Shown: positions 1 to 64,000 of the stretch, in pieces
Numbering within the stretch: the first letter of the stretch is position 1
Layout of the letters: each line of letters begins with the position of its first letter
Source: Aristaeella hokkaidonensis
Lineage (GTDB): Bacteria; Bacillota; Clostridia; Christensenellales; Aristaeellaceae
Assembly (NCBI RefSeq): GCF_018128945.1
Contig: NZ_CP068393.1
Location: 3,100,001 to 3,164,000 of the forward strand
Direction: 5' to 3'
Length of the DNA: 64,000 nucleotides
Notes under the pieces: generated by a model
Seen by the model: only the letters and a program-made list of their open reading frames with translations
The model's database searches: none
What the model was told of the DNA's origin: nothing
Position numbers and translations under genes: made by a program

Positions 1-261
1 GCCCGGAGTGCATAGAGACAGCAAAACACTGCTGGAGGAATTATGTCAAATACATGGCCAGCCACTGATAACCAGGGGAGCCTGCTGGCCGGAAAGCCGA
101 TCAACGGGCTCTCTATTTCTAAGGAAATATACATATTGTCGATATCTTCTATTTCTGATATTCTTTATTACATAAGTGGGCTGGTTGAAAGACCCGGGTC
201 CACCCAGCGGCGGGGATGTTCCCCGCCATTTCTTGTATAATAGCGATTAAATGCCTGGTTG
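1..261. other. Gene-free left edge of the window
   Basis: No convincing gene. A 65-codon frame opening at 43 has a good GGAGGAATT ribosome site but reads straight through a strong hairpin and has no protein-like features, so I do not call it. There is a 10-bp perfect palindrome GACCCGGGTC at 191-200. A hairpin of GGCGGGGA and TCCCCGCC (209-227) is followed by ATTTCTT and may end a transcript entering from the left. Confidence 0.4.
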
Positions 262-542
262 CAGGTGAAAGCAGGGATATATATACGTTGATTGTTTCAG
301 CCCATTGAACCATAAAAAGCTCAGGGGGTTATTCGGTTGTGCAGGAGCAGGTGTGCAGCAGGAGAAAAGCAGGTAAATATCAGGTAAAAAACCGGGATTA
401 CACGTGAGAACAGGTGTATATCAGGAAAAGATTATGACAGGATAGCTTCTGAACGTTGATTTATAAGCTCTGGAAGGCGATTTGAACGGCAGAAGTATCA
501 GGCGAATAACAGGCGCTTATCAGGTTAATCTCAGGAGCGTTT
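262..542 (+). repeat. Helically phased array of CAGG tetramers, 11-bp unit
   Basis: CAGG occurs on the + strand at 262, 272, 322, 342, 348, 359, 370, 381, 411, 422, 438, 499, 510, 521 and 532. Two runs of four (348-381 and 499-532) have exactly 11-bp steps, and 411/422 is another 11-bp step. The seven bases between tetramers are not conserved. The pattern resembles an array bound on one face of the helix, such as an 11-bp ParR-type centromere or a recombination accessory site, but no partner protein is visible. The array lies upstream of the DUF3800 RNA and gene. Confidence 0.6.
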
Positions 543-589
543 ATCACGTTATGGACAGAAAAAACGATATAGGCTTTTGTAAAATGCAA

Positions 590-618
590 TTGACAAATAG
601 GATTCCGTTTGCAATAAT
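590..618 (+). promoter_or_regulatory. Sigma-A promoter of the DUF3800 leader RNA
   Basis: A consensus TTGACA at 590-595 is followed after exactly 17 bp by AATAAT at 613-618 (5 of 6 matches to TATAAT). Transcription would begin near 625, at the first base of the folded leader RNA. Confidence 0.7.
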
Positions 619-621
619 ATA

Positions 622-723
622 GATGCGGGGAGAGATCCCACGCGTACCTGCCCAACGGAGTCGAGTGCTTAAGCGACTTGTAAAGTCGCCCGCAGCAGGG
701 GGAAGCCGCCGTTATGGCGGCTT
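622..723 (+). ncRNA. Structured leader RNA upstream of DUF3800 gene
   Basis: About 100 nt between the promoter and the gene fold readily. GCG/GGG (625-630) pairs with CCC/CGC (637-643). CCTGC (647-651) pairs with GCAGG (695-699) and encloses a perfect hairpin GCGACTT-gta-AAGTCGC (673-689). A hairpin AAGCCGCC-gttat-GGCGGCTT (703-723) then ends in CTTTTG. Families of structured RNAs found upstream of DUF3800 genes have been described as the DUF3800 motifs. The position and layout fit, but I cannot assign a numbered motif. The last hairpin could act as an attenuator or terminator just before the gene. Confidence 0.55.
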
Positions 724-746
724 TTGATGTATATGGGGGAAACGGG

Positions 747-1460
747 ATGGATATCTTTGTATACTCAGATGAGTCTGGGGTATTTGACTGCTATCATAGT
801 CAATACTTTGTATTTGGTGGAGTGGTTTTTCTGGACAATAAGACCATGGAATCTTCTGCCAGAAGATATCTTTCCGTTGAGCAGGAAATTCGGCAGGAAA
901 ATATGATTGCTTCGGAAGATGAGCTGAAAGCAGCCAGTCTGGAGAGAAAGAACCAACGCCGGTTATTCCGAGTAACTAACAGAGAATTCCGTTTTGGTGT
1001 CGTTGTGGAGATTCCCAAACTAAAGATACGTGCTCAAATTGCTGATGATAAAAAATCCAGACAACGCTATATGGATTTTGCTTATAAAATTGCCATAAAG
1101 CGGTTTTTTTCTTCTTTAATTCAGGATGGAGCAATTAATCCTGTAGAGGTTAAGACAATTCACTTTTTTGTTGATCAACACACAACTGCTACAAATGGGC
1201 GCTATGAATTGAATGAGAATCTGGAGCAGGAGTTAATTCGAGGATCTTTCAATTTTGAATGGCAGATTTTCCATCCCCCGCTGTTTCCCAATGCAAAATC
1301 AGTCACTCTCAAGTATTGTGATTCCAGGAAAGTTGTACTGATTCGGGCTGCTGATATTATTGCAAATCGAATATATCACCTTGCGATTGAAAATACCCTT
1401 CGTTATCGGGAAAGCCCACATTTTTATGTATATGCTTTACCGGATAATGATCTGAAATAA
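747..1460 (+). CDS. DUF3800 domain protein
   Basis: A 237-aa protein starting at ATG 747, six bases after GGGGGA (735-740); an earlier in-frame ATG at 714 sits inside the leader hairpin and is unlikely. The N-terminus DIFVYSDESG followed by YFVFGGVVF is the DUF3800 signature: an early acidic residue in a beta strand, as in RNase H-like folds. The C-terminal part has DSRKVVLIRAADIIANRIYHL, matching the family's late Asp and the helix with the 'ADI' motif. The biochemical function of DUF3800 is not established; its members often lie in mobile or defence islands, as here beside a type I restriction system. The coding sequence is AT-richer than the surrounding chromosome. Confidence 0.8.
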   Translation: MDIFVYSDESGVFDCYHSQYFVFGGVVFLDNKTMESSARRYLSVEQEIRQENMIASEDELKAASLERKNQRRLFRVTNREFRFGVVVEIPKLKIRAQIADDKKSRQRYMDFAYKIAIKRFFSSLIQDGAINPVEVKTIHFFVDQHTTATNGRYELNENLEQELIRGSFNFEWQIFHPPLFPNAKSVTLKYCDSRKVVLIRAADIIANRIYHLAIENTLRYRESPHFYVYALPDNDLK

Positions 1461-1567
1461 AGATGATGGCTGAGGGCGGAACAGGCAGCCGCTACCCGCA
1501 ATGACTTGCGTAGGAGATGCAGGAATCGTCACCCTGCCTCTATCATCTGTAACGTTGCATAGACAGT

Positions 1568-1596
1568 CGAGCTTCGATTAGAAGCTCGGCTTTTTC
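1568..1596 (+). terminator. Terminator after the DUF3800 gene
   Basis: Stem CGAGCTTC-gatta-GAAGCTCG (1568-1588) is followed by GCTTTTTCT. It lies about 110 bp past the DUF3800 stop codon and ends that unit before the GC-rich stretch. Confidence 0.75.
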
Positions 1597-2878
1597 TATA
1601 CCTTTCTTCCAGGCTCGCTCCGGCTGCGCCTTCGCTCGCCAGCTCCCGCCCATGCAATATGATCTTCTCCTGCTTGCTTCCGGGTGCAGCGCCCCGTACC
1701 CCCGCTCGCCGCGGGATCGTAGGGCCGCCCGCCTGTTGCGCTTGATGGGTATTCCATCGGCGGCCCTGCTCCCCGTGGCTCGCTGCTCCGTCGGTCTTTT
1801 CCTGCGCTCTGGTTGTTGTAGGGGTAGGTCGCTCGGCCGTCGCACCGGTGATCGCACGCTGCGGGCTCCTGCGGCCGGGCGTCTGCGGGCAAAAAAGAAT
1901 CATTTTTTGCCGCTTGCCGCTTTCCGGCCCCAGGCCCCTCGGGCGGTCGCATTCCGGCAATGCACTTGCGCGCTTGCCTGCATGCTCCCTTCCTCACGGT
2001 GCTCCAACCTCTCTCGGCCTCGCTCCGGGCGGCGCCTCCGGCGGCCTCTCTTCCTTGCCGCCGCTCCGCCTGACGGCTCCGCTGTCCGCCTTGTGCCGCG
2101 CAATTCGTCCGTCTGCATCGGCTGCGCCTCGTATCCGGCCGGCGCCTGCACAAGGACAGCGGGGCCCACACGGCTGGACACATCGTCTGCTTCAGCTGGC
2201 GGACCGGCCTTTCGGGCTTACCACCTTCGCCCGGCAAAAGCCGGCCTCGGTGACGGCTTGCCCGCTGGGTCCCGTGCTTCGGGGTCTCGGCTGATCGCCC
2301 AAGTCTCCCGGGACAGTTCGCCCGTACGCGGCGCACCGGTTCGTCGAAGAAACTCGCAGGGTTACGCTCCTGCGTCGCTTCACCCGTGCTCGTTTTTCTC
2401 CGTACCTCTCTTGCGTCCGGCCGTGTCCCGGGGCCTTCGTCGGCCTCGTCTCCTCGCACGCCCGTTTTGTTCGGCGCTGACGGCTTCGTTCGGACACGTC
2501 GGGAACAAGTCCCTCCGGTCCGCCCTCAGCCGGCGCCTGAGCCAAAACAAAGCGGGGCCCCGCCGATAAGCCCTCAGGCCTGCCGGAGGCTCCCGCCAGC
2601 TTCCGCATCCTCTGTGTGCCGTGTTGCCCGCCCGGTAACCCGGCTGCGGTAGCTCGGCTGATCGCCGGAGTCTGCCGCCCCGGTACCCGGCAATCTGGAC
2701 GATCCTGCGGGGAGGGAAGTGGAGGTTTTTCGCCCGCCCCTCCCCCCGGCTGTGGGGCGCATAGCCGCTGGCCCAAACGCGGACAACTGCGTTGCTTTTG
2801 GCGTACTGCCAAAAAGCTGCCTTGCGCCGTGTTGGGCAGCAGCGGTGCGCCTGTGGCCGCCAATCCAGGAGACCGATT
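1597..2878. other. GC-rich stretch of about 1.3 kb, no gene supported
   Basis: This block is strikingly richer in G+C than its flanks and is biased to C and T on the + strand. Long frames are open in several phases on both strands at once, as expected from GC-rich DNA with few stop codons. Their translations are arginine-, proline- and alanine-rich and look like nothing foldable. A near-repeat starting CTCGGCTGATCGCC occurs at 2286 and 2653. Small hairpins are present, for example GCAAAAAA/TTTTTTGC near 1889 and TTTTGGC/GCCAAAA near 2794. It may be mobile-element backbone, a decayed region or a long structured non-coding element; I see no basis to choose. Confidence 0.5.
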
Positions 2879-2882
2879 TTGA

Positions 2883-2912
2883 TTGAAAAACAGTGGTGTG
2901 GGATGATATACT
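2883..2912 (+). promoter_or_regulatory. Promoter of the hsdMSR operon
   Basis: TTGAAA at 2883-2888, an 18-bp spacer, then TATACT at 2907-2912 preceded by TG at 2904-2905 (extended -10). Composition falls abruptly from the GC-rich block to normal at this promoter. The only promoter I see for hsdM, hsdS and hsdR lies here. Confidence 0.65.
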
Positions 2913-2951
2913 ATTTGTATATATGGAAAAACCGATATTGGAGTGATCAAT

Positions 2952-4529
2952 ATGGCCAGAGGAGCAGCAAAACCGAAGGAGCAAAAACCGATAGAGCAGA
3001 CTGTATGGGATGCGGCCAATAAACTGCGCGGGAAAGTGGAACCGGCAGAATATAAGCATGTTGTTCTGTCCATGATCTTCCTGAAATATGCGAATGATCG
3101 TTTTGACACTCATAGGGAACAGATGATTGCTGCTGGTCAGCAGGCGTTCCTGGAAATGATGCCTTTCTATACAAAGGATAATGTGTTCTATATTCCGGAG
3201 AATGCCCGCTGGAAATATATAATGGAAAACGCGAAGCAGCCTGATATCGCAATCAAGATCGACACTGCGCTGCATGAGATCGAAGCAAAGAATCCGTCAC
3301 TGGAAGGAGCTCTGCCGGACAACTATTTCTCCCGGCTGCATATGGATCCCAGTGGCCTGTCATCTTTGCTGGACCTGATCAATGGCTTGTCGCTCCAGGT
3401 GGGAGAGGATAAGGATGTCTTCGGACGGGTATATGAATACTGTCTCCGTGAATTTGCATTGAAAGAAGGCAAAGGTAAGGGAGAATTCTATACGCCGCGC
3501 ACAGTTGTTGCACTGCTCTGTGAACTGATTGAACCATATTCCGGTATTGTGTATGACGGTGCCTGCGGTTCCGGCGGTATGTTTATACAGTCTATGCGTT
3601 TTGTGGATGAGCATAAGGGAAGCCGGCTGAATGTTTCCATATATGGCCAGGAACTGACAGATACTACCCGCCGGTTGGCAAAGATGAACCTGGCAATCCG
3701 CGGGATATCTGCCAATCTGGGTGCAGAGGCTGCCAATACATTCCTGAATGATCAGCATAAGGATCTGAAAGCTGATTTTTCATTGGAAAATCCGCCATTC
3801 AACCAGAAAGACTGGCGAGAACCGAATCAGCTGAACGATGATCCCAGATGGAACGGGTATCCGACGCCGCCGACCAGTAATGCGAATTATGGCTGGTTAC
3901 TGAATACAGTGTCGAAGCTGAATCAGAATGGCGTGGGTGTGGTATTGCTGGCAAATGGGGCGTTGTCAGCAGATAGCACTGAATACGAGATCCGGAAACG
4001 GATGATTGAAAATGATGTGGTAGAAGCAATCGTTATCATGCCGCGAAATTTGTTCTATACCACGGATATCTCTGTAACTGCGTGGATCTTGAATAGAAAC
4101 AAAAAGGCTCGCAAAGAGAAGCGTGTTGATGGAGAAGCCATATATCGGGATCGCAGCGGAGAAATATTGTTCATGGATTTAAGGCAGATAGGGCATCCAT
4201 TTGAAAAGAAATACATCGAATTTACAGAAGAAGACAGGAAAATGATCGTTGACCGGTTCAAATCCTGGCGTTTTCTGAACTATGAAACGCCTTATGAAGA
4301 TATCCCGGAATTCTGCTACGTTGCTAAGAAAGCTGAGATCGTCGAAAAGGATTATAACCTTGTCCCCAGCCGTTATATCGAGTTTGTGAACCGTGATGAG
4401 GCCGTCGGCTATGAAGAAAAAATGTCTCAGCTTCAGAGTGAACTTCAGGAATTGTTGACTCAGGAGAAACAGTCTAGACAAGCCTTGCTGGAAGTGATGA
4501 AAGGACTGGGCTATGAGATCAAATTATAA
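2952..4529 (+). CDS. hsdM: Type I restriction-modification DNA methyltransferase subunit M
   Basis: A 525-aa N6-adenine methyltransferase subunit that methylates the target with HsdS and supplies the core of the restriction complex. ATG 2952 is chosen because GGAG (2940-2943) sits eight bases upstream; a GTG three codons earlier has no such site. The N-terminal helical HsdM domain (about 1-140) is followed by the SAM-binding loop YDGACGSGGMF near residue 200 and the catalytic NPPF motif near 278, written ENPPFNQKDW. Length is typical. It is the first gene of the operon and overlaps hsdS by 17 bp. No frameshift or missing motif is visible. Confidence 0.95.
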   Translation: MARGAAKPKEQKPIEQTVWDAANKLRGKVEPAEYKHVVLSMIFLKYANDRFDTHREQMIAAGQQAFLEMMPFYTKDNVFYIPENARWKYIMENAKQPDIAIKIDTALHEIEAKNPSLEGALPDNYFSRLHMDPSGLSSLLDLINGLSLQVGEDKDVFGRVYEYCLREFALKEGKGKGEFYTPRTVVALLCELIEPYSGIVYDGACGSGGMFIQSMRFVDEHKGSRLNVSIYGQELTDTTRRLAKMNLAIRGISANLGAEAANTFLNDQHKDLKADFSLENPPFNQKDWREPNQLNDDPRWNGYPTPPTSNANYGWLLNTVSKLNQNGVGVVLLANGALSADSTEYEIRKRMIENDVVEAIVIMPRNLFYTTDISVTAWILNRNKKARKEKRVDGEAIYRDRSGEILFMDLRQIGHPFEKKYIEFTEEDRKMIVDRFKSWRFLNYETPYEDIPEFCYVAKKAEIVEKDYNLVPSRYIEFVNRDEAVGYEEKMSQLQSELQELLTQEKQSRQALLEVMKGLGYEIKL

Positions 4530-5622
4530 GAGGCTGGGGGGATATATCCGACCAGTAGATGAAAGAAATTATGACAGAGCTCTCGGAGAAGACAATCTCT
4601 ACGGGATTTCTGTCACCAAGGAATTCATAATATCGCACGCCAATCTGGTTGGTGTGTCTTTTGATGGGTATAAGGTTGTATCACCCCGGCAGTTTGCGTA
4701 TATCCCAGATACATCCCGGCGCGGAGACAAAATTGCAATCTCTTTGAATACATTTGGAGAGAAAATCATTGTCAGCAGTATTTGTTCCGTGTTCGAAATT
4801 ATAGACGAAAACGCCTTGCTTCCTGAATACCTGATGTTGTGGTTTATGCGGCCTGAGTTTGATCGTTATGCTCGTTTTATGTCTAATGGAAGCGCTAGAG
4901 AAGTATTTGAGTGGGAATGTATGTGTGGAGTTGAACTTCCAATTCCATGCATAGATGATCAAAGAAAAATAGTGCGCGACTATGAAGTCATTACGAGAAG
5001 GATTGATTTGCTCCGGAAAATTGATGAAAACTTAGAAAAGCAAGCACTTATTTATTTCCATAGTACTGTTGACAACCTTGAAAAGAATAATGTTTTGTCA
5101 GATTTTGCTTGTATAACTATGGGCACATCTCCTGAAGGAGAAACGCTTAACGACAAGGCAGATGGTGAGGTTTTCTATCAAGGGCGATCAGACTTTGGAT
5201 TCCGTTTCCCGTCGATTCGCTTATATACTTCTAATACTATCAGACGTGCGAAACAAAGAGATGTTTTAATGAGTGTACGTGCACCTGTGGGTGACATTAA
5301 TATTGCAAAAGAGGATTGTGCAATTGGGAGAGGCCTTGCTGCAATTCATCCTAAAGATAATTGCTACTCTTTCTTATATTATACAATGAAAGAACTGTAT
5401 TATGAGCTTAAACGTTTTAACGATGAAGGAACTGTGTTTGGCTCAATAACAAAAGATGATTTGGCAGCACTTAAAATACAACTACCCAGTCCATCGGACC
5501 GGGAGAATTTCGAAAGCAAAGTAAGGCCGATTGACAATTTCATTCTCAATAATGAGTTTGAGATTATTTCGTTGCAAGCATTACGCAGCAATTTGCTGAG
5601 TGGAATAACAAAGGGGATATGA
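4513..5622 (+). CDS. hsdS: Type I restriction-modification specificity subunit S
   Basis: A 369-aa specificity subunit that chooses the bipartite DNA target of the HsdMSR complex. It has the normal two-part layout: target-recognition domain 1 (about 1-155), a helical spacer around DDQRKIVRDYEVITRRIDLL, target-recognition domain 2 (about 192-340, with VRAPVGDINIA and GTVFGSITKDDL), and a C-terminal helix. The ATG at 4513 overlaps the end of hsdM. The second half (about 5000-5580) is clearly AT-richer than hsdM and hsdR, consistent with domain exchange by recombination, which is common in hsdS. The target sequence cannot be predicted from what is visible. Confidence 0.92.
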   Translation: MRSNYKRLGGYIRPVDERNYDRALGEDNLYGISVTKEFIISHANLVGVSFDGYKVVSPRQFAYIPDTSRRGDKIAISLNTFGEKIIVSSICSVFEIIDENALLPEYLMLWFMRPEFDRYARFMSNGSAREVFEWECMCGVELPIPCIDDQRKIVRDYEVITRRIDLLRKIDENLEKQALIYFHSTVDNLEKNNVLSDFACITMGTSPEGETLNDKADGEVFYQGRSDFGFRFPSIRLYTSNTIRRAKQRDVLMSVRAPVGDINIAKEDCAIGRGLAAIHPKDNCYSFLYYTMKELYYELKRFNDEGTVFGSITKDDLAALKIQLPSPSDRENFESKVRPIDNFILNNEFEIISLQALRSNLLSGITKGI

Positions 5623-5627
5623 TATTA

Positions 5628-8600
5628 ATGCCTGCATTATTTTCTGAAGCGGTCCTCGAACAGGCGATTATCGATAAATTCGTTGATCTGGGCTATGAAT
5701 ATGTCCTTGGAGATAATCTTCACCGGGAATTGACAGATGTCCTGATTGAAGAAGATCTGTCTGCTTTTCTGTCAGTGAAGTATGCGCCGGAAGGAATTAC
5801 AGATTCTGAGATCGCTTCGATTATCCGCTCTCTTCGGTATGCTTCTGCGACGCCGCTGTATAGCGTGAACCGGTCCATGTTCCTGCGTATGGTGGAGGGA
5901 GAAACCTTTGTACGGGAAGATCGCAGTGCAAAGGATTTTCATCTTCGTCTGATCGATTTTGACACTATTGACAACAAGAATATCGTGAAGATCGTTAACC
6001 AGATGACGATCAAAGGGCCGAAGGCAACCAGGCGGCCGGACGCAATCGTTTTTGTGAACGGTATGCCTGTGGTGGTCATGGAGTTCAAATCAGCCATCAA
6101 GGAAGAAACGACGATCCATGATGCCTATGTGCAGATTACAACCCGGTACATGCGGGATATCCCGGAACTGTTCAAATACAATGCTTTTGCTGTTCTGTCA
6201 GACGGCGTGAATACAAAAGCAGGTAGCATTTTCGCACCTTATGAACGTTTCTATTCCTGGCGCCGTGTAGAAATGAATGATCGTCCGGTGGACGGAATTG
6301 ATACGCTGGACACCATGATCCAGGGCATGTTCCGGAAAGAACGCTTGTTTGATATCATTCATAATTTCATATATTTCCCGGATACAGATAACGGGAAAAA
6401 CCTGAAGATTGTTGCCAGCTATCCTCAGTATTTTGCTGCTCGGAAACTGTTGGATAATATCCTGACGCATCAGAAACCGAAGGGGGACGGCAAGGGCGGT
6501 ACATATTTTGGAACGACCGGTTGCGGTAAGTCTTTCATCATGATGGTTCTGTCACGGCTGATTATGCATGAACCCAGTCTGCATTCCCCGACGATTCTGC
6601 TGATTACGGACCGGTCCGACCTGGATGATCAGCTGTCCCAGCAGTTCCTGAATTCCAAAGGTTACATTGGGGATAAAACGATTATTGAAATGGAAAGCCG
6701 GGAGCAATTGCAGGATATGTTGGCAAAGACAGCCAGCGGTGGTGTATATCTGACAACGGTACAGAAATTCGCGGAGGAATTTGGAGAGCTTTCGAACCGT
6801 ACTAATATTATCTGCATATCGGATGAAGCACATAGGACCCAGAACAATCTGGATATGAAGATAGTGGTGAAAGCGGACGAGGTGCTGCAACGGTACGGTT
6901 TTGCTCGTTTTCTGCATACTGCATTGCCGCAGGCAACCTATATCGGCTTTACCGGTACGCCGGTAGACGCAACAATGGACGTATTTGGTCCTGTGATCGA
7001 TCAGTATACGATGACCGACTCCGTGAAAGACGGTATCACTGTTCGACTGGTATATGACGGTCGGCCGGCCCGTGCTACGCTGGATGATGAAAAGGTCAAG
7101 GCAATAGAAGAATACTATCAACAGTGCCTTGCAGCTGGCAGCAATGAATATCAGGTGGAAGCGAGTAAGAAAGCTGTTACGAATATGGCTGCGATCGTCG
7201 GCGATGACGATGTGCTGAATGCCGTTGCCGATTATTTCATTGATCACTATGAAACACGGGTCAGGGAAGGCTCTAGCATAGCCGGAAAGTGCATGTTTGT
7301 CTGTATGACTAGGCCGATCGCTTTCAAATTCTATAATATGTTGAAGCAGAAACGGCCGGAATGGTTTGAACTGCGCGTAGCACCGGAAGGCGTTGAACTG
7401 TCAGAAAAGGACAAGAGAGAGCTTATCCCGATGCCGATGTGTCAGTTTGTAGCAACCCGGTCGAAGGATGATCCGCAGGATATGTATGATTTGCTGGGCA
7501 GTGACGCGACCCGGAAAACAGCAGCCATTCAGTTCAAAAATATAAAGAGCAATTTCAAAATTGCCATTGTAGTGGATCTTTGGCTTACTGGTTTCGATGT
7601 GCCTTTCCTGGATTGTATGTACCTGGATAAGCCGTTGTCACAGAGCCATACCATTATCCAGACGATTTCCCGCGTGAACCGGACCTATGAAGGCAAGGAC
7701 AGCGGATTGATTGTGGACTTCATCGGGATCAAGCCCGGTTTGCTTGCCGCGCTGCGTACCTATACCGATTTCCAGGAAGATACTTTCGACGAGGACAGTG
7801 TGCAGGCGGCTGTCCGGCTGGTTCGGGATCAGTTGGAAATCCTGAACGCAATGATGATTGGCTTTGACAGTACAAAGTATTTCACAGGTTATCCGGCAGA
7901 ACGGCTGCAGTGCCTGAATGAAGGTGCGGAATTCCTGCAACAGACAAAGGAAATGGAACAGCGTTTCATGGCCAATGTCCTGCGGCTGAGCAAAGCCTTT
8001 AATCTCTGTAACAGCGGAAAAGACTTTACAAAACACGAATTGGATCTAATCCATTATTACAAAGCGCTCCGCTCTGTGCTGTTTAAGCTGACAAAGGGAG
8101 ACGCCCCGGACACTGATACCATGAACGCCCATGTGGCAAAAATGCTGGAAGCGGCGATTCAGTCTGAGGGAGTAGAAGAAGTCTTTTCTACAGATGCCAC
8201 AATGAGCCAGGAAGCGATTGACCTTTTCAGCGATGAATACCTGGAACGCATAAAACGGATGAAACTGCAGAATACAAAGGTAAAGATTCTGACCCAGCTG
8301 TTGAAAAAGAAGGTAGAGGAATTTAAAAAGGTCAATAAAATCAAGGCTAAGACGTTTGAGGAAAGACTGCATGCCATCGTTGATCAGTATAATAACCGGA
8401 TGTCGGATGCAGATTATGTTAAAAACATCCTGAACAATGTATCTGACCAGCTATTAAAGCTGCTTCAACAGATCAAAGATGAACAGAATTCCTTTGAAGC
8501 AATGGGTATCGATTATGAAGAAAAGGCGATATTCGATATTCTTATCGCTGTAGCGGAGAAGTTCCAGTTTGATTTCCCGGAAAGCGAGAATATAGAGCTT

Positions 8601-8804
8601 GCTAAGGAAATACGGGCGGCGTTACGTGACAAGGAAAAGTACGCTGACTGGGCAAACAGCGCTCAGATCCGTGCATTGATGCAGGCGGATATCATAATGA
8701 TCCTGGCCAAACATGGTTATCCGCCTACGCCTCCGGAAATCTATGAAAAAGTATACAGCGACATCCTGGAACAGGCGGAAAACTTCAAGAAATATAGTGA
8801 CTAA
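5628..8804 (+). CDS. hsdR: Type I restriction endonuclease subunit R
   Basis: A 1058-aa motor and nuclease subunit. The N-terminal PD-(D/E)xK nuclease is visible as RRPDAIVFVNGMPVVVMEFKS (about 133-153). It is followed by superfamily 2 helicase motifs: Walker A TTGCGKSF near 297, DRSDLDDQL, the DEAH box SDEAHRTQ near 400, and FTGTPVD. A helical C-terminal region probably docks on HsdM. ATG 5628 has AGGGGA ten bases upstream. An ATG at 5619 overlaps the hsdS stop but sits too close to that site, so 5619 remains an alternative. All motifs needed for cleavage are present, so the system looks active. Confidence 0.93.
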   Translation: MPALFSEAVLEQAIIDKFVDLGYEYVLGDNLHRELTDVLIEEDLSAFLSVKYAPEGITDSEIASIIRSLRYASATPLYSVNRSMFLRMVEGETFVREDRSAKDFHLRLIDFDTIDNKNIVKIVNQMTIKGPKATRRPDAIVFVNGMPVVVMEFKSAIKEETTIHDAYVQITTRYMRDIPELFKYNAFAVLSDGVNTKAGSIFAPYERFYSWRRVEMNDRPVDGIDTLDTMIQGMFRKERLFDIIHNFIYFPDTDNGKNLKIVASYPQYFAARKLLDNILTHQKPKGDGKGGTYFGTTGCGKSFIMMVLSRLIMHEPSLHSPTILLITDRSDLDDQLSQQFLNSKGYIGDKTIIEMESREQLQDMLAKTASGGVYLTTVQKFAEEFGELSNRTNIICISDEAHRTQNNLDMKIVVKADEVLQRYGFARFLHTALPQATYIGFTGTPVDATMDVFGPVIDQYTMTDSVKDGITVRLVYDGRPARATLDDEKVKAIEEYYQQCLAAGSNEYQVEASKKAVTNMAAIVGDDDVLNAVADYFIDHYETRVREGSSIAGKCMFVCMTRPIAFKFYNMLKQKRPEWFELRVAPEGVELSEKDKRELIPMPMCQFVATRSKDDPQDMYDLLGSDATRKTAAIQFKNIKSNFKIAIVVDLWLTGFDVPFLDCMYLDKPLSQSHTIIQTISRVNRTYEGKDSGLIVDFIGIKPGLLAALRTYTDFQEDTFDEDSVQAAVRLVRDQLEILNAMMIGFDSTKYFTGYPAERLQCLNEGAEFLQQTKEMEQRFMANVLRLSKAFNLCNSGKDFTKHELDLIHYYKALRSVLFKLTKGDAPDTDTMNAHVAKMLEAAIQSEGVEEVFSTDATMSQEAIDLFSDEYLERIKRMKLQNTKVKILTQLLKKKVEEFKKVNKIKAKTFEERLHAIVDQYNNRMSDADYVKNILNNVSDQLLKLLQQIKDEQNSFEAMGIDYEEKAIFDILIAVAEKFQFDFPESENIELAKEIRAALRDKEKYADWANSAQIRALMQADIIMILAKHGYPPTPPEIYEKVYSDILEQAENFKKYSD

Positions 8805-8884
8805 TTCACAGTGGTTTCAGAAATAACCACTATACAATCAAAACAAGCATAAGATGCTTGAGGTAAAAAGGAGAATGATTCACA

Positions 8885-10099
8885 ATGAGTATTGATTTGA
8901 AAAATTTACAGCGAACACTTGCGGATAATAAGGTATATGATGCTTGGCCTTATGTTCTTGGACTGCGTGATTCAATGCGAAATATGCATTTATCTTTTGA
9001 TTTAGCAAAGGCAGTGTATAAACACAGGAAAGATGAGATAGAGCATTTCAATCAGTCGATGCTGCAAGAAGCGGCATCTGCTCCGGGGACAAAAGTTCAA
9101 GTCACTTGGCAGGGGATGACTCCTCCATTTCAAGATATAGCAGGAATAGAAGTTGATGATACTGTATTAATGGAAAAGTCAGCTGTGGATTTCTTTCATT
9201 ATGCACACATGAGTGTAGATTGTGTATGCCAAATAGTTAATTCAGCATTATTTGGTGATCAAGCCATAGAGGAGGAAAAAGTTTCATCAGGAAGTCTTCA
9301 TGAAAAGGTAGCCACTATTACTCAGTTTGGAACATTATTAAATATCATGGATAATGGTTTTTTGAATAATGAACTTATTTATGTGAGAGAATTCGACAAT
9401 TACACAAAGCACATAAAAATCAATTCATTTACTATATCGAATTCTTTATTCTTTGGAAATAAGGCTGATTATGTCTTGTGCGCTTTTAGCTTTAAAGGGA
9501 ACGATTATCCGGAATTTGAGGCAATAACAAAAATGGATACCGTTATGCATGAAGTGGAAAATTATATAGAGGCAGTTCTTGCAGAATTGATTATTCAAGT
9601 TCCAAACGCTGTGGGAACCAGTTCAAGACATCATAGTGTATCTTTCAAAAGCCAATTAAGAGAACATGATGGGAAGTCATATGTTGATTATATAGTGTAC
9701 TTTCTTGAGGTAAAAAATGGAATAACAGATTTACCTTCTGAAATCTCAGTTTTGCCATTGGTCATAAAACCAGACGGAACAATAGAGAGCCGTGTATTGG
9801 ATATGGATACACTGTTTGTGACTATTGAGGGACAAGAAGAGGGAGGAATCTGCGGTATAGCGAAAATTGCCCCTGATCAAAGGAAAGCAGCTGCATATCG
9901 AAAATACACTATACAACCAGCATCGGTTGATGATTTTTATGATTACCTCTCTACTTTTAAGGATGATTATGCAAATCACCAATTCCGGTTCAAGGCAATG
10001 GAAGGCTCAATTGTGATTTATAAAATGGATGAAGAAGCTCAAGAAAAACCACTGAGCCAGGTCGCAGAATCTGAAGAAACGGAAGAGACACAAGGGTGA
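8885..10099 (+). CDS. Uncharacterised 404-aa protein preceding the TIR gene
   Basis: I do not recognise the family. The start at ATG 8885 has AAGGAG about 11 bases upstream. The first half is predicted mostly helical; LNNELIYVREFDNYTKH (about 160-176) recalls the Arg...His loop of HEPN-like helical bundles, but with longer spacing than the usual RX4-6H, so this is only a hint. The second half looks beta-rich. There is no signal peptide or membrane segment. The gene is markedly AT-richer than hsdR, starts 80 bp after hsdR, and is followed within about 110 bp by the TIR-domain gene in the same direction. A role as partner, sensor or regulator of the TIR protein is inferred from position only. 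Confidence 0.7.
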   Translation: MSIDLKNLQRTLADNKVYDAWPYVLGLRDSMRNMHLSFDLAKAVYKHRKDEIEHFNQSMLQEAASAPGTKVQVTWQGMTPPFQDIAGIEVDDTVLMEKSAVDFFHYAHMSVDCVCQIVNSALFGDQAIEEEKVSSGSLHEKVATITQFGTLLNIMDNGFLNNELIYVREFDNYTKHIKINSFTISNSLFFGNKADYVLCAFSFKGNDYPEFEAITKMDTVMHEVENYIEAVLAELIIQVPNAVGTSSRHHSVSFKSQLREHDGKSYVDYIVYFLEVKNGITDLPSEISVLPLVIKPDGTIESRVLDMDTLFVTIEGQEEGGICGIAKIAPDQRKAAAYRKYTIQPASVDDFYDYLSTFKDDYANHQFRFKAMEGSIVIYKMDEEAQEKPLSQVAESEETEETQG

Positions 10100-10206
10100 A
10101 ACTGAAAAGGACATAGATTCCGATGTTTATACGGTTATAGAGGTTTTATGCAAGTACCATTGAATATGAACGTAAATAGTGTTCTAAGAGCTTTTTGAGG
10201 TGCAAG

Positions 10207-12066
10207 ATGGCAAAACCCAAATTCGAATTGCGATGTGTGAAAGAAGACAATAGTATATATTTTGTTATAAAAAATGTATCGTCATCAATTATCTCAAATA
10301 TGACTCTCCAATCATTTGTTCTAAAAGAGGGCAATGGGGATACGGAAAACATTCTTTTGTATAACAATTCATTTCCAACATCTTTGGGCCAGAATGAGGA
10401 ATATCAATTTAAATATGATCATAAGTATTTACGACAACGTCCTATCGGTGCAAAGTCTTTTTATGCTGTGTTTACTTTAGAAGACGAGAATGATAATGCG
10501 TTTCAGTGTGAATTATCAAAAGATGTTAGTAACTGTAATGATACAGATTGCGCACTGGGCAAATGGGAAACAGCCGTGAGCATGATTGATGAACAGAGAA
10601 ACGAGGACGCACAAACTGTGAAAACAAAAATTTTTATTTCCCATCGAAGTAAAGATGTTGAGTATGCAGCAGCAATGGTTGATTTTCTGGAGGATCTTGG
10701 CGTTTCATCACGGTATATTGTGTGTACCTCTGTTCCGGATCACCTGATCCCCAATGGAAAGAGGATATATGAATGGTTGAGAGAACAATTCACGAATTAT
10801 GATCTTCATATGCTATTTCTTCTGTCAGATAACTATTACGAAAGCCCGGATTGCTTGAATGAAATGGGCGCGGCTTGGGTAACAAAGGCTGATTCGGATA
10901 TTATCTTGCTTCCGGGGTTTAGTCCGGATAAAATACGTGGATGCATTGGACAGGATATGATGGCCGTCTATTGTGACGGAGATGACGAGATCCTGATGGA
11001 CAGGATTAAACAATTACGGGATAAGGTTTGTGGCGAATTTGAACTGAACAAACCAGATGACAGACGGTGGGGGAGAATCAGGGATGCGCTCCTCAAAAAA
11101 CTTCAGAAAAAGGAAGAAATACAGAGAACGGAAACAGCAACTCAAAACCAAATTCCGGAGTTTGAGATTAGGATTCTTGAAACTAACAAACAGGTTCCTG
11201 GAACGGCAGAACCGATAGATGGTACAGGAAACCGCTTATCCTCACATCACAAGAATGTATTGTTCGCCATTGAACTAAAGAATGATGTTATGGTCGAAAA
11301 CCTGAAAGTGTTTGGAAGAAGTATTGATTCTGTTGTGCAGAAAAACCAGCCGTATCATATTTCTGTCTGCTATATGGAATCGCCTGATACACTCTTGAGA
11401 GGCACCGTTTACACTTTGTCGCGGGATATATACCCTGCTGGTGCGGATGGAATTCCCAAAATTGTGATAATTGAGTATTCCAGAAACGATGTCAATTATA
11501 GGCAAAAGTTTGTCCTGGAGGGAAACCATACATACGCTTCATATCCAGAAGAAAAGGTCATCCGGCCAGATATGGAAAAGATAATCCAGATGAAAAATGA
11601 GATGAAAAAGGATTTTCTCCGGAACCCTGAAGAACTGAACGTTTCATCATATGAAATAAGCCAGAGGCCAGTTCTGAAATATATATACAGAGATGTTATT
11701 ATCATGTCCAAAGACTGTCAGGATCAGAAGTGGAATACTGATGGAGGCTTTGGAAGATATGAAATCTATGATTTTTGTGATGAAGGATTATTGCTTTGGG
11801 ACTATAGTTGTCAGCAGGTAGAAGTTGAATATTTCTTAAGGGCCTCATTGTCTAAAACAGATGCAAGGCAGCTACTATGCCTCAAGTATGAAGATATCAT
11901 TACTTATGATATGGAAGGCAATTCCGGATACAATATTCCAATTATTTATACTAAATATGAGCTGGGAGAAAACCCGTTCCAGAAGTACTATTATTTAGAT
12001 GAAAAAGGATATGGAATAATCAGTAACAGCGTTATTACTGAAGTGAAGGATAAGACTGAACGATAA
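10207..12066 (+). CDS. TIR-domain protein, candidate NAD-degrading defence effector
   Basis: A 619-aa protein starting at ATG 10207 with GAGG six bases upstream; an upstream TTG at 10195 is less likely. Residues about 1-115 look like a beta-sandwich. Residues about 140-285 form a TIR domain: it opens with TKIFISHRSKD, has a long middle, and contains CLNEMGAAW with the expected catalytic glutamate at about 219. The remaining ~330 residues are of unknown type and beta-rich. Bacterial TIR domains commonly cleave NAD+ and act in anti-phage abortive systems; that activity is inferred here. No helicase, Argonaute or STING partner is nearby. Low G+C and its location beside a type I restriction operon in an island fit a defence role. 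Confidence 0.8.
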   Translation: MAKPKFELRCVKEDNSIYFVIKNVSSSIISNMTLQSFVLKEGNGDTENILLYNNSFPTSLGQNEEYQFKYDHKYLRQRPIGAKSFYAVFTLEDENDNAFQCELSKDVSNCNDTDCALGKWETAVSMIDEQRNEDAQTVKTKIFISHRSKDVEYAAAMVDFLEDLGVSSRYIVCTSVPDHLIPNGKRIYEWLREQFTNYDLHMLFLLSDNYYESPDCLNEMGAAWVTKADSDIILLPGFSPDKIRGCIGQDMMAVYCDGDDEILMDRIKQLRDKVCGEFELNKPDDRRWGRIRDALLKKLQKKEEIQRTETATQNQIPEFEIRILETNKQVPGTAEPIDGTGNRLSSHHKNVLFAIELKNDVMVENLKVFGRSIDSVVQKNQPYHISVCYMESPDTLLRGTVYTLSRDIYPAGADGIPKIVIIEYSRNDVNYRQKFVLEGNHTYASYPEEKVIRPDMEKIIQMKNEMKKDFLRNPEELNVSSYEISQRPVLKYIYRDVIIMSKDCQDQKWNTDGGFGRYEIYDFCDEGLLLWDYSCQQVEVEYFLRASLSKTDARQLLCLKYEDIITYDMEGNSGYNIPIIYTKYELGENPFQKYYYLDEKGYGIISNSVITEVKDKTER

Positions 12067-12117
12067 TAATATGTAAGACATATTCCGTCAGTAGTATAAA
12101 CACTTTGGAGAATGACA

Positions 12118-12801
12118 ATGGGTGCAAACAAAGAAAGACAACAGCGTTTGGAAAAAGCTGTGGCGGAAAGACGCCGGCAGATGACGCAGTATCATAGTTT
12201 TACAGAAGATGAAATGTTTATTGTGAAAGGGAGTCCGGCTTTTTCTGTGTTGGATTTCTGGCGGTTTGAATTTGGCGCCTTGATCAGCATGGTGGGGACG
12301 ATTGGTGAATTCCTTGTATGCCGGGCGCTGGAGATTCCAAAGGCTGAAAATGTGCTTAAATGGACAGGATATGATGTATCCTATAAGTGCAAGCGTATCG
12401 AGGTAAAGTCTACCAGCTATATTCATTCCTGGAACGGGAATAAACAGTCGGATGTTCGTACGTTCTCCATAGCGCCGTCACATAACAATTATTGGCTTGT
12501 AAAAGATGACAGTGATACAAAGAAACTGTCAAGACAGAGCGAATTATATGTATTCTGTCTGAACACCCAAAGGAACTATGAGACCTTTGATCCGCTAAAG
12601 ATTGACAGCTGGGAATTCTATGTAATTCCGACATACAGGATCAATGAACGGTGCGATCGGATCGGGATTCCGGACCAGAAGACAATCAGGCTGAGTGTGG
12701 TTAAGAAAATGACAGAGCCGGTAAAATGGACGGAATTGAAGGAAAAAATTGACGCGGGTATAGATGATGTGGATCAATGGGTGGACAGACTTGATGATTA
12801 A
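12118..12801 (+). CDS. Small protein with restriction-nuclease-like motif
   Basis: A 227-aa protein; ATG 12118 is chosen because GGAG (12107-12110) lies seven bases upstream, while ATG 12112 is too close. After a charged N-terminal helix the core reads GTIGEFLVCRALEIP, then YDVSYKCKRIEVKSTSY: a Glu in a helix, a Tyr-Asp strand, and an E-V-K-S strand. That order (E...D...ExK) is what PD-(D/E)xK nucleases and DUF3883-type domains show. Family is otherwise unrecognised. It is the last gene before the tRNA-Leu fragment that closes the island, downstream of the TIR gene and in the same direction, so it could be the nuclease arm of the same cassette or an independent cargo gene. Confidence 0.65.
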   Translation: MGANKERQQRLEKAVAERRRQMTQYHSFTEDEMFIVKGSPAFSVLDFWRFEFGALISMVGTIGEFLVCRALEIPKAENVLKWTGYDVSYKCKRIEVKSTSYIHSWNGNKQSDVRTFSIAPSHNNYWLVKDDSDTKKLSRQSELYVFCLNTQRNYETFDPLKIDSWEFYVIPTYRINERCDRIGIPDQKTIRLSVVKKMTEPVKWTELKEKIDAGIDDVDQWVDRLDD

Positions 12802-12984
12802 TGGTCTGTGTTGTAAGGTTCGCAGAATCAACGAGAATTACCAAAAAATGGTAAGAATTTTGACCCTAATTTTGACCCTTATTGGAGCATAATTGGTCAT
12901 CATGGCTAAAAACGTCAAATAACGAAACTGTTGAAAAATAAGGCTCGGAGGCACGCGCCATCACCTAAAAGACAGGCTTCCCCG
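12802..12984. other. Gene-free tail of the island
   Basis: No gene. A direct repeat TTTTGACCCT...TTTTGACCCT (12857-12881) lies about 110 bp inside the tRNA fragment. It is the kind of short repeat seen at recombinase arm sites, but I cannot confirm that. Confidence 0.35.
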
Positions 12985-12986
12985 AA

Positions 12987-13008
12987 TTCAAGTCCCGCCT
13001 TCGGCACT
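12987..13008 (+). other. tRNA-Leu 3' fragment, probable attachment-site scar
   Basis: TTCAAGT (T loop) is followed by CCCGC (3' side of the T stem) and CTTCGGCA (3' side of the acceptor stem), matching the end of bacterial tRNA-Leu. The 5' side of the T stem is not present (the preceding bases are CCGAA) and nothing upstream resembles a tRNA body. Integrases that use tRNA genes leave the intact tRNA at one end and such a fragment at the other. With this orientation the intact gene and the integrase should lie to the left, outside the window. Confidence 0.6.
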
Positions 13009-13011
13009 AAT

Positions 13012-13046
13012 GGACACTGGGGACAGTCCCCAGTGTCCGTTTTTTG
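13012..13046 (+). terminator. Strong terminator just outside the tRNA-Leu fragment
   Basis: A 12-bp perfect stem, GGACACTGGGGA with TCCCCAGTGTCC and loop CAG, followed by GTTTTTTG. It may be the native terminator of the tRNA-Leu transcript, now separated from the tRNA by the island. Confidence 0.8.
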
Positions 13047-13070
13047 CTGTCGGAACATTAAGGTTGGAAT

Positions 13071-13139
13071 GTGACAATAGGGACAGACCAACTGTCATCA
13101 TTCCAAAGGAACGTGACAGTTGGTCTGTCCCTTTGTCAC
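13071..13139. repeat. Dispersed palindromic repeat, copy 1 (inverted loop)
   Basis: Outer arms GTGACA...TGTCAC and inner arms GGGACAGACCAACTGTCA / TGACAGTTGGTCTGTCCC flank a loop containing CATTCCAAAGGAACG. The same element occurs at 39664-39732 and 45655-45722, where the loop is in the opposite orientation. It is followed by ACGCTCCGTAGCCTCCACGCTG, which also follows copy 2 and, partly, copy 3, so the mobile unit is longer than the palindrome. Confidence 0.85.
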
Positions 13140-13227
13140 GTTCCTGCTTCTACGCTCCGTAGCCTCCACGCTGTCATCCTCCGGAGATGTTAACCTTCAA
13201 TTCAAAGGAACATCGTAACGCTAAACT

Positions 13228-13280
13228 GTCATCTCGACCAAGGACACGAAGTGTCCGCGTGGAGAGATCTCCCAGCTCGT
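13228..13280. repeat. REP-like element (TGTCATCTCGACC type)
   Basis: TGTCATCTCGACC, a small hairpin GGACAC-gaa-GTGTCC and GGAGAGATCTC make up a compact element of the widely scattered 'GTCATTTCGACC...GAGAAATCTC' type. Related sequences appear near 34848, 39604 and 40450-40705. Confidence 0.45.
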
Positions 13281-13368
13281 TCACGTTCGGGAACCTAATC
13301 GGAACATCGCAGCCTTCACGCCAGCGGATAATTATGAATTCTGAATTATCTTTTTTCCCCTTCTTCCC

Positions 13369-13446
13369 GTAAAATATGTAACGTTTGAGTAACGTTTTCC
13401 CTAAAGCTATAGCATCCGCCATCCCCTCTGTTTATAATAGCAGTAA
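13369..13446 (+). promoter_or_regulatory. Duplicated promoter cassette, copy A
   Basis: A 78-bp segment nearly identical to 13853-13930. It holds two GTAACGTTT half-sites 11 bp apart (13377 and 13388) and TATAAT at 13433-13438. There is no good -35 at 17 bp, so an activator binding the paired half-sites, one helical turn apart and just upstream, is likely. It lies directly before the gene at 13482. Confidence 0.65.
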
Positions 13447-13481
13447 CATGACCGATCAGCAGCGGCAGAGAGGGTAAACGC

Positions 13482-13814
13482 ATGAATCATGATATAGCAG
13501 ATATCCGTTCACTGGATCATCTTCTGCGTAGTTTATACACGATCCTCAAAAATGAAAATCAACCGGAGACCCGATATGCGGAACAGATCATAGGGCGTAT
13601 GGGAAACAATATCGGAATTACCTTATCTGATGAACAAGCCGACTTGTGTGAATTGTTTTCGATTCTGAAAGCAGATTACAAAAGTCTGTTTCCGCCAAAA
13701 TCCGGCCTGACAGAGTTTTATATCCGAAGAGATAATGTTTCTCTTCAATGCCGGCTCAACACTGAATATAAAAGCATCCTGAGCCAGATTGAAGCAATTC
13801 TTGGGAGATACTGA
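13482..13814 (+). CDS. Uncharacterised 110-aa protein
   Basis: A small soluble protein with no recognised family. ATG 13482 has AGAGAGGG seven bases upstream and a good TATAAT promoter about 45 bp upstream, so I believe it is expressed. It is predicted mostly helical, with acidic and hydrophobic residues alternating in the first two thirds. It shares its unusual promoter cassette with the membrane/zinc-ribbon cluster starting at 14105, so the two transcription units are probably induced together. Confidence 0.65.
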   Translation: MNHDIADIRSLDHLLRSLYTILKNENQPETRYAEQIIGRMGNNIGITLSDEQADLCELFSILKADYKSLFPPKSGLTEFYIRRDNVSLQCRLNTEYKSILSQIEAILGRY

Positions 13815-13852
13815 CACGAGGATGGTTCCTTATCCGGTTTTCTCCTGTTCCT

Positions 13853-13930
13853 GTAAAACATGTAACGTTTAAGTAACGTTTTCCCGCAAAGTATAGCGTC
13901 CGCCTTCACCTCTATTTATAATAGCATTAA
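13853..13930 (+). promoter_or_regulatory. Duplicated promoter cassette, copy B
   Basis: Second copy of the 78-bp cassette: GTAACGTTT half-sites at 13862 and 13873 with the same 11-bp step, and TATAAT at 13917-13922. It drives the cluster 14105-17189 after a leader of about 170 nt. Copies A and B differ at scattered positions, but both half-sites and the -10 are kept. Confidence 0.65.
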
Positions 13931-14104
13931 GCTATAAGCCGCTTCATTCCGTCACCAGGCGTTCATTCATAACCGCTGAGTGAGGAATACGATATTATAA
14001 TTTGCGAATTGTATACTGTATTATAAGGCCTGACGCGCGTAAGATAAAAACACAGACCGGGGTATGTGGAGGCGGGGAAGAAAACATACAGGAGGGAAGA
14101 AGCG

Positions 14105-14527
14105 ATGGAAAAGAAAACGACTCCGCTGGGCACCATCATCAGTGGATTTGCTGTGCTTATTATTGGGATTATCATTACTGCAAGAACAAGCAGTTATACT
14201 TATTATCCCTATTCTCCCTTCTCAAGGAGCGATTCCGGAAGAACCCTTGGCATTGCGATTATTATAGGGGCTCTGATAACCATAGCTGTTGGAGCTTTTC
14301 GTATGTCGAATCAGGACGAGGAAAACGATGGTTTGGGGCCTGTGGAGGATTTCTCAGAAAGGTTTGCGCATGAAGAGAAGCCGGCTCCGGCTCCCGCTCC
14401 GACTCCTGTAGTGGTAAAGGTGGAAAAGCCTGCCGAAAAGAAATTCGTATTCTGCCCGTACTGCGGTACCGCACAGAAAGAAGACTATACGACTTGTGAA
14501 AGCTGCGGCGCGGGACGGAAAAAATAA
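14105..14527 (+). CDS. Membrane protein with C-terminal zinc ribbon
   Basis: A 140-aa protein starting at ATG 14105 behind a GGAGGG site. Two transmembrane helices (about 10-28 and 48-66) flank a short Tyr/Ser-rich loop. A Pro/Ala/Glu linker (APAPAPTPVVVKV) leads to a zinc ribbon FCPYCGTAQ...CESCGAG at the end, with two CxxC pairs. Such 'zinc-ribbon tail' proteins are common in Clostridia; the ribbon should face the cytoplasm. It is first in an apparent three-gene operon with 14562 and 15828. Specific function unknown. Confidence 0.75.
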   Translation: MEKKTTPLGTIISGFAVLIIGIIITARTSSYTYYPYSPFSRSDSGRTLGIAIIIGALITIAVGAFRMSNQDEENDGLGPVEDFSERFAHEEKPAPAPAPTPVVVKVEKPAEKKFVFCPYCGTAQKEDYTTCESCGAGRKK

Positions 14528-14561
14528 CGGTTGTGTGATTCACACAGGAGATAAAAACAAC

Positions 14562-15812
14562 ATGAGCAGAAAGCCCTTTACCCCGAAAGAGGATATAGCC
14601 GTCGGCTTTATTGGGACTGCTGGTTCCATCTATGTATTCGTAAGAGCATTCACCCAGATGAAGGATCATTGGCAGCAGCCTCTGGTTCTATCGATCCTGT
14701 TGGGGCTCGCTTCCATAGGCATGATTTACAGCGGATTCAAAGGGCTGAAAAGAGAAAAAGCGAAGAAAGCTGCGGAAAAAGCCGCTGAAGAGAAACCGTT
14801 GATTCTGGACAAGCAGGCGATGACAGACCAGGTCCGGAAAGTACTCAATACTTTCCGGAAGAAGGAAGCGGTCCGGAACGCCGGGATTTATAAAGATTAT
14901 ATCTACCGTTATGAGCAGCAGCTCCTGGCGCTGGAGCAGGATCTCAATTACAACTGTATCAGCGGAGCCTGTCATATCTATTTGGATAATGATGCGTACG
15001 ACGTCAATGATCCGTTTATCGATGAGATTGGTAAGGCGGAACGGATGCTTCATGACTACCTGCTGAAGGAGGCTTCCAAGCTGAAACAGCCGGTAAAGCA
15101 GGAGGCGTATCTTCCGGCCACTGCCCAGATGGAAGTAACTATTGACGGATCAAAAATCAGCAGTTATCAGGATTTCATTGACGTGGTTCAGAAGGAACTT
15201 CAGTTTCCCCAGCACTGCGGGGGCGGGGCGGACCGGTACCTGGAACAGATCCGGGACCTGTCCTGGCTGCCCTATAAAACCTACGTCTTTACAATTTACA
15301 ACACCGCGGACCTGGAGCGCCGGAATAATGCGCTCCTGAAGCAGATTGTGGGTGATTTTGACCGGAACATCATCCCGTTCTGGCATCACCAGGTGGTGTA
15401 TGTTGTCGTTGACGGGGAGCCGAAGAACGTCCACCTGAACCTGATCGAAGGGGAAGACTGTCAAACCCTGACGCCGCTGGAATGCTATGTCATTGACGCC
15501 CTGGCGTCAGAACTGGAGAAGGAGCAAAATCCGCACAGCGACCTGCTCCGGAAAGAGAATATTGTCTCGAAAGAGAGCACTCCCTATTATTCTTTCCTGT
15601 TCCTGCCGAGAACCATTGAATACTCTGTGGCAAAGCCGGGGCGCAGTTATCTGGAACTGGAAGTATCCCTGGATCATGGTTATCCGGTCGAGGTGCTTCT
15701 GCATGAAATGAGCAGGACCTTCTCCATGATCGAAATCTATATGGCGGATTCCGGCAAGCTCCCGGAGAACCCGGTGATCATGGGACACAAAAAATATTTT
15801 ACTCAAAGCTGA
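14562..15812 (+). CDS. Uncharacterised membrane-anchored 416-aa protein
   Basis: ATG 14562 follows GGAG by 11 bases; earlier in-frame starts lie inside the preceding gene. Two hydrophobic helices near the N-terminus (about 11-28 and 38-57) are followed by a basic/alanine-rich helix (KREKAKKAAEKAAEEKP) and a roughly 330-residue soluble part with mixed alpha/beta character. I recognise no catalytic motif. The layout, with two N-terminal helices and a large cytosolic body, suggests a membrane-tethered partner of the adjacent gene products. Confidence 0.65.
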   Translation: MSRKPFTPKEDIAVGFIGTAGSIYVFVRAFTQMKDHWQQPLVLSILLGLASIGMIYSGFKGLKREKAKKAAEKAAEEKPLILDKQAMTDQVRKVLNTFRKKEAVRNAGIYKDYIYRYEQQLLALEQDLNYNCISGACHIYLDNDAYDVNDPFIDEIGKAERMLHDYLLKEASKLKQPVKQEAYLPATAQMEVTIDGSKISSYQDFIDVVQKELQFPQHCGGGADRYLEQIRDLSWLPYKTYVFTIYNTADLERRNNALLKQIVGDFDRNIIPFWHHQVVYVVVDGEPKNVHLNLIEGEDCQTLTPLECYVIDALASELEKEQNPHSDLLRKENIVSKESTPYYSFLFLPRTIEYSVAKPGRSYLELEVSLDHGYPVEVLLHEMSRTFSMIEIYMADSGKLPENPVIMGHKKYFTQS

Positions 15813-15827
15813 AACGAGGAGAAGTGA

Positions 15828-17189
15828 ATGGGCGCGTCGTTCTGCAACCTGTATTGCAAAAATGAGCATGCGGACAGCCTGAGGGAAAGGCTGCCGAAGG
15901 GAAGCCGTCTGCTGACCGGATATGGTGACTGGTCTGTGCTGCTCCTGGAAGAGTTCAATACCCGGAAACTCATGTATCTGGCCCGGTTTATTCCCGGCGA
16001 CGTCCTGATCTTCTATCTCTATGATGACGAGGCCTTCGGCCTGTATTACTACCGGGACGGAAAAAAGCTTTCCTATCTGGACTGCGGTGAGTATAACTCA
16101 AAGGTCAGGATCATGGCGGAGAACCTTTTCCAGGATGATCCCCTGGCCCTGAAGAAGCTGTGGGCCATCAAACGCGGCATGTCAGTGGATGAAAAACTGG
16201 CTTTACTGGAGGAAACCTTCGGGTTGCCTTTTGACGCCGCCTATGAACAGGAAGAGATTCCTCCGGTGGCAAAGAGCTCCGAAACCTACGACCGGATGAA
16301 CGCGCGGGCCAAGGCCCTGCGCAACCGGCCGAACCGTTATCAGACGGAACTGCTGCCCCGGGAAGAATGGCCTGTGAGCCTGCAGAACGGGAACGGCAAA
16401 TTGTTTCCGGGGATTATGCGGGGAATCCGGGTACTCATGACGAACTCAAAGGGCCATGGGATCATTTACCGGACAGGGGAAGGAATTATCTGCTCGGATA
16501 AACAGGGACAGGAACAATGGTTTTTCCTGCCGGACCTGAGCGCGCAGAGGTTTCTGTATGAACCGATCGTCGGCAAAGACGGAATCGTGGTAATCCGGGG
16601 CAACCGGGAGGACAGTGCACGGTGCACAGCATGGCGACTGTCGCCGGAGGACGGATCCGTCCTGGCGCAGCGGGATTTTGATGATGACAACGTCCGGTAT
16701 ATGCGCTGGAGCGATGAAATGGACTGTTATGTGTATTCCAGCCGCAAAACCGGAGCGTTTGTCTTCCTGGACAGGGAGCTCAATGAGATCCGGACTGCCT
16801 TGCCTGAAGAACATGTTTGCGGGTTTGAGTATGGTGATTATGTCGGACACTGTGCCTATACGTCCCATGAAACAAATGACGGCGGCTGGGAGATCGTCCG
16901 GACGGATCTTACCAGCCGCGAAGTAAGCAGGATCCGGCTGGAGCTTCCGGTTTATCCACGCCATATGATCCTTTCAGGAGCGTGCCTCTGCTGCGGTGTG
17001 GCAGGATTTACCTTTGATTCGGTTGTTTTCTTTGGCTGGGACGGTAAAGTGATCTCCCGGCATCACCTGGAACATATCTGGCATGTCTGGGAAGAAGCCG
17101 GAAAACTGTATGGCGCGGCGGTGGATGATAAATCCCATAATATAATCGGCGTCTATCTTTTCCGTGAAAAAGCAAAGCTCCGGGGATAA
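15828..17189 (+). CDS. Uncharacterised 453-aa protein, beta-propeller-like C-terminus
   Basis: ATG 15828 follows a GAGGAGAA site, 15 bp after the previous stop, so it is probably co-transcribed with 14105 and 14562. The first ~160 residues are alpha/beta. From about 185 on, repeating strand units of the type 'GRIVxxN...CTAWRLSPEDGSVLAQRDF' alternate with Trp and Asp turns, as in beta-propellers. No signal peptide. The terminator begins inside the gene: the stop codon TAA lies in the loop of the hairpin. Confidence 0.65.
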   Translation: MGASFCNLYCKNEHADSLRERLPKGSRLLTGYGDWSVLLLEEFNTRKLMYLARFIPGDVLIFYLYDDEAFGLYYYRDGKKLSYLDCGEYNSKVRIMAENLFQDDPLALKKLWAIKRGMSVDEKLALLEETFGLPFDAAYEQEEIPPVAKSSETYDRMNARAKALRNRPNRYQTELLPREEWPVSLQNGNGKLFPGIMRGIRVLMTNSKGHGIIYRTGEGIICSDKQGQEQWFFLPDLSAQRFLYEPIVGKDGIVVIRGNREDSARCTAWRLSPEDGSVLAQRDFDDDNVRYMRWSDEMDCYVYSSRKTGAFVFLDRELNEIRTALPEEHVCGFEYGDYVGHCAYTSHETNDGGWEIVRTDLTSREVSRIRLELPVYPRHMILSGACLCCGVAGFTFDSVVFFGWDGKVISRHHLEHIWHVWEEAGKLYGAAVDDKSHNIIGVYLFREKAKLRG

Positions 17190-17207
17190 ATCCCCGGAGC
17201 TTCTTTT
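17175..17207 (+). terminator. Terminator overlapping the stop codon of the 15828 gene
   Basis: AAGCTCCGGGGA-taaa-TCCCCGGAGCTT, a 12-bp perfect stem, then CTTTTATA. The loop TAAA contains the stop codon of the preceding gene. Confidence 0.85.
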
Positions 17208-17275
17208 ATACGAACCCTAATTGTTAATTGTTAATTCTTAATTGTTCATTTGGGCTTCGCCCATTGCTTCCTACC

Positions 17276-17890
17276 TCATCCTAAGAGTATCTTCCTCACA
17301 TTCTCCTCAATCGCTGCACTGTCCATGGTGCTTTGAACGAGCGGCTGTATAACTTCCCGGCTTTCCCTCATGTGCGGCAGCCGAGAGGCCAGGGCATTTG
17401 CCTTGTCTTCTTTTCCGGCCTTCAGGTACAGGAAGCATAACGCGGCCCGGATGGTGGCCTTCTGCTTTTCGTTCGCGGAAAGCGGCAGGCCTTTTTCCAT
17501 CAGTTCAATGGCTTCCGCGGTTTCGCCCTGCAGCGCCAGGGCTCCTGCCAGCCCCAGCATCATGCCGGGGTCGTTCGGATAGGTCAGCAGTGCTTCCCGA
17601 TAGGTCTTCGCGGCCGCCTCATAATCCTCCTCCTGCTGATATGCCACCGCTTTGGCGTGGATCCCCCGCCGGGTTTCTTCCGCCCGGATCGTATCCATCC
17701 CCAGCAGCAGGTCCACGCTGGTTTCAAAGATATTCGCCAGCGCGGGCAGGAACGTGATATCCGGATACGATTCCCCCCGTTCCCACTTGGAAACGCTTTG
17801 CGCCGTAATTCCCAGATATTCAGCCACATCTTCCTGGGTCAGTTCTTTCATGATCCTGTATTTTTTCAGGTTTGCTGACAGATACATCAT
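17276..17890 (-). CDS. XRE-family regulator with TPR region
   Basis: A 204-aa protein. An N-terminal helix-turn-helix (about 5-62; LTQEDVAEYLGITAQSVSKWERGESYPD) is followed by tetratricopeptide-like helices (DYEAAAKTYREALLTYPNDPG; ETAEAIELMEKG). ATG 17890 has GGAGG seven bases upstream. This class often senses peptides or protein partners and regulates nearby genes. It is transcribed away from the secreted protein at 18169, with about 280 bp of divergent control region, so that gene is a plausible target. A related but longer protein is at 23423. Confidence 0.85.
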   Translation of the reverse strand: MMYLSANLKKYRIMKELTQEDVAEYLGITAQSVSKWERGESYPDITFLPALANIFETSVDLLLGMDTIRAEETRRGIHAKAVAYQQEEDYEAAAKTYREALLTYPNDPGMMLGLAGALALQGETAEAIELMEKGLPLSANEKQKATIRAALCFLYLKAGKEDKANALASRLPHMRESREVIQPLVQSTMDSAAIEENVRKILLG

Positions 17891-18168
17891 AAGTGTTCCT
17901 CCGTGTTTTTATTTCCGGAACGTTCCAGAAGCATCATACCATTTATGCGGCAAAATCCAATAACGCAGTGGTTGTGTTCAGCTCAACCGATTCGGCGGAG
18001 GTGCGTGTGGAAAAATAGACCCCTGTAATTTGCTTTTTTCATCCTGTTTACTGACCAATACAAATTATATACTTTTTTCAAAACGAGGGGTAGGGTAAAA
18101 TATATCCTACAGAAACAGTTGTCGATATCCGATCAATACCTTCCAAAATGAAAAAGGAGCAGAATACT

Positions 18169-20091
18169 ATGTTGAGAAAACTGATTTCCCTGGCACTGTG
18201 TATGATCCTGTGCGTGTCGGCGTCCGTGATTTCGGCGTGCGCAGAGGAAACGGCTCCTGTTGAAAAAAGGATTACTAAGATTCAGAAAGCCGTTGAAGAG
18301 GGCGGGGACAAAGCGCTGTGGGAACTGGTAAACACGAATTACGCGACCAATGCTTACAAGGAAGAGGGTTGCTCAGAACTGTATATCTGGGCCCCGGACG
18401 GTCCGGTGCTTCCGTGTGTAGGCCGGGAAGATGAACACGTAAAGAACTATTATATGGTCGATATGATGGTGACCAACAATGTAGGGCTTATGCTGGAACA
18501 GGTGCTTTCCTATACAGTGCAACCTGACGGAACATGCGTGTTACAGGATCTGAGCCAGGATTTGCTTCCTGCCGGGCCGGAACGTATTGCTCCCGGTTAT
18601 GTGTTTTCCTATCGCTCCACTTATCCTGCGGACGGGACCAGCAGGTATGAAATTGTTGCGGCCGTCGGCACAGATGATAACGGGCATGAGCTTGAGTTTT
18701 ACGGTGTAATCCAACGATTGAACTACATACCATATGACGCTGCAGAGATTGTTTCGGTGAACCCGGACTATGACATAGACAGGGTTCGCTATGAAGCGGA
18801 TTTCCGAATGATCCTTGCTGACGGCGTCTGGTGGGTTCCGATCAACACGCTGGGGAAAACACGCTATACCAACCGGGAAATTGCCGACATGGTGGAGCAC
18901 AGTCCGGAGGAGAAGCAGGAAGAAATCTCTACCTTGTACGAAGCAATCCAGCTTTTCAGGATCAGCGGTTTCACTTATACAGAAGACAACGCAGATATCC
19001 TTGAGAACGAAATCAAGTGGGAACATCATAAACCCGGACGCGATGCGGTGCGCACCAATACAGGCTGCTGCGCGACAGACAGCAACTGGCTGAATTATAT
19101 CCTGAGCGGGGATTATGAGCAAATTGGTTTCCTGAGCTATTCCTGTGCAGACAACAACGGACATGTGTTCAACTTTATCTATCAGGACGGATACTATTAC
19201 TTTATTGACCTGACAGGTTATGAGGACAGTTATGAGAACGGACTGGCACGGGAGAGCGGAATGCCCAGGGACTATATATATTCGGGCTTGGCTACAGGAT
19301 GCCTGATTAAGGCCAGGTCGCCAGAAGACTTTGTGAATTATTATGTCGGGATCTGCGGGAATGCTCCGAATCTGTTTTTCCTTTACCAGGGGGAGAATAA
19401 CCTGCCTATTGCTGGAATAGAAATAGACGGATTGATGACGATGACTTATCCGGAAGGATATGACATCCAGATCCTGGACGGCAATGAACCTGACAAGCTG
19501 GGTGTGCAGTTTGTCGAGGGACCGAAGAAAGAATATAAGTGGTCTGCCCTGAAGGATGCGAAAATCAAGGTAAAGGATAAATACCTGCGTGACGCGGAAA
19601 AAAACGCGGCTGAGCCGCTGACAGCCTGGCAGCCGGGAGACGTGCTTACGCTGGAGGATAACAGCGATAAGGGCCGGGCAGTGATTGACGGAGTCAAATT
19701 CGGTACTTCCAAAAGGGACGAGGTCCGGGTTGGCTTTGAGGACAATCTGTACCTGGACGGCAAACATGCCAATGGTGTTTTCGATCTCAGCCTGCAGCTG
19801 GAACAGCACAGCGAAGCGATGAAGGATATGGACAGCCTGGTGCTCGGAGAGCTGAACATAGATATCGTCAGGACGATCCCCGAAACACAGCTGGTGATCT
19901 GTACGCGGGAAGGCGATCAGCTGACCGTACAGGAAGTGACAGACGGAAAGTACTACGAATCCCGGCAGATCAGTATCCGGAAGGATGAGAACGGCAATTG
20001 GACAGAAACACCTGAGTACTGGTACCTGATCATCACAAACGGCAAGAAAATGAAATATGAATTCGGACGGTTCAAATGCGAGCTTAACTAA
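18169..20091 (+). CDS. Secreted transglutaminase-like protein
   Basis: A 640-aa protein. ATG 18169 is preferred: AAGGAG (18154-18159) lies nine bases upstream, and it puts the signal peptide LRKLISLALCMILCVSASVISACAEE at the very N-terminus; ATG 18148 lacks a ribosome site. The signal peptide ends in a possible lipobox or an ACA-E cleavage site. The middle carries TGCCATDSNWLNYIL, then NGHVFNFIYQDGYYYFIDLTGY: a Cys, His, Asp order as in the transglutaminase/cysteine peptidase fold. The rest is unrecognised beta-rich sequence. Probable extracytoplasmic enzyme or degenerate relative. Monocistronic, closed by a strong terminator. Confidence 0.7.
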   Translation: MLRKLISLALCMILCVSASVISACAEETAPVEKRITKIQKAVEEGGDKALWELVNTNYATNAYKEEGCSELYIWAPDGPVLPCVGREDEHVKNYYMVDMMVTNNVGLMLEQVLSYTVQPDGTCVLQDLSQDLLPAGPERIAPGYVFSYRSTYPADGTSRYEIVAAVGTDDNGHELEFYGVIQRLNYIPYDAAEIVSVNPDYDIDRVRYEADFRMILADGVWWVPINTLGKTRYTNREIADMVEHSPEEKQEEISTLYEAIQLFRISGFTYTEDNADILENEIKWEHHKPGRDAVRTNTGCCATDSNWLNYILSGDYEQIGFLSYSCADNNGHVFNFIYQDGYYYFIDLTGYEDSYENGLARESGMPRDYIYSGLATGCLIKARSPEDFVNYYVGICGNAPNLFFLYQGENNLPIAGIEIDGLMTMTYPEGYDIQILDGNEPDKLGVQFVEGPKKEYKWSALKDAKIKVKDKYLRDAEKNAAEPLTAWQPGDVLTLEDNSDKGRAVIDGVKFGTSKRDEVRVGFEDNLYLDGKHANGVFDLSLQLEQHSEAMKDMDSLVLGELNIDIVRTIPETQLVICTREGDQLTVQEVTDGKYYESRQISIRKDENGNWTETPEYWYLIITNGKKMKYEFGRFKCELN

Positions 20092-20116
20092 TGAACAATG
20101 AACCGGCTGTGGCCGG

Positions 20117-20153
20117 AAAAACCCGCTGTGCATCTGCACAGCGGGTTTTTATA
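20117..20153 (+). terminator. Terminator after the 18169 gene
   Basis: Stem AAAAACCCGCTGTGC-atct-GCACAGCGGGTTTTT followed by ATATAATTTATT. Confidence 0.9.
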
Positions 20154-20232
20154 TAATTTATTAAGAACCTCTTGACCTGGCCTTTACGGCCAGGCTTATG
20201 ATTCGTCCGAAATCAAGAATGGAGGACGGACG

Positions 20233-21090
20233 ATGAAAGATTTGAGCCTTATGACCTGGAAGGAAATACAGGCGGCTGACAAGAAAAAGAGTATTGTTTT
20301 TGTGGTGATGGCGCCAATTGAAGAACACGGATGGTGTCTTCCGCTGGCCACAGATCTGCTGGAAGGAGTATACTGGAGCAAAGGAGCAATGCAAAAACTG
20401 GAGCAGCGGCTGGGAGCAGAATGTTTTTATCTCCCTCCGTTTCCGGTTGCGGCAGCTTCCGTAAATGAGTTTTACGGATCCATTCATTTCTCCATGAAGG
20501 ATACTTGCAGAATTGCCTGCGGGATACTGGAAAGTATACAATGTATGGGATTCTGGCATATTGTTGTGATCGCTTCCCATGCGGATCCGCAGCACCAGAT
20601 CGCGATTGAAAAGGCGGTCAGGAAGGCAAACGCCAGGAACGGGCTGAGCGTTTTTGCGCCGATGGGGCAGATCTTTATGGGCGTTGGTGTGAAGCCGTTG
20701 GCACAGCTGGAAGCTTTTGAAAAAGAACACGGCAATGATTATCATGCCGGATGGATTGAAACTTCAAGCCTGCTGGATATTGATGAGCAGTATGTGCGGG
20801 AAGGATTCAGGGAACTGCCGTCATCAAGGATCACAGACAGGGATATGATCTTCCGAAAGAAACAGCTGGAGGCCATGGGTGAGTACGGCCATATCGGTTC
20901 ACCAGATCTGGCAACAAAAGAACTGGGCAAACAGTTGAATGACAACTGTATTGATTCAATCTGTGATGCGGTGGAGAAGTTCTACCACAGAAGCGAATAT
21001 GAAAAGTACGGGGAGTATACTTTATATAAAATCCTCCCGCTGCATATCGGATTCCTGGGAAAAGTCAGGAGAAGGAAGGTGGCTAAATGA
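20233..21090 (+). CDS. Creatininase-family amidohydrolase
   Basis: A 285-aa protein of the creatinine amidohydrolase fold. Metal-ligand positions are visible: IEEHGWCLPLATD (about 29-41), a SHADPQHQ segment (about 115-122) where most members have an NGHGGN-type motif, and YHAGWIETS (about 170-178). ATG 20233 follows GGAGGA. The substrate cannot be read from the sequence; members act on creatinine, formamides or cofactor precursors. It overlaps the MerR gene downstream by four bases (ATGA), so the enzyme and regulator are made from one transcript. Confidence 0.8.
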   Translation: MKDLSLMTWKEIQAADKKKSIVFVVMAPIEEHGWCLPLATDLLEGVYWSKGAMQKLEQRLGAECFYLPPFPVAAASVNEFYGSIHFSMKDTCRIACGILESIQCMGFWHIVVIASHADPQHQIAIEKAVRKANARNGLSVFAPMGQIFMGVGVKPLAQLEAFEKEHGNDYHAGWIETSSLLDIDEQYVREGFRELPSSRITDRDMIFRKKQLEAMGEYGHIGSPDLATKELGKQLNDNCIDSICDAVEKFYHRSEYEKYGEYTLYKILPLHIGFLGKVRRRKVAK

Positions 21091-21821
21091 CGTATACAAG
21101 AGGACAGTTCGCGGTAATGGGAAACGTGGGGAGAAAAGCACTGCGGCTGTATCACGAAGAGGGGCTCCTGGCGCCTGTCAGCATTAACGAGGAAAACGGA
21201 TATCACTATTATGACGACACACAGCTGGAAACCCTGGAGAGAATCAAAAGACTCCGGAAAATCGGATTATCCCTTTTTGAAATCAAGCAGATCCTGGATG
21301 GGAAGGTTCAGGAAGAGGAGATTGTCGACAGTAAGATCAGGGAGAAGGATGAACTGCTGAAAGAGCTGAAGGCACTGGCCGGAGAAACCGGGAAGCAGGA
21401 AACAGCTTATGACGGTAAACCGGATACACAGCCTTTTGAAAGAACAAAGTGTATCTGCATCGAAGAGAATGTGGAACTGGAAAACCTGGGCATGTCGGTG
21501 GGGAAACTGTATGAAAGGGTTGCCCGGGAGGGAATGAATGCAGAAGGTTCTCATTTTGTGAGATATGAAGGGCTGCTGGATGACGGGAAATTCAGGATGA
21601 TTACCTGCCTGCCTGTTTCACAGTATGCTGGCGAGGATACGATGGAGATTTGGGAACCCCACTGCCTGCACCTGAATTATCCGGGAGGCTTTTCCAAAGT
21701 ATCCGAAGCGCACAGGATTATCCGGAAATACGCGGAGGAACAAGGAATAAAGCTGACAGACAGGGTATATGAAGTGTACAACAAAAACATGACGATAGAC
21801 GTCTACTATACGATCAGCTGA
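21087..21821 (+). CDS. MerR-family regulator with C-terminal effector domain
   Basis: A 244-aa protein. The winged helix-turn-helix (about 1-70; GRKALRLYHEEGLLAPVSINEENGYHYY) and a coiled-coil dimer helix are followed by a ~120-residue domain ending in VYEVYNKNMTIDVYYTIS, the GyrI-like/BmrR ligand-binding style. Such regulators sense small hydrophobic or cationic molecules and activate promoters with long spacers. It is translationally coupled to the creatininase-family gene, so it may control its own operon. Confidence 0.85.
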   Translation: MTYTRGQFAVMGNVGRKALRLYHEEGLLAPVSINEENGYHYYDDTQLETLERIKRLRKIGLSLFEIKQILDGKVQEEEIVDSKIREKDELLKELKALAGETGKQETAYDGKPDTQPFERTKCICIEENVELENLGMSVGKLYERVAREGMNAEGSHFVRYEGLLDDGKFRMITCLPVSQYAGEDTMEIWEPHCLHLNYPGGFSKVSEAHRIIRKYAEEQGIKLTDRVYEVYNKNMTIDVYYTIS

Positions 21822-21892
21822 GGGAAGGAATGGAGAACCCCTGGTTTGTCGTTCTATTATCAGATTAAGGACACAGGCAGGAGGCGAACACA

Positions 21893-23230
21893 GTGAGATT
21901 ATCCTTTCGGAGAATGATAAGTGCAGTGCTGGCTGTCTGCATGCTCCTGTCGTTCCTGCCTGCACAAGCTGAGGGAACGGATATTAAAGCTTTGCAGACG
22001 CGCCTGCTTGACCTGGGATATGAGATCGGCAAAGCAGACGGGATCCTCGGCAAGAAGTCTTCCGCGGCGATTGCACTGGCGCAGACACTGCTGGCGGAAC
22101 AGGGATTTGATATACAATCAACCGGAACTCCTGATGCGAAGACGGTTGAGCTGATCATGAAAGAAGAAAACAGCGGATTGCTCCAGATGCTGGTGAAAGG
22201 CAGCTGGGGAAGCCGGGTTAAGGAAGTTCAGCAGAAGCTGATCGGCCTGAACCTGATGCGGAGCCATGCGGACGGACAGTACGGCACGAACACAGCAACC
22301 GCAGTGCTTACATTTGAAAAACAGCTGGCGGAACAGTTGCCGGACCAGATTAAACCGGATGGTAAACTTACTACAGACGAATATAAGCTGCTGATGAGCG
22401 ACCTGAGCAAATATGGATTTGAAGCGCCGATCTATTTTGACGATACTCGTCCGGAAACCCTGAAAGAAACATATCTTTACGCGAAGCATGCTTGCCTGAT
22501 CAATGCGTCAACCGGAGAAACCCTGTTGGAGAAAGCTGCGGATGAACCGGCTGAACCGGCCAGTACGACAAAGATCATGACGCTGTTGACGGCGCTTTCC
22601 TTATGCGATCCGGACAAGTCAGTTGTGATTCCAGAAGAGGCGGCGGACATCCCGGCGGACAGTACCCGGGTGCCGGTGACTCCCGGTGAAACGATGATCA
22701 TGCGGGATCTTCTCTACGGTATGATGATTCGCTCCGGCAATGACGCGGCGAATGCGGTGGCGGTACTTTGTTCCGGAAGCGTGGATGCTTTTGCGGAAGA
22801 GATGAACAAGACCGCAGTAAAGCTGGGGATGGAAAACTCCCATTTTGTGAATCCACATGGTTATACGGCAGAGGGACACTATACCTCGGCAAGGGATCTG
22901 GTAAAGGCGGCGCGGTACGGACTGACACTGAAGGAATTCCGGGAAATTGTGACTTGCATGTGGTATACCCTGCCGAAGACGGAAAAACGGGATGAAGAGT
23001 TGGTGATAACCCAGAAATGGGAGATATTCAATCCTTTGTCAGAATACTATATTCCCAACGCAGCAGGGGTCAAAAGCGGTTATACTTCCACTGCCGGTTT
23101 CTGCTATGTGGGTGCCTACCAGGAAAACGGCATTACTCTGATTGCGGCTGTGATGGGTGGCCAGGGCAGGAATATGGCCTGGACAGACCTGAAGCGGCTG
23201 TTTGCGTATGGAATGGCCGTAACAAATTAA
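21893..23230 (+). CDS. Secreted D-Ala-D-Ala carboxypeptidase with peptidoglycan-binding domains
   Basis: A 445-aa low-molecular-weight penicillin-binding protein. GTG 21893 is chosen because AGGAGG (21879-21884) lies eight bases upstream. Signal peptide (1-26, cleavage near AQA-EG), then two peptidoglycan-binding-1-like repeats (about 30-85 and 105-160; DIKALQTRLLDLGY, RVKEVQQKLIGLNL), then the serine peptidase domain: STTK with Ser224, SGN near 281 and KSG near 394. It trims the terminal D-Ala of cell-wall peptides outside the membrane. No C-terminal DacA-type amphipathic anchor is seen, so wall binding probably comes from the N-terminal repeats. Confidence 0.92.
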   Translation: MRLSFRRMISAVLAVCMLLSFLPAQAEGTDIKALQTRLLDLGYEIGKADGILGKKSSAAIALAQTLLAEQGFDIQSTGTPDAKTVELIMKEENSGLLQMLVKGSWGSRVKEVQQKLIGLNLMRSHADGQYGTNTATAVLTFEKQLAEQLPDQIKPDGKLTTDEYKLLMSDLSKYGFEAPIYFDDTRPETLKETYLYAKHACLINASTGETLLEKAADEPAEPASTTKIMTLLTALSLCDPDKSVVIPEEAADIPADSTRVPVTPGETMIMRDLLYGMMIRSGNDAANAVAVLCSGSVDAFAEEMNKTAVKLGMENSHFVNPHGYTAEGHYTSARDLVKAARYGLTLKEFREIVTCMWYTLPKTEKRDEELVITQKWEIFNPLSEYYIPNAAGVKSGYTSTAGFCYVGAYQENGITLIAAVMGGQGRNMAWTDLKRLFAYGMAVTN

Positions 23231-23324
23231 TGAATACTGAAAACTTAAGACTTAAAACTTAAAAATGGAATGGTTACGAGTTGCAAGTGGGGACTTGATA
23301 TTGCCAGCCTATAATTCGCTTAAT

Positions 23325-23422
23325 GGTTGAGTTGGATAAAACATGCAGTTATTGTTATTTTGGCGAAAGCACGATATGATACGGATGTCAGCTGACAATA
23401 ACAACTGTGGAGGAACTCAACC
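23325..23422 (+). promoter_or_regulatory. Promoter with nested inverted repeats before the XRE-TPR gene
   Basis: TTGTTA (23352-23357), 17 bp, TATGAT (23375-23380). It is framed by two perfect inverted repeats: GTTATTGT (23348-23355) with ACAATAAC (23395-23402), and outside these GGTTGAGTT (23325-23333) with AACTCAACC (23414-23422). The inner repeat overlaps the -35; the outer one covers the ribosome site. Self-repression by the XRE protein is the obvious reading. Confidence 0.6.
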
Positions 23423-24448
23423 ATGGATTTAAATATGGGAAGCGTGATCAAAAGACTGCGGACTGAGCATTCGGTCACGCAGGAAGAACTGGCCGCGTAT
23501 CTGAGGATCTCATTCCAGGCGGTGAGCAAATGGGAAACAGGAACCACTATGCCGGATATTACGCTGCTGCCGAAGCTGGCGGCATTCTTCGGAGTCCGGA
23601 TTGATGAGCTGTTCTCCGTGAATCATGAGGATGAACTGGAACGGATTGACAACATGCTGAAGCGTGAAGCCATGACGGATCAGAACTATGCCTACGCAAA
23701 GCGCGTGCTGGACAGGGTACTGCAGGAGAATCCGAAAGATACCGGCGCTGTGAAACGGTACGCAAAGGTTTATCTGGCGAAAACGAATACTGACCTGCTG
23801 GCGGCGGGACGGATGCTGGAAAAAGCGATGGAAGAAAGCCCGCTGGATGAAGAGGTATACTCCCTGTACCGGGCAGTGCGCGGCGGAGGCGAGTATGAAC
23901 AACACAGCGCTAATGACTGGTTTATCCGGGTCTGTGAGCCGTATGCCAGGAAATATCCGCAGAACCGGAACCTGTATAGGATGCTGATTGAAGCGATGAT
24001 CAGCAAAAAGTATTTTGACAGGGCCGAGGAACTGCTGAACGCGGTACAGTTTGAAGGGGAAAACCGGTATATGAAGGAGGTTCTGCTCGGGGATATCGCG
24101 CAGGCCAGGGGAGAAGCGCAGAAGGCGAAGGAGATCTGGAACAGCATTCCTGAAGATGACTGGCTGGGACAGTATGAAGCGGGTGAGCGGTTCAACCGGC
24201 TCAATGAATACGAGAAAACCATAGAATGTTTCAACAACGCCTATAAAGCCCAATCGGCTCCGCATAAGCTGGACATGATGTACTCGCTGGCGTTCCTGTA
24301 CAAGAAACTGGAACGGTACGCGGAGGCGAAGAAGGCCTGGGAACTGATTACTGAAACTCTGCTCACAGAATACGGAATGACAGAAGAGGACAATGACGTA
24401 CAGTGGCCCAAACGTGAGATTGCCCAGCTGGAAGCATTGATGCAATAA
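23423..24448 (+). CDS. XRE-family regulator with long TPR domain
   Basis: A 341-aa protein. The helix-turn-helix at 8-62 (VTQEELAAYLRISFQAVSKWETGTTMPD) is followed by about five tetratricopeptide-like repeats to the C-terminus. ATG 23423 has GGAGG nine bases upstream. It resembles the regulator at 17276 but with a longer TPR part. Its promoter carries nested inverted repeats consistent with autoregulation. A terminator follows, so it is monocistronic; the nearest candidate targets are its own gene and the small genes at 24515 and 24736. Confidence 0.85.
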   Translation: MDLNMGSVIKRLRTEHSVTQEELAAYLRISFQAVSKWETGTTMPDITLLPKLAAFFGVRIDELFSVNHEDELERIDNMLKREAMTDQNYAYAKRVLDRVLQENPKDTGAVKRYAKVYLAKTNTDLLAAGRMLEKAMEESPLDEEVYSLYRAVRGGGEYEQHSANDWFIRVCEPYARKYPQNRNLYRMLIEAMISKKYFDRAEELLNAVQFEGENRYMKEVLLGDIAQARGEAQKAKEIWNSIPEDDWLGQYEAGERFNRLNEYEKTIECFNNAYKAQSAPHKLDMMYSLAFLYKKLERYAEAKKAWELITETLLTEYGMTEEDNDVQWPKREIAQLEALMQ

Positions 24449-24460
24449 CGGTTGATATAA

Positions 24461-24497
24461 AAAGATGCGGATTGAATAAGCTCAATCCGCGTCTTTC
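24461..24497 (+). terminator. Terminator after the 23423 gene
   Basis: AAGATGCGGATTGA and TCAATCCGCGTCTT pair with one mismatch around AATAAGC, followed by TCTATA. Confidence 0.8.
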
Positions 24498-24514
24498 TAT
24501 ATATTAAAGTATGA

Positions 24515-24673
24515 TCAAAGGAAGAAGTCGATAATGTCCAGGAGGGCGGAAGAAATCACGCCGATTATACTCTCTTTGCGCTTTTCTGCCTTCTGGAATT
24601 CGGTGAATTCCTCATCTGTAAGAGGTTTGGGATCCGTTCCCTCGCGGGTCATATCGTAACTGTTGCTGTTCAT
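24515..24673 (-). CDS. Small protein with hydrophobic C-terminus (52 aa)
   Basis: Starts at ATG 24673 behind GGAGGGAAAG. The N-terminal half is polar (NSNSYDMTREGTDPKPLTDEEF), then a charged helix (EFQKAEKRKES) runs into a hydrophobic tail IIGVISSALLDIIDFFL of 17 residues at the extreme C-terminus. This looks like a tail-anchored or membrane-associated microprotein. Family unknown. Convergent with the XRE-TPR gene at 23423. Confidence 0.55.
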   Translation of the reverse strand: MNSNSYDMTREGTDPKPLTDEEFTEFQKAEKRKESIIGVISSALLDIIDFFL

Positions 24674-24735
24674 TTTCTTTCCCTCCTGTGCAATGGATTT
24701 CAATCTATGTAAAAAGCCTCTGTGAGAGTGCTTTC

Positions 24736-24897
24736 ATGAATATATACGTTCATTCGGAAGAGATGGCAGTAATGAGTATTGTTTTTGGCAGACATATTTT
24801 GGAGACTGGGAAAGGACGAATGACCAGGAATTCCGAAGAGGCGGCTAAGTTTATCCAAAGCCTGAAAGAGTTAATCCAATCGATGTCGAAAGAATAA
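24736..24897 (+). CDS. Possible small protein (53 aa)
   Basis: A short frame between the divergent small gene at 24673 and a strong terminator. No good ribosome site precedes ATG 24736. A better site, AAAGGA, precedes an internal ATG at 24820, which would give only 25 residues (TRNSEEAAKFIQSLKELIQS...). The end is an amphipathic helix. The terminator shortly after the stop suggests a real transcript, but whether it is translated is uncertain. Confidence 0.25.
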   Translation: MNIYVHSEEMAVMSIVFGRHILETGKGRMTRNSEEAAKFIQSLKELIQSMSKE

Positions 24898-24922
24898 CTG
24901 CAGAGAAGCGAAACACAGTAAA

Positions 24923-24956
24923 GACGCGGATCAAATTGATCCGCGTCCTTTTTTGA
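24923..24956 (+). terminator. Terminator after the 24736 frame
   Basis: GACGCGGATCA-aat-TGATCCGCGTC, a perfect 11-bp stem, then CTTTTTTG. It uses nearly the same stem sequence (GCGGATTGA type) as the terminator at 24461. Confidence 0.85.
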
Positions 24957-25340
24957 AATTTCCCGGCATCCCGGATCTCAAAGATGAAAAGATAATTGCT
25001 AAAAACAGAGATATAGCAAAGTTCATTTTGCCAATCTGAGTATTTATACCTGGACGGAATCCAGATACATTGGATGTGGTAAAGAGTAAGGCAGAGTCTG
25101 CATAGAAAGAAAGATTACATGCCTTACGCTCTCCAAGAGCTTATATGTGTATTGTGAAAGGAAACCATATAATTATGCCTGAAACGAAAAAGATCCTGGT
25201 TTTGCGGCGAAATCAAAAACCGTTTCCTAAAACATATATAAATACATAATCTGGATTTCTTACCTGAACACCTGCAAAACCTCGGGAACTGCTGAAAATG
25301 GCTTGCAGAATTTACGGTATTGTTACACCGTGTTTTCGGT
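24957..25340. other. Gene-free, AT-richer region
   Basis: No gene or clear RNA. Frames on both strands are short. I see no repeat beyond a small hairpin CACCG-tgtttt-CGGTG (25326-25341) that touches the promoter of the next gene. Confidence 0.4.
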
Positions 25341-25354
25341 GCACATGATATAAT
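25326..25354 (+). promoter_or_regulatory. Extended -10 promoter with hairpin operator
   Basis: TGATATAAT at 25346-25354 is a perfect TATAAT with the extended TG. Directly upstream is the inverted repeat CACCG/CGGTG (25326-25341), covering the -35 area, where no good -35 hexamer is seen. The downstream gene starts about 100 bp later. Confidence 0.5.
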
Positions 25355-25456
25355 TTGACCATAGAGTACCGGTTTGATGGGAATCGGAAGAAAACGGATA
25401 CGAATGGGTGCCGGCATAAGGAGAGAAACTATTTTTCGAAGGCGGAGGAGACCGGA

Positions 25457-26650
25457 ATGAAAAAGGGGACGACATTATTCATCGCGATTATCTGTATTCT
25501 GGCGATAACCACGGTTGGTTTGTATACAGGGTATGAAGAAAAAAAGGAACAAATTGAAGCACTGCAGCAGGATATGCTGATCCGGGATGATATGGATGGC
25601 GCTTTCAGTGAGGAGATCGCAGAAAAAGATAAACAGATCCAGGGACTGGCAGACGTTCTTGAAGAGAAAGACCGGAAGATCCAGGATCTGAAGGATGACC
25701 TTCAGGAAATGGGACAGCAGGTTACAGCGTTGACGAATGATGCGGAACAGTATGTGGAACGGATCAATGCCCTGAACGCGGACGTATCCTCCAGGGACAG
25801 CAGGATTGGGGAACTGGAAGCGTCAATTACTGAAAAGGAAGGCAAAATCGGGGAGCTGGAAACAATCGTTGCTGGGAAGGACAGCAAAGTCGGGGAACTG
25901 GAAGCAGCCATCTCTGAGAAAGACAGTAAGATTGGAGAACTGGAAGGCAGTATTTCTGCGGCACAGGAGAAGATTGATTCCCTGAATACGGATCTTACGG
26001 ACAAGACAAAATCAATCGACGCGTTAAATGCGGATATCCTGAGCAAAAACAGCCAGATTGAATCCCTAAGCGCTGAGAGTGACAGTACGAAGGAGACTTT
26101 ACAGACCGTACAAAACCTGGAGACAGAACTGGCCGGGAAAGAAGAGAAGATCAAAGAACTGAATGACAGTATTGCGGAAAAGGATGAGATTATTGAGGAT
26201 CTGAAGGTGAAGGTCCAGAATCTGGAGATACTGCTGAATACTTTTGCCCAGAACAAAGACAAGGACGAGGGAACAGCAGGAACAAACGGGCTGGCTTCCG
26301 TACGTCCAATGGTTACGATGGATTTTGACAAATATACAATGTCTGAGCCCGGGAAGATTCAAGTTGTTATAACGGTGACCAATACCGGTGAGGAGGACAT
26401 GAATGAGCCGGTGACACTGTATTATCCTAATGACAAGAAGGTGAATGAGTTCGGCGAAGACGGTCTTCCTGCCGGTAAAACAAGGAGCTGGACAGGTGAA
26501 TGGGATGTGACGCAGGAACAGCTGGACGAGGGGAAAGTGGCCTTTATCATCCGGTACTCTCTCTATGACGGTGCTGCCGGTGAAGATGGTCTGCCTACAC
26601 TCAGACAGCATAAAACGGTTTTTTCAAAGCAGATTAACAAGGGCAAGTAA
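25457..26650 (+). CDS. Membrane-anchored coiled-coil protein with extracellular beta domain
   Basis: A 397-aa protein; ATG 25457 follows GGAGGAGA, while upstream in-frame starts have no site. One N-terminal transmembrane helix (about 5-24, no clear cleavage site) is followed by ~230 residues of continuous coiled coil. Within it are 14-residue repeats of the type KDSKIGELExxI (about 118-180), and then a C-terminal beta domain (about 280-397; KIQVVITVTNTGEEDMNEPVTLYYP) of the CARDB/DUF11 adhesion-like style. It is probably a stalk presenting the C-terminal domain beyond the wall. Function unknown. Confidence 0.75.
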   Translation: MKKGTTLFIAIICILAITTVGLYTGYEEKKEQIEALQQDMLIRDDMDGAFSEEIAEKDKQIQGLADVLEEKDRKIQDLKDDLQEMGQQVTALTNDAEQYVERINALNADVSSRDSRIGELEASITEKEGKIGELETIVAGKDSKVGELEAAISEKDSKIGELEGSISAAQEKIDSLNTDLTDKTKSIDALNADILSKNSQIESLSAESDSTKETLQTVQNLETELAGKEEKIKELNDSIAEKDEIIEDLKVKVQNLEILLNTFAQNKDKDEGTAGTNGLASVRPMVTMDFDKYTMSEPGKIQVVITVTNTGEEDMNEPVTLYYPNDKKVNEFGEDGLPAGKTRSWTGEWDVTQEQLDEGKVAFIIRYSLYDGAAGEDGLPTLRQHKTVFSKQINKGK

Positions 26651-26695
26651 AAAAGAAAGTCATATCGGATAAAACGGGATGCCGGGAGGGATATC

Positions 26696-27262
26696 ATGCT
26701 GCGTGAAGAGACAGCTGCTTTGCTGAAGAGATGGAATTATCCTTTTGAATCCTTATATGGATGGACATTCAAAGGTGATCCATGGTGTGACGATGTGGCT
26801 GTTGAGGCTTACCTGGGGAATGCTCTGTTTGTGATTTATCAAATTGCTGAAGTGGGCATGGGAAAGTATTACGGACGAGTAGCTGTGCTGTTTGATCATG
26901 AGCATCCGACATTATTCCTGGCTTGCAAAGAAGGCGTGGTACTTTTTCCGAACATCCGACCGGTTGTTACTCCGGATGGACGATATATGTTTGCCTGTTT
27001 TTACTATGGGGTATTGATTATTGACCTTATGAAGAGAAAGTTCACAGGGCTGAAACTGGATCATTATGAAGATTCTGTATGCTATGATATGCAGCCTTCC
27101 GGAGACACATTCCATATTTACCATAAAGAAAACGGAAAGAGTTCTGTAATAATTCCGGAACGTCTGACATGGCATGAAGGCCCAGGAGAACAGGAGAATA
27201 TTGAAACATATTTTCAACCTTATGAACAAGCAGTAGGCAAGCTCAAGCCATACTGGCTGTAA
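26696..27262 (+). CDS. Uncharacterised 188-aa protein
   Basis: ATG 26696 follows GGGAGGG. Soluble, rich in aromatic residues and beta strands (YLGNALFVIYQIAEVG, PTLFLACKEGVVLFPNIRPVVTPDGRYMFACFYYGVLIIDL), reminiscent of two or three blades of a WD/propeller-like repeat. No signal peptide. It begins 45 bp after the coiled-coil gene and may be co-transcribed with it. Family not recognised. Confidence 0.6.
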   Translation: MLREETAALLKRWNYPFESLYGWTFKGDPWCDDVAVEAYLGNALFVIYQIAEVGMGKYYGRVAVLFDHEHPTLFLACKEGVVLFPNIRPVVTPDGRYMFACFYYGVLIIDLMKRKFTGLKLDHYEDSVCYDMQPSGDTFHIYHKENGKSSVIIPERLTWHEGPGEQENIETYFQPYEQAVGKLKPYWL

Positions 27263-27346
27263 TATGCTGCGGCAGATTCCCAAAGAACACACTCACTATT
27301 CATCCGTTATTCACATAATCATAAGCAGAAGATAAGGTAAGCCGGT

Positions 27347-27492
27347 TATGATACAGATGTCAAAGGGAGACGCGGCCGGCTCCCGCCAATGACGAACATC
27401 ATCCCGCCGGCAAACCGGCAGTGATGTTTTGAATATAGATGTTTACATTCACTCCTCTTTTGCGGTGCTGTGCCATGCAGCACCGCTGTTTT
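27347..27492 (+). ncRNA. Possible short structured transcript
   Basis: Between a TATGAT box (27347-27352, no clear -35) and a perfect terminator hairpin GCGGTGCTG-tgccatg-CAGCACCGC-TGTTTT (27462-27490) lie ~100 bp with a second hairpin. In that one, AACATCA pairs with TGATGTT and the inner GCCGG pairs with CCGGC around CAAA (about 27389-27430). No gene on the + strand accounts for the terminator. The only frame is an 11-codon one within the second hairpin. Whether it is transcribed is unknown. Confidence 0.35.
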
Positions 27493-27502
27493 ATGTTCCG
27501 AT

Positions 27503-27533
27503 GAAAAAGGACTGCTCAGGTGAGCAGTCCTTC
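27503..27533 (-). terminator. Terminator after the first M16 peptidase gene
   Basis: Read on the minus strand: AAGGACTGCTC-acct-GAGCAGTCCTT followed by TTTC. It lies about 20 bp past the stop codon of the gene at 27552-30947. Confidence 0.85.
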
Positions 27534-27551
27534 TTTATACCAGGGATAGAT

Positions 27552-30500
27552 TTATTCGCCGGCGAGTTGGACGAATACGTCTGCCAGGTCCGCACGCGTT
27601 ACAGCCGCGTCGGGGGTGTCGGTGGAGAAACCGGCACCAAGGGCAGTCAGGATATTACAGAAGAGATCTTCATGCAGTTCGGCATTCAGATCCTGATCTG
27701 CGGAGACCAGGCCGTAACCGACCAGGGCTTCCTTACAGCCTTCCGGATCATTGCTTCCGCCGCCGATCAGCATATACAGACCGCCAAGGAAGTCACCCAC
27801 GGTGGCAGGTTCATCCGGCGCGAAGAGGCCGTCTTCCTTCGGCAGCATCATACCGCTGGTGAAGGAAGAATAAATGGCGTCATGATGTTCGTTGTCTTCT
27901 GCTACGTCGGAGAAGGAAACCTGGGTCAGGTCTTCAGTGTGGAAGGGGTTCTGGATCGCGTCAAACAGTTCGCTGTTGGCCTGCAGGGTGCCGATCGGTC
28001 CGACGGTGCCGCGGCAGCCCTTTTCCATCAGCTTGGCATAGGCTCCGGCAGCGTTCTTTACACTCTCGGGCGTCACACTCTTGTAGGCACGCATCTGCTG
28101 CAGCTTTTCATCCGCAGGCCTGCAGTGCAGGATGTTGGTCATGGCAGTCACTGCGCCGCCCAGTTCGCCTTCAGGTTTTGCCAGGTTGGAATACTGCTGC
28201 ATGATATAGCCGTCAATCTGTTCCTGCGTCAGCTCCATGGAAGCCAGTTTTTCCGGAATGGAGTCGTACAGGTCGAAGGTGGCCTTGACGTTGGGATCCC
28301 TGTAGGAGATCAGGTACATGGCGTAATCACCGTCAGTACCGCACCAGACGCTGTAAGCACCCATCTGATCCCGCAGGACGGGAACCAGCAACTGGTCCGC
28401 AATCAAGGATCCAATGACGTTGAGGGCATAATCCGGTTCGACATCGATCTGGCTGAAGGAAGCACAGTTGCAGTTGTACTGGATGTTACCATCCACGGAA
28501 ATACCTTCTTTGATTGGGGGAGTCGGCAGGTTATAGACCGGATATTCTCGCTCTTCGGAAGCGATATCCGCGAAGAAGGTATCCACCAGGGACGCATTCA
28601 CCGCGATGGAAGCTTCGTTACCGGCAAAGGTGGCGACGGCACCGCTGCGGTTGGCCAGGAAAGACTGGATGTTCTGCAGGCGGGTTACCACCGTTTCCGG
28701 TTCCGTGACCATCTGCTGTTCCAGCTCCTCCAGGAAAGCGTAATAAGATGTGTAGTTCAGATAATCATAATACCTGGATTTGGGATCGGCGACGCCTTCC
28801 TGGCGGGAGTAGAGTGCTATATAAGGCGCATTGGTAATGCTGTTGCGCACAGAGGCTTTCTGGGCGGTAATCCGCTCGGATAACACCTGGAGATCCGTAA
28901 ATTGGGTATGGAACAGGATTTCCTTCATCAGGTCATAACCGGCAGCGAGATCGTCGTCCAATGCGATCCACTCAGCGACCAGATAAGCGCGTACGTTGTC
29001 TTTTTCGGGTGTGTCGAAGCTATCCACACCGATTGTGCGGGACATTAGATAACGATCCATCAGGATGGCCAGTTCTTCCTTGCTGTGAGCATCAGTATCC
29101 AGCTGACCCAGCAGGCGGGTGAACAGGCGCAGGTAGTGGATGTCTTCCTGGGGAAGCGTACGTGCGTCGAAGTAGAGGTCGGCCTTGCCGACACCGTCCA
29201 CACCGGCCACGGCGCTTATGCGGCGGACGCTGTCTGCGCCGGTTTCGTCGGTGATCTGGTATTCACGGACTTCCTCGGGAAGATCCGCCACGGCGACAGG
29301 GGTCAGGGCGGCAATCATCGCGGCGTTATCATCTTCTTCGGGCTCGGCATGAGTGGCGTCGATGATAGCTTGCTTTGCTTCTTCTGTCATACCGGCCTTT
29401 ATTTCTGCCAGTTTGTCGGCCAGTGCGGCATCCTGCTTTTCTTTCAGGCCGGGTTCGGGATAGGTGGCGGTCAGGGTGTACAGTTCAGGATCCACATACC
29501 AGTCGTTGATAGCGGCAGTAAGCAGGCCCTTGGCGTTTTCGTCCAGGATATTAACCAGGTCTTCCGTAGATTCGACATAATCGAAGGGATTGCCGGTGAC
29601 GGCGTAATCATACGCCATACTCATCATGATGGATTCGACCGGCTTCCCGCTTTCCAGTGCCAGCTTATTATCCAGCAACTGGGCAGTTACGATGGAATCC
29701 AGCTGAACAGGGTCAAAGCCATCCTGGGCAATCTGCTTCAGGGAGTCGTTGACTACTGTACGGAAAGCTTCCGCGTCTTCCGGGTTGACGTTGTTTGCCA
29801 CAAAGACGAGGGCATCATCCGGAGCGGCCAGCTCGCGGCCACAGGAGAAGGAACCGGAGGGGAAGGCTTTCTTAAGGTTCTGTTTGAGCAGAGAACCATT
29901 GGCATTAAGCAGCATCCAGACGTGATCTGCTGCACGCTGCTGAGCTTTGTTTTGTTTCAGGCCGGGGCAGATGATGTAGTAGTAAACGGTGGACTGGTTG
30001 GCTGTGTCGGTGCCTTCCGCCACTGCATAGGGGAAACTGGTGACAACAGGTTCAGTGATGCGGGTATAGCCGCTGTCGGTGAAAGTGAACTCCTTCTTCT
30101 CATAGGGGCTGAAGGCTTCATCCAGCAGTTTCAGGAACACGGTGTAATTTTCAAAAGAACCGTACAGCAGGCCGATGCAGTTTGACGGATGGTAATAGGT
30201 ATCGTGGTATTCCTTCAGGGCGTCCCAGGTCATATCCGGGATGGCTTCGGGCTTTCCGCCATAGTTGAAGGTCAGGGCGGCACCGGGGAAGGTAACCAGG
30301 TTCGCGTTGTCCATAGCGCTTTCCTGCAGGGTCATGGCGCCGGTCATCTCGCTGTATACGGTACCGTTCAGCGTCAGGGGGCTGTCCATGTCCTCCATTT
30401 CATAGCGCCAGGCTTCCGTACGGTAGATATCTTCCCGCTCTTTGACTATCGGATGCAGGCAGCAGTCCGTATAGAAATCCGCCAGGGCAAGCAGCTGCTC

Positions 30501-30947
30501 CTCGGAAAGGGATGCGACCGGATAGCTGGTCATCGCGTCGGTGGTGTAAGCGTTCATGTAAGTCTGGTAAGACTGATAGACCAGGTTGAACCACAAGCCG
30601 GTGCTGGGATACTTTGCGGAACCGGACAGGGTGCTGTGCTCAAACACATGCGGCAGGCCGGTGTTGTCAATCGGCCGGGTGGGGAAGGTCAGCTGGAAGG
30701 CGCGGTTCGTATCTTCATTGGCGATATAGAGGAGCTTTGCGCCTGTCTTCTGATGTTCAAAAAGTACCAGGTTCGCGCCGATCATCTCAAAGGGGCGGAT
30801 TTCCTTGGCTTCAAAGCCTTCGACCACATCGCCGACAGCGGGCAGACCGACAGCTTCAGCAGCGTCAGCCGGAGCAGGTTCTGCCAAAGCGGGCATCACA
30901 CTGACAAACAAAGCCAGTGCAAGGAACAGGGACAACAGTTTTCTCAT
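27552..30947 (-). CDS. Secreted M16C metallopeptidase with SLH-like C-terminus (copy 1)
   Basis: 1131 aa, starting at ATG 30947 behind GGGAGGA. Signal peptide 1-22 (LFLALALFVSVMPALA). The inverted zinc motif HVFEH is at 100-104, with the likely third ligand Glu178 in YRTEAWRYE, as in presequence-peptidase/falcilysin-type M16C enzymes, followed by the two-lobed ~950-residue body. The last ~110 residues (SFTSGMMLPKEDGLFAPDEPATVGDFLGGLY and AAVTRADLADVFVQL) resemble SLH repeats, implying attachment to the cell surface. It should degrade short or unfolded peptides outside the cell. It has a tandem paralogue at 31260 of exactly the same length. Confidence 0.9.
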   Translation of the reverse strand: MRKLLSLFLALALFVSVMPALAEPAPADAAEAVGLPAVGDVVEGFEAKEIRPFEMIGANLVLFEHQKTGAKLLYIANEDTNRAFQLTFPTRPIDNTGLPHVFEHSTLSGSAKYPSTGLWFNLVYQSYQTYMNAYTTDAMTSYPVASLSEEQLLALADFYTDCCLHPIVKEREDIYRTEAWRYEMEDMDSPLTLNGTVYSEMTGAMTLQESAMDNANLVTFPGAALTFNYGGKPEAIPDMTWDALKEYHDTYYHPSNCIGLLYGSFENYTVFLKLLDEAFSPYEKKEFTFTDSGYTRITEPVVTSFPYAVAEGTDTANQSTVYYYIICPGLKQNKAQQRAADHVWMLLNANGSLLKQNLKKAFPSGSFSCGRELAAPDDALVFVANNVNPEDAEAFRTVVNDSLKQIAQDGFDPVQLDSIVTAQLLDNKLALESGKPVESIMMSMAYDYAVTGNPFDYVESTEDLVNILDENAKGLLTAAINDWYVDPELYTLTATYPEPGLKEKQDAALADKLAEIKAGMTEEAKQAIIDATHAEPEEDDNAAMIAALTPVAVADLPEEVREYQITDETGADSVRRISAVAGVDGVGKADLYFDARTLPQEDIHYLRLFTRLLGQLDTDAHSKEELAILMDRYLMSRTIGVDSFDTPEKDNVRAYLVAEWIALDDDLAAGYDLMKEILFHTQFTDLQVLSERITAQKASVRNSITNAPYIALYSRQEGVADPKSRYYDYLNYTSYYAFLEELEQQMVTEPETVVTRLQNIQSFLANRSGAVATFAGNEASIAVNASLVDTFFADIASEEREYPVYNLPTPPIKEGISVDGNIQYNCNCASFSQIDVEPDYALNVIGSLIADQLLVPVLRDQMGAYSVWCGTDGDYAMYLISYRDPNVKATFDLYDSIPEKLASMELTQEQIDGYIMQQYSNLAKPEGELGGAVTAMTNILHCRPADEKLQQMRAYKSVTPESVKNAAGAYAKLMEKGCRGTVGPIGTLQANSELFDAIQNPFHTEDLTQVSFSDVAEDNEHHDAIYSSFTSGMMLPKEDGLFAPDEPATVGDFLGGLYMLIGGGSNDPEGCKEALVGYGLVSADQDLNAELHEDLFCNILTALGAGFSTDTPDAAVTRADLADVFVQLAGE

Positions 30948-31000
30948 CTTTCTTCCTCCCATTTCGGGTTTTATACTGCCCCGCAGAAGAGGCAGCCGAA

Positions 31001-31017
31001 AGAGCATTGAATGCTCT
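31001..31017. repeat. Palindrome in the leader of M16 copy 1
   Basis: AGAGCATT-G-AATGCTCT, a perfect 8-bp inverted repeat about 55 bp upstream of the start codon. On the minus strand it falls in the leader after a TATAAT box (31038-31043). Operator or leader hairpin. Confidence 0.45.
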
Positions 31018-31043
31018 TACCTGACAGGAACCGGAGAATTATA

Positions 31044-31259
31044 TGGGTTTATTATGGCACTGAAACAGTGTAACGCAACAAAGCAATATTTGCAACTTGT
31101 ATGCTGATGCGCGCACAAAATGAGGATCAGGAGACGCCTGGGGACAGCGCTTTGCAGATACAAGAATAACGGACACCAGGAGACAGTTCTGACTATCCGC
31201 ATAAGTGGACAGTGGCAGAACCGTCTCCGGTATCCGCCTTTCTTTATACCAGAGAAAGA
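31044..31259. other. Gene-free spacer between the two M16 genes
   Basis: No gene and no strong terminator is visible after M16 copy 2. Weak pairing CTTTCTC/AAGAAAG lies near 31235-31258. Read-through from copy 2 into copy 1 is possible. CTGGGGACAG and CACCAGGAGACAG near 31137 and 31170 look like decayed repeat material. Confidence 0.35.
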
Positions 31260-34200
31260 TTATTTACCGGTAAGCTGGATAAACAGCTTCGCCAGTTCGG
31301 CACGGGTGACTGCCGCATCCGGTGTCTCGGTAGAGCCGGGAGCGCCCAGAGCGGCCAGAATGCCGCCGAGGAAACCCTCATTCAGTTCGGCATTCAGGTC
31401 CTGATCCGCGGGGATCAGACCGTTGGCACTCAGAGCAGCTTTGCAGGTTTCCGGATCATTGGCTCCGCCGCCGATCAGCATATACAGTCCGCCGAGGAAA
31501 TCACCCACGGTGGCGGGTTCATCCGGCGCAAAGAGGCCTTCTTCCTTCGGCTGCATGAGGCCGCTCGCAAAGGCGGCGTAGATGGCGTCATGCTGTTCAC
31601 TGTCTTCCGCCACGTCGGAGAAGGAAACCTTGGACAGGTCTTCCGTATGGAAGGGATTCAGGATCGTGTCATACAGATCGCTGTTGGCCTGCAGGGCGCC
31701 GATGGGGCCGGCAGTGCCGCGGGCACCTTTTTCCACCAGCTGGGCAAAGACAGCCGCCGCGTTTTTCACGGTTTCAGGCGTCACGCTCTTATAGGCGCGC
31801 ATCTTCTGCAGCGTTTCGTCCTCGGGACGGCCATTCAGGACTGCGTTGATCTTAAGGATGGCTTCTGTCAGTTCGCCGGCAGGCGTCGCGATGGATGAAT
31901 ACTGGCGCATGATATAGCCGTTGATCTGGTCCTGGGTCAGTTCCATGGAGGCCAGCTTTTCCGGGATGGAATCATACAGGTCAAAGGTGGCCTTCACGTT
32001 GGGATCCCGGTAGGAGTAGATCATCAGGCCGAGGTCGCCGTTCGTGCCGCAGGAGGCACCGTAGGCGCCCATCTGGTCCCGCAGGATGGGAATCAGCACC
32101 TGGTCGGTGATGATCGAGCCGATGACGTCAAAGGTGTAATCCGGTTCAATGCCGAGCTCCCGGAAGGAAGCAGTCAGGCAGTTGTACTGGATGTTGCCGT
32201 CCACGGAAAGGCCTTCCTTCCTGTCGGCTGCCGGCACGTCATAGGCGGGATACTCCCGCTTCTCATCGGGGAGCTCCGCGAAGAAAGCATCCACCAGGGG
32301 CGCGTTGAGCGCAATGGAGTTCTCATTGCCGGCATAGATGGCCATGGCTCCGCTGCGGTTGGCCAGGAAAGACTGGATCGCCTGCAGGCGGGCAACAACT
32401 GCTTCCGGTTCCGTTGCCATCTGCTGCTCCACATTTTCCAGGAAGGTGTAATAAGGGGTGAAGCTCAGGTAGTCCTGCACCCTGGACTGGGGATCGTCAA
32501 GCCCGGCCTGGCGGGCTAAAACCACCGTATAGGGGGCAGCGGAAATGATGCTGCGGGCAGTGGATTTCAGGGCTGAGATCTTTTCGGCAATCGTCGGGAT
32601 GTCTGTAAACTGCGTATGGAACAGGATTTCCTGCTCGAGGTCATAGCTGGCCGGCAGGTCCCTGTCCAGGGCGACCCACTCGGCCGCCAGGTAGGCGGTA
32701 ACGTCGTTCTTGTCAGCCGTATCGAAAGTTTGGATTTTGTAGCTTCCGCCCGTCAGGTAACGGCCCATGAGCAGGGCAAGCTCTTCCTTGGTATGGGCGT
32801 CAGTATCCAGCTGACCCAGCAGCTGGGAGAAAAGGCGCGCATACTGCAGGTCTTCCTGGGAAAGACCGCGGGCGTCCAGGAACAGGTCGATCAGTCCGAT
32901 TTCATCCACGTTGGCTGTCATGTTCAGACGGCGGACGCCGTCGGCGCCGGTTTCATCCGTATACGGGATCTCACGGACGTCTTCGGGAAGGTCAGCCACG
33001 GTGACAGCCGTCAGGGAGGCGACCATTTCAGTGGTGTCTTCCTCTTCGGGCTTCGCGTTGGTGGCGTCGATGATGGCCTGCTTTTCCTCTTCCGTCATGC
33101 CGGCCTTGATCTCTGCCAGCTTTTCAGCCAGGGCAGCTTCCTGCTTTTCCTTCAGGCCGGGTTCCGGATAGGTGGTGGTCAGGGTATACAGTGCCGGATC
33201 CACCAGCCATTTTTCAATAGCGCCGGTGAGGAGGCCTTTTTCGTTCTCCTCCCGGATATGGGTCTGGGCTTCCATGTTTTCGCAGTATTCAAAGGGATTG
33301 CCGGTCAGGGCATAGCCTTCGGAAAGATTGGCGACAACGCCTATGATCGGGCTGCCGCCTTCCGTTGCCAGCTTATTGGTCAGTTCCTGGCGGGTGGCGG
33401 TCGCGTCCACCTGCACAGGATCAAAACCGTCCTGCACAATCTGCTTCAGGGAGTCATTGACGATTTTGCGGAAGGTTTCCGCGTCATTCGCGTTGACGTT
33501 GTCTGCAGCAAAGAGCAAAGCGTCATCGGGTCCGACGGAGTCACGGGAGCAGGTGAAGCTTCCGGCAGGGAAGGCTTTTTTCAGGTTTTCAATCAGGAGA
33601 GAACCGGTGGTGGCCAGCATGAGATCCGCATGATCCACGATCCGCTGTTCTTCCTTGTTTTCCCTCAGGCCGGGGCAGAGGATATAGTAATACACGGAAG
33701 ACTGATTGGTGGTATCCGTACCTTCTGCCACCGCGTAGGGAACGCTGGTGACCACAGGCTCCGTGATCCGGGTATAGCCGCTGTCGGTGAAGGTGAAGTC
33801 CTGCTTTTCATAGGGAGCGAAGGCTTCATTCAGCAGCTTCAGGAAAGCTGTGTAATTCTCATAGGAGCCGTACAGGTAAGCGAGACAGTTGGACGGATGA
33901 TAGAACCGGTTGTGGTATTCCTTCAGGGAATCCCAGGTCATATCCGGAATGTATTTGGGAATGCCGCCGGAGTTATAAGCCGCCACGGAACCGGGGAAGG
34001 TGGCAGTCCTCGCGTTGTCACGGGCGCTTCTCTGCAGCGTGAGGGCACCGGTCATTTCACTGTACACGGTACCGTTCAGCGTCAGGGGACTTTCCATATC
34101 CGCCATTTCATACCGCCAGGATTCCGTACGGTAGATGCTTTCATCCGTCATGATCATCGGATGCAGGCAGGAGTCTGTATAAAGATCCGCCATGGCAAGC

Positions 34201-34655
34201 AGCTGCTTTTCGGAAAGGGAACCCACCGGATAACAGGTCACATAGTCGTCGGTATAAGCGTTCACAAAGGTGGTATAGGACTGATAAAGAAGATTGAAAA
34301 ACAGGGCTTTGCTGGGATACTTCTCCGAGCCCGACAGGGTGCTGTGTTCAAACACATGGGGCAGGCCGGTGTTGTCAATCGGCCGGGTCAGGAAGGACAG
34401 CTGGAAGGCGCGGTTGGTATCTTCATTGGCAATGTAAAGAAGCTTCGCGCCTGTCTTCTGGTGCTCAAAGGACACCAGGGTTGCGCCGACCAGGTCAAAG
34501 GGACGAAGCTCCTTGACTTCGAAGCCTTCGACCACGTCGCCCACGGCCGGCAGGCCGGCCGCTTCGGCAGCGCCTGACGGAGCCGGTTCCGCCAGGGCGG
34601 GCAGTGTGCTGACTGCCAGCGCCAGCACAAGGAACAGGGACAGTATTCGTTTCAT
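31260..34655 (-). CDS. Secreted M16C metallopeptidase with SLH-like C-terminus (copy 2)
   Basis: 1131 aa from ATG 34655, behind GGAGGAAGAAAG. It has the same plan as the neighbouring copy: signal peptide (LFLVLALAVSTLPALA), HVFEH at 100-104, Glu178 in YRTESWRYE, an M16C body, and C-terminal SLH-like segments (AAFASGLMQPKEEGLFAPDEPATVGDF; AAVTRAELAKLFIQLTGK). Long stretches are identical to copy 1, and the length is identical, so the pair arose by tandem duplication without later indels. The zinc site is intact in both, so both are probably active with different peptide preference. Confidence 0.9.
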   Translation of the reverse strand: MKRILSLFLVLALAVSTLPALAEPAPSGAAEAAGLPAVGDVVEGFEVKELRPFDLVGATLVSFEHQKTGAKLLYIANEDTNRAFQLSFLTRPIDNTGLPHVFEHSTLSGSEKYPSKALFFNLLYQSYTTFVNAYTDDYVTCYPVGSLSEKQLLAMADLYTDSCLHPMIMTDESIYRTESWRYEMADMESPLTLNGTVYSEMTGALTLQRSARDNARTATFPGSVAAYNSGGIPKYIPDMTWDSLKEYHNRFYHPSNCLAYLYGSYENYTAFLKLLNEAFAPYEKQDFTFTDSGYTRITEPVVTSVPYAVAEGTDTTNQSSVYYYILCPGLRENKEEQRIVDHADLMLATTGSLLIENLKKAFPAGSFTCSRDSVGPDDALLFAADNVNANDAETFRKIVNDSLKQIVQDGFDPVQVDATATRQELTNKLATEGGSPIIGVVANLSEGYALTGNPFEYCENMEAQTHIREENEKGLLTGAIEKWLVDPALYTLTTTYPEPGLKEKQEAALAEKLAEIKAGMTEEEKQAIIDATNAKPEEEDTTEMVASLTAVTVADLPEDVREIPYTDETGADGVRRLNMTANVDEIGLIDLFLDARGLSQEDLQYARLFSQLLGQLDTDAHTKEELALLMGRYLTGGSYKIQTFDTADKNDVTAYLAAEWVALDRDLPASYDLEQEILFHTQFTDIPTIAEKISALKSTARSIISAAPYTVVLARQAGLDDPQSRVQDYLSFTPYYTFLENVEQQMATEPEAVVARLQAIQSFLANRSGAMAIYAGNENSIALNAPLVDAFFAELPDEKREYPAYDVPAADRKEGLSVDGNIQYNCLTASFRELGIEPDYTFDVIGSIITDQVLIPILRDQMGAYGASCGTNGDLGLMIYSYRDPNVKATFDLYDSIPEKLASMELTQDQINGYIMRQYSSIATPAGELTEAILKINAVLNGRPEDETLQKMRAYKSVTPETVKNAAAVFAQLVEKGARGTAGPIGALQANSDLYDTILNPFHTEDLSKVSFSDVAEDSEQHDAIYAAFASGLMQPKEEGLFAPDEPATVGDFLGGLYMLIGGGANDPETCKAALSANGLIPADQDLNAELNEGFLGGILAALGAPGSTETPDAAVTRAELAKLFIQLTGK

Positions 34656-34678
34656 CTTTCTTCCTCCGTTTTGTTTTT

Positions 34679-34705
34679 CCGTTTTCCCGGATTCGGGAAA
34701 AACGG
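34679..34705. repeat. Hairpin in the leader of M16 copy 2
   Basis: CCGTTTTCCCG-gatt-CGGGAAAAACGG with one bulged base. On the minus strand it is followed by AAAAACAAAACGGAGG, so it sits just upstream of the ribosome site. Possibly a stabilising or attenuating leader hairpin. Confidence 0.4.
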
Positions 34706-34839
34706 TTATACGAAGACAGCCGATCTCCATCCGGCCGGATTGCCGGACAGGAAACCAGATATCGACGAATCATTCATTGGTTTTTCGGGAAGATATGTCA
34801 GGGCAAGTCTTCTCGAATATTTATCGGAACCCCGCAGCG

Positions 34840-34889
34840 CATTCAGGGTGTCATCCCGAACAATGCAAAGCAGTGTCGAAGAGAACCCA
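34840..34889. repeat. REP-like remnant (GTCATCCCGA type)
   Basis: GTGTCATCCCGAAC, then GTGTCGAAGAGAACCC, matches the ends of the scattered GTCATCC...GTCGAAGGATC elements at 39604 and 40450. It lies next to the end of the 34890-35534 gene. Confidence 0.4.
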
Positions 34890-35534
34890 TTAATTCTGCA
34901 TGCGGTATTCTCCATTATTCATTTCGTACTCTTCCCCAATACTGTTTCCTCTTTGCTTCAGTTCCCACATCACCCCTTCAATCTTATCGATCAGGGCGTC
35001 AATCCGGGCGCGGCCGTCGTTGATTTTCTGCTGCACCATCAGATCGCTGAAGAAGTTGTCGCAGAAAATATCCAGCATGGTGACCAGCGATCCGGTATCG
35101 ACCTGCAGGCCTTCGCCGTCCACGTCCCGCAGCTCCTTCGCGAAGCGGCGCAGGTCCCGGTTGGCCTGGTCCATCCATTCATTGGCCTGGTCGATTTTGC
35201 TGTGCTTGATCATGCTGGAGATCACGCCGCCGCCGAGCATGTCATAGATGCCCCAGTTCCGGGCAGAGTTCAGTTGGCTCTTGGCTTCCCGCAGGCTGTC
35301 CAGGGCCTGTTCACCGGCGCGGATGGCTTCGTTGATCTCCCGGATTTCCGCGTTGGGAACTGTGTTCCGGGGCTCTGCATAAGACAGGGTCCGGGTCGGG
35401 TATACGGGTTCCCGGGGCTCAAACCGGGCCTCTTCCTCATAATCATCGTCATAGTCTTCATCGCGGTTGCTGCGGTTTTTCCGGTACAGGGCGAGACCAA
35501 TACCAATACCAATAATGACGGCTAAGAATTCCAT
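34890..35534 (-). CDS. Membrane-anchored helical protein, unknown family (214 aa)
   Basis: ATG 35534 follows AAGGAGG. A single short N-terminal transmembrane helix (2-17, EFLAVIIGIGIGLALY) is followed by an acidic linker (RDEDYDDDYEEEARFEP) and a helical domain (about 60-205). That domain contains EINEAIRAGEQALDSLREAKSQLNSARNWGIYDMLGGGVISSMIKHSKIDQANEWMD in two long helices with a Gly-rich hinge. The last residues read into AT-rich repeat-like sequence, so the extreme C-terminus may be recent. Function not known. Confidence 0.7.
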   Translation of the reverse strand: MEFLAVIIGIGIGLALYRKNRSNRDEDYDDDYEEEARFEPREPVYPTRTLSYAEPRNTVPNAEIREINEAIRAGEQALDSLREAKSQLNSARNWGIYDMLGGGVISSMIKHSKIDQANEWMDQANRDLRRFAKELRDVDGEGLQVDTGSLVTMLDIFCDNFFSDLMVQQKINDGRARIDALIDKIEGVMWELKQRGNSIGEEYEMNNGEYRMQN

Positions 35535-35807
35535 TTCCGTATCCTCCTTGGGGAGAAGTGCCTCCCGATGCTCATATCCTAACTGACAGCCGAAGCAGAA
35601 AACAGATCGAATCAGGATAAATAAACCCGTCTATTTTTCCATGTGCCGGCCAGGAAGAGGGGCGCATGCAGGCTGGATGTTTTGATATTCAATGCCTGTG
35701 GGGCGCAAACATGTATTTACAATTTGCGATCTTTTTTATATAAATAAACAATATATTTTTTTCATCTGAAGGGGGATGAGTTACGGAGAATAAAGCAATA
35801 CACTCCC

Positions 35808-35835
35808 TTGACAGTCCCGTTTTCGGGAATATAAT
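35808..35835 (+). promoter_or_regulatory. Consensus promoter with palindromic spacer
   Basis: TTGACA (35808-35813), 16 bp, TATAAT (35830-35835): both hexamers perfect. The spacer itself is an inverted repeat TCCCG-tttt-CGGGA (35815-35828), so a repressor could sit between the hexamers. It starts the leader of the antiporter gene. Confidence 0.85.
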
Positions 35836-35853
35836 AAGTGCCGAACAAAGGAA

Positions 35854-35974
35854 CAGCGATCCAACCAATTACCGTCCCTGTGCTCGAGGAGACATCACCA
35901 ACGGATGGGCGGCAGATCGCTGTATCAGACAGAACGGCATCACGGCTCATCATGGATACATGGTGGGCCTTTTC
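35854..35974 (+). promoter_or_regulatory. Riboswitch-like attenuator leader of the antiporter
   Basis: An 8-bp helix CAGCGATC (35854-35861) with GATCGCTG (35915-35922) closes a 53-nt domain in which CC..CCC (872-878) can pair with GGG.GG (907-912). Further on, GGCTCATCATG (35944-35954), loop GATA and CATGGTGGGCC (35959-35969), then TTTTC, form an intrinsic terminator before the start codon. Within the first domain GATGGGC (35904-35910) can pair over 7 bp with GCTCATC (35945-35951) of the terminator arm: a built-in antiterminator. This is the plan of a transcriptional riboswitch. I do not recognise the aptamer class. Confidence 0.6.
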
Positions 35975-35999
35975 ATATGAAAGGATGCGATCAAAACTT

Positions 36000-37316
36000 A
36001 TGCAAACGCTTCTGCTGATTGCTGTTGCCCTGTTCTCCGGACTATTGATGACCCGTCTGTTTGATAAGTTTCACCTGCCGGATGTCACCGCCTACCTGGT
36101 GACCGGCGTGCTGATCGGCCCCTGCATCCTGGGACGGCTGGGGGTTCCGTGCCTGGGTTTCAACACCTTTGAGCAGGTGGATTCCCTTTCGATGATTTCG
36201 GATGTGGCCCTGGGCTTCATTGCTTTTGCCATCGGCCATGAATTCCGCCTTTCCGCCCTGAAGCAAACGGGTAAGCAGGCAACGGTGATCGGTATCATCC
36301 AGGCCTGCTTTGCCACCCTGTGCGTGGACGCGGCACTGATTGCCCTGCACTTTATCATGCCGGACCTGCTGCCGATGCCCGTGGCTGTAACCCTGGGCGC
36401 GATCGCGGCGGCTACCGCCCCGGCTGCCACCCTGATGGTGGTCCGTCAGTACAAGGCCAAGGGGCCGGTGACGGACGTGCTGCTGCCGGTGGTTGCCCTG
36501 GATGATGCGGTAGGCCTGGTGATCTTCGCCATTTCCTTCGGCATTGCCCAGTCCCTGAAAAACGGGGATACCGATATCGCCGCCCTGATCCTGGAACCGC
36601 TCATGGAGGTGTTCCTGTCCCTCGCCTTCGGCGGACTGGTGGGCCTGGTGCTGACCTGGCTGGAGCGGTTCTTCCACTCCCACCGGAACCGGAACGCCCT
36701 CATTGTCGGCAGCGTCATCCTGACGGTGGCCGTCAGCCAGCTGAAGATCCCGGCGGGTCCTTTCACCTTCGGATTCTCTTCCCTGCTGGTCTGCATGATG
36801 CTGGGCACCATTTTCTGCAACTTCTGCCCCCTCAGCGAGGATCTGATGCTGCAGGCGGACCGCTGGTCCGGCCCGGCCGTGACCCTGTTCTTTGTGCTCA
36901 GCGGCGCGGCGCTGAAGTTTGAGGTCTTCGGCGATCCCGCCGTGCTCCTGGTCGGCGTGGTCTATATCGTTGCCCGGTCGCTGGGCAAATATCTGGGCGC
37001 CGGCCTGTCCTCCTCCATGGTTCACAGTCCCGAACCGGTCCGGAAATACCTGGGCATCACTCTGCTGCCCCAGGCCGGCGTGGCCCTGGGCATGTGCGCC
37101 ACAGCCTACCGGGTGCTGGGCGGCACGGAGGGTACGCTGGTCCGGAATATTGTGCTTTTCTCCGTGCTGGTCTATGAACTGGTGGGCCCGAGTCTGACCA
37201 AGTGGGCCCTGACCAAAGCCGGGGATATCCGGAAAATGCCGGACGAGGTTGCTTCCCGCCGGGAAAAGGAACTGCAGGAGGCCGCCAAACCGGTGCCTGC
37301 CGCCTTCCGGAAATAG
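36000..37316 (+). CDS. Cation:proton antiporter (CPA2 type)
   Basis: A 438-aa integral membrane protein with about 12 helices. MQTLLLIAVALFSGLLMTRLFDKFHLPDVTAYLVTGVLIGP is the usual opening of the Na+/H+ exchanger fold; VVALDDAVGLVIF near residues 165-177 holds the paired aspartates used for cation/proton exchange. ATG 36000 is preferred (AAGGA 14 bases upstream); ATG 35985 abuts that site. Longer in-frame starts would run through the terminator and leader. The KefB-type nucleotide-binding C-terminus is absent. It probably exports Na+, Li+ or K+; the leader suggests control by an ion or small molecule. Confidence 0.88.
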   Translation: MQTLLLIAVALFSGLLMTRLFDKFHLPDVTAYLVTGVLIGPCILGRLGVPCLGFNTFEQVDSLSMISDVALGFIAFAIGHEFRLSALKQTGKQATVIGIIQACFATLCVDAALIALHFIMPDLLPMPVAVTLGAIAAATAPAATLMVVRQYKAKGPVTDVLLPVVALDDAVGLVIFAISFGIAQSLKNGDTDIAALILEPLMEVFLSLAFGGLVGLVLTWLERFFHSHRNRNALIVGSVILTVAVSQLKIPAGPFTFGFSSLLVCMMLGTIFCNFCPLSEDLMLQADRWSGPAVTLFFVLSGAALKFEVFGDPAVLLVGVVYIVARSLGKYLGAGLSSSMVHSPEPVRKYLGITLLPQAGVALGMCATAYRVLGGTEGTLVRNIVLFSVLVYELVGPSLTKWALTKAGDIRKMPDEVASRREKELQEAAKPVPAAFRK

Positions 37317-37327
37317 CCTGTGACAGC

Positions 37328-37364
37328 AAAAAAACCCGCCTTTCCTTCCGGAAGGCGGTTTTTT
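37328..37364. terminator. Bidirectional terminator between antiporter and cysteine synthase genes
   Basis: AAAAAAACCCGCCTT...AAGGCGGTTTTTT: a perfect stem with A- and T-runs on both sides, serving two convergent genes. Confidence 0.9.
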
Positions 37365-37375
37365 GACGGGATTGA

Positions 37376-38305
37376 TTACACGCCGAAGAGGGGTGTGGAA
37401 TAATACCGCTCGGCGGTATCGGGCAGCACGGTGACCACGGTTTTGCCGGGCCCGAGTTTCTTGGCCAGCTTCAGGGCGGCGGCCACGTTGGTGCCGCTGG
37501 AGATACCGCAGACCAGGCCTTCTTCCCTGGCCAGGCGTCGGGCGGTTTCCAGGGCTTCCGCGTCGGTAACCACGTAGATATCGTCATAGATTTCCCGGTT
37601 CAGGATATCCGGGATAATGCCGTCGCCGATGCCCATCTGGATATGGGTGCCGATGGTGCCTCCGGCGAGGATGGCGGCGTTTTCCGGTTCCACTGCCCAG
37701 ATCTCCATATCCGGATACTGGGCCTTCAGCACTTCGCCGATGCCGGTGAGGGTGCCGCCGGTGCCGATGCCGCTGCAGTAGCCGTGGATCGGTCCGGCCA
37801 CCTGGGCCATGATCTCCAGGGCGGTATGCTTTTTGTGGGCCAGGGTGTTGTTCGGGTTTTCAAACTGCTGGGGAACAAAGACCTTCGGGTTCTTCGCCTT
37901 CATCTCCATGGCGCAGTTGAGGCATTCTTCCATGCACTTGCCGATGTCCCCGGCGTCATGGATCAGCTTGACTTCCGCTCCGTAATGGCGGATGAGTTTG
38001 CGGCGCTCTTCGCTGACGGAGTCCGGCATGATGATGATCGTCCGGTAGCCTTTGACCACGCCGACAAGCGCCAGGCCGATTCCCTGGTTGCCGCTGGTGG
38101 GCTCCACGATGATGCTGTCCGGGGAGAGCTTGTCTTCCTTTTCCGCCTGCTCAATCATATTCAGCGCGGTGCGGGTTTTGATGGAGCCGCCCACATTCAG
38201 GGCCTCCACCTTGACCAGGATTTCGGCGCTGCCTTCCTCCGGCATCCGGTTCAGCCGAACCATGGGCGTGTTGCCGACCGCTTCAAGAATTGTATTATAA
38301 ACCAT
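37376..38305 (-). CDS. cysK: Cysteine synthase family PLP enzyme
   Basis: A 309-aa beta-family PLP enzyme making cysteine from O-acetylserine and sulfide. ATG 38305 follows GGAGGTG; earlier starts lie in the promoter. NTPMVRLNRM opens the domain; the PLP lysine is in GGSIKTRTA (about 45) and the phosphate/substrate loop is TSGNQGIGLA; GIGTGGTLTGIG binds the PLP phosphate. The motifs read SIKTR and SGNQGIG, where classical CysK has SxKDR and SGNTGI, so this may be a sister clade with altered substrate. A TATAAT box on the minus strand is at 38349-38354. Confidence 0.85.
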   Translation of the reverse strand: MVYNTILEAVGNTPMVRLNRMPEEGSAEILVKVEALNVGGSIKTRTALNMIEQAEKEDKLSPDSIIVEPTSGNQGIGLALVGVVKGYRTIIIMPDSVSEERRKLIRHYGAEVKLIHDAGDIGKCMEECLNCAMEMKAKNPKVFVPQQFENPNNTLAHKKHTALEIMAQVAGPIHGYCSGIGTGGTLTGIGEVLKAQYPDMEIWAVEPENAAILAGGTIGTHIQMGIGDGIIPDILNREIYDDIYVVTDAEALETARRLAREEGLVCGISSGTNVAAALKLAKKLGPGKTVVTVLPDTAERYYSTPLFGV

Positions 38306-38370
38306 TGTGACTGCACCTCCGGTAATTACCCTATAACATGCAGGGTTTATTATAGCGAAATCAGAGTGCT

Positions 38371-38398
38371 TTGTATACAGGATCATTCGTGGTATACT
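38371..38398 (+). promoter_or_regulatory. Promoter of the NlpC/P60-like gene
   Basis: TTGTAT (38371-38376), 16 bp, TATACT (38393-38398). It shares its region with the divergent minus-strand TATAAT of the cysteine synthase gene. Confidence 0.55.
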
Positions 38399-38430
38399 CT
38401 TTTAGAACAATCTGAGGAGGCTGCCCATCC

Positions 38431-39354
38431 ATGACGGAAAAAATGATACTGCGAGGCAGGAAGACTGTCCGAAGAATCGCAGTGCTGCTGACGGTGATGC
38501 TGGTGATCTTTGCCGGCCCGGGAAAAGCGGTGGTGAAGGAATCGGCAATGCTGGAGGCGGCGTTTGAACTGCTGGAAGAGGCGAATCCTTTTGTTGCCCG
38601 GTATGAACAACTGACGGGACGGGTGATCAGCACCCTGTACACCGACGGCGTTCCCTATTACTTCGGCGGACTGTCCGGGACCAAGTGGAACGGATATTTT
38701 TATATGTCCTATCCGAATTATCATGTGATCACCTGCGAGACTAAAACCGGATATTTCCAGCGGGGAAAAACGTATCTGTACGGCCTGGACTGCACCGGCT
38801 TTACCCGGCATGTGTTCAAGGCCTGCGGACGGGAGCCGCATCCGCCCCTGTCGGAAATCCTGAACAACTGGGACCAGCGGCCGTTCCATGTGTTTGACAG
38901 CCGTGAAGGGTTTGAGGCACCTCCCTATCCGGAGCTGAAGAATACCCTGCAGGAGGGCGACCTGCTGGTCATCAAACACGAGAACTCCGAAACCCGGCAT
39001 GTGATGATGTATATCGGAACCCTCCGGGATTACGGCTATAACACGACAGATGAACCGGAACTGGCCAGATGGCTGGATTACCCGCTGGTCATTCACTGCG
39101 GGCTCAGTCCCTTCTTCGGCGAGCGGTTCCAGCAGATCATTGATGAAAACCCGGCCCTGTATGAAGGCTGCACAACAACGGACGGGGGCGTTGCCATCTC
39201 CATTGTGGGAGTGAACCCGGAAGACGCGCCGGTGCATGAGCATGTGCAGAAGACAGACTACGACTGGTTTGTGATGAACGACGGCGGATATGTGCTTTCG
39301 GTGGTAAACCTGAGCGATGTGAAGACTTATGCGTGGTACAGAAGCAATTCATAA
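38431..39354 (+). CDS. Secreted NlpC/P60-like cell wall hydrolase
   Basis: A 307-aa protein with an N-terminal signal or anchor helix (about 14-32). GLDCTGFTRHVFKACG, with Cys near 120, matches the catalytic Cys helix of NlpC/P60 peptidases, and ETRHVMMYIGT supplies His near 190. A third polar residue (Asn, His or Asp) probably lies in the following strand. YYFGGLSGTKWNGYF before the Cys is a variant of the usual 'Y.WGG' segment. Expected to cleave stem-peptide bonds in peptidoglycan outside the membrane. ATG 38431 is preceded by GAGGAGG. Confidence 0.75.
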   Translation: MTEKMILRGRKTVRRIAVLLTVMLVIFAGPGKAVVKESAMLEAAFELLEEANPFVARYEQLTGRVISTLYTDGVPYYFGGLSGTKWNGYFYMSYPNYHVITCETKTGYFQRGKTYLYGLDCTGFTRHVFKACGREPHPPLSEILNNWDQRPFHVFDSREGFEAPPYPELKNTLQEGDLLVIKHENSETRHVMMYIGTLRDYGYNTTDEPELARWLDYPLVIHCGLSPFFGERFQQIIDENPALYEGCTTTDGGVAISIVGVNPEDAPVHEHVQKTDYDWFVMNDGGYVLSVVNLSDVKTYAWYRSNS

Positions 39355-39356
39355 TT

Positions 39357-39408
39357 TTGCGATCGCCGTTACCAAAGTGCCTATGGCACTTTGACGGCTG
39401 TAGCATGG
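39357..39408. repeat. Covarying hairpin repeat, copy A
   Basis: TTGCGATCGCCGTTAC, CAAAGTGCC-tat-GGCACTTTG, ACGGCTGTAGCATGG. The outer arms GCCGT/ACGGC pair. Copy B at 49167-49218 has GCTGT/ACAGC instead, a compensating change. It starts two bases after the stop codon of the preceding gene, so it may act as its terminator or 3'-end stabiliser. Confidence 0.75.
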
Positions 39409-39603
39409 CAGTTGTATTCCGCAATCTCAATGGTCGCAACTCTACACTGTAGAGCTTGCTCCCTTTCGATTGACCTCAGACCCGATGAGATTCCCGCCAC
39501 TGGCGGTCATCGGCTCTTCGTCCAAATCAGAGATTTGGACAACTGCTCAACAATTCAGAATTATCAGCAATGTGGGCGTATGGAATAATCCATTGCGTGC
39601 ACG

Positions 39604-39663
39604 TTGTCATCCTGAGCAAGCAAAGCGTGTCGAAGGATCCCTTACTACGTCCGAAGGACGAAT
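39604..39663. repeat. REP-like element (GTCATCCTGAGC type)
   Basis: GTCATCCTGAGC...GTGTCGAAGGATCCC, then TTACTACGTCCGAAGGACG. The end segment recurs in inverted form at 40450-40475 (CGTCCTTCGGACGTAGTAAG), so the two elements face each other around the DUF6465-type gene. Confidence 0.6.
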
Positions 39664-39732
39664 GTGACAGAGGGACAGACCAACTGTCACGTTCCTTTGG
39701 AATGATGACAGTTGGTCTGTCCCTGCTGTCAC
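39664..39732. repeat. Dispersed palindromic repeat, copy 2
   Basis: Same element as 13071-13139 and 45655-45722: GTGACAGAGGGACAGACC..., loop CGTTCCTTTGGAATGA, mirrored arm, TGTCAC. It is followed by the shared tail ACGCTCCGCAGCCTCCACGC. Confidence 0.85.
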
Positions 39733-39823
39733 ATCCCGTTTCCACGCTCCGCAGCCTCCACGCTGCCTTCCGGACGAGGAACCGTCCCCTGTCCGGAAAA
39801 GTGAAGAGTGAAGAGTGTAGAGT

Positions 39824-39869
39824 TGTTGCGACGGTGACTGTTGTCACCGTCGCAACAGTATGGTATGAT
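39824..39869 (+). promoter_or_regulatory. Promoter with 15-bp perfect inverted repeat (operator)
   Basis: TGTTGCGACGGTGAC (39824-39838), 4 bp, GTCACCGTCGCAACA (39843-39857). The -35 TTGTCA (39841-39846) lies in the loop and right arm, and TATGAT (39864-39869) follows at a 17-bp spacer. A dimeric repressor at this palindrome would block the -35. It lies 32 bp before the start codon of the DUF6465-type gene. Confidence 0.75.
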
Positions 39870-39900
39870 ACAGACAACAAAAGGAAAGGAAGGGACGTTC

Positions 39901-40290
39901 ATGCCCGCGAAGAAAGAAACCGTCAAAAAAGAAGCTCCCAAGACTGAAGCTGAAAAGAAGACCGTGAAGAAAGCCGCGGCAAAGGCCGCTCCCAAGGCTG
40001 CCGTGAAGGCCGCCAAGACCGCCGTGAAGGCTGCGGAGAAGGCTGTAAAGGCTGCTGCTCCCGCCAAGAAGGCTCCTGCAAAGAAGGCTCCCGCGAAGAA
40101 AGCCGCGCCTGCCAAGAAGGCCGCAAAGACTCCCGAAGTGATCATCCAGTCTCCTCTGGGCGGCATTATCACCCCCGAAGAGATCCTGAAGAAGGTCGGC
40201 AAGGTGGACAAGGTGTACGTCCGCGTGGACCAGAACAAAGCCCACTGGGTCCGTGGAGACGAAGTCGGCAGCGTTGATCTGTGGGACTAA
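39901..40290 (+). CDS. Lys/Ala-rich histone-H1-like protein with DUF6465-type C-terminus
   Basis: A 129-aa protein; ATG 39901 follows GGAAGGG, and the earlier frame start lies in the promoter palindrome. Residues 1-75 are almost only Lys, Ala, Pro, Val and Thr (AAPAKKAPAKKAPAKKAAPAKK), like bacterial histone H1-like tails, and should bind nucleic acid. Residues about 78-129 (IITPEEILKKVGKVDKVYVRVDQNKAHWV...GSVDLWD) resemble the small DUF6465 domain. Regulation by a repressor at the 15-bp palindrome is likely. Probably a nucleoid- or RNA-associated protein; exact role unknown. Confidence 0.75.
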   Translation: MPAKKETVKKEAPKTEAEKKTVKKAAAKAAPKAAVKAAKTAVKAAEKAVKAAAPAKKAPAKKAPAKKAAPAKKAAKTPEVIIQSPLGGIITPEEILKKVGKVDKVYVRVDQNKAHWVRGDEVGSVDLWD

Positions 40291-40308
40291 GACATTCAAA
40301 CGACTGGC

Positions 40309-40346
40309 AAATACCGCCGGAGTGAATACTCCGGCGGTATTTATAT
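40309..40346 (+). terminator. Terminator after the DUF6465-type gene
   Basis: AAATACCGCCGGAGT-gaat-ACTCCGGCGGTATTT, a perfect 15-bp stem, then ATATGG. Confidence 0.85.
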
Positions 40347-40449
40347 GGGTAGAAGGAACGAGAGAAAGACAGGATGCGGCCTCCGGGAGAATTGTGCACC
40401 GGCATTTCACAATGTATAATATAATAGTAATGGTGTGCGACTGATGAAG

Positions 40450-40705
40450 GCGTCCTTCGGACGTAGTAAGGGATTCCTCGACTCTACTTCGTAGCCCGGG
40501 GCTACCGCCCGTTCTTCACTGAGGAAGAGCCACTGGCTCTTCCTCCAGGCGTTCCGAACCCCGGAATGACATCATCGCTGCGGCGGGGAGATTCTTCGAC
40601 GCGGCCTTCGGCCTCCGCTTCGCTACCCCGGGGCTGCCGCCCGTTTTCCGCTGAGAAAGAGCCACTGGCTCTTTCTCCGGGCGCTCCAAACCCCAGAATG
40701 ACAAA
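40450..40705. repeat. Two imperfect tandem REP-like units with covarying hairpins
   Basis: Two units about 132 bp apart, each with CGGGGCT(A/G)CCGCCCGTT, a hairpin, a GCG(T/C)TCC segment and ACCCC(G/A)GAATGACA. Hairpin 1 is GAGGAAGAGCCA/TGGCTCTTCCTC (40521-40545); hairpin 2 is GAGAAAGAGCCA/TGGCTCTTTCTC (40653-40677). The single difference in the stem is compensated on the other side (G-C to A-T). No gene in this 250-bp stretch. Confidence 0.7.
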
Positions 40706-40741
40706 GTAGAGGCAGCGGTTTATCCATTGCGCTTGGATTCC

Positions 40742-40778
40742 AATAATTCTGAATTATGAATTCTGAATTCTGAATTGA
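40742..40778. repeat. AATTCTGAATTATG-type simple repeat
   Basis: AATAATTCTGAATTATGAAT and TCTGAATTCTGAATTGAAG form a low-complexity run of GAATT words. Similar runs lie at 13331-13350, 39551-39566 and 45757-45770, each near one of the dispersed repeats. Confidence 0.5.
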
Positions 40779-40801
40779 AGATTACGAGAGGACGCTGAGC
40801 T

Positions 40802-41683
40802 ATGAGAATACTGGACACGGTCCGGAGTACGGATTTAAGTCTTTCTTTCGAGGTGTTTCCGCCGAAGACGGACGCGACCTTTGAGGAAGTGCTGAAGGCG
40901 ACGGAGGAAATTGCGGCGCTGAAGCCCTCCTTTATCTCCGTGACCTACGGCGCGGGCGGCAAGGGCGGCAAATACACCCTGGAAATCGCCCGGACGCTGC
41001 AGAACACGGACGGGGTGGAAACCCTGGCCCACCTGACCTGCGTCGGCGCGGGAAAGGAAGACATCAGCTCCTACCTGCAGACCCTGAAGGCTGCCGGAAT
41101 CCGGAACATCATGGCGCTGCGGGGCGACCTGCCGGAAGGCATGACGCCGGAAGACATGAAGAACAGTCCCTATCCCCATGCTTCCGACCTGATCCGGGAA
41201 ATCCGGAAAGCCGGGGACTTCTGCATCGGCGCGGCCTGCTATCCGGAAGTGCATCCTGAAAGCAGCGTGCAGGCGGAGGATCTCCGCTACCTGAAGGAAA
41301 AGGTGGACGCGGGCGCAGACTTCCTGACCACCCAGATGTTCTTTGACAACAACCTTTTGTATAACTTCCTGTACAAGCTGCGGGAGACGGGCGTGACGGT
41401 GCCGGTGGTGCCGGGCATCATGCCCATTACGAAAGCCAACCAGGTGAAGCGTGCCCTGAAGCTGTCCGGCAGCTTTATGCCCCGGCGGTTTACCAGCCTG
41501 GTGGATAAATTCGGCTCTTCTCCCGAAGCCATGCAGCGGGCAGGCATCATCTATGCCTGTGACCAGATTATTGACCTGTATGCCAACGGCATCCGGCATG
41601 TGCATGTGTACACAATGAACAAGCCGGACGTGGCGGCGGCCATCCAGAACCACCTGAGCGGTATGCTGGGGAGGACCTTCTGA
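40802..41683 (+). CDS. metF: Methylenetetrahydrofolate reductase
   Basis: A 293-aa FAD-dependent TIM-barrel enzyme that reduces 5,10-methylene-THF to 5-methyl-THF for methionine synthesis. SFEVFPPKTDA (about 15-25) with the catalytic-site Glu, SVTYGAGG (about 47-54), TCVG and MALRGDLP (about 99-106) are typical, as is length. First gene of a tightly overlapping unit: its TGA overlaps the ATG of the activation-protein gene (TGATG), and that gene overlaps metH by four bases. No S-box or other leader is visible upstream. Confidence 0.95.
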   Translation: MRILDTVRSTDLSLSFEVFPPKTDATFEEVLKATEEIAALKPSFISVTYGAGGKGGKYTLEIARTLQNTDGVETLAHLTCVGAGKEDISSYLQTLKAAGIRNIMALRGDLPEGMTPEDMKNSPYPHASDLIREIRKAGDFCIGAACYPEVHPESSVQAEDLRYLKEKVDAGADFLTTQMFFDNNLLYNFLYKLRETGVTVPVVPGIMPITKANQVKRALKLSGSFMPRRFTSLVDKFGSSPEAMQRAGIIYACDQIIDLYANGIRHVHVYTMNKPDVAAAIQNHLSGMLGRTF

Positions 41684-42294
41684 TGAAGGAAGGACTGCGG
41701 CTGGCTGAACTGGGGGAAATCCCCTTTGACGAAAAAGAAATCCTGCGTTACGCGATGCTGCCCTCCTTCGCGCCGGCTCCGGAAGAGCTGCCGATGAAGG
41801 AATGCCTGGCGGCGGCCAAAGGCGCGGTGCAGTGCCGGGCGGTCTGGTGCCGGTATCCCCTGAAGCGGGATGGGGAGGAACTGGACCTGGGCTTTGCCCG
41901 GACAACCTCCCGGGGGCTGAAAGAGCACCTGGAGGGCTGTGACGAGATAATCCTGTTTGCCTGCACGGCAGGCGCGGAAATGGACCGCCGGATTGGCCGG
42001 GCAAAGCTGCAGTCCCCGGCCAAGGGACTGCTGATGCATGCCATCGGGGCACAGCAGGTGGAAAGCGGCTGTGACCGGCTGTGCAGGCAGCTGGCGGAGC
42101 AGTTTCCGGACAAGCAGCTGACAGACCGGTATTCCCCGGGATACGGGGACCTGCCGCTGGAAATGCAGAAGGATGTTATGACTGCCCTGGACTGCGGGCG
42201 GACGGTGGGGATCACCCTGACGGACAGCCTGCTGATGACGCCGAGCAAGAGCGTGACGGCAATCATCGGAATGAAAGAGAGAAAGTCTGAATGA
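41683..42294 (+). CDS. Methionine synthase reactivation protein (AdoMet activation domain)
   Basis: A 203-aa protein corresponding to the C-terminal activation domain of cobalamin-dependent methionine synthase, supplied here as a separate chain. RYSPGYGDLPLEMQ and TPSKSVTAIIG are the signature segments that bind S-adenosylmethionine. It re-methylates the inactive cob(II)alamin of MetH. Overlaps both neighbours (metF and metH), so the three products are made together; the MetH downstream ends right after its cobalamin domain, confirming the split. Confidence 0.88.
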   Translation: MKEGLRLAELGEIPFDEKEILRYAMLPSFAPAPEELPMKECLAAAKGAVQCRAVWCRYPLKRDGEELDLGFARTTSRGLKEHLEGCDEIILFACTAGAEMDRRIGRAKLQSPAKGLLMHAIGAQQVESGCDRLCRQLAEQFPDKQLTDRYSPGYGDLPLEMQKDVMTALDCGRTVGITLTDSLLMTPSKSVTAIIGMKERKSE

Positions 42295-44705
42295 ATCTGA
42301 AGGAATTGCTGCAAAAGGGCCCGTTCTTCCTGGACGGCGGCATGGGAACGCTGCTGCAGGCAAGGGGACTGAAGCCGGGTGAAGCGCCGGAGAAGTGGGG
42401 TATGACCCATCCGGACGTGATCACCGATATCCAGCGGAGCTACTACGAGGCGGGCACCGACATGGTGCTGACCAACACCTTTGGTGTGCATCCGCTGCGC
42501 TACAGCCTTTCCGAATGTGAAGAGATGGTCCGGACGGCCATCGGCTGTGCGGACAAGGCCCGGAAAGCCATCGCCGACGGGAAGGAACGGTTTGTCGCCC
42601 TGGATATCGGCCCCTGCGGAAGACTGCTGAAGCCGCTGGGGAACCTGGACTTTGAGGAAGCGGTACAGGGCTTTGCGGAAGTGGTGCGCTTCGGCGTGAA
42701 GTACGGGGCGGACTGCGTGTTTATTGAAACCATGAATGACGGGGCGGAAGCCCGGGCGGCCTTGCTGGCGGCGAAAGAAAACAGTGACCTGCCGGTGCTG
42801 GTTTCCTGTGCCTATGGCGCGGACGGAAAGCTGATGACCGGTGGTACGCCGGAATCGGTGGTGGCCATGCTGGAGAGCCTGGGCGCGGACGCCGTGGGCG
42901 TCAACTGCTCCCTGGGACCGGACGCGCTGGCGCCGATTGTGGAACGCTACCTGGCGGCGGCTTCAATCCCGGTGCTGATGAAGCCCAATGCCGGCCTGCC
43001 CCAGGAAAAGGACGGAAAGACGGTTTACAACGTGGGACCGGAGGAATTCTCCGCCGATATCGTCCCGCTGATCGAAAAAGGCCTGCGGATCATCGGCGGC
43101 TGCTGCGGCACGACGCCGGACTTCATCCGGGCGGTGAAGAACGCTTCGGCTGGCAGGGTTCCGCCGGCAGTGGAAAAGAAAGAAAAGACGATTATTGCTT
43201 CCCGGGGGCACGCCATTGAACTGGGGAAGGATCCGGTGATCATCGGCGAGCGGATCAACCCCACGGGCAAGAAGCGGCTGCGCAAAGCCCTGGAAGAGGG
43301 CGACATGGCCTATGTGCTGAATGAAGCCATCGTGCAGGAAGAGCACGGGGCGGAAGTGCTGGACGTCAACGTAGGCACACCGGGCGTGGATGAACCGGCC
43401 CTGCTGGAGCAGGCGGTGCAGGAGCTGCAGGCAGTGACCGACCTGCCGCTGCAGCTGGACACCTCCGATCCGGAAGCAATGCGGCGCGCGCTGCGCGTAT
43501 ATAATGGCAAAGCCCTGATCAACTCTGTGAACGGCAAGCAGGAAGTCATGGACGCTATCTTCCCGCTGGTGAAGAAATACGGCGGGGCGGTGGTTGCCCT
43601 GACGCTGGATGAGGACGGGATTCCCGGCACGGCGGAAGGCCGGCTGGCCATTGCCGAAAAGATCCTGAAGGAAGCCGCGAAATACGGCATCGGCCCGAAG
43701 GATATTCTGTTTGATACCCTGACTATGACGGTCAGCACGGACGGGAACGCTGCGAAGGTGACCCTGGACGCGCTGAAAATGATCCGGGAAAAGACCGGGT
43801 GCGGAACAGTGCTGGGCGTCAGCAACGTCTCCTTCGGCCTGCCGGTGCGGGAGGTGCTGGGAAGCGTCTTCCTGACGCTGGCACTGGAAAACGGCCTGTC
43901 CGGCGCAATCATGAACCCGCTGAATGAGCGGATGATGGGCGCGATGATCAGTTTCCGGACCCTGACGGGCCGGGACGAAAACTGCGCTGCTTATATCCAG
44001 TATGCCAACGACCTGCCCACCATGCAGGCAGTGACGCCGGCGGCGGGAGCGGCCGGCGGTGCGAAGGAAACCGAAGCGAAGGGACTGCGCCGCGCGGTGG
44101 TGAAGGGCCTGTGCAAGGAAGCGGCCAACCTGACCCGGACAGCCCTGGAAGAAGGACGGGACAGCCTGGACCTGGTGAAGGAAGAGATTATCCCGGCCCT
44201 GGACGAGGTGGGCCAGGGCTTTGAAGCCAAGAAGATTTTCCTGCCCCAGCTGATGATGAGCGCGGAAGCGGCGGAGGCGGCCGTGGCGGAAATCAAGAAG
44301 AAGGCGGCAAACCAGGACGCGCAAGCCTCCAAGGGGATCGTGGTGCTGGCTACCGTGAAGGGCGATATCCACGACATCGGCAAGAATATTGTGAAGCTGC
44401 TGTTGGAGAACTACGGATTTACTGTGGCGGACCTGGGCAAGGACGTGCCGCCGGAGACGGTGCTGGAGGCTGTGGAGCGCCTGCATGCGCCGATCTGCGG
44501 CCTGAGCGCCCTGATGACCACCACGGTGCCGGCTATGGCGGAAACCGTGAAGCTGGTGCATGAGAAGGCACCCTGGTGCAAGGTGATGGTCGGCGGCGCC
44601 GTGCTCACTGAGGAATATGCCCGGGAGATCGGCGCGGACGGATACGGCAAGGACGCGATGGCGTCCGTACGCCTGGCGGAACGCTATATGCAGGAGCAGG
44701 CGTGA
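42291..44705 (+). CDS. metH: Cobalamin-dependent methionine synthase (without activation domain)
   Basis: An 804-aa protein transferring methyl from 5-methyl-THF to homocysteine. Domains in order: homocysteine S-methyltransferase barrel (1-290), with zinc ligands in GVNCSLGP (Cys near 206) and IGGCCGTTPDF (Cys 271-272); pterin-binding barrel (about 310-570; IGERINPTGKK, DVNVGTPG); cap (about 600-680); and B12-binding Rossmann domain (about 683-804; KGDIHDIGKNIV with the lower-axial His near 695). The fourth, activation domain is missing here and encoded by the upstream gene. This arrangement is common in Clostridia. Confidence 0.95.
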   Translation: MNLKELLQKGPFFLDGGMGTLLQARGLKPGEAPEKWGMTHPDVITDIQRSYYEAGTDMVLTNTFGVHPLRYSLSECEEMVRTAIGCADKARKAIADGKERFVALDIGPCGRLLKPLGNLDFEEAVQGFAEVVRFGVKYGADCVFIETMNDGAEARAALLAAKENSDLPVLVSCAYGADGKLMTGGTPESVVAMLESLGADAVGVNCSLGPDALAPIVERYLAAASIPVLMKPNAGLPQEKDGKTVYNVGPEEFSADIVPLIEKGLRIIGGCCGTTPDFIRAVKNASAGRVPPAVEKKEKTIIASRGHAIELGKDPVIIGERINPTGKKRLRKALEEGDMAYVLNEAIVQEEHGAEVLDVNVGTPGVDEPALLEQAVQELQAVTDLPLQLDTSDPEAMRRALRVYNGKALINSVNGKQEVMDAIFPLVKKYGGAVVALTLDEDGIPGTAEGRLAIAEKILKEAAKYGIGPKDILFDTLTMTVSTDGNAAKVTLDALKMIREKTGCGTVLGVSNVSFGLPVREVLGSVFLTLALENGLSGAIMNPLNERMMGAMISFRTLTGRDENCAAYIQYANDLPTMQAVTPAAGAAGGAKETEAKGLRRAVVKGLCKEAANLTRTALEEGRDSLDLVKEEIIPALDEVGQGFEAKKIFLPQLMMSAEAAEAAVAEIKKKAANQDAQASKGIVVLATVKGDIHDIGKNIVKLLLENYGFTVADLGKDVPPETVLEAVERLHAPICGLSALMTTTVPAMAETVKLVHEKAPWCKVMVGGAVLTEEYAREIGADGYGKDAMASVRLAERYMQEQA

Positions 44706-44728
44706 ACGACTGGAAGGAGGAATTCCGG

Positions 44729-45607
44729 ATGAAAAAACGGATATTCTGCCTCCTGTTGTGTTTGGCACTGATTCCTTTCACAGCCGGAGCAGAGGAGCCG
44801 GCAGACTTCTTTGAAAAGATTGAGGCGGATACTGTCGGCAGGATTGTCCGGCGGTATGATTCGCCGACGCTGAAATACACGATTGAACGGTTTACCATGG
44901 AGGGCGAGAAGTGCTACCTGAGCCGGATCTGGGTTCAGGATCCTTCCCGCCAGATCCGGAAAGCCACGGCGGCCTGGAAGAAAAACATCAGCCGACCCGG
45001 GAATATCATCAAAAAGCTTCCGGAAGCAGCGCTGGCGGTGAACGGCAGCGGGTTTGTAAGTCCCCTGTATCCGGAGATCCCGGAGAACTATCCGGGAACC
45101 AGCGAGGATTATTACTACACTCCGCTGGGCTCCCTGACGGTAACGGACGGGGAGGTTTTCCGCAACCTGGAGGGCGTGCCGTATTACGGCCTGGCGCTGG
45201 ACGCGGACGGACTGCAGATGTATACCGGCGCGGACAACGGGGAAGTGCTGGCAACGGAACCCAGCCAGACCTGGTCTTTCTATGTAGGCTGTCCGATGCT
45301 GCGGAACAACGAGGACCTGCTGCCGGAGGGATGGAAATTCGCGGACCAGAAAGCCTCCAGGACCATCATCGGCCGGCTGGACCGTAACAATTACCTGATC
45401 CTGACGGTGACCAAATCCAAGGGCAAGGGAGTATCCCTGCGCAGGGCACAGAAGTTCTTCCTGGAAAACTTTAATACCGAATGGGTCTACAACCTGGATG
45501 GCGGGCAGAGCTATGCCCTGATGAGCCGCAAGCAGGGAAAGAAAAAAATAAACACCCTCGCGGGCGGAAGCGTGAGGGTGGTTGATGTGATGGGGTTTAT
45601 GGAATAA
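44729..45607 (+). CDS. Secreted phosphodiester glycosidase-like (NAGPA domain) protein
   Basis: A 292-aa protein. ATG 44729 is chosen: AAGGAGG sits about nine bases upstream and the signal peptide KKRIFCLLLCLALIPFTAGAEE then starts the chain; an ATG at 44702 overlaps metH but lacks a site. ALAVNGSGF (about 100-108) and VYNLDGGQSYAL near the end are the conserved segments of the NAGPA/DUF2233 family, which cleaves GlcNAc-1-phosphate diester caps and related exopolysaccharide or wall substrates. It sits at the end of the met unit but has no obvious metabolic link to it. Confidence 0.8.
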   Translation: MKKRIFCLLLCLALIPFTAGAEEPADFFEKIEADTVGRIVRRYDSPTLKYTIERFTMEGEKCYLSRIWVQDPSRQIRKATAAWKKNISRPGNIIKKLPEAALAVNGSGFVSPLYPEIPENYPGTSEDYYYTPLGSLTVTDGEVFRNLEGVPYYGLALDADGLQMYTGADNGEVLATEPSQTWSFYVGCPMLRNNEDLLPEGWKFADQKASRTIIGRLDRNNYLILTVTKSKGKGVSLRRAQKFFLENFNTEWVYNLDGGQSYALMSRKQGKKKINTLAGGSVRVVDVMGFME

Positions 45608-45654
45608 GAATGCAGTTCTTATTCCATAATGAAATACAGTCGATTGCGGCCAAT

Positions 45655-45722
45655 GTGACAGAGGGACAGACCAACTGTCACGTTCCTTTGGAATGATGAC
45701 AGTTGGTCTGTCCCTCTGTCAC
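45655..45722. repeat. Dispersed palindromic repeat, copy 3
   Basis: Same element as copies at 13071 and 39664, in the same loop orientation as copy 2 and differing from it by only a few bases. The tail GCGCTCCGCAGCCTTCACATTG follows. Confidence 0.85.
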
Positions 45723-45775
45723 ATCCCTGCGCTCCGCAGCCTTCACATTGTCTTTAATTATGAATTCTAAATATA

Positions 45776-45807
45776 TCGCGCACCTGAAATCTTTCAGGTG
45801 CGCGATT
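45776..45807 (-). terminator. Terminator after the DEAD-box helicase gene
   Basis: TCGCGCACCTGAAA and TTCAGGTGCGCGA form a 13-bp perfect stem. On the minus strand it is followed by TATATTTAG rather than a clean T-run. Confidence 0.6.
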
Positions 45808-45809
45808 GA

Positions 45810-47234
45810 TTAACCGCGGCGTTTCTGACGATTGACTCTATGAACCGGTCTGCCGGTGCCATGGCCGGAGGGGCGGGAATGCACCTGTCCGTCTCTGCCT
45901 ATAGTCACTTTGCCGGTGGGGCGGGAGTGTACCTGTCCGTCTCTGCCAATTGTTACCTTTCCAGTGGGACGGGAATGGGCAGGACGAGAAGGTTTAGCAG
46001 CAGAAACGGCGGCAACGCGGCGCTCCGCCAGCGCGTTGCCCTGACGATCCAGCCTGGCGGGCCGGGGTTCGCGGACCTTCGGCGGGGTGGGCGTAGTAAC
46101 CTCCATGGGCCAGTCGCTTTCCTTCTGGTGAAGGCGCTTGCCGATGAGCTTTTCCACCTGGTTCAGCTGCTTCACTTCGTCGATGCAGCAGAAGGAGATG
46201 GCTTTGCCGGTTCTGCCGGCACGGCCGGTACGGCCGATCCGGTGGATATAGGCTTCCGGTTCCATGGGCATGTCATAGTTGAACACATGGCTGAGGCCGG
46301 CCACGTCGATGCCGCGGGCGGCAATGTCTGTGGCGACCAGCACCCGGCACTTGCCGCTGCGGAACAGGTTCAGCGCGGCCTGACGGGCGTTCTGGCTCTT
46401 GTCACCGTGAATACCGGCGGCTTCGATCCCTTTGCGCTTCAGGTCCCGGACAATCCGGTCCACTCCGTGCTTGGTGCGGGAGAAGACCAGGGCGCTTTCC
46501 ACCTCCGGATCCTCCAGCAGCTGCGCAAGCAGGTGCTTTTTATTGACCTTGTCCACGTAATACAGGCACTGGTCAATGGCGTCCACCGTAGAGGTGACGG
46601 GATCCACCTTGACGTTCTCCGGATCGGTCAGCAGGTCCAGGGCCAGCTTTTCCACTTCCGGCGGCATAGTGGCGGAGAAGAGCAGCGTCTGCCGTTCCTC
46701 CGGCAGGGTACGGACGATTTTGCGCACATCGTGGATGAAGCCCATATCCAGCATGCGGTCAGCTTCATCCAGCACGAAGATATCCACCCAGTCCAGGCGG
46801 ACAAGTCCCTGGCCCATCAGGTCCAGGAGCCGGCCGGGACAGGCAATGACAATTTCCGCGCCCCGGTGGAGGGCTTCCACCTGGCCGCCCTGGCCGACGC
46901 CGCCGAAGATGACGGCGCTGTCCAGGCCTTCGCCCTTGCCGTAGAGCTGGAAGTTCTCCCAGGTCTGCATGGCAAGCTCCCGGGTGGGGGAGAGGATCAG
47001 GCAGCGGATCACCTTGGCGTTGCTCCGCTGCGGGGGAATCTCCTTCAGCCGCTGCAGGATAGGCAGGGCGAAAGCGGCGGTTTTGCCGGTGCCCGTCTGG
47101 GCGCAGCCCAGGACGTCCTTTCCCTCCAGAACCAGCGGGATGGTAGCCTGCTGGATGGGGGTCGGGGTTTCATAACCGGTATCGCGGATGTTTTTCAGAA
47201 GGGAAGGGGATAAACCGAGATCTTTAAATTCCAT
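45810..47234 (-). CDS. DEAD-box RNA helicase (RhlE/CshA-like)
   Basis: A 474-aa ATP-dependent RNA helicase. Motifs: Q motif PTPIQQATIP, Walker A AQTGTGKT (45-52), PTRELAMQ, DEAD in VLDEADRMLDMGF (about 153), SAT, and HRIGRTGRAGR. The two RecA domains (1-365) are followed by a basic tail (about 385-474) with a 16-residue unit HSRPTGKVTIGRDGQV twice in tandem plus a partial third copy, a likely RNA-binding tail. Coding repeats of the unit differ at synonymous sites, so the duplication is not recent. Likely roles are ribosome assembly or mRNA decay. Confidence 0.92.
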   Translation of the reverse strand: MEFKDLGLSPSLLKNIRDTGYETPTPIQQATIPLVLEGKDVLGCAQTGTGKTAAFALPILQRLKEIPPQRSNAKVIRCLILSPTRELAMQTWENFQLYGKGEGLDSAVIFGGVGQGGQVEALHRGAEIVIACPGRLLDLMGQGLVRLDWVDIFVLDEADRMLDMGFIHDVRKIVRTLPEERQTLLFSATMPPEVEKLALDLLTDPENVKVDPVTSTVDAIDQCLYYVDKVNKKHLLAQLLEDPEVESALVFSRTKHGVDRIVRDLKRKGIEAAGIHGDKSQNARQAALNLFRSGKCRVLVATDIAARGIDVAGLSHVFNYDMPMEPEAYIHRIGRTGRAGRTGKAISFCCIDEVKQLNQVEKLIGKRLHQKESDWPMEVTTPTPPKVREPRPARLDRQGNALAERRVAAVSAAKPSRPAHSRPTGKVTIGRDGQVHSRPTGKVTIGRDGQVHSRPSGHGTGRPVHRVNRQKRRG

Positions 47235-47237
47235 ATA

Positions 47238-48350
47238 TCAGATGAGTTCCTGCAATTCTGTAAATTCATAGCCGTGGGCAGCCGCCACGTTCCTGTTGGT
47301 CAGCTTCCCGGCATAGGTGTTGACGCCGGAGCGGATCACTTCGCTCTTCCGGCAGGCTTCTTCCAGGCCGGCGGCAGCGATCTCCAGGCCGTATTTCACG
47401 GTGGCGTTGGTCAGGGCGATGGTGCTGGTCCGCGGCACGGCGCCGGGCATGTTGCCGACGCAGTAGTGAACCACGCCGTCCAGCTTGTAAACCGGATCGT
47501 CATGGGTGGTGACGTGGGAGGATTCGCCGCAGCCGCCCTGGTCGATGGCCACATCGACGAAGACCGCGCCGTCCTTCATTTCCTTCAGGTATTTCTGCTT
47601 GAACAGCTTCGGGGTGGAGCCGCCGGGGATCAGCACGGAGCCGATGACCAGGTCCGCGTCCTTCAGCACGCGTTCCACGTTGCTGTCATTGGAAACCAGG
47701 GTCTGAATATGGGCGCCGAACATGTTGTCCAGCTCCTCCAGCCGCTTCAGGCTGATATCCAGGATGGTGACGTTGGCGCCCATGCCGACGGCGATCTTGC
47801 AGGCGTTCATACCCACGGTGCCGCCACCGAGGATGACCACGTTGGCCTTGGGGGTGCCGGGCACGCCGGCCAGCAGGATGCCTTCACCGCCGAACTTCTT
47901 CTCCAGGTACTTGGCGCCTTCCTGGATGGACAGGCGGCCGGCGATCTGGCTCATGGGAGCCAGCAGGGGCAGGGAGCGGTCCTTCTCCTGCAGGGTTTCA
48001 TACGCCACGGCGTTGACCTTGCCCTTGAGCAGGGCGTCGGTCTGCTGCTTGTCGGCAGCCAGGTGCAGATAGGTGTAAAGGATCAGGCCGTTCCGGAAGA
48101 GGGGATATTCGCATTCCAGCGGCTCCTTGACCTTAACCATCATATCCACCAGGTGCCAGACATCCGCGGCGTTGTCGATCAGGGAAGCACCCGCGTCCAC
48201 ATATTCATTGTCGGTGAAACCGGAGCCGATGCCGGCACCCATTTCGATATACACATGATGTCCCGCGGCAATATAGGCGCGGACGTTGTCAGGGGTCAGG
48301 CCAACCCGGTATTCATTGTTCTTAATCTCTTTGACACAGCCGATCTTCAT
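47238..48350 (-). CDS. ald: Alanine dehydrogenase
   Basis: 370 aa, matching the usual ~371. ATG 48350 is chosen (AGGAAG seven bases upstream) over a TTG two codons earlier. [23 protein letters not shown] opens the catalytic domain; the NAD-binding loop is [22 protein letters not shown] (about 168-190); [19 protein letters not shown] and [11 protein letters not shown] complete the active site. It interconverts alanine and pyruvate with NAD+ and ammonia. The gene lies 3 bp upstream of the helicase start on the same strand, so the two may share a transcript. Confidence 0.95.
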
Positions 48351-48404
48351 TTGCAATCTTCCTTTCCACTGCTTCGCAAAAGTAAGTTGTTATGCCAATA
48401 AAAT

Positions 48405-48448
48405 AACAGAGCCGGCGAACAGGAACAAGTGACGGCTCTGTTTTTTTC
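48405..48448. terminator. Terminator between NUDIX and ald genes
   Basis: AACAGAGCCG (48405-48414) and CGGCTCTGTT (48433-48442), with T-rich sequence on both strands (TTTTTTT on +, TTATTTTATT on -). It should stop the NUDIX transcript before ald. Confidence 0.75.
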
Positions 48449-48464
48449 CTGCACAGGAGATAAT

Positions 48465-49031
48465 TTACAGACCCAGGATCCGGGCAGCTTTGAGGATACA
48501 GACCTGGGTTTTGGCGTCGGAGATTTTTCCGGCCATGACGTCCTCCACCAGTTCGGAAAGGGGAATGGTGTACACGTCCAGGAATTCATCCTCGTCCAGG
48601 TCCTGCTTTCCTTTATGCAGTCCCCGGGCCATATACATGGTGATGTACTCGTCGCTGTAGGCGGGAGCAGGATGAAAATCGCCGATCTCCGTCCACTCGT
48701 CCGCGGTGTAGCCGGTTTCCTCCCGCAGCTCCCGCTTGATGGCGGAGAGCCGGTCCTCATCCGGGGCGTCCAGCTTGCCGGCGGGGATCTCCAGGATGAC
48801 CTTGTCCAGCGGATAACGGTACTGCCGCTCCATGATCACTTCGTTGTTCTCAGTGATCGGGATGACGCAGACCGCGCCGATATGGCGGATCACTTCCCGG
48901 ATGGCGCTGCTGCCGTTGGAAAGGGTGACGGTGTCCCGCTTTACGTGGAGGACAATGCCGTTGAAGATGTCCTCGGAAGAGGAAGTCTTTTCGGAAAGGC
49001 GGGACCACTCAGTGTTTTGATCAAATTGCAT
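48465..49031 (-). CDS. NUDIX hydrolase, ADP-ribose pyrophosphatase-like
   Basis: A 188-aa protein. The NUDIX box is GKLDAPDEDRLSAIKRELREETGY (about 79-102), with all the key residues but one extra residue between Gly and the first Glu compared with the textbook spacing. PAGKLD upstream and a substrate-specificity tail (DLDEDEFLDVYTIPLSEL) resemble ADP-ribose pyrophosphatases. Start choice is uncertain: neither ATG 49031 nor GTG 49037 has a clear ribosome site. It hydrolyses ADP-ribose or similar nucleotide diphosphates, metal-dependent, in the cytoplasm. Confidence 0.88.
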   Translation of the reverse strand: MQFDQNTEWSRLSEKTSSSEDIFNGIVLHVKRDTVTLSNGSSAIREVIRHIGAVCVIPITENNEVIMERQYRYPLDKVILEIPAGKLDAPDEDRLSAIKRELREETGYTADEWTEIGDFHPAPAYSDEYITMYMARGLHKGKQDLDEDEFLDVYTIPLSELVEDVMAGKISDAKTQVCILKAARILGL

Positions 49032-49040
49032 AATCACATT

Positions 49041-49166
49041 AATCAGGGGGCAATTCAGGTAGGAGGTAGGAGGTAGGAAGTCTTTTTACTGAAAACTTAA
49101 GACTTAAGAATGAAGAATTATCCGCTGCGGCGGGGGAGACAGTGGGCGAAGCCCAAATGCAGAATA
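49041..49166. repeat. Repeat-rich intergenic segment with TAGGAGG run
   Basis: Three tandem (G)TAGGAG(G) words (49059-49080), then ACTTAAGACTTAAG and TGGGCGAAGCCCAAATG. The last motif with TAGGAAG occurs in reverse complement at 17236-17268, so this is a third dispersed element. No gene. Confidence 0.45.
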
Positions 49167-49218
49167 TTGCGATCGCTGTTACCAAAGCCGCTTTGCGCCT
49201 TTGACAGCTGTAGCATGG
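49167..49218. repeat. Covarying hairpin repeat, copy B
   Basis: TTGCGATCGCTGTTAC, CAAAGCCGC-ttt-GCGCCTTTG, ACAGCTGTAGCATGG. Compared with copy A (39357), the arm GCCGT/ACGGC has become GCTGT/ACAGC, and the apical stem has changed on both sides, keeping the fold. Confidence 0.75.
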
Positions 49219-49309
49219 GAGGCATTTGCCGTGCTGAAGCACGGATGCCTCCTCAACAATGCAGAATGCAGAATTATCCGCTGCGGCGGGGGGGATTTAT
49301 GAATTACTC

Positions 49310-51145
49310 TTACGCCTTCGGCGCGATGGTGGCCTTGATGCGGCGGACGCCGGCGGAAGAGGATTCTTCCTTGCGGATCTTGAAGGAGCCCAGGTCGCCG
49401 GTGTTGGCAGCGTGGGGACCGCCGCAGATTTCGAAGGAATACTCGCCCATCTTGTAGGTCTTGACCTTCTCGCCGTACTTGCTCTCGAACAGGCCGATAG
49501 CGCCCTTTTCCTTGGCTTCCTGCACGGTCATCTCTTCCATGACGACCGGAACCTTGGCGTCGATGGCCACGTTGACCAGGCGTTCTACTTCGGCGATTTC
49601 TTCGGGGGTCATCTTCCGGCTGAAGGAGAAGTCGAAACGGAGACGCTCGGTGGTGATGTTGGAACCCTTCTGGGCAACTTCATCACCCAGAACCTTGCGC
49701 AGGGCAGCCTGCAGCAGGTGGGTGGCGGTGTGCAGCTTGGCGGTTTCTTCGTTCCGCTCGGTCAGACCGCCCTTGGCGGCGCCTTCCTGCTTACTGATGG
49801 CCTGGTGCTCCTTGAACGCTTCGGCGAAGCCGTTGGCGTCCACGGTGAGGCCTTCTTCAGCAGCCAGCTCCTCGGTCAGTTCCAGCGGGAAGCCGTAGGT
49901 GTCGTAGAGACGGAAAGCCTGCTTGCCGCTGATTTCGGTTTCCGGCTTGTAGGACGGATCCTTCTGGGCCATGAACTCATTCTTGCGGCGGATGCCGGTG
50001 ATGCACTTGGTGAACTCCTTCATGCCGGTGGCCAGGGTCGCTTCGAAGCGGGCGGCCTCCTTCATGATTTCGTCCAGGATGTAGTCTTTCTTTTCCACCA
50101 GCAGCGGATAGGCTTCATCGTAGATCTGCTCAATGAAGATCCGGCTGACCTCGGCCAGGACGGAGGATTCCAGACCCAGCTGGCGGGTGTAGCGGATGGC
50201 GCGGCGGAGCAGGCGGCGCAGGATGTAGCCGGCGCCCACGTTGGAGGGCAGGATGCCCTTCACATCGCCGATGAGCATGGTGGAGGTGCGGATATGGTCC
50301 GCAATGATGCGCATGGCCTTCTGGGCTTCCGGATCATCGTCGTAGCTCTTGCCGGACTTTTCTTCCAGGTGCTTGATGACCGGGATAAACAGGTCGGTCT
50401 TGTAGCCGTCGGTCACGCCGTTCAGGAAGGCCAGCATACGGTCGAGACCGAAGCCGGTATCCACGTTCTTGTTCGCCAGGGGAGAATAGCCGTCGGCGTT
50501 CTTGACATACTGCATGTAAACGTCGTTACCGATCTCGACATACCGTCCGCAGCCGCAGGCCGGTCCGCAATTCGGGCCGCAGGGCTTGTTGTGACGGGGG
50601 TAGAACCACTCGTTGTCGGGACCGCAGGGGGTGCCGGTGGTGCCTTCCAGCTCCCACCAGTTATCGCTCTTGGGCAGGTAGAAGATGTGCTCCGGCAGGA
50701 TGCCGACCTTCTTCAGCAGGTCTGCGGTTTCATCATCCCGGGGAGCAGCGTCATTGCCTTCAAACACGGTGGAGCAGATTTCCTTGCTGTCCAGGCCGAA
50801 AACCTTGGTCAGCAGGTCGTAGCTCCACTGGGTTTTTTCCTGCTTGAAATAATCGCCCAGGGACCAGTTGCCCATCATCTCAAAGAAGGTGAAGTGGGTG
50901 GGGTCGCCGACGCTTTCAATATCCACCGTACGGACGCAGCCCTGCACGTTGCACAGGCGCTTCTTTCCGGACGGATGCTCCTTGCCCAGCAGATAAGGCA
51001 TCAGGGGCTGCATGCCGGCCACGTTGAACATGACGCCGGTGGTCCCGTCGCCGATCAGCGAGACGGCTCCGATATTGATATGTCCCCGTTCTTCATAGAA
51101 ACGGATCCAGGCATTTCTCAGTTCCTTGGACGTAATTCCTTTCAT
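49310..51145 (-). CDS. Short alanyl-tRNA synthetase lacking the C-terminal domain
   Basis: 611 aa instead of ~870. ATG 51145 (the earlier frame start runs through the promoter). The catalytic domain has GCVRTVDIESVGDPTHFTFFEMMGNWSLGDYF (70-100) and a Cys-rich loop with PCG and CGC motifs (174-199) not found in the usual form. The tRNA-recognition helices are present. The editing domain is intact, with HTATH at 472-476 and CGGPH at 574-578. The chain stops right after the editing core, so the DHHA1/C-Ala region that bridges the two active sites on the tRNA is missing. It could be the sole AlaRS of the cell or a paralogue; the rest of the genome would tell. Confidence 0.85.
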   Translation of the reverse strand: MKGITSKELRNAWIRFYEERGHINIGAVSLIGDGTTGVMFNVAGMQPLMPYLLGKEHPSGKKRLCNVQGCVRTVDIESVGDPTHFTFFEMMGNWSLGDYFKQEKTQWSYDLLTKVFGLDSKEICSTVFEGNDAAPRDDETADLLKKVGILPEHIFYLPKSDNWWELEGTTGTPCGPDNEWFYPRHNKPCGPNCGPACGCGRYVEIGNDVYMQYVKNADGYSPLANKNVDTGFGLDRMLAFLNGVTDGYKTDLFIPVIKHLEEKSGKSYDDDPEAQKAMRIIADHIRTSTMLIGDVKGILPSNVGAGYILRRLLRRAIRYTRQLGLESSVLAEVSRIFIEQIYDEAYPLLVEKKDYILDEIMKEAARFEATLATGMKEFTKCITGIRRKNEFMAQKDPSYKPETEISGKQAFRLYDTYGFPLELTEELAAEEGLTVDANGFAEAFKEHQAISKQEGAAKGGLTERNEETAKLHTATHLLQAALRKVLGDEVAQKGSNITTERLRFDFSFSRKMTPEEIAEVERLVNVAIDAKVPVVMEEMTVQEAKEKGAIGLFESKYGEKVKTYKMGEYSFEICGGPHAANTGDLGSFKIRKEESSSAGVRRIKATIAPKA

Positions 51146-51247
51146 AACTCCCAACTCTCCTTTTGGTGATGAAGAATACAACCGTTTTCCCACACGGGCT
51201 GCAGCCGTTTTGGCCATGAGCGCCGTGACGTACGCGATAACTTCAAT

Positions 51248-51276
51248 ATTATAGCAAACAGGGGATCGGTTTGCAA
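51248..51276 (-). promoter_or_regulatory. Promoter of the alanyl-tRNA synthetase gene
   Basis: On the minus strand TTGCAA (51276-51271), 17 bp, TATAAT (51253-51248). No T-box signature lies between it and the start codon. Confidence 0.6.
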
Positions 51277-51311
51277 GGCTGCTTTTCCTGTGTTCTTTCG
51301 TGCTCAATCCG

Positions 51312-51339
51312 TTGACTTTCACCGTTTCTGGCAGATAAT
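51312..51339 (+). promoter_or_regulatory. Promoter of the aconitase gene
   Basis: TTGACT (51312-51317), 16 bp, GATAAT (51334-51339). It is divergent from the alaS promoter with about 35 bp between the -35 boxes. Confidence 0.6.
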
Positions 51340-51426
51340 GGTATGGTAACAACAACACAGTTGCGGAGAGCTCAGCCGCATCTCCGGCAGAGCGCCGTGG
51401 CTGGTTATTTTTTTCGGAGGAATGGT

Positions 51427-53355
51427 ATGAATTTAACTCAGAAGATTCTGAATGCCCACCTGGTCAGCGGAAAACCCGCGGCAGGCGAAGAGGTCTCCAT
51501 CCGGATTGACCAGACCCTGACGCAGGACTCCACGGGAACCATGGCTTACCTGCAGTTTGAGGCTATGGGTATCGGCCGGGTCAGAACCATGAAGAGCGTA
51601 GCCTATATCGACCACAACACCCTGCAGACCGGCTTTGAAAACGCGGATGACCACCAGTACATCCAGAGCGTGACGAAGAAGCACGGCATCTTCTGCTCCA
51701 AGCCCGGCAACGGCATCTGCCATCAGGTGCACCTGGAGCGCTTCGGCGTACCGGGACTGACCCTGCTGGGCAGCGACAGCCACACTCCCACCGGCGGCGG
51801 CATCGGCATGCTGGCCATCGGCGCGGGCGGCCTGGACGTGGCGGTTGCCATGGGCGGCGGCGCCTACTACCTGACCTACCCGAAGGTGGTCGGTATCCGC
51901 CTGAGCGGCAGCCTTCCCTACGGTGTGGCGGCCAAGGATATCATCCTGGAAGTGCTCCGCCGGCTGACTGTAAAGGGCGGCGTGGGCAAGGTAATGGAAT
52001 ACATCGGCGAGGGCGTGAAGACCCTGACGGTGCCGGAGCGCGCCACCATCGCGAACATGGGCGCGGAACTGGGCGCCACCACCTCCGTCTTCCCCAGTGA
52101 CGAAGTGACCCGCGCCTTCCTGAAGGCCCAGGGCCGGGAAGAGGATTTCCGGGAACTGAGCGCGGACGCGGATGCTGAATATGATGATATCGTGGATATC
52201 GACCTGAACACCCTGGAGCCCCTGGTGGCCCAGCCCCATATGCCCGATAACGTGGACACCGTGAAGAACATCGGACCCATCAAGGTGGACCAGGTGTTCA
52301 TCGGCAGCTGCACCAACTCCAGCTATCAGGATATGATGCGGGTTGCCCGGATCCTGAAGGGCAAGACCGTGCATCCGGACGTGAGCCTGGTGATCGGTCC
52401 CGGATCCAAGCAGGTGCTGACCATGCTGGCCCGCAACGGCGCGCTGGCGGATATGCTGGGCGCCGGTGCCCGGATCCTGGAGAGCGCCTGCGGCCCCTGC
52501 ATCGGCATGGGCCAGAGCCCGAAGACCAACGCGGTCTCCGTGCGGACCAACAACCGGAACTTCTACGCCCGCAGCGGGACTGCCTCCGCGGGCATCTACC
52601 TGACCAGCTGCGAAACCGCGGCGGTGACCGCCCTGACCGGCGTGCTGACCGATCCCCGGACGCTGGACCTGGACCTGACGGTGGAACAGCCGAAGCAGTT
52701 TGAAGTAAACGACAACCTGGTCATCCCGCCGGTGGCGGAGGGCAAGGAAGACACTGTGGACGTGGTCCGCGGCCCGAACATCAAACCCTTCCCGCTGGGA
52801 CATGACCTGGAGAATGACGTCAGCGGCAAGGTCTTGCTGAAGATGGAAGACAACATCACCACAGACCATATCATGCCCAGCAACGCGAAGCTGCTGCCCT
52901 TCCGCAGCAACATCCCGCACCTGGCTGATTTCTGCCTGACCCCCGTGGATGAGACCTTCCCTGCACGGGCCAAGGAAGAAAAGGGCGGCATCCTGGTAGC
53001 CGGCGCCAACTACGGCCAGGGCTCCAGCCGCGAACATGCTGCGCTGGTGCCGTTGTACCTGGGCATTCGTGCCGTGGCGGCCAAGAGCTTCGCCCGTATT
53101 CACCAGGCGAACCTGATCAACAACGGCATCCTGCCCCTGACCTTCGCAGATGAGAAGGACTATGACAGGATTGACCAGGGCGATACACTGAGCCTGCCGG
53201 GCGTCCGGGAAAAGATCGAAGCGGGCGAGGAAACCCTGGTGCTGAAGAACGAGACCAAGGGCGAGACCTACGCCGTGAAGATGCCGCTGACCGAGCGCCA
53301 GAAGGGCATGATCCTCTCCGGCGGACTGATCAACTACATCAGATCCAATGCTTAA
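51427..53355 (+). CDS. Aconitate hydratase
   Basis: A 642-aa [4Fe-4S] enzyme converting citrate to isocitrate, of the shorter clostridial/mitochondrial-like type. ATG 51427 follows GGAGG. The cluster cysteines are in GSCTNSSYQD (about 293-302) and CGPCIGMGQSP (about 354-364); SDSHTPTGGGIG (about 116) and the swivel-domain GANYGQGSSREHAALVP (about 523-539) bind substrate. Monocistronic. Overall G+C and codon use match the housekeeping genes nearby. Confidence 0.93.
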   Translation: MNLTQKILNAHLVSGKPAAGEEVSIRIDQTLTQDSTGTMAYLQFEAMGIGRVRTMKSVAYIDHNTLQTGFENADDHQYIQSVTKKHGIFCSKPGNGICHQVHLERFGVPGLTLLGSDSHTPTGGGIGMLAIGAGGLDVAVAMGGGAYYLTYPKVVGIRLSGSLPYGVAAKDIILEVLRRLTVKGGVGKVMEYIGEGVKTLTVPERATIANMGAELGATTSVFPSDEVTRAFLKAQGREEDFRELSADADAEYDDIVDIDLNTLEPLVAQPHMPDNVDTVKNIGPIKVDQVFIGSCTNSSYQDMMRVARILKGKTVHPDVSLVIGPGSKQVLTMLARNGALADMLGAGARILESACGPCIGMGQSPKTNAVSVRTNNRNFYARSGTASAGIYLTSCETAAVTALTGVLTDPRTLDLDLTVEQPKQFEVNDNLVIPPVAEGKEDTVDVVRGPNIKPFPLGHDLENDVSGKVLLKMEDNITTDHIMPSNAKLLPFRSNIPHLADFCLTPVDETFPARAKEEKGGILVAGANYGQGSSREHAALVPLYLGIRAVAAKSFARIHQANLINNGILPLTFADEKDYDRIDQGDTLSLPGVREKIEAGEETLVLKNETKGETYAVKMPLTERQKGMILSGGLINYIRSNA

Positions 53356-53378
53356 TGCGGAGACGTTTAAGGGTTAAA

Positions 53379-53467
53379 TGAAATATGAGCCTGAAGGCTC
53401 ATGTGAAATACGGCTTCGCCGTGTGAAATGTGGCTTCGCCACATGAAATATTCGACTTCGTCGAATG
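53379..53467 (+). repeat. Array of four mini-hairpins with constant TGAAAT spacers
   Basis: TGAAAT occurs at 53379, 53404, 53424 and 53444. Each is followed by a different but perfect hairpin: ATGAGCC-tgaa-GGCTCAT, ACGGC-ttc-GCCGT, TGTGGC-ttc-GCCACA (its first T belongs to the spacer) and ATTCGAC-ttc-GTCGAAT. Period is 20-25 bp. Stems change on both sides in each unit while spacer and loop stay constant. It sits just after the aconitase stop codon. Confidence 0.85.
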
Positions 53468-53487
53468 CGATGGATACTTTAAGCAAA

Positions 53488-53527
53488 TAAAAAACACGGA
53501 CGGGAGAATTTCCTGTCCGTGTTTTTA
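53488..53527. terminator. Bidirectional terminator between aconitase and histidine kinase genes
   Basis: AAAAACACGGACGGG...CCTGTCCGTGTTTTTAT, flanked by an A-run and a T-run; serves two convergent genes. Confidence 0.85.
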
Positions 53528-53536
53528 TTCAGTAGA

Positions 53537-54844
53537 TTATGCCGGCTGGAGAAGGAGCATGACGTCGCTGTGGAATTCCTGGCCGTTATGGGAGAAGACG
53601 GCTTTGCCGTGATATTTCTCGGCGGAGGTCCGGATGGACTTCAGACCGATGCCGCTGCCGCTATGGCGGCGGGACAGATATTTGCCGTTACGCTCTTTGA
53701 CCAAGCCGTTGAAGGAATTGGTGGCCACGATATACAGCCGGTTATTCTGTACCAGGCCGGAAAGCAGCAGGCTGCGTTTTTCGGCGGGAATCTCCAGGGA
53801 GGCCGCGACGGCATTCTCCAGGATGTTGCCGATGATGGTGCACAGGTCCACATCCGAGACGGAAGTCTTCTGCGGGATATCAATGCGGAAGGAAATCGGG
53901 ATAGCATTTTCCTTTGCCTTGCCCGCGTAATAGTTCAGCAGGGCATTGAGAGCACGGTTTGAACAGTAATGGCGGGTTTCCGGAACGGGAAGCGCGTCAT
54001 AATATTCATCAATATACTGGCCCAGCTGTTCATAGTTTCCTTCGTGATAAAGGTTCTTCATCGTCAGGATATTCTGGCGGAAGTCATGGCGGGTGCGGGC
54101 GAAGGATTCCATGTACTGCTGCTGGGACTCGAACTGACTTTCCTGCATTTCCAGCATTCTCATCCGCTCCCGGGTACGGGAAGCATTCAGGGCGCCCATG
54201 ACGATCTGGTAATAGATGACACAGAGCATATTCCACAGGATAAGGAAGGTAAAAATGGAAAACAGGAAAGAACGAAAAACGTTGTTGACAAAAAGGGTCT
54301 CATATTTCAGTGGACGGATGAACAAATTGCAGATGATCATGACGCCGGAAAAGGGCAGAGTCATATACCAGATCTTTTCCAGTTTCAGTTCGTCGATGAG
54401 CCGGCTGCCGTGACGGAAGAACGGGAAGAAAAGGATCCCCAGGGCGACAGTGTTGACGCCCAATTGGATCAGGGCCGACTTCAGACTGAGGGTGTTGGCG
54501 CCGGAGGCAGGATCGAAAGAGGCCTCGATGGCACAGGTGAGATTGCAGAGAATGGCCATCAGGGCGGAAACAGACAGGAATACAGCCAGGGTCTTGCTGA
54601 TAGGACACTTCAGGATATGCTGATAGACCACAAAAAAGACCAGCAGCATCGGAAAAAGAACATAGTTGATATCCAGCGAGAACTGGATCGTGACGAAGGC
54701 GGCCATGGGAAGAAGGAACGCGTTCAGTACTGCCAGGATGGCGACGGTTTTCTTCTGGCCGGGCTTCAGCTGATGGCGCATAGGCAGGAGGCACAGAACC
54801 TGGGCCGGGAGTACCATGACAAAGGAGAGCAGGGCTGCAATCAC
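53537..54844 (-). CDS. Sensor histidine kinase, AgrC/GHKL type
   Basis: A 435-aa protein with six or seven N-terminal transmembrane helices (about 1-215), a coiled linker, then the phosphoacceptor box FARTRHDFRQNI (His253) and GHKL ATPase motifs GNILENAVAA (N box) and GSGIGLKSI (G box). GTG 54844 overlaps the regulator's stop codon (GTGA) and has GGAGG ten bases upstream. The polytopic sensor and HDFR-type His box are those of AgrC-like peptide or small-molecule sensors. No AgrB/AgrD pair is visible nearby, so the signal is unknown. Confidence 0.88.
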   Translation of the reverse strand: MIAALLSFVMVLPAQVLCLLPMRHQLKPGQKKTVAILAVLNAFLLPMAAFVTIQFSLDINYVLFPMLLVFFVVYQHILKCPISKTLAVFLSVSALMAILCNLTCAIEASFDPASGANTLSLKSALIQLGVNTVALGILFFPFFRHGSRLIDELKLEKIWYMTLPFSGVMIICNLFIRPLKYETLFVNNVFRSFLFSIFTFLILWNMLCVIYYQIVMGALNASRTRERMRMLEMQESQFESQQQYMESFARTRHDFRQNILTMKNLYHEGNYEQLGQYIDEYYDALPVPETRHYCSNRALNALLNYYAGKAKENAIPISFRIDIPQKTSVSDVDLCTIIGNILENAVAASLEIPAEKRSLLLSGLVQNNRLYIVATNSFNGLVKERNGKYLSRRHSGSGIGLKSIRTSAEKYHGKAVFSHNGQEFHSDVMLLLQPA

Positions 54845-55593
54845 GGGCGGATTCCTCCTTCCGCCATGCTTTCACGGCGAATCCTGGAAAAAGTATAGTC
54901 GGTCCAGAGCTGCTCAATTGTGGCGCGGTTCCGGACGCTGACGGGAAGCCGGAGATCTCCCTGCAGGCAGCAGGTGTTGTCGGCAATATCAGTGATATAG
55001 TCCATATTGACGATGACTCCGCGGAGGACCTGGAGGAAACGGCCATCCTGCTCCAGCTTGGACCAGACGGAAGAAAGCGTCATCCGGGTACGGTATTCTT
55101 TTTTCTGGCGGCTGTGAATAACCAGGTAGTTCCGGTCCGCCGTAAGACAGACCAGGTCACTGTAGGGGAGACTGATTTCCGTTTTGCCGGCGGTAAACCG
55201 GAGGGTCGGGAACGTATCACGGATATGTCCGCGAAGCAGACGGTCCATGACCCGGAAAACGGCCTCAGGTCCTTCGTCCTTGTTGATATAGTCATAGACG
55301 TGCCAGTGGATGGCCTCGGCCTGATGCTCATTGCTGGTGGTCAGGAAAACCAGGCAGACCTCCTCGTCTATTTCGCGGATTCTGGCGGCGGTTTCAATCC
55401 CTGAGATTCCATTCATGTAGACGTCCAGGAAGATAAGAGAAAAATGCTGTGAGGAGAGAGCTTCCAGAAGCTCCTCACCGCCGGAATATGTATGCAGGTC
55501 AAAATGAAGACCGTTCCTGCCGGCGTATTCATTCAGGGTTTCCGACAGTTTTGCCAGGGCATCCGGCCTGTCATCCGTGAGCGCAATGTGCAT
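54841..55593 (-). CDS. LytTR response regulator, AgrA type
   Basis: A 250-aa protein; ATG 55593 behind AAGGAGG. Receiver domain (1-125) with acidic pocket LTDDRPD and phosphoacceptor Asp57 in FLDVYMNG; LytTR DNA-binding domain (about 140-250; FTAGKTEISLPYSDLVCLTADRNYLVIHS). LytTR proteins bind paired 9-10-bp direct repeats; such a pair lies just upstream (55637-55667). First gene of a two-gene operon with the sensor kinase. Confidence 0.9.
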   Translation of the reverse strand: MHIALTDDRPDALAKLSETLNEYAGRNGLHFDLHTYSGGEELLEALSSQHFSLIFLDVYMNGISGIETAARIREIDEEVCLVFLTTSNEHQAEAIHWHVYDYINKDEGPEAVFRVMDRLLRGHIRDTFPTLRFTAGKTEISLPYSDLVCLTADRNYLVIHSRQKKEYRTRMTLSSVWSKLEQDGRFLQVLRGVIVNMDYITDIADNTCCLQGDLRLPVSVRNRATIEQLWTDYTFSRIRRESMAEGGIRP

Positions 55594-55629
55594 TCCGTTT
55601 CCTCCTTCTCCGATAAACACACGGGAGAC

Positions 55630-55702
55630 AGTATATCACTCGTCCCAGATTTTTGCCACTCGTCCCATTTTTATTGATTTCAGAAAGCGATTTTTGTATG
55701 AT
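55630..55702. promoter_or_regulatory. Divergent promoter region with paired direct repeats (LytTR-type site)
   Basis: CACTCGTCCCA occurs at 55637-55647 and 55657-55667, exactly two helical turns apart. To the right is TTGATT (55674-55679), 17 bp, TATGAT (55697-55702), the promoter of the secreted protein at 55771. To the left, on the minus strand, is TATACT (55635-55630) for the regulator gene. The repeats end just before the right-hand -35, the normal position for an activator. A reversed GGGACGAG at 55738 in the leader adds a possible third half-site. Confidence 0.65.
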
Positions 55703-55770
55703 TTTTGCCGTTGTGTGAGCCGCAAGGCTCGAAAAAAGGGACGAGGTCCCGAAGGAAAGAGGAAAACAAA

Positions 55771-56274
55771 ATGAAAAAGCTGGTTGTACTGATCCTGGCA
55801 CTCTGCATGCTGTGCTCTGTCGCGTTCGCGAATGAGCTGACCTGGGCTTCCGTGGAAGAAGCTGCTTCCCAGATCGCCGGTGAATTCAAGACCTTTGATG
55901 AAATCAGCGTGAAAATCTGGATCCCCGAAGTGCTGCAGGCCGTTGAACTGAGCGATGAAGACCGTGAAAGCGGCTACATTGGCTACTTTGCAAGTGATGA
56001 CGCTGCTGTTGCTGTTCAGTACGTGAATATGGAAGGCATGAGCCTGGAAGAATATGAAGCTCAGCTGAAGGAAGACAGCGAAGTTTCCGACATCGAAGCC
56101 GGCACCGTGAACGGCCTGCCCGCCCTGAGCTACGCGATCAAGGATAAGGACACCGGCGTCGTGGCCTTCACCACCGAGATGGGTTATATCCTGGAAGTGG
56201 CCTGTGGTCCTCTGTCCAACGAAGGATTTGCTCAGATGGTCGGCATCATCCTGAGCTCCATCCAGGGCTGCTGA
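55771..56274 (+). CDS. Small secreted protein (167 aa), likely LytTR target
   Basis: ATG 55771 behind AAAGAGG. Signal peptide KKLVVLILALCMLCSVAFA with cleavage before NELTW gives a mature acidic protein of ~147 residues. It has mixed alpha/beta content, with a YFASDDAAVAVQYVNMEGMSLEEYEAQLKED core and SYAIKDKDTGVVAFTTEMGYILEVAC, ending in Cys. No recognised family. It is divergent from the Agr-like operon and shares its operator region, so it is probably the main output of that two-component system. Confidence 0.75.
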   Translation: MKKLVVLILALCMLCSVAFANELTWASVEEAASQIAGEFKTFDEISVKIWIPEVLQAVELSDEDRESGYIGYFASDDAAVAVQYVNMEGMSLEEYEAQLKEDSEVSDIEAGTVNGLPALSYAIKDKDTGVVAFTTEMGYILEVACGPLSNEGFAQMVGIILSSIQGC

Positions 56275-56303
56275 GCAAGGCAAATACCATATACCTGATT
56301 ATG

Positions 56304-56340
56304 ACAGGATGCACCGCATATACGGTGCATCCTGTTTTCA
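56304..56340 (+). terminator. Terminator after the 55771 gene
   Basis: ACAGGATGCACCG-catata-CGGTGCATCCTGT, a perfect 13-bp stem, then TTTCATT. Confidence 0.85.
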
Positions 56341-56403
56341 TTGCAAAGGAACCGTAAAACCGGTATAATACACGGGAAAAGAGAGACAGGAGGGATCACC
56401 TGA

Positions 56404-57225
56404 ATGACGATTTTCGCAGCGTTGAAAGACGCGTTTCGGGCATATAAGGAGCATTTCGGAAACACGGTCAAATTCCTGATTGTGGAGGCCTGCATTACCC
56501 TGGCGGCCCTGACGCCGCTGCTGTTCCTGACGGACAGCAGCCTGAAGGTGTTTGCCCTGCTGGCGGTTCCGCTCTGGATCCTGCTGGTTTTCTGGGGACG
56601 GGTGAACGCGGCCGACGGTATGCGGGACTCGCTGAGGGGCGGAAGCCTGTTCAGCTACAAGCTGATTGATCCCTCTGCATACGGAAAGAAACTGGCATAC
56701 GGCCTGAAGCGGATGCTGATGCTGCTGTTCTGGAGCGTGCCGCTGATTGCCTGCCTGGTGATTGCCAAGATTCATTATTCCGGGGATATGGACGGATTTA
56801 CCCTGCTGCGGGGGATTAAGGACTTCGGAGGCGGGGAACTGATGACCGGCGTTCTGTACCTGATTGCCATTTTTGTCGGCGCGGTACTGCTGGTGGCCTT
56901 TGGATGCGCTTTCCACAGCGGAGACCGGCACGCGTTTATCCGGAACAATACGAAGATGCTGCGCGGCCATCACGGGAAGATCGTCCTGTGCTGGATCTGC
57001 TCCCTGATTACCATCCTGCCGATCATTATTGCGATTGTTGCGGTGATCATCCGCTACCTGCCGGTGCTGCAGGACCTGAACGGTCTGGTGATGAAGACGG
57101 TCAGCCTGCCATCCACCAAGGTGTCCCTGATTATCCTGGCTGTGGGCGGAGTACTGACTATTCCGCTGCTGCCGCTGCGTTCCCTGATTCCCGCGGCGTT
57201 TGTGAACGGACTGGAGAAGGAGTAA
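56404..57225 (+). CDS. Uncharacterised integral membrane protein (273 aa)
   Basis: ATG 56404 follows GGAGGG. Six predicted transmembrane helices with a basic, amphipathic first segment (AALKDAFRAYKEHFGNTVKFLIVE). YGKKLAYGLKRMLML and HHGKIVLCWICSL mark cytosolic basic loops. The overall style is that of the 'DUF975/glycerophosphoryl-permease-like' Clostridia membrane proteins, without a definite assignment. It ends 10 bp before rsuA and probably shares its transcript. Confidence 0.65.
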   Translation: MTIFAALKDAFRAYKEHFGNTVKFLIVEACITLAALTPLLFLTDSSLKVFALLAVPLWILLVFWGRVNAADGMRDSLRGGSLFSYKLIDPSAYGKKLAYGLKRMLMLLFWSVPLIACLVIAKIHYSGDMDGFTLLRGIKDFGGGELMTGVLYLIAIFVGAVLLVAFGCAFHSGDRHAFIRNNTKMLRGHHGKIVLCWICSLITILPIIIAIVAVIIRYLPVLQDLNGLVMKTVSLPSTKVSLIILAVGGVLTIPLLPLRSLIPAAFVNGLEKE

Positions 57226-57235
57226 TACCGGGATC

Positions 57236-57958
57236 ATGAAAATGAGGCTGGACCGCTGGCTGGCTACGCTTTCCGTCGGCAGCCGCAGTGAGGTTAAACA
57301 ATGGATCCGCGGCGGACAGGCCGCGGTGAACGGGCGGGTCATCCGGGATCCCGCCCTTTCTTTTGAGACGGAACAGGACAGCCTGACGCTGAACGGCAAA
57401 GCACTGGACGGACGGGTCGTCCGCCATGTGATGCTGCACAAGCCTGCCGGGCTGCTGACCGCGGCGCGGGACGCCAAGCAGCCTACGGTGATGGACCTGC
57501 TGCCGCCGGTGTACCGGAGCATTGGATGCATGCCGGTGGGCAGGCTGGACAAGGACACTACCGGACTGCTGGTGCTGACCTGCGACGGGGAACTGAACCA
57601 CCGGCTGCTGAGCCCGGGACGCCATGTGGACAAGCGCTACAGGGCGCTGGTGGAAGGCGAACTGGAAGAAAAAGATATTGAAACCTTTGCTTCCGGTATG
57701 GATCTGGGAGATTTCACCGCCCAGCCCGCGAAGCTGACGATCCTGAGACCGTCCGTGGCGGAGGTGATTATCTCCGAAGGAAAGTTCCACCAGGTGAAAC
57801 GGATGTTCTCCGCGGTGGGGCATGAAGTGCTGGAACTGCACCGCTGTGCTTTCGGTCCGCTGGAACTGGATCCGGAACTGGCGGAAGGACAATGGCGGGA
57901 ACTGACGGAAGAGGAACTGAAAGCCCTGCGGGAGGCCGCAGGTATGGGAGAAGCATGA
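57236..57958 (+). CDS. rsuA: 16S rRNA pseudouridine synthase, RsuA family
   Basis: A 240-aa protein. An S4 RNA-binding domain at the N-terminus (3-60; MRLDRWLATLSVGSRSEVKQWIRGGQ) is followed by the synthase fold with the catalytic Asp in PVGRLDKDTTGLLVLT (about 101-116), RYRALVEG and EGKFHQVKRMF. It isomerises one uridine in 16S rRNA (position 516 in E. coli RsuA). It overlaps the methyltransferase gene downstream by four bases (ATGA), pairing two rRNA-modifying enzymes. Confidence 0.9.
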   Translation: MKMRLDRWLATLSVGSRSEVKQWIRGGQAAVNGRVIRDPALSFETEQDSLTLNGKALDGRVVRHVMLHKPAGLLTAARDAKQPTVMDLLPPVYRSIGCMPVGRLDKDTTGLLVLTCDGELNHRLLSPGRHVDKRYRALVEGELEEKDIETFASGMDLGDFTAQPAKLTILRPSVAEVIISEGKFHQVKRMFSAVGHEVLELHRCAFGPLELDPELAEGQWRELTEEELKALREAAGMGEA

Positions 57959-58557
57959 ACGATCATTATTACACCCGGGTGCCCCAGAGCGAATCAAAGC
58001 CGGTGGGGTGCGAGTTTACCTACCGGGGAATTCCGCTGACATTCCAGACGGACGCGGGGGTTTTCTCCAAGGGAGAAGTGGATACCGGTACGCGGCTGCT
58101 GCTGGAAGCACTGCCTGAGGAAATGACCGGGGATATCCTGGACCTGGGCTGCGGCTGGGGCGTAATCGGAATTTCGATAGCGCGGAAGTGGCCGGAAACC
58201 CGGGTGACCATGGCGGACGTGAACACAAGGGCCCTGGACCTGAGCCGGGAAAACGCGAAGCGGAACAAAGCTGAAGTCACCTGCGTGGAGAGCGACGGCA
58301 TGGCCGCCGTGGCGGGCCAGACCTTTGACGCCGTTGTGACCAATCCGCCCATCCGGGCAGGGAAACAGGTGATCTACAAGATGTTCGCAGACGCGGCGAA
58401 GAGCCTGAACCCCGGCGGCGCGCTGTATCTGGTGATCCGGAAACAGCAGGGCGCGGAAAGCTGCATGAAGTACCTGCAGACGCTCTACGGCAGCGTGGAA
58501 AAGCTGGACAAGTCGGCAGGGTTCTGGGTGCTGAAGGCAGCGGAACCGAAAGCATAA
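57955..58557 (+). CDS. Class I SAM methyltransferase, RsmC-like
   Basis: A 200-aa protein; ATG 57955 overlaps the rsuA stop. SAM-binding motif ILDLGCGWGVIGISIA (about 60-75), acidic strand end MADVNTRAL, and the catalytic NPPIRAGK (about 130-137) identify the single-domain RsmC/'16S rRNA m2G' methyltransferase group. FTYRGIPLTFQTDAGVFSKGEVDTGTRLLLE is the conserved N-terminal block of that group. Modifies guanine in 16S rRNA, inferred from the motif and from coupling to rsuA. Confidence 0.9.
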   Translation: MNDHYYTRVPQSESKPVGCEFTYRGIPLTFQTDAGVFSKGEVDTGTRLLLEALPEEMTGDILDLGCGWGVIGISIARKWPETRVTMADVNTRALDLSRENAKRNKAEVTCVESDGMAAVAGQTFDAVVTNPPIRAGKQVIYKMFADAAKSLNPGGALYLVIRKQQGAESCMKYLQTLYGSVEKLDKSAGFWVLKAAEPKA

Positions 58558-58566
58558 AGCAGACAG

Positions 58567-58604
58567 AACGGATCCGGCGGATGAGCGCCGGATCCGTTTT
58601 TTGT
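58567..58604 (+). terminator. Terminator after the rsuA-rsmC-like unit
   Basis: ACGGATCCGGCG and CGCCGGATCCGT pair around GATGAG, followed by TTTTTGTT. Confidence 0.9.
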
Positions 58605-58697
58605 TCAAAAAAGCAGCAAAACAGGAAATGTTTTTCCCCTGTGGACAGAGTATGATCTGCATGCGGCTGCTATTTGGGAAGAAAGGAGGGAACAGCT

Positions 58698-59990
58698 GTG
58701 TATAAGGAAAACATCCAGGCTGCCATCGATTATATCGAGGACAATCTCCGGACAGAAATAACGGCGGCGGAAGCGGCAGAAAAAGCAGGATATTCCGTTT
58801 TTCATTTCTACCGGATTTTCCAGAACATCGTGGGCATGCCGGTGATGCAGTATATTCTCAGGCGGAAACTGCTCCATGCTATCCATGAAATCGGCTCCGG
58901 CAGGAAGAAGACCGATACAGTTCTGGAATACGGGTTTAACACTTATGCCGGTTTTTACAAGGCTTTTGTTCGGGAACTGGGTTATACACCGGCTGAATAC
59001 CTCCGTGAATTCAGGACCCGACAGCCATACAGAATCAACCTTATCCAGGAGGAACAGATTATGCTGACACACAGGAAGATTACAGAGATCCTGGCTGAAT
59101 GGGGCATGGAAAATGAACCTGTAACGGATGTTGTGTATCCAGAAAGCGGTGAGATCAGCAATACCGCCAAATATGTGGGAACGGATTATGTGATCAAATA
59201 CACCGGAAATCTGGGCAATGTGATCAAGGCTATCAGTATTGCCAAAGCGCTGGACAGCGTGGGACTTTATGCGCCGGTTGCAGTGCAGACGACTGACGGA
59301 AAAGAATATGTCAAAAACGGAGAATTGTTTTTCTTCCTCTGCCGGCGGGTGAACGGAGACCGTATCCTTGCCAGCAAAGTTTACCTGGCCGAGTATGAAC
59401 AGAAAGGCCGGTTTATCGGTGAAGTCATCGGCCAGCTGGATCTGGCACTGCAGCAGATTGACGTGCCGGTGGAAGACACGGATACTTTTGCAATTGCCCG
59501 GGATTGGGCATTGCCGGCCCTGCGGGAAGTACTGTCTGCCGAAGGCGCCTTCGCCGGGATCGATATGCAGGAGATGGAAAGACTGTACTACGCGCTGCCG
59601 CGGCAGATTATCCACCGGGATCCGAATCCGGGCAATATCATTGTTTCCAGGGACAAATGGGGATTCATTGACTTCGAGCTGAGTGAACGCAACGTGAGGA
59701 TCTTTGATCCCTGCTATGCAGCAGGTGCGATCCTGTCAGAGACCTTTGAGGACGGAAATGAAGCGAAACTGGAAAGATGGACCGGGATCCTGAAGGAAAT
59801 CATGTGCGGGTATGATTCTGTGGTGCATATGACCGCGGAGGAAAAGGCCGCGATTCCATATATGATTCTGACCAACCAGGTTATTTCCACTGCCTGGTTT
59901 GCAGACAAGGATAAACATCGGGAACTGTATGAAACCAATCTCAAAATGACCCGGTGGATTATCCGGAACTTTGACAAACTGAAGCTGTAA
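58698..59990 (+). CDS. AraC-type regulator fused to a phosphotransferase (APH-like) domain
   Basis: 430 aa; GTG 58698 has AGGAGG eight bases upstream. Residues 1-105 are a full AraC double helix-turn-helix (ITAAEAAEKAGYSVFHFYRIFQ...YGFNTYAGFYKAFVRELGYTPAEYLREFR). After a short linker, residues ~120-430 are an aminoglycoside/choline kinase-like fold with the Brenner motif IIHRDPNPGNIIV (about 304-316) and the metal Asp in GFIDFELSE. Normally AraC tails are fused to sugar-binding or GyrI domains, so a kinase effector domain is unusual. Possibly senses or modifies a small alcohol or antibiotic; substrate unknown. Confidence 0.85.
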   Translation: MYKENIQAAIDYIEDNLRTEITAAEAAEKAGYSVFHFYRIFQNIVGMPVMQYILRRKLLHAIHEIGSGRKKTDTVLEYGFNTYAGFYKAFVRELGYTPAEYLREFRTRQPYRINLIQEEQIMLTHRKITEILAEWGMENEPVTDVVYPESGEISNTAKYVGTDYVIKYTGNLGNVIKAISIAKALDSVGLYAPVAVQTTDGKEYVKNGELFFFLCRRVNGDRILASKVYLAEYEQKGRFIGEVIGQLDLALQQIDVPVEDTDTFAIARDWALPALREVLSAEGAFAGIDMQEMERLYYALPRQIIHRDPNPGNIIVSRDKWGFIDFELSERNVRIFDPCYAAGAILSETFEDGNEAKLERWTGILKEIMCGYDSVVHMTAEEKAAIPYMILTNQVISTAWFADKDKHRELYETNLKMTRWIIRNFDKLKL

Positions 59991-60005
59991 TTGCCGGGAA
60001 AACAA

Positions 60006-60043
60006 AAAGGGGCGCCCTGTCCGTACGGACGGGGCGCCTTTTC
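60006..60043. terminator. Terminator between AraC-APH and anti-sigma genes
   Basis: AAAGGGGCGCC...GTCC-gtac-GGAC...GGCGCCTTTT: a GC-rich stem with A- and T-runs at its sides, suited to both convergent genes. Confidence 0.8.
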
Positions 60044-60060
60044 CGGTATGGCGCTGATGA

Positions 60061-61185
60061 TCAGCGTTCAACCAGTTCCAGGGTGTAGGGGGTAAAACGT
60101 TCCATGCTGCCGGTGTCCAGCGGCTGGATGGTGATGCTGCTGCCGATTTCGGCGACGGGGAACATTTCTCGGATGAGCAGGTGTGCCCATTCTTCACCGT
60201 CATCATCATTTGCCAGATACTTCTGGTCACTTGTCAGGCTGGCAATTTCGTTTCCGTCCTGATCCAGCAGGCGGTACCAGGCGCTGCCGTGGAGCGGCAG
60301 GGTGAGGGTGGGATAACCTTCTCCGGGACCTTCAGAGAAAGAGTTTTCGTATTCTTCCGGATCATAGTCGTCCTCCGCTTCGACTTCAACGTAGATGCCC
60401 AGATCCGTACGGGTGACCTTCGCTGAATTAACCTTATAGTTTTCCAGTTTAATGGGCAGGTTGGTTGCTTCATAGGTACGGGTGCCGGCAACCTGGACGG
60501 GCATGGTCACGCTGCAGGGTACCATCTCAATGGCCGGCGCGTTGCTTTCGGGATCCGGATCATATTCATAGATATAGGTTGGGCGAATGGCAGTCAGGGT
60601 ATCACCCAGTTCCAGATCATCAATAAAGAAGGTGGTATCCGCTGTGATGGAGTATGCCGAATCATAACGCTCGTGCCAGCCGTCCCAGACATCGTACTGC
60701 TGTCCGCCGGTTTCAACCGTCATACTGCCCGGGTTGAGGAGATATACTTTCGGGGCGGCTGCACGTTCAGCAGCGAAAGGCACGCTGTTGGGATCCACGT
60801 CCCAGTCAGAGCCCCAGAGCAGGGCACCCTTTTCCGGGTCGGCGATCCAGGTGACCAGCATGTGGACGGAACGGCCGTCGCATACGGCTTCATCCACTTT
60901 GATCTCTTTCAGGATTCCGGTTTCAGCATATTCCACTTTAACATCAGGTTTCTGAATCTCTACTTCACCGATGTCGTTGGTGTGCAGGAAGTTCAGGATA
61001 TCCCCGCCGAAGGCAAGGGCAGTGGCCATCAGGACAAGAATCAGGGCAAAAGCGATTATCGCGGACCGCGGAATGATGCGTTTCATTTGTCGTTCCTCCG
61101 TTTTTGTCTGCAGCGCGCGCTGAACGGAGCGCTCGAAGGCTTCCGGTGCAGGCTCAAAGCAGTCTTTCCAATTCAATTCTTTCAT
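60061..61185 (-). CDS. Transmembrane anti-sigma-factor-like protein (DUF4179 style)
   Basis: A 374-aa protein beginning three bases after the ECF sigma stop. The cytosolic N-terminus (1-36; NWKDCFEPAPEAFERSVQRALQ) is the likely sigma-binding part, with one transmembrane helix (about 41-60) and a ~310-residue beta-rich extracytoplasmic region. The operon position right after an ECF sigma gene and the single-pass layout match the membrane anti-sigma factors of Clostridia. Sensed signal unknown. Acidic outer segment EAEDDYDPEEYENSFSEGPGEG could bind cations. Confidence 0.8.
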   Translation of the reverse strand: MKELNWKDCFEPAPEAFERSVQRALQTKTEERQMKRIIPRSAIIAFALILVLMATALAFGGDILNFLHTNDIGEVEIQKPDVKVEYAETGILKEIKVDEAVCDGRSVHMLVTWIADPEKGALLWGSDWDVDPNSVPFAAERAAAPKVYLLNPGSMTVETGGQQYDVWDGWHERYDSAYSITADTTFFIDDLELGDTLTAIRPTYIYEYDPDPESNAPAIEMVPCSVTMPVQVAGTRTYEATNLPIKLENYKVNSAKVTRTDLGIYVEVEAEDDYDPEEYENSFSEGPGEGYPTLTLPLHGSAWYRLLDQDGNEIASLTSDQKYLANDDDGEEWAHLLIREMFPVAEIGSSITIQPLDTGSMERFTPYTLELVER

Positions 61186-61188
61186 CCT

Positions 61189-61665
61189 TCACACCTCCTC
61201 TTCCAGCAGAACGCGTAATGTGGTTCTCGCCCGATGCAGGCGCTGTTTGACGGTGCCCTCGGGGCAGTGAAGTATATGCGCGGTTTCGCGCAGGGAAAAG
61301 CCGTCGATATAGTAGAGTGTAACGGCGAGCCGCAGTTTTTCGGGGAGCTGCATCACAGCAGTGTGAAGAGCTTCATCCCGCAGGCGGTTGTCCATGCCGT
61401 CCGGTTGTTCGATCTCAATCTCTTCCACGGTTACTTCACGCCAATGTGAGTGGCACAGGCGCTTGCATTCGTTGACGAGGATGCGCATGATCCATGCGGT
61501 AAAAAGGCTTTCATCGCGCAGCTGAGGCAGCTTGCGCCAGGCTTTCCATACGCATTCCTGCACAGCATCCTGCCGGTCCTGGGGGCTGCGCAGCAGACTG
61601 GCGGATACCCGGTACATCTTCTGGGTAAGCGCGGTTACCTGCTGCTCAAATTCGAATTCAGTCAT
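61189..61665 (-). CDS. ECF RNA polymerase sigma factor
   Basis: 158 aa. Region 2 (about 8-80; RVSASLLRSPQDRQDAVQECVWKAW...FTAWIMRILVNECKRL) and region 4 (about 100-155; LPEKLRLAVTLYYIDGFSLRETAHILHCPEGTVKQRLHRAR) are complete. ATG 61665 follows AAAGGA. It directs RNA polymerase to stress-type promoters and is held by the membrane protein encoded next. A candidate autoregulated promoter lies at 61702-61733. Confidence 0.93.
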   Translation of the reverse strand: MTEFEFEQQVTALTQKMYRVSASLLRSPQDRQDAVQECVWKAWRKLPQLRDESLFTAWIMRILVNECKRLCHSHWREVTVEEIEIEQPDGMDNRLRDEALHTAVMQLPEKLRLAVTLYYIDGFSLRETAHILHCPEGTVKQRLHRARTTLRVLLEEEV

Positions 61666-61683
61666 GGACGTCCAATCCTTTCC

Positions 61684-61699
61684 TGTATCGGCCGATACA
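61684..61699. promoter_or_regulatory. 16-bp perfect palindrome in the ECF sigma leader
   Basis: TGTATCGGCCGATACA, between the candidate ECF promoter and the ribosome site of the sigma gene. A possible operator for a second regulator. Confidence 0.5.
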
Positions 61700-61701
61700 C
61701 C

Positions 61702-61733
61702 CTATAGACACATTCACCGGGGAAAAGGTTCGA
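61702..61733 (-). promoter_or_regulatory. Candidate autoregulated ECF promoter
   Basis: On the minus strand: GAACCTTTTC, then 11 more bases, then TGTCTATAG. The AACC...GTCTATA pattern with ~16 bp between core elements is what ECF sigma factors of this kind use on their own operons. Confidence 0.5.
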
Positions 61734-61852
61734 TTTTTCAAAAAGTTTTTGTTCCGGATAGATAACGAAAGAAGAATTACCGGCGTTCCGGCTGCGCGGA
61801 ACTTACATCAATAACAGGCGGAAATGTGCTTTGATATTGTTATTCAAAAGCA

Positions 61853-61887
61853 CAAACCGGATACCGTCATTTGCGGTATCCGGTTTG
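61853..61887. repeat. 14-bp perfect hairpin in the divergent intergenic region
   Basis: CAAACCGGATACCG-tcatttg-CGGTATCCGGTTTG. It lies between two genes that point away from each other, so it terminates neither. There is a short TTTT on the minus side. Its role is not explained by the flanking genes. Confidence 0.6.
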
Positions 61888-61914
61888 GGCTGGACACGGC
61901 AGATGAAAAAACAA

Positions 61915-61940
61915 TTGAAATACATTAATGCATGTTTCAA
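61915..61940. promoter_or_regulatory. Imperfect palindrome upstream of the secreted paralogue pair
   Basis: TTGAAATACATTAATG / CATGTTTCAA, a 26-bp dyad centred on ATTAAT, about 60 bp before the start codon at 61997. Candidate operator; no convincing -35/-10 pair is seen. Confidence 0.4.
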
Positions 61941-61996
61941 ATGACGGGAGATTCGTTGTCTATATAGATGCAGGATAATGTTGGAGGGAATAACAG

Positions 61997-62983
61997 ATGA
62001 AATGGTACAAAAGAATGCACTGCCGGGCATCACTGCTTCTTTGCGTGATGCTGGTTTTTGCGTTCTGTATCGTGAGCGCCAGGGCGGAGGAACATATCAG
62101 CAAACGGATTGCTACGCTGGGCGAATCATACATGGATATTGATATGGATGTGCCGGCTGAACCGCCCGCAACAGTGCCCCGGATGAAACTGGAACGAATC
62201 TGTTTTGATAAAACCAAAATCAGAGAATTAATCAAAAAGTACAGTATTGCTCCTCAAACGGGAGAAGAATGGGTTTGTGAGATCGGAAGCAAACTGAATC
62301 CTGATTATGAATTGTATTTCTGTGAGGAATCTGGTGCTTATGACAGTATAGCTGTTGATCTATATGCACCGCATATTCTGATGGATGAAACAGACGAAGG
62401 CCAGTGTAGGGCTGATGCAACAGTCAAGGCATTCCTAGATGAATTGGGACTCGTCTATGAGTATCCATTTTATTATGTAGCCCCGATGGAGGAGAATGCA
62501 GGCGATGTGCGGTTAATAGAAATTGTAGCCAGGCTTACCATTGATGGGATGCCCTGTAATACAACGATCGGATGGACGCGTGATTCTAATAGCATGGGGG
62601 ATGGAGATCCTACGCCGGGAGCTTTTTTCATTGTGACTGAAAATGGTGAATTGGCAACGGCTATTATCAGAAACCCTGTGAAGGTAATCAAAACTAAGGA
62701 AGACCAAACAATGATCAAGAGTTGGAATGCTGTTCTTGAGGATAATAAGGGATTGATCATGGAACAGTTTGGCACCAGAGAAGATGCTGGGGCAACTCTG
62801 ACGCTGAAACAGGTTGAATTTGTGCTGATGGTTGACGCCCATCAAATAGCTTATCCTGCATGGGCTTATTGTTTTGACTGCTATGTACCTGCGGATCCAA
62901 ACAGTTCGGGTCCTTTTTCATACGACTTACTACTGACCTATAACGCCGGAACGGGACAAGAAGTGTGGCGATGCATTGAATGA
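61997..62983 (+). CDS. Secreted protein of unknown family, copy 1 (328 aa)
   Basis: ATG 61997 follows GGAGGGAA. Signal peptide (about 1-30, ending SARA-EE). Mature part begins HISKRIATLGESYMDIDMDVPAEPPATVPRMK, a block almost identical in the next gene. Later landmarks shared by both: FLxELGLxYEYPFY, ARLTxDGxPCNTTIGWTR, GELATAIIRNPVKVI, TLTLKQVxFVxMVDA. No family recognised; no catalytic motif evident. Ends with a Trp-rich strand (TGQEVWRCIE). Tandem duplication with 63032. Confidence 0.75.
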   Translation: MKWYKRMHCRASLLLCVMLVFAFCIVSARAEEHISKRIATLGESYMDIDMDVPAEPPATVPRMKLERICFDKTKIRELIKKYSIAPQTGEEWVCEIGSKLNPDYELYFCEESGAYDSIAVDLYAPHILMDETDEGQCRADATVKAFLDELGLVYEYPFYYVAPMEENAGDVRLIEIVARLTIDGMPCNTTIGWTRDSNSMGDGDPTPGAFFIVTENGELATAIIRNPVKVIKTKEDQTMIKSWNAVLEDNKGLIMEQFGTREDAGATLTLKQVEFVLMVDAHQIAYPAWAYCFDCYVPADPNSSGPFSYDLLLTYNAGTGQEVWRCIE

Positions 62984-63031
62984 TTAAGAGTTCCCAGAAA
63001 GTTGAAATGAATGCTAAAGGAGAGAGAAAAA

Positions 63032-64000
63032 GTGTCCTGGAAAATTCGCATTTGGTCTGCTTTATTGATCGGTCTGACAATTCAGCTTGTCTGCGGCTGC
63101 ATAATAACTGCAGGCGCAGAAACACACATCAGCAAACGGATTGCAACCCTGGGTGAATCATACATAGATATTGATGTGGATGCGCCGGTTGAACCGCCCA
63201 CGACGGTGCCCCGGATCAAAGTGGAACGGGTACGATTTAAACGGAAAGAAATCAAAGAAGTGCTGGATAAATATCGTCCTGCTCCGCAAAAGGGAGAATC
63301 ATGGCAATTTGAGATCAGCAGCAGCCTGAATCCGGATTTCGGACTGATCTGGTGCGAGGAAGACGGTTTATACGGACCTTTCTGGTGCTATGAAAATGCA
63401 CTGCATATTCCGCTGGATGAAACAGATGAAAGCCTGCGTGTGGCGGATATGACAGCCAGGGCATTCCTGAACGAACTTGGACTCCCTTATGAATATCCGT
63501 TCTATGTGGTTGCTTCCATGGGAAAAGAGGGCAGGGACGCAGAACTGATCCGAATTGCAGCACGGCTTACCCTTGACGGTATTCCTTGCAATACGACCAT
63601 CGGATGGACGCGCTACTCAAACGGCGGCGGAAACGGGGATGCCACTCCCGGCGCGTTCCTGACGATGACCCGGGACGGAAAACTGGGAACGGCGATTATC
63701 CGGAATCCTGTCAAAATAATTGAGTGCCTGGATGACACGACACCGATCAGAGACTGGGAATCAATCCTTGAGGCAGATAAAGAAAGAATTATGGACAGGT
63801 TCTGTACGGGAGAAAACGCCGGTTCGACCTTTACCCTGAAGCAGGTACAGTTTGTAATGATGGTTGACGCACGACAGAACGCGTATCCGGCATGGACCTA
63901 TATCTTTGACCGCTATATGCCTGCGAATAACAACCGTGATTCATATACTTATCATTACCAGATAACCTACGACGCCTGGACAGGCGAACCGGTATGGTAA
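63032..64000 (+). CDS. Secreted protein of unknown family, copy 2 (322 aa)
   Basis: GTG 63032 is preferred (AGGAG nine bases upstream; ATG 63011 would lack a site). Signal peptide SWKIRIWSALLIGLTIQLVCG has a possible lipobox at VCGC, so the protein may be lipid-anchored, unlike copy 1. The mature part repeats the copy 1 landmarks (THISKRIATLGESYIDIDVD; PCNTTIGWTR; AIIRNPVKII; TFTLKQVQFVMMVDAR). The stop codon is the last three bases of the window, so further copies downstream cannot be excluded. Confidence 0.75.
   Translation: MSWKIRIWSALLIGLTIQLVCGCIITAGAETHISKRIATLGESYIDIDVDAPVEPPTTVPRIKVERVRFKRKEIKEVLDKYRPAPQKGESWQFEISSSLNPDFGLIWCEEDGLYGPFWCYENALHIPLDETDESLRVADMTARAFLNELGLPYEYPFYVVASMGKEGRDAELIRIAARLTLDGIPCNTTIGWTRYSNGGGNGDATPGAFLTMTRDGKLGTAIIRNPVKIIECLDDTTPIRDWESILEADKERIMDRFCTGENAGSTFTLKQVQFVMMVDARQNAYPAWTYIFDRYMPANNNRDSYTYHYQITYDAWTGEPVW

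Follow-up and report, generated by a model that had tools for sequence, protein, structure and literature searches.

Genomic context and layout of the leader

The analysed window is a stretch of 64,000 nucleotides from Aristaeella hokkaidonensis (NZ_CP068393.1, positions 3,100,001 to 3,164,000 of the forward strand). It contains a gene for a monovalent cation:proton antiporter on the plus strand at 36000–37313 (PF00999, E 1.2e-28), whose scores against the CPA2 and K+/H+ antiporter models were all below the model cut-offs. In front of this gene lies a plus-strand sigma-A promoter, TTGACA-16-TATAAT (35808–35835), which matches the consensus at 12 of 12 positions. This promoter would be constitutive, with transcription predicted to start near 35842–35843. 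The leader comprises a 5' element (35843–35885), whose strong hairpin is confined to the minus strand, a middle part on the plus strand (35886–35943) in which 13 of 58 columns vary, an intrinsic terminator (35944–35973, plus strand), and a U-tract with the Shine-Dalgarno site, GAAAGGATG (35970–35987, plus strand). The terminator stem pairs 35944–35954 with 35959–35969 over 11 bp and is followed by TTTTC. The original prediction, made from this DNA alone, had placed both a consensus promoter and such a terminator before the start codon, and both were borne out.

The promoter spacer (35815–35828) holds an inverted repeat, TCCCG-TTTT-CGGGA, at the position of the right CIRCE arm of related loci, and this repeat is kept only partly across the other copies of the leader. 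Upstream, a divergent gene of 214 aa (34890–35534) gave no Pfam or NCBIfam match. Elsewhere in the window, Rfam matches to Gut-1 (53376–53454), DUF3800-I (618–734), DUF3800-XI (177–224) and skipping-rope RNA (1465–1544) were observed.

Antiporter copies carrying the leader

Homologues of the antiporter were identified in 41 of 45 genomes of the genus. Among 50 upstream regions of such homologues, 10 contained the leader at 88–100% identity, and these belong to the closest group only, with 95–100% protein identity. Three other upstream regions gave matches of 12–19 nt only, and the paralogue of about 84% identity and the other homologues compared had different upstream DNA without the leader. 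In one of the 10 carriers (G026), the gene has a broken frame and falls into two parts of 95% and 92% identity. Insertions and deletions of 1, 4 and 5 nt among the 10 copies leave no common reading frame, so the leader is considered non-coding; a longer N-terminus or a leader peptide was rejected, as the open frame of the window is not common to all copies.

In five of eight loci compared, the DNA shared with the window begins at 35801–35804, immediately ahead of the -35 box, and extends 7 to 119 bases beyond 37313, so that the gene and its leader stand in different places. In a genome bin with 5% contamination (G043), the antiporter and its leader are present twice, on separate contigs (L006 and L031). 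These two copies, together with the five loci in which nothing ahead of the promoter is shared, suggest mobility.

Homology of both leader ends to hsp20 loci

Searches with the leader DNA returned two separate matches in related genomes, covering query positions 1–48 and 104–152. In G020 these pieces lie 574 bp apart, start to start, with an hsp20 gene between them. The first piece corresponds to the hsp20 5' UTR behind a CIRCE-bearing promoter, and the same piece also heads a DUF308 gene that is followed by a UbiB-like kinase. Over 38–91 nt, the 5' part of the leader was 73–86% identical to leaders in 19 of the 20 loci compared, which head either hsp20 or the DUF308 gene; the remaining locus (L092) gave a 20-nt match only. 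At the other end, the segment 35941–36024, which spans the terminator, the ribosome-binding site and the first codons, matched 3 of 16 stretches (74% over 88 nt, E 1.8e-8). The matching segment lies directly after a whole hsp20 in L126 and L130 and after a partly masked hsp20 in L131, and a decayed antiporter start is found behind the terminator in all three. The middle part of the leader matches hsp20 UTRs weakly, and, judging from pairwise alignments, the junction between the hsp20 5' and 3' UTRs probably falls somewhere within it.

The aligned hsp20 promoters carry TTAGCACTC-N9-CAGTGCTAA over the -35 box and have the same spacing as the window promoter. The CIRCE operator (TTAGCACTC-N9-GAGTGCTAA), present at the hsp20 genes of relatives, was not found in the window leader with up to 3 mismatches. 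Elsewhere, the genome of the window encodes HrcA and has three perfect CIRCE sites. The single hsp20 match in this genome shows 54–58% identity and lacks a CIRCE promoter. An antiporter with the leader and an hsp20 locus of this kind occur within one genome in G006 (L002 and L130) and in G001 (L005 and L077, the latter 99.6% identical to L076 over the relevant region).

We favour, with a probability of roughly 0.7, the reading that the leader is a gene-deletion fusion of the two ends of a lost hsp20, kept under selection. In the ancestor, the promoter and 5' UTR of hsp20, the gene itself, its terminator and the antiporter would have formed one row. No hsp20 was found at the 50 antiporter loci, in flanks that reached at most 1.5 kb at the majority of the first 30 loci and roughly 0.5 kb at the remaining 20, and by eye no hsp20 and antiporter stood side by side among the matches listed for 150 genomes; since no intact row was found, we infer the ancestral row from remnants. 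Deletion of hsp20 would then have placed the promoter, the 5' element and the terminator directly before the antiporter, with decay of the HrcA operator, and relatives would have undergone the reverse loss, in which the antiporter decayed and hsp20 was retained. Judged from sequence, the support consists of the homology of both ends to hsp20, the antiporter remnants, the absence of CIRCE, the slow evolution of the leader and the preserved terminator. On this reading the leader is a variant, made by deletion, of known things, namely a terminator-bearing leader and a heat-shock leader. This would represent a route to a terminator-bearing leader in which an intervening gene disappears but leaves its two ends behind as a control region that then comes under selection.

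Selective constraint on the leader

The nine intact copies were compared in 36 non-independent pairs, with the broken copy excluded. Divergence was 0.063 per site in the leader (367/5836) versus 0.174 at four-fold sites of the antiporter (1696/9775); the leader evolves 2.8 times slower than these sites. Among very close copies, two of the 36 pairs (L001–L003 and L002–L003) have a leader slightly more different than the four-fold sites. By segment, divergence was 0.015 in the terminator with its U-tract, 0.054 in the 5' element, 0.074 in the middle and 0.075 in the region of the ribosome-binding site. A deletion origin and the loss of the CIRCE operator would also fit a decaying relic without function. 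However, leader divergence is about one third of that at four-fold sites and only 2 of the 30 terminator columns (35944–35973) vary in the 10 copies, and we regard a relic as most improbable.

Attenuation and the terminator

The leader had originally been interpreted as a possible riboswitch or ion sensor, with a domain closed by an 8-bp helix and a 7-bp segment able to pair with the left arm of the terminator. That a conserved leader under constraint precedes the antiporter was upheld, while the role as ion sensor found no support: no Rfam family was matched, no covariation was seen, and both ends are homologous to hsp20. The scan against Rfam 15, with the leader on both strands, matched no riboswitch or RNA thermometer class (ROSE, FourU) and gave no gathering-level match in the leader; the only two weak matches (E 0.73 and 2.2) fell upstream of it.

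The 8-bp helix can indeed form, with its 5' strand at 35854–35861 (plus strand) pairing with 35915–35922, and it competes with the 5' element. It is weak compared with shuffled sequences, as helices of at least 8 bp occurred in 141 of 1000 shuffles and of at least 9 bp in 36 of 1000 (the longest observed helix has 9 bp with G.U allowed). Over the 10 copies, the helix shows three unpaired cells and no change on both sides of a pair. An outer helix of 6 bp begins 3 nt past the -10 box and is therefore probably not fully transcribed. Folding of the leader gave a z-score of -3.4 with the terminator and -1.3 without it, the latter being reached by 20 of 200 shuffles.

By sequence, the leader has the intrinsic terminator ahead of the start codon that an attenuator calls for. 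In a genuine attenuator, whether riboswitch-like or responding to ions or pH by some other means, the segment 35904–35910 would break the terminator by pairing with 35945–35951 and thereby free the antiporter. This 7-bp pairing exists and all 10 copies retain it; in two of them one pair has changed from G.U to G-C. The constraint on the leader would also be expected of such a device. Against it, the pairing is within the range of chance (126 of 1000 shuffles), six of its seven pairs never vary, and the leader alignment of 10 copies, proposed as a check, revealed no change on both sides of a pair in either this pairing or the 8-bp helix. Together with the unmatched Rfam scan, the three unpaired cells of the 8-bp helix and the restriction of the leader to one group of close relatives, these results make a true attenuator quite unlikely. 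At the sequence level there is no positive evidence that a signal alters read-through, and no ligand or ion is implied. A promoter, a folded domain and a terminator before a transporter gene thus need not imply a riboswitch.

The terminator itself stands out from chance, as a local hairpin as long or longer was found in 1 of 1000 shuffles. Across 12 distinct terminator rows from antiporter and hsp20 copies, 95.5% of the cells pair, which was reached in 0 of 500 shuffles, and slid registers gave 37–65%. Relative to the hsp20 copies, changes on both sides were observed at two pairs and five cells, numbers matched in 226 of 500 shuffles for pairs and 0 of 500 for cells, and six cells were unpaired; within the antiporter copies alone, no terminator pair changed on both sides. 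The U-tract has four U at the antiporter terminator and four or five in the hsp20 copies. Pairing of its UUUUC with GAAAG is possible, without any variation, in each of the 10 copies, and the U-tract may mask the Shine-Dalgarno GAAAGG of the antiporter. Under the deletion reading, the inherited terminator would halt part of the transcription, and read-through would provide a low level of antiporter mRNA.

Distribution of the 5' element

By homology, the 5' element represents the first 43 transcribed nucleotides of CIRCE-controlled hsp20 genes and of DUF308 genes. A covariance model built from 19 of 28 distinct hairpins matched hsp20 leaders and also the window, at 60 bits, the window being among the model-building sequences. 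A pattern scan of GTDB genomes identified 45 matches in 44 stretches, with hsp20 behind 29 of them, the DUF308 gene behind five and the antiporter behind six (tblastn). Of the remaining matches, one is cut before the antiporter gene (L166), three are cut by contig ends (L152, L169 and L178) and one lies in unrelated DNA (L173). Viral contigs gave no match to the pattern.

With the covariance model (E 0.01), matches were found in 10 of 390 other genomes of the class, and nine of these, from two other families (f31 and f47), are positioned immediately ahead of hsp20, the exception being L195. Among 300 genomes of the family, 25 contained a match, the genome of the window included; the five weakest new loci lie before hsp20 in three cases, before the DUF308 gene in one and before neither in the last (L216). 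The element matched no Rfam family, and five hsp20 loci gave no relevant Rfam match, RNA thermometers (ROSE, FourU) included. In the literature searched, we found no RNA thermometer of hsp20/CIRCE genes, no pH-responsive element in an antiporter leader and no hsp20 antisense RNA. As far as searched, a structured element at the start of hsp20 mRNAs therefore appears undescribed in Rfam and in the literature, and it gives heat-shock genes a candidate for a new structured family that can be put to the test.

Several further features of the hsp20 loci were observed. Codons 2–15 of hsp20 (L076:3782–3823; 24 loci) have identical four-fold sites in 318 of 419 cases (76%), compared with 41% for codons 16–60 and 47% from codon 61 on, and the gene start may carry extra constraint. 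In some rumen hsp20 leaders (L143, L170, L184 and others), ACCUCC of the element can pair with the Shine-Dalgarno GGAGGU as an alternative to the hairpin. This anti-Shine-Dalgarno pairing, seen in predicted folds of some hsp20 leaders only, does not occur in the window, where the site is GAAAGG. A second leader type was observed in the hsp20 leaders L102–L117, with the same start, GAAC...GUUC around GGGG...CCCC and then GUAACAACAU; judged by eye, its pairs are mostly Watson-Crick.

Strand asymmetry of the 5' element

The alignment of the sense strand folded without structure, and the two strands were therefore tested separately. The window element folds at -18.0 kcal/mol on the minus strand (z -4.0) and at -4.1 kcal/mol on the plus strand (z -0.1). 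Five other loci gave antisense z-scores of -5.9, -2.7, -3.3, -5.0 and -4.0, and the sense z-scores of all six loci range from -0.7 to +0.9. The alignment fold reaches -16.6 kcal/mol on the minus strand and 0 on the plus strand. The fold of the 5' element on one strand is thus well supported. The strong hairpin is confined to the antisense strand because A.C mismatches of the sense strand are G.U pairs on the antisense strand: among 285 sense cells, 198 are Watson-Crick, 6 G.U, 76 A.C and 5 other. Standard and A.C pairs together account for 280 of 285 cells (98%) in the true register versus 53–63% in slid registers, and standard pairs alone for 71.6%, a value reached in 0 of 500 shuffles. The invariance of the 5' strand is partly due to the search pattern, which required it; distant matches bound by the covariance model rather than the pattern have two to four A.C each. 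Changes on both sides were seen at two pairs and five cells (as high in 177 and 7 of 500 shuffles, respectively), and the covariation score of the element was exceeded by three slid registers. From such a fold one would expect either an RNA made from the antisense strand or a hairpin that depends on protons.

In the first case, the 5' element would be the footprint of a minus-strand hairpin RNA whose end lies where the sense mRNA begins and which base-pairs with the 5' end of that mRNA. In IS10, RNA-OUT acts on RNA-IN as such an antisense partner. The 5' element likewise has a strand-asymmetric hairpin where the sense RNA begins, although no antisense promoter was found at it. The strong antisense fold beside the flat sense fold in six loci, the 76 A.C cells (G.U on the minus strand) against 6 G.U on the plus strand, and a stem left intact by changes in loop length all agree with an antisense RNA. 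However, the scan of 23 loci for an antisense promoter was negative, with a best score of 9/12 in 2 of the 23, which 24 and 47 of 200 mononucleotide shuffles matched. In addition, when more of the minus strand of the window leader is folded, a different structure wins whose z of -0.8 does not set it apart from shuffled sequences, and the fixed position at the mRNA +1 favours a function on the sense strand. We consider this antisense RNA rather unlikely.

In the second case, the sense mRNA would form a hairpin with A+.C wobble pairs, either at low pH or melting with heat. The excess of standard and A.C pairs over slid registers, the changes on both sides at two pairs, the start at the predicted +1 and the genes behind the element (hsp20, the DUF308 gene and a proton antiporter) are consistent with such a hairpin. 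An excess of A.C over G.U is, however, what typically appears when the wrong strand is read, the predicted sense energy is shuffle-like and the plus-strand alignment does not fold, so that an A+.C hairpin seems very unlikely. A combined reading, in which a one-strand element of stress genes of rumen and gut Clostridia acts as an antisense control RNA or a proton-sensing A+.C mRNA hairpin and was captured by the antiporter of the window through the hsp20 deletion, is offered tentatively, as somewhat unlikely.

Comparison with known systems

Relative to the CIRCE/HrcA-controlled hsp20 (sHsp) leaders of Clostridia, the window leader has the same promoter spacing, the 5' element at +1 and the kind of terminator that follows the gene, but it lacks the hsp20 frame and the CIRCE operator and drives an antiporter. 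The Na+ (DUF1646) and Li+ (nhaA-I/II) riboswitches also combine a leader and a terminator before a cation:proton antiporter; unlike them, the window leader matches no Rfam model.

A likeness to the tLST/LHR islands was also observed, since relatives keep hsp20 beside the DUF308 gene and an antiporter lies in the window. The tLST contains sHsp20, HdeD and KefB (PMC8290217). The island set used for comparison was ClpK, FtsH, sHsp20, YfdX, HdeD and KefB, and the genes set against it here were hsp20, the DUF308 gene, the UbiB-like gene and the antiporter. In contrast to the tLST, a UbiB-like kinase is present and the hosts are clostridial, and the comparison concerns likeness of gene kinds and not island homology. 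The DUF308 gene is weakly HdeD-like by NCBIfam, and L076 contains hsp20, DUF308 and ABC1/UbiB-like genes by Pfam. These gene kinds recall stress-tolerance islands. A DUF308 gene, a UbiB-like kinase and hsp20 occur together in the genus of the window (L126, L127, L132 and L134), and the DUF308–UbiB pair with the same leader was also identified in another genus, g10 (L133 and L213).
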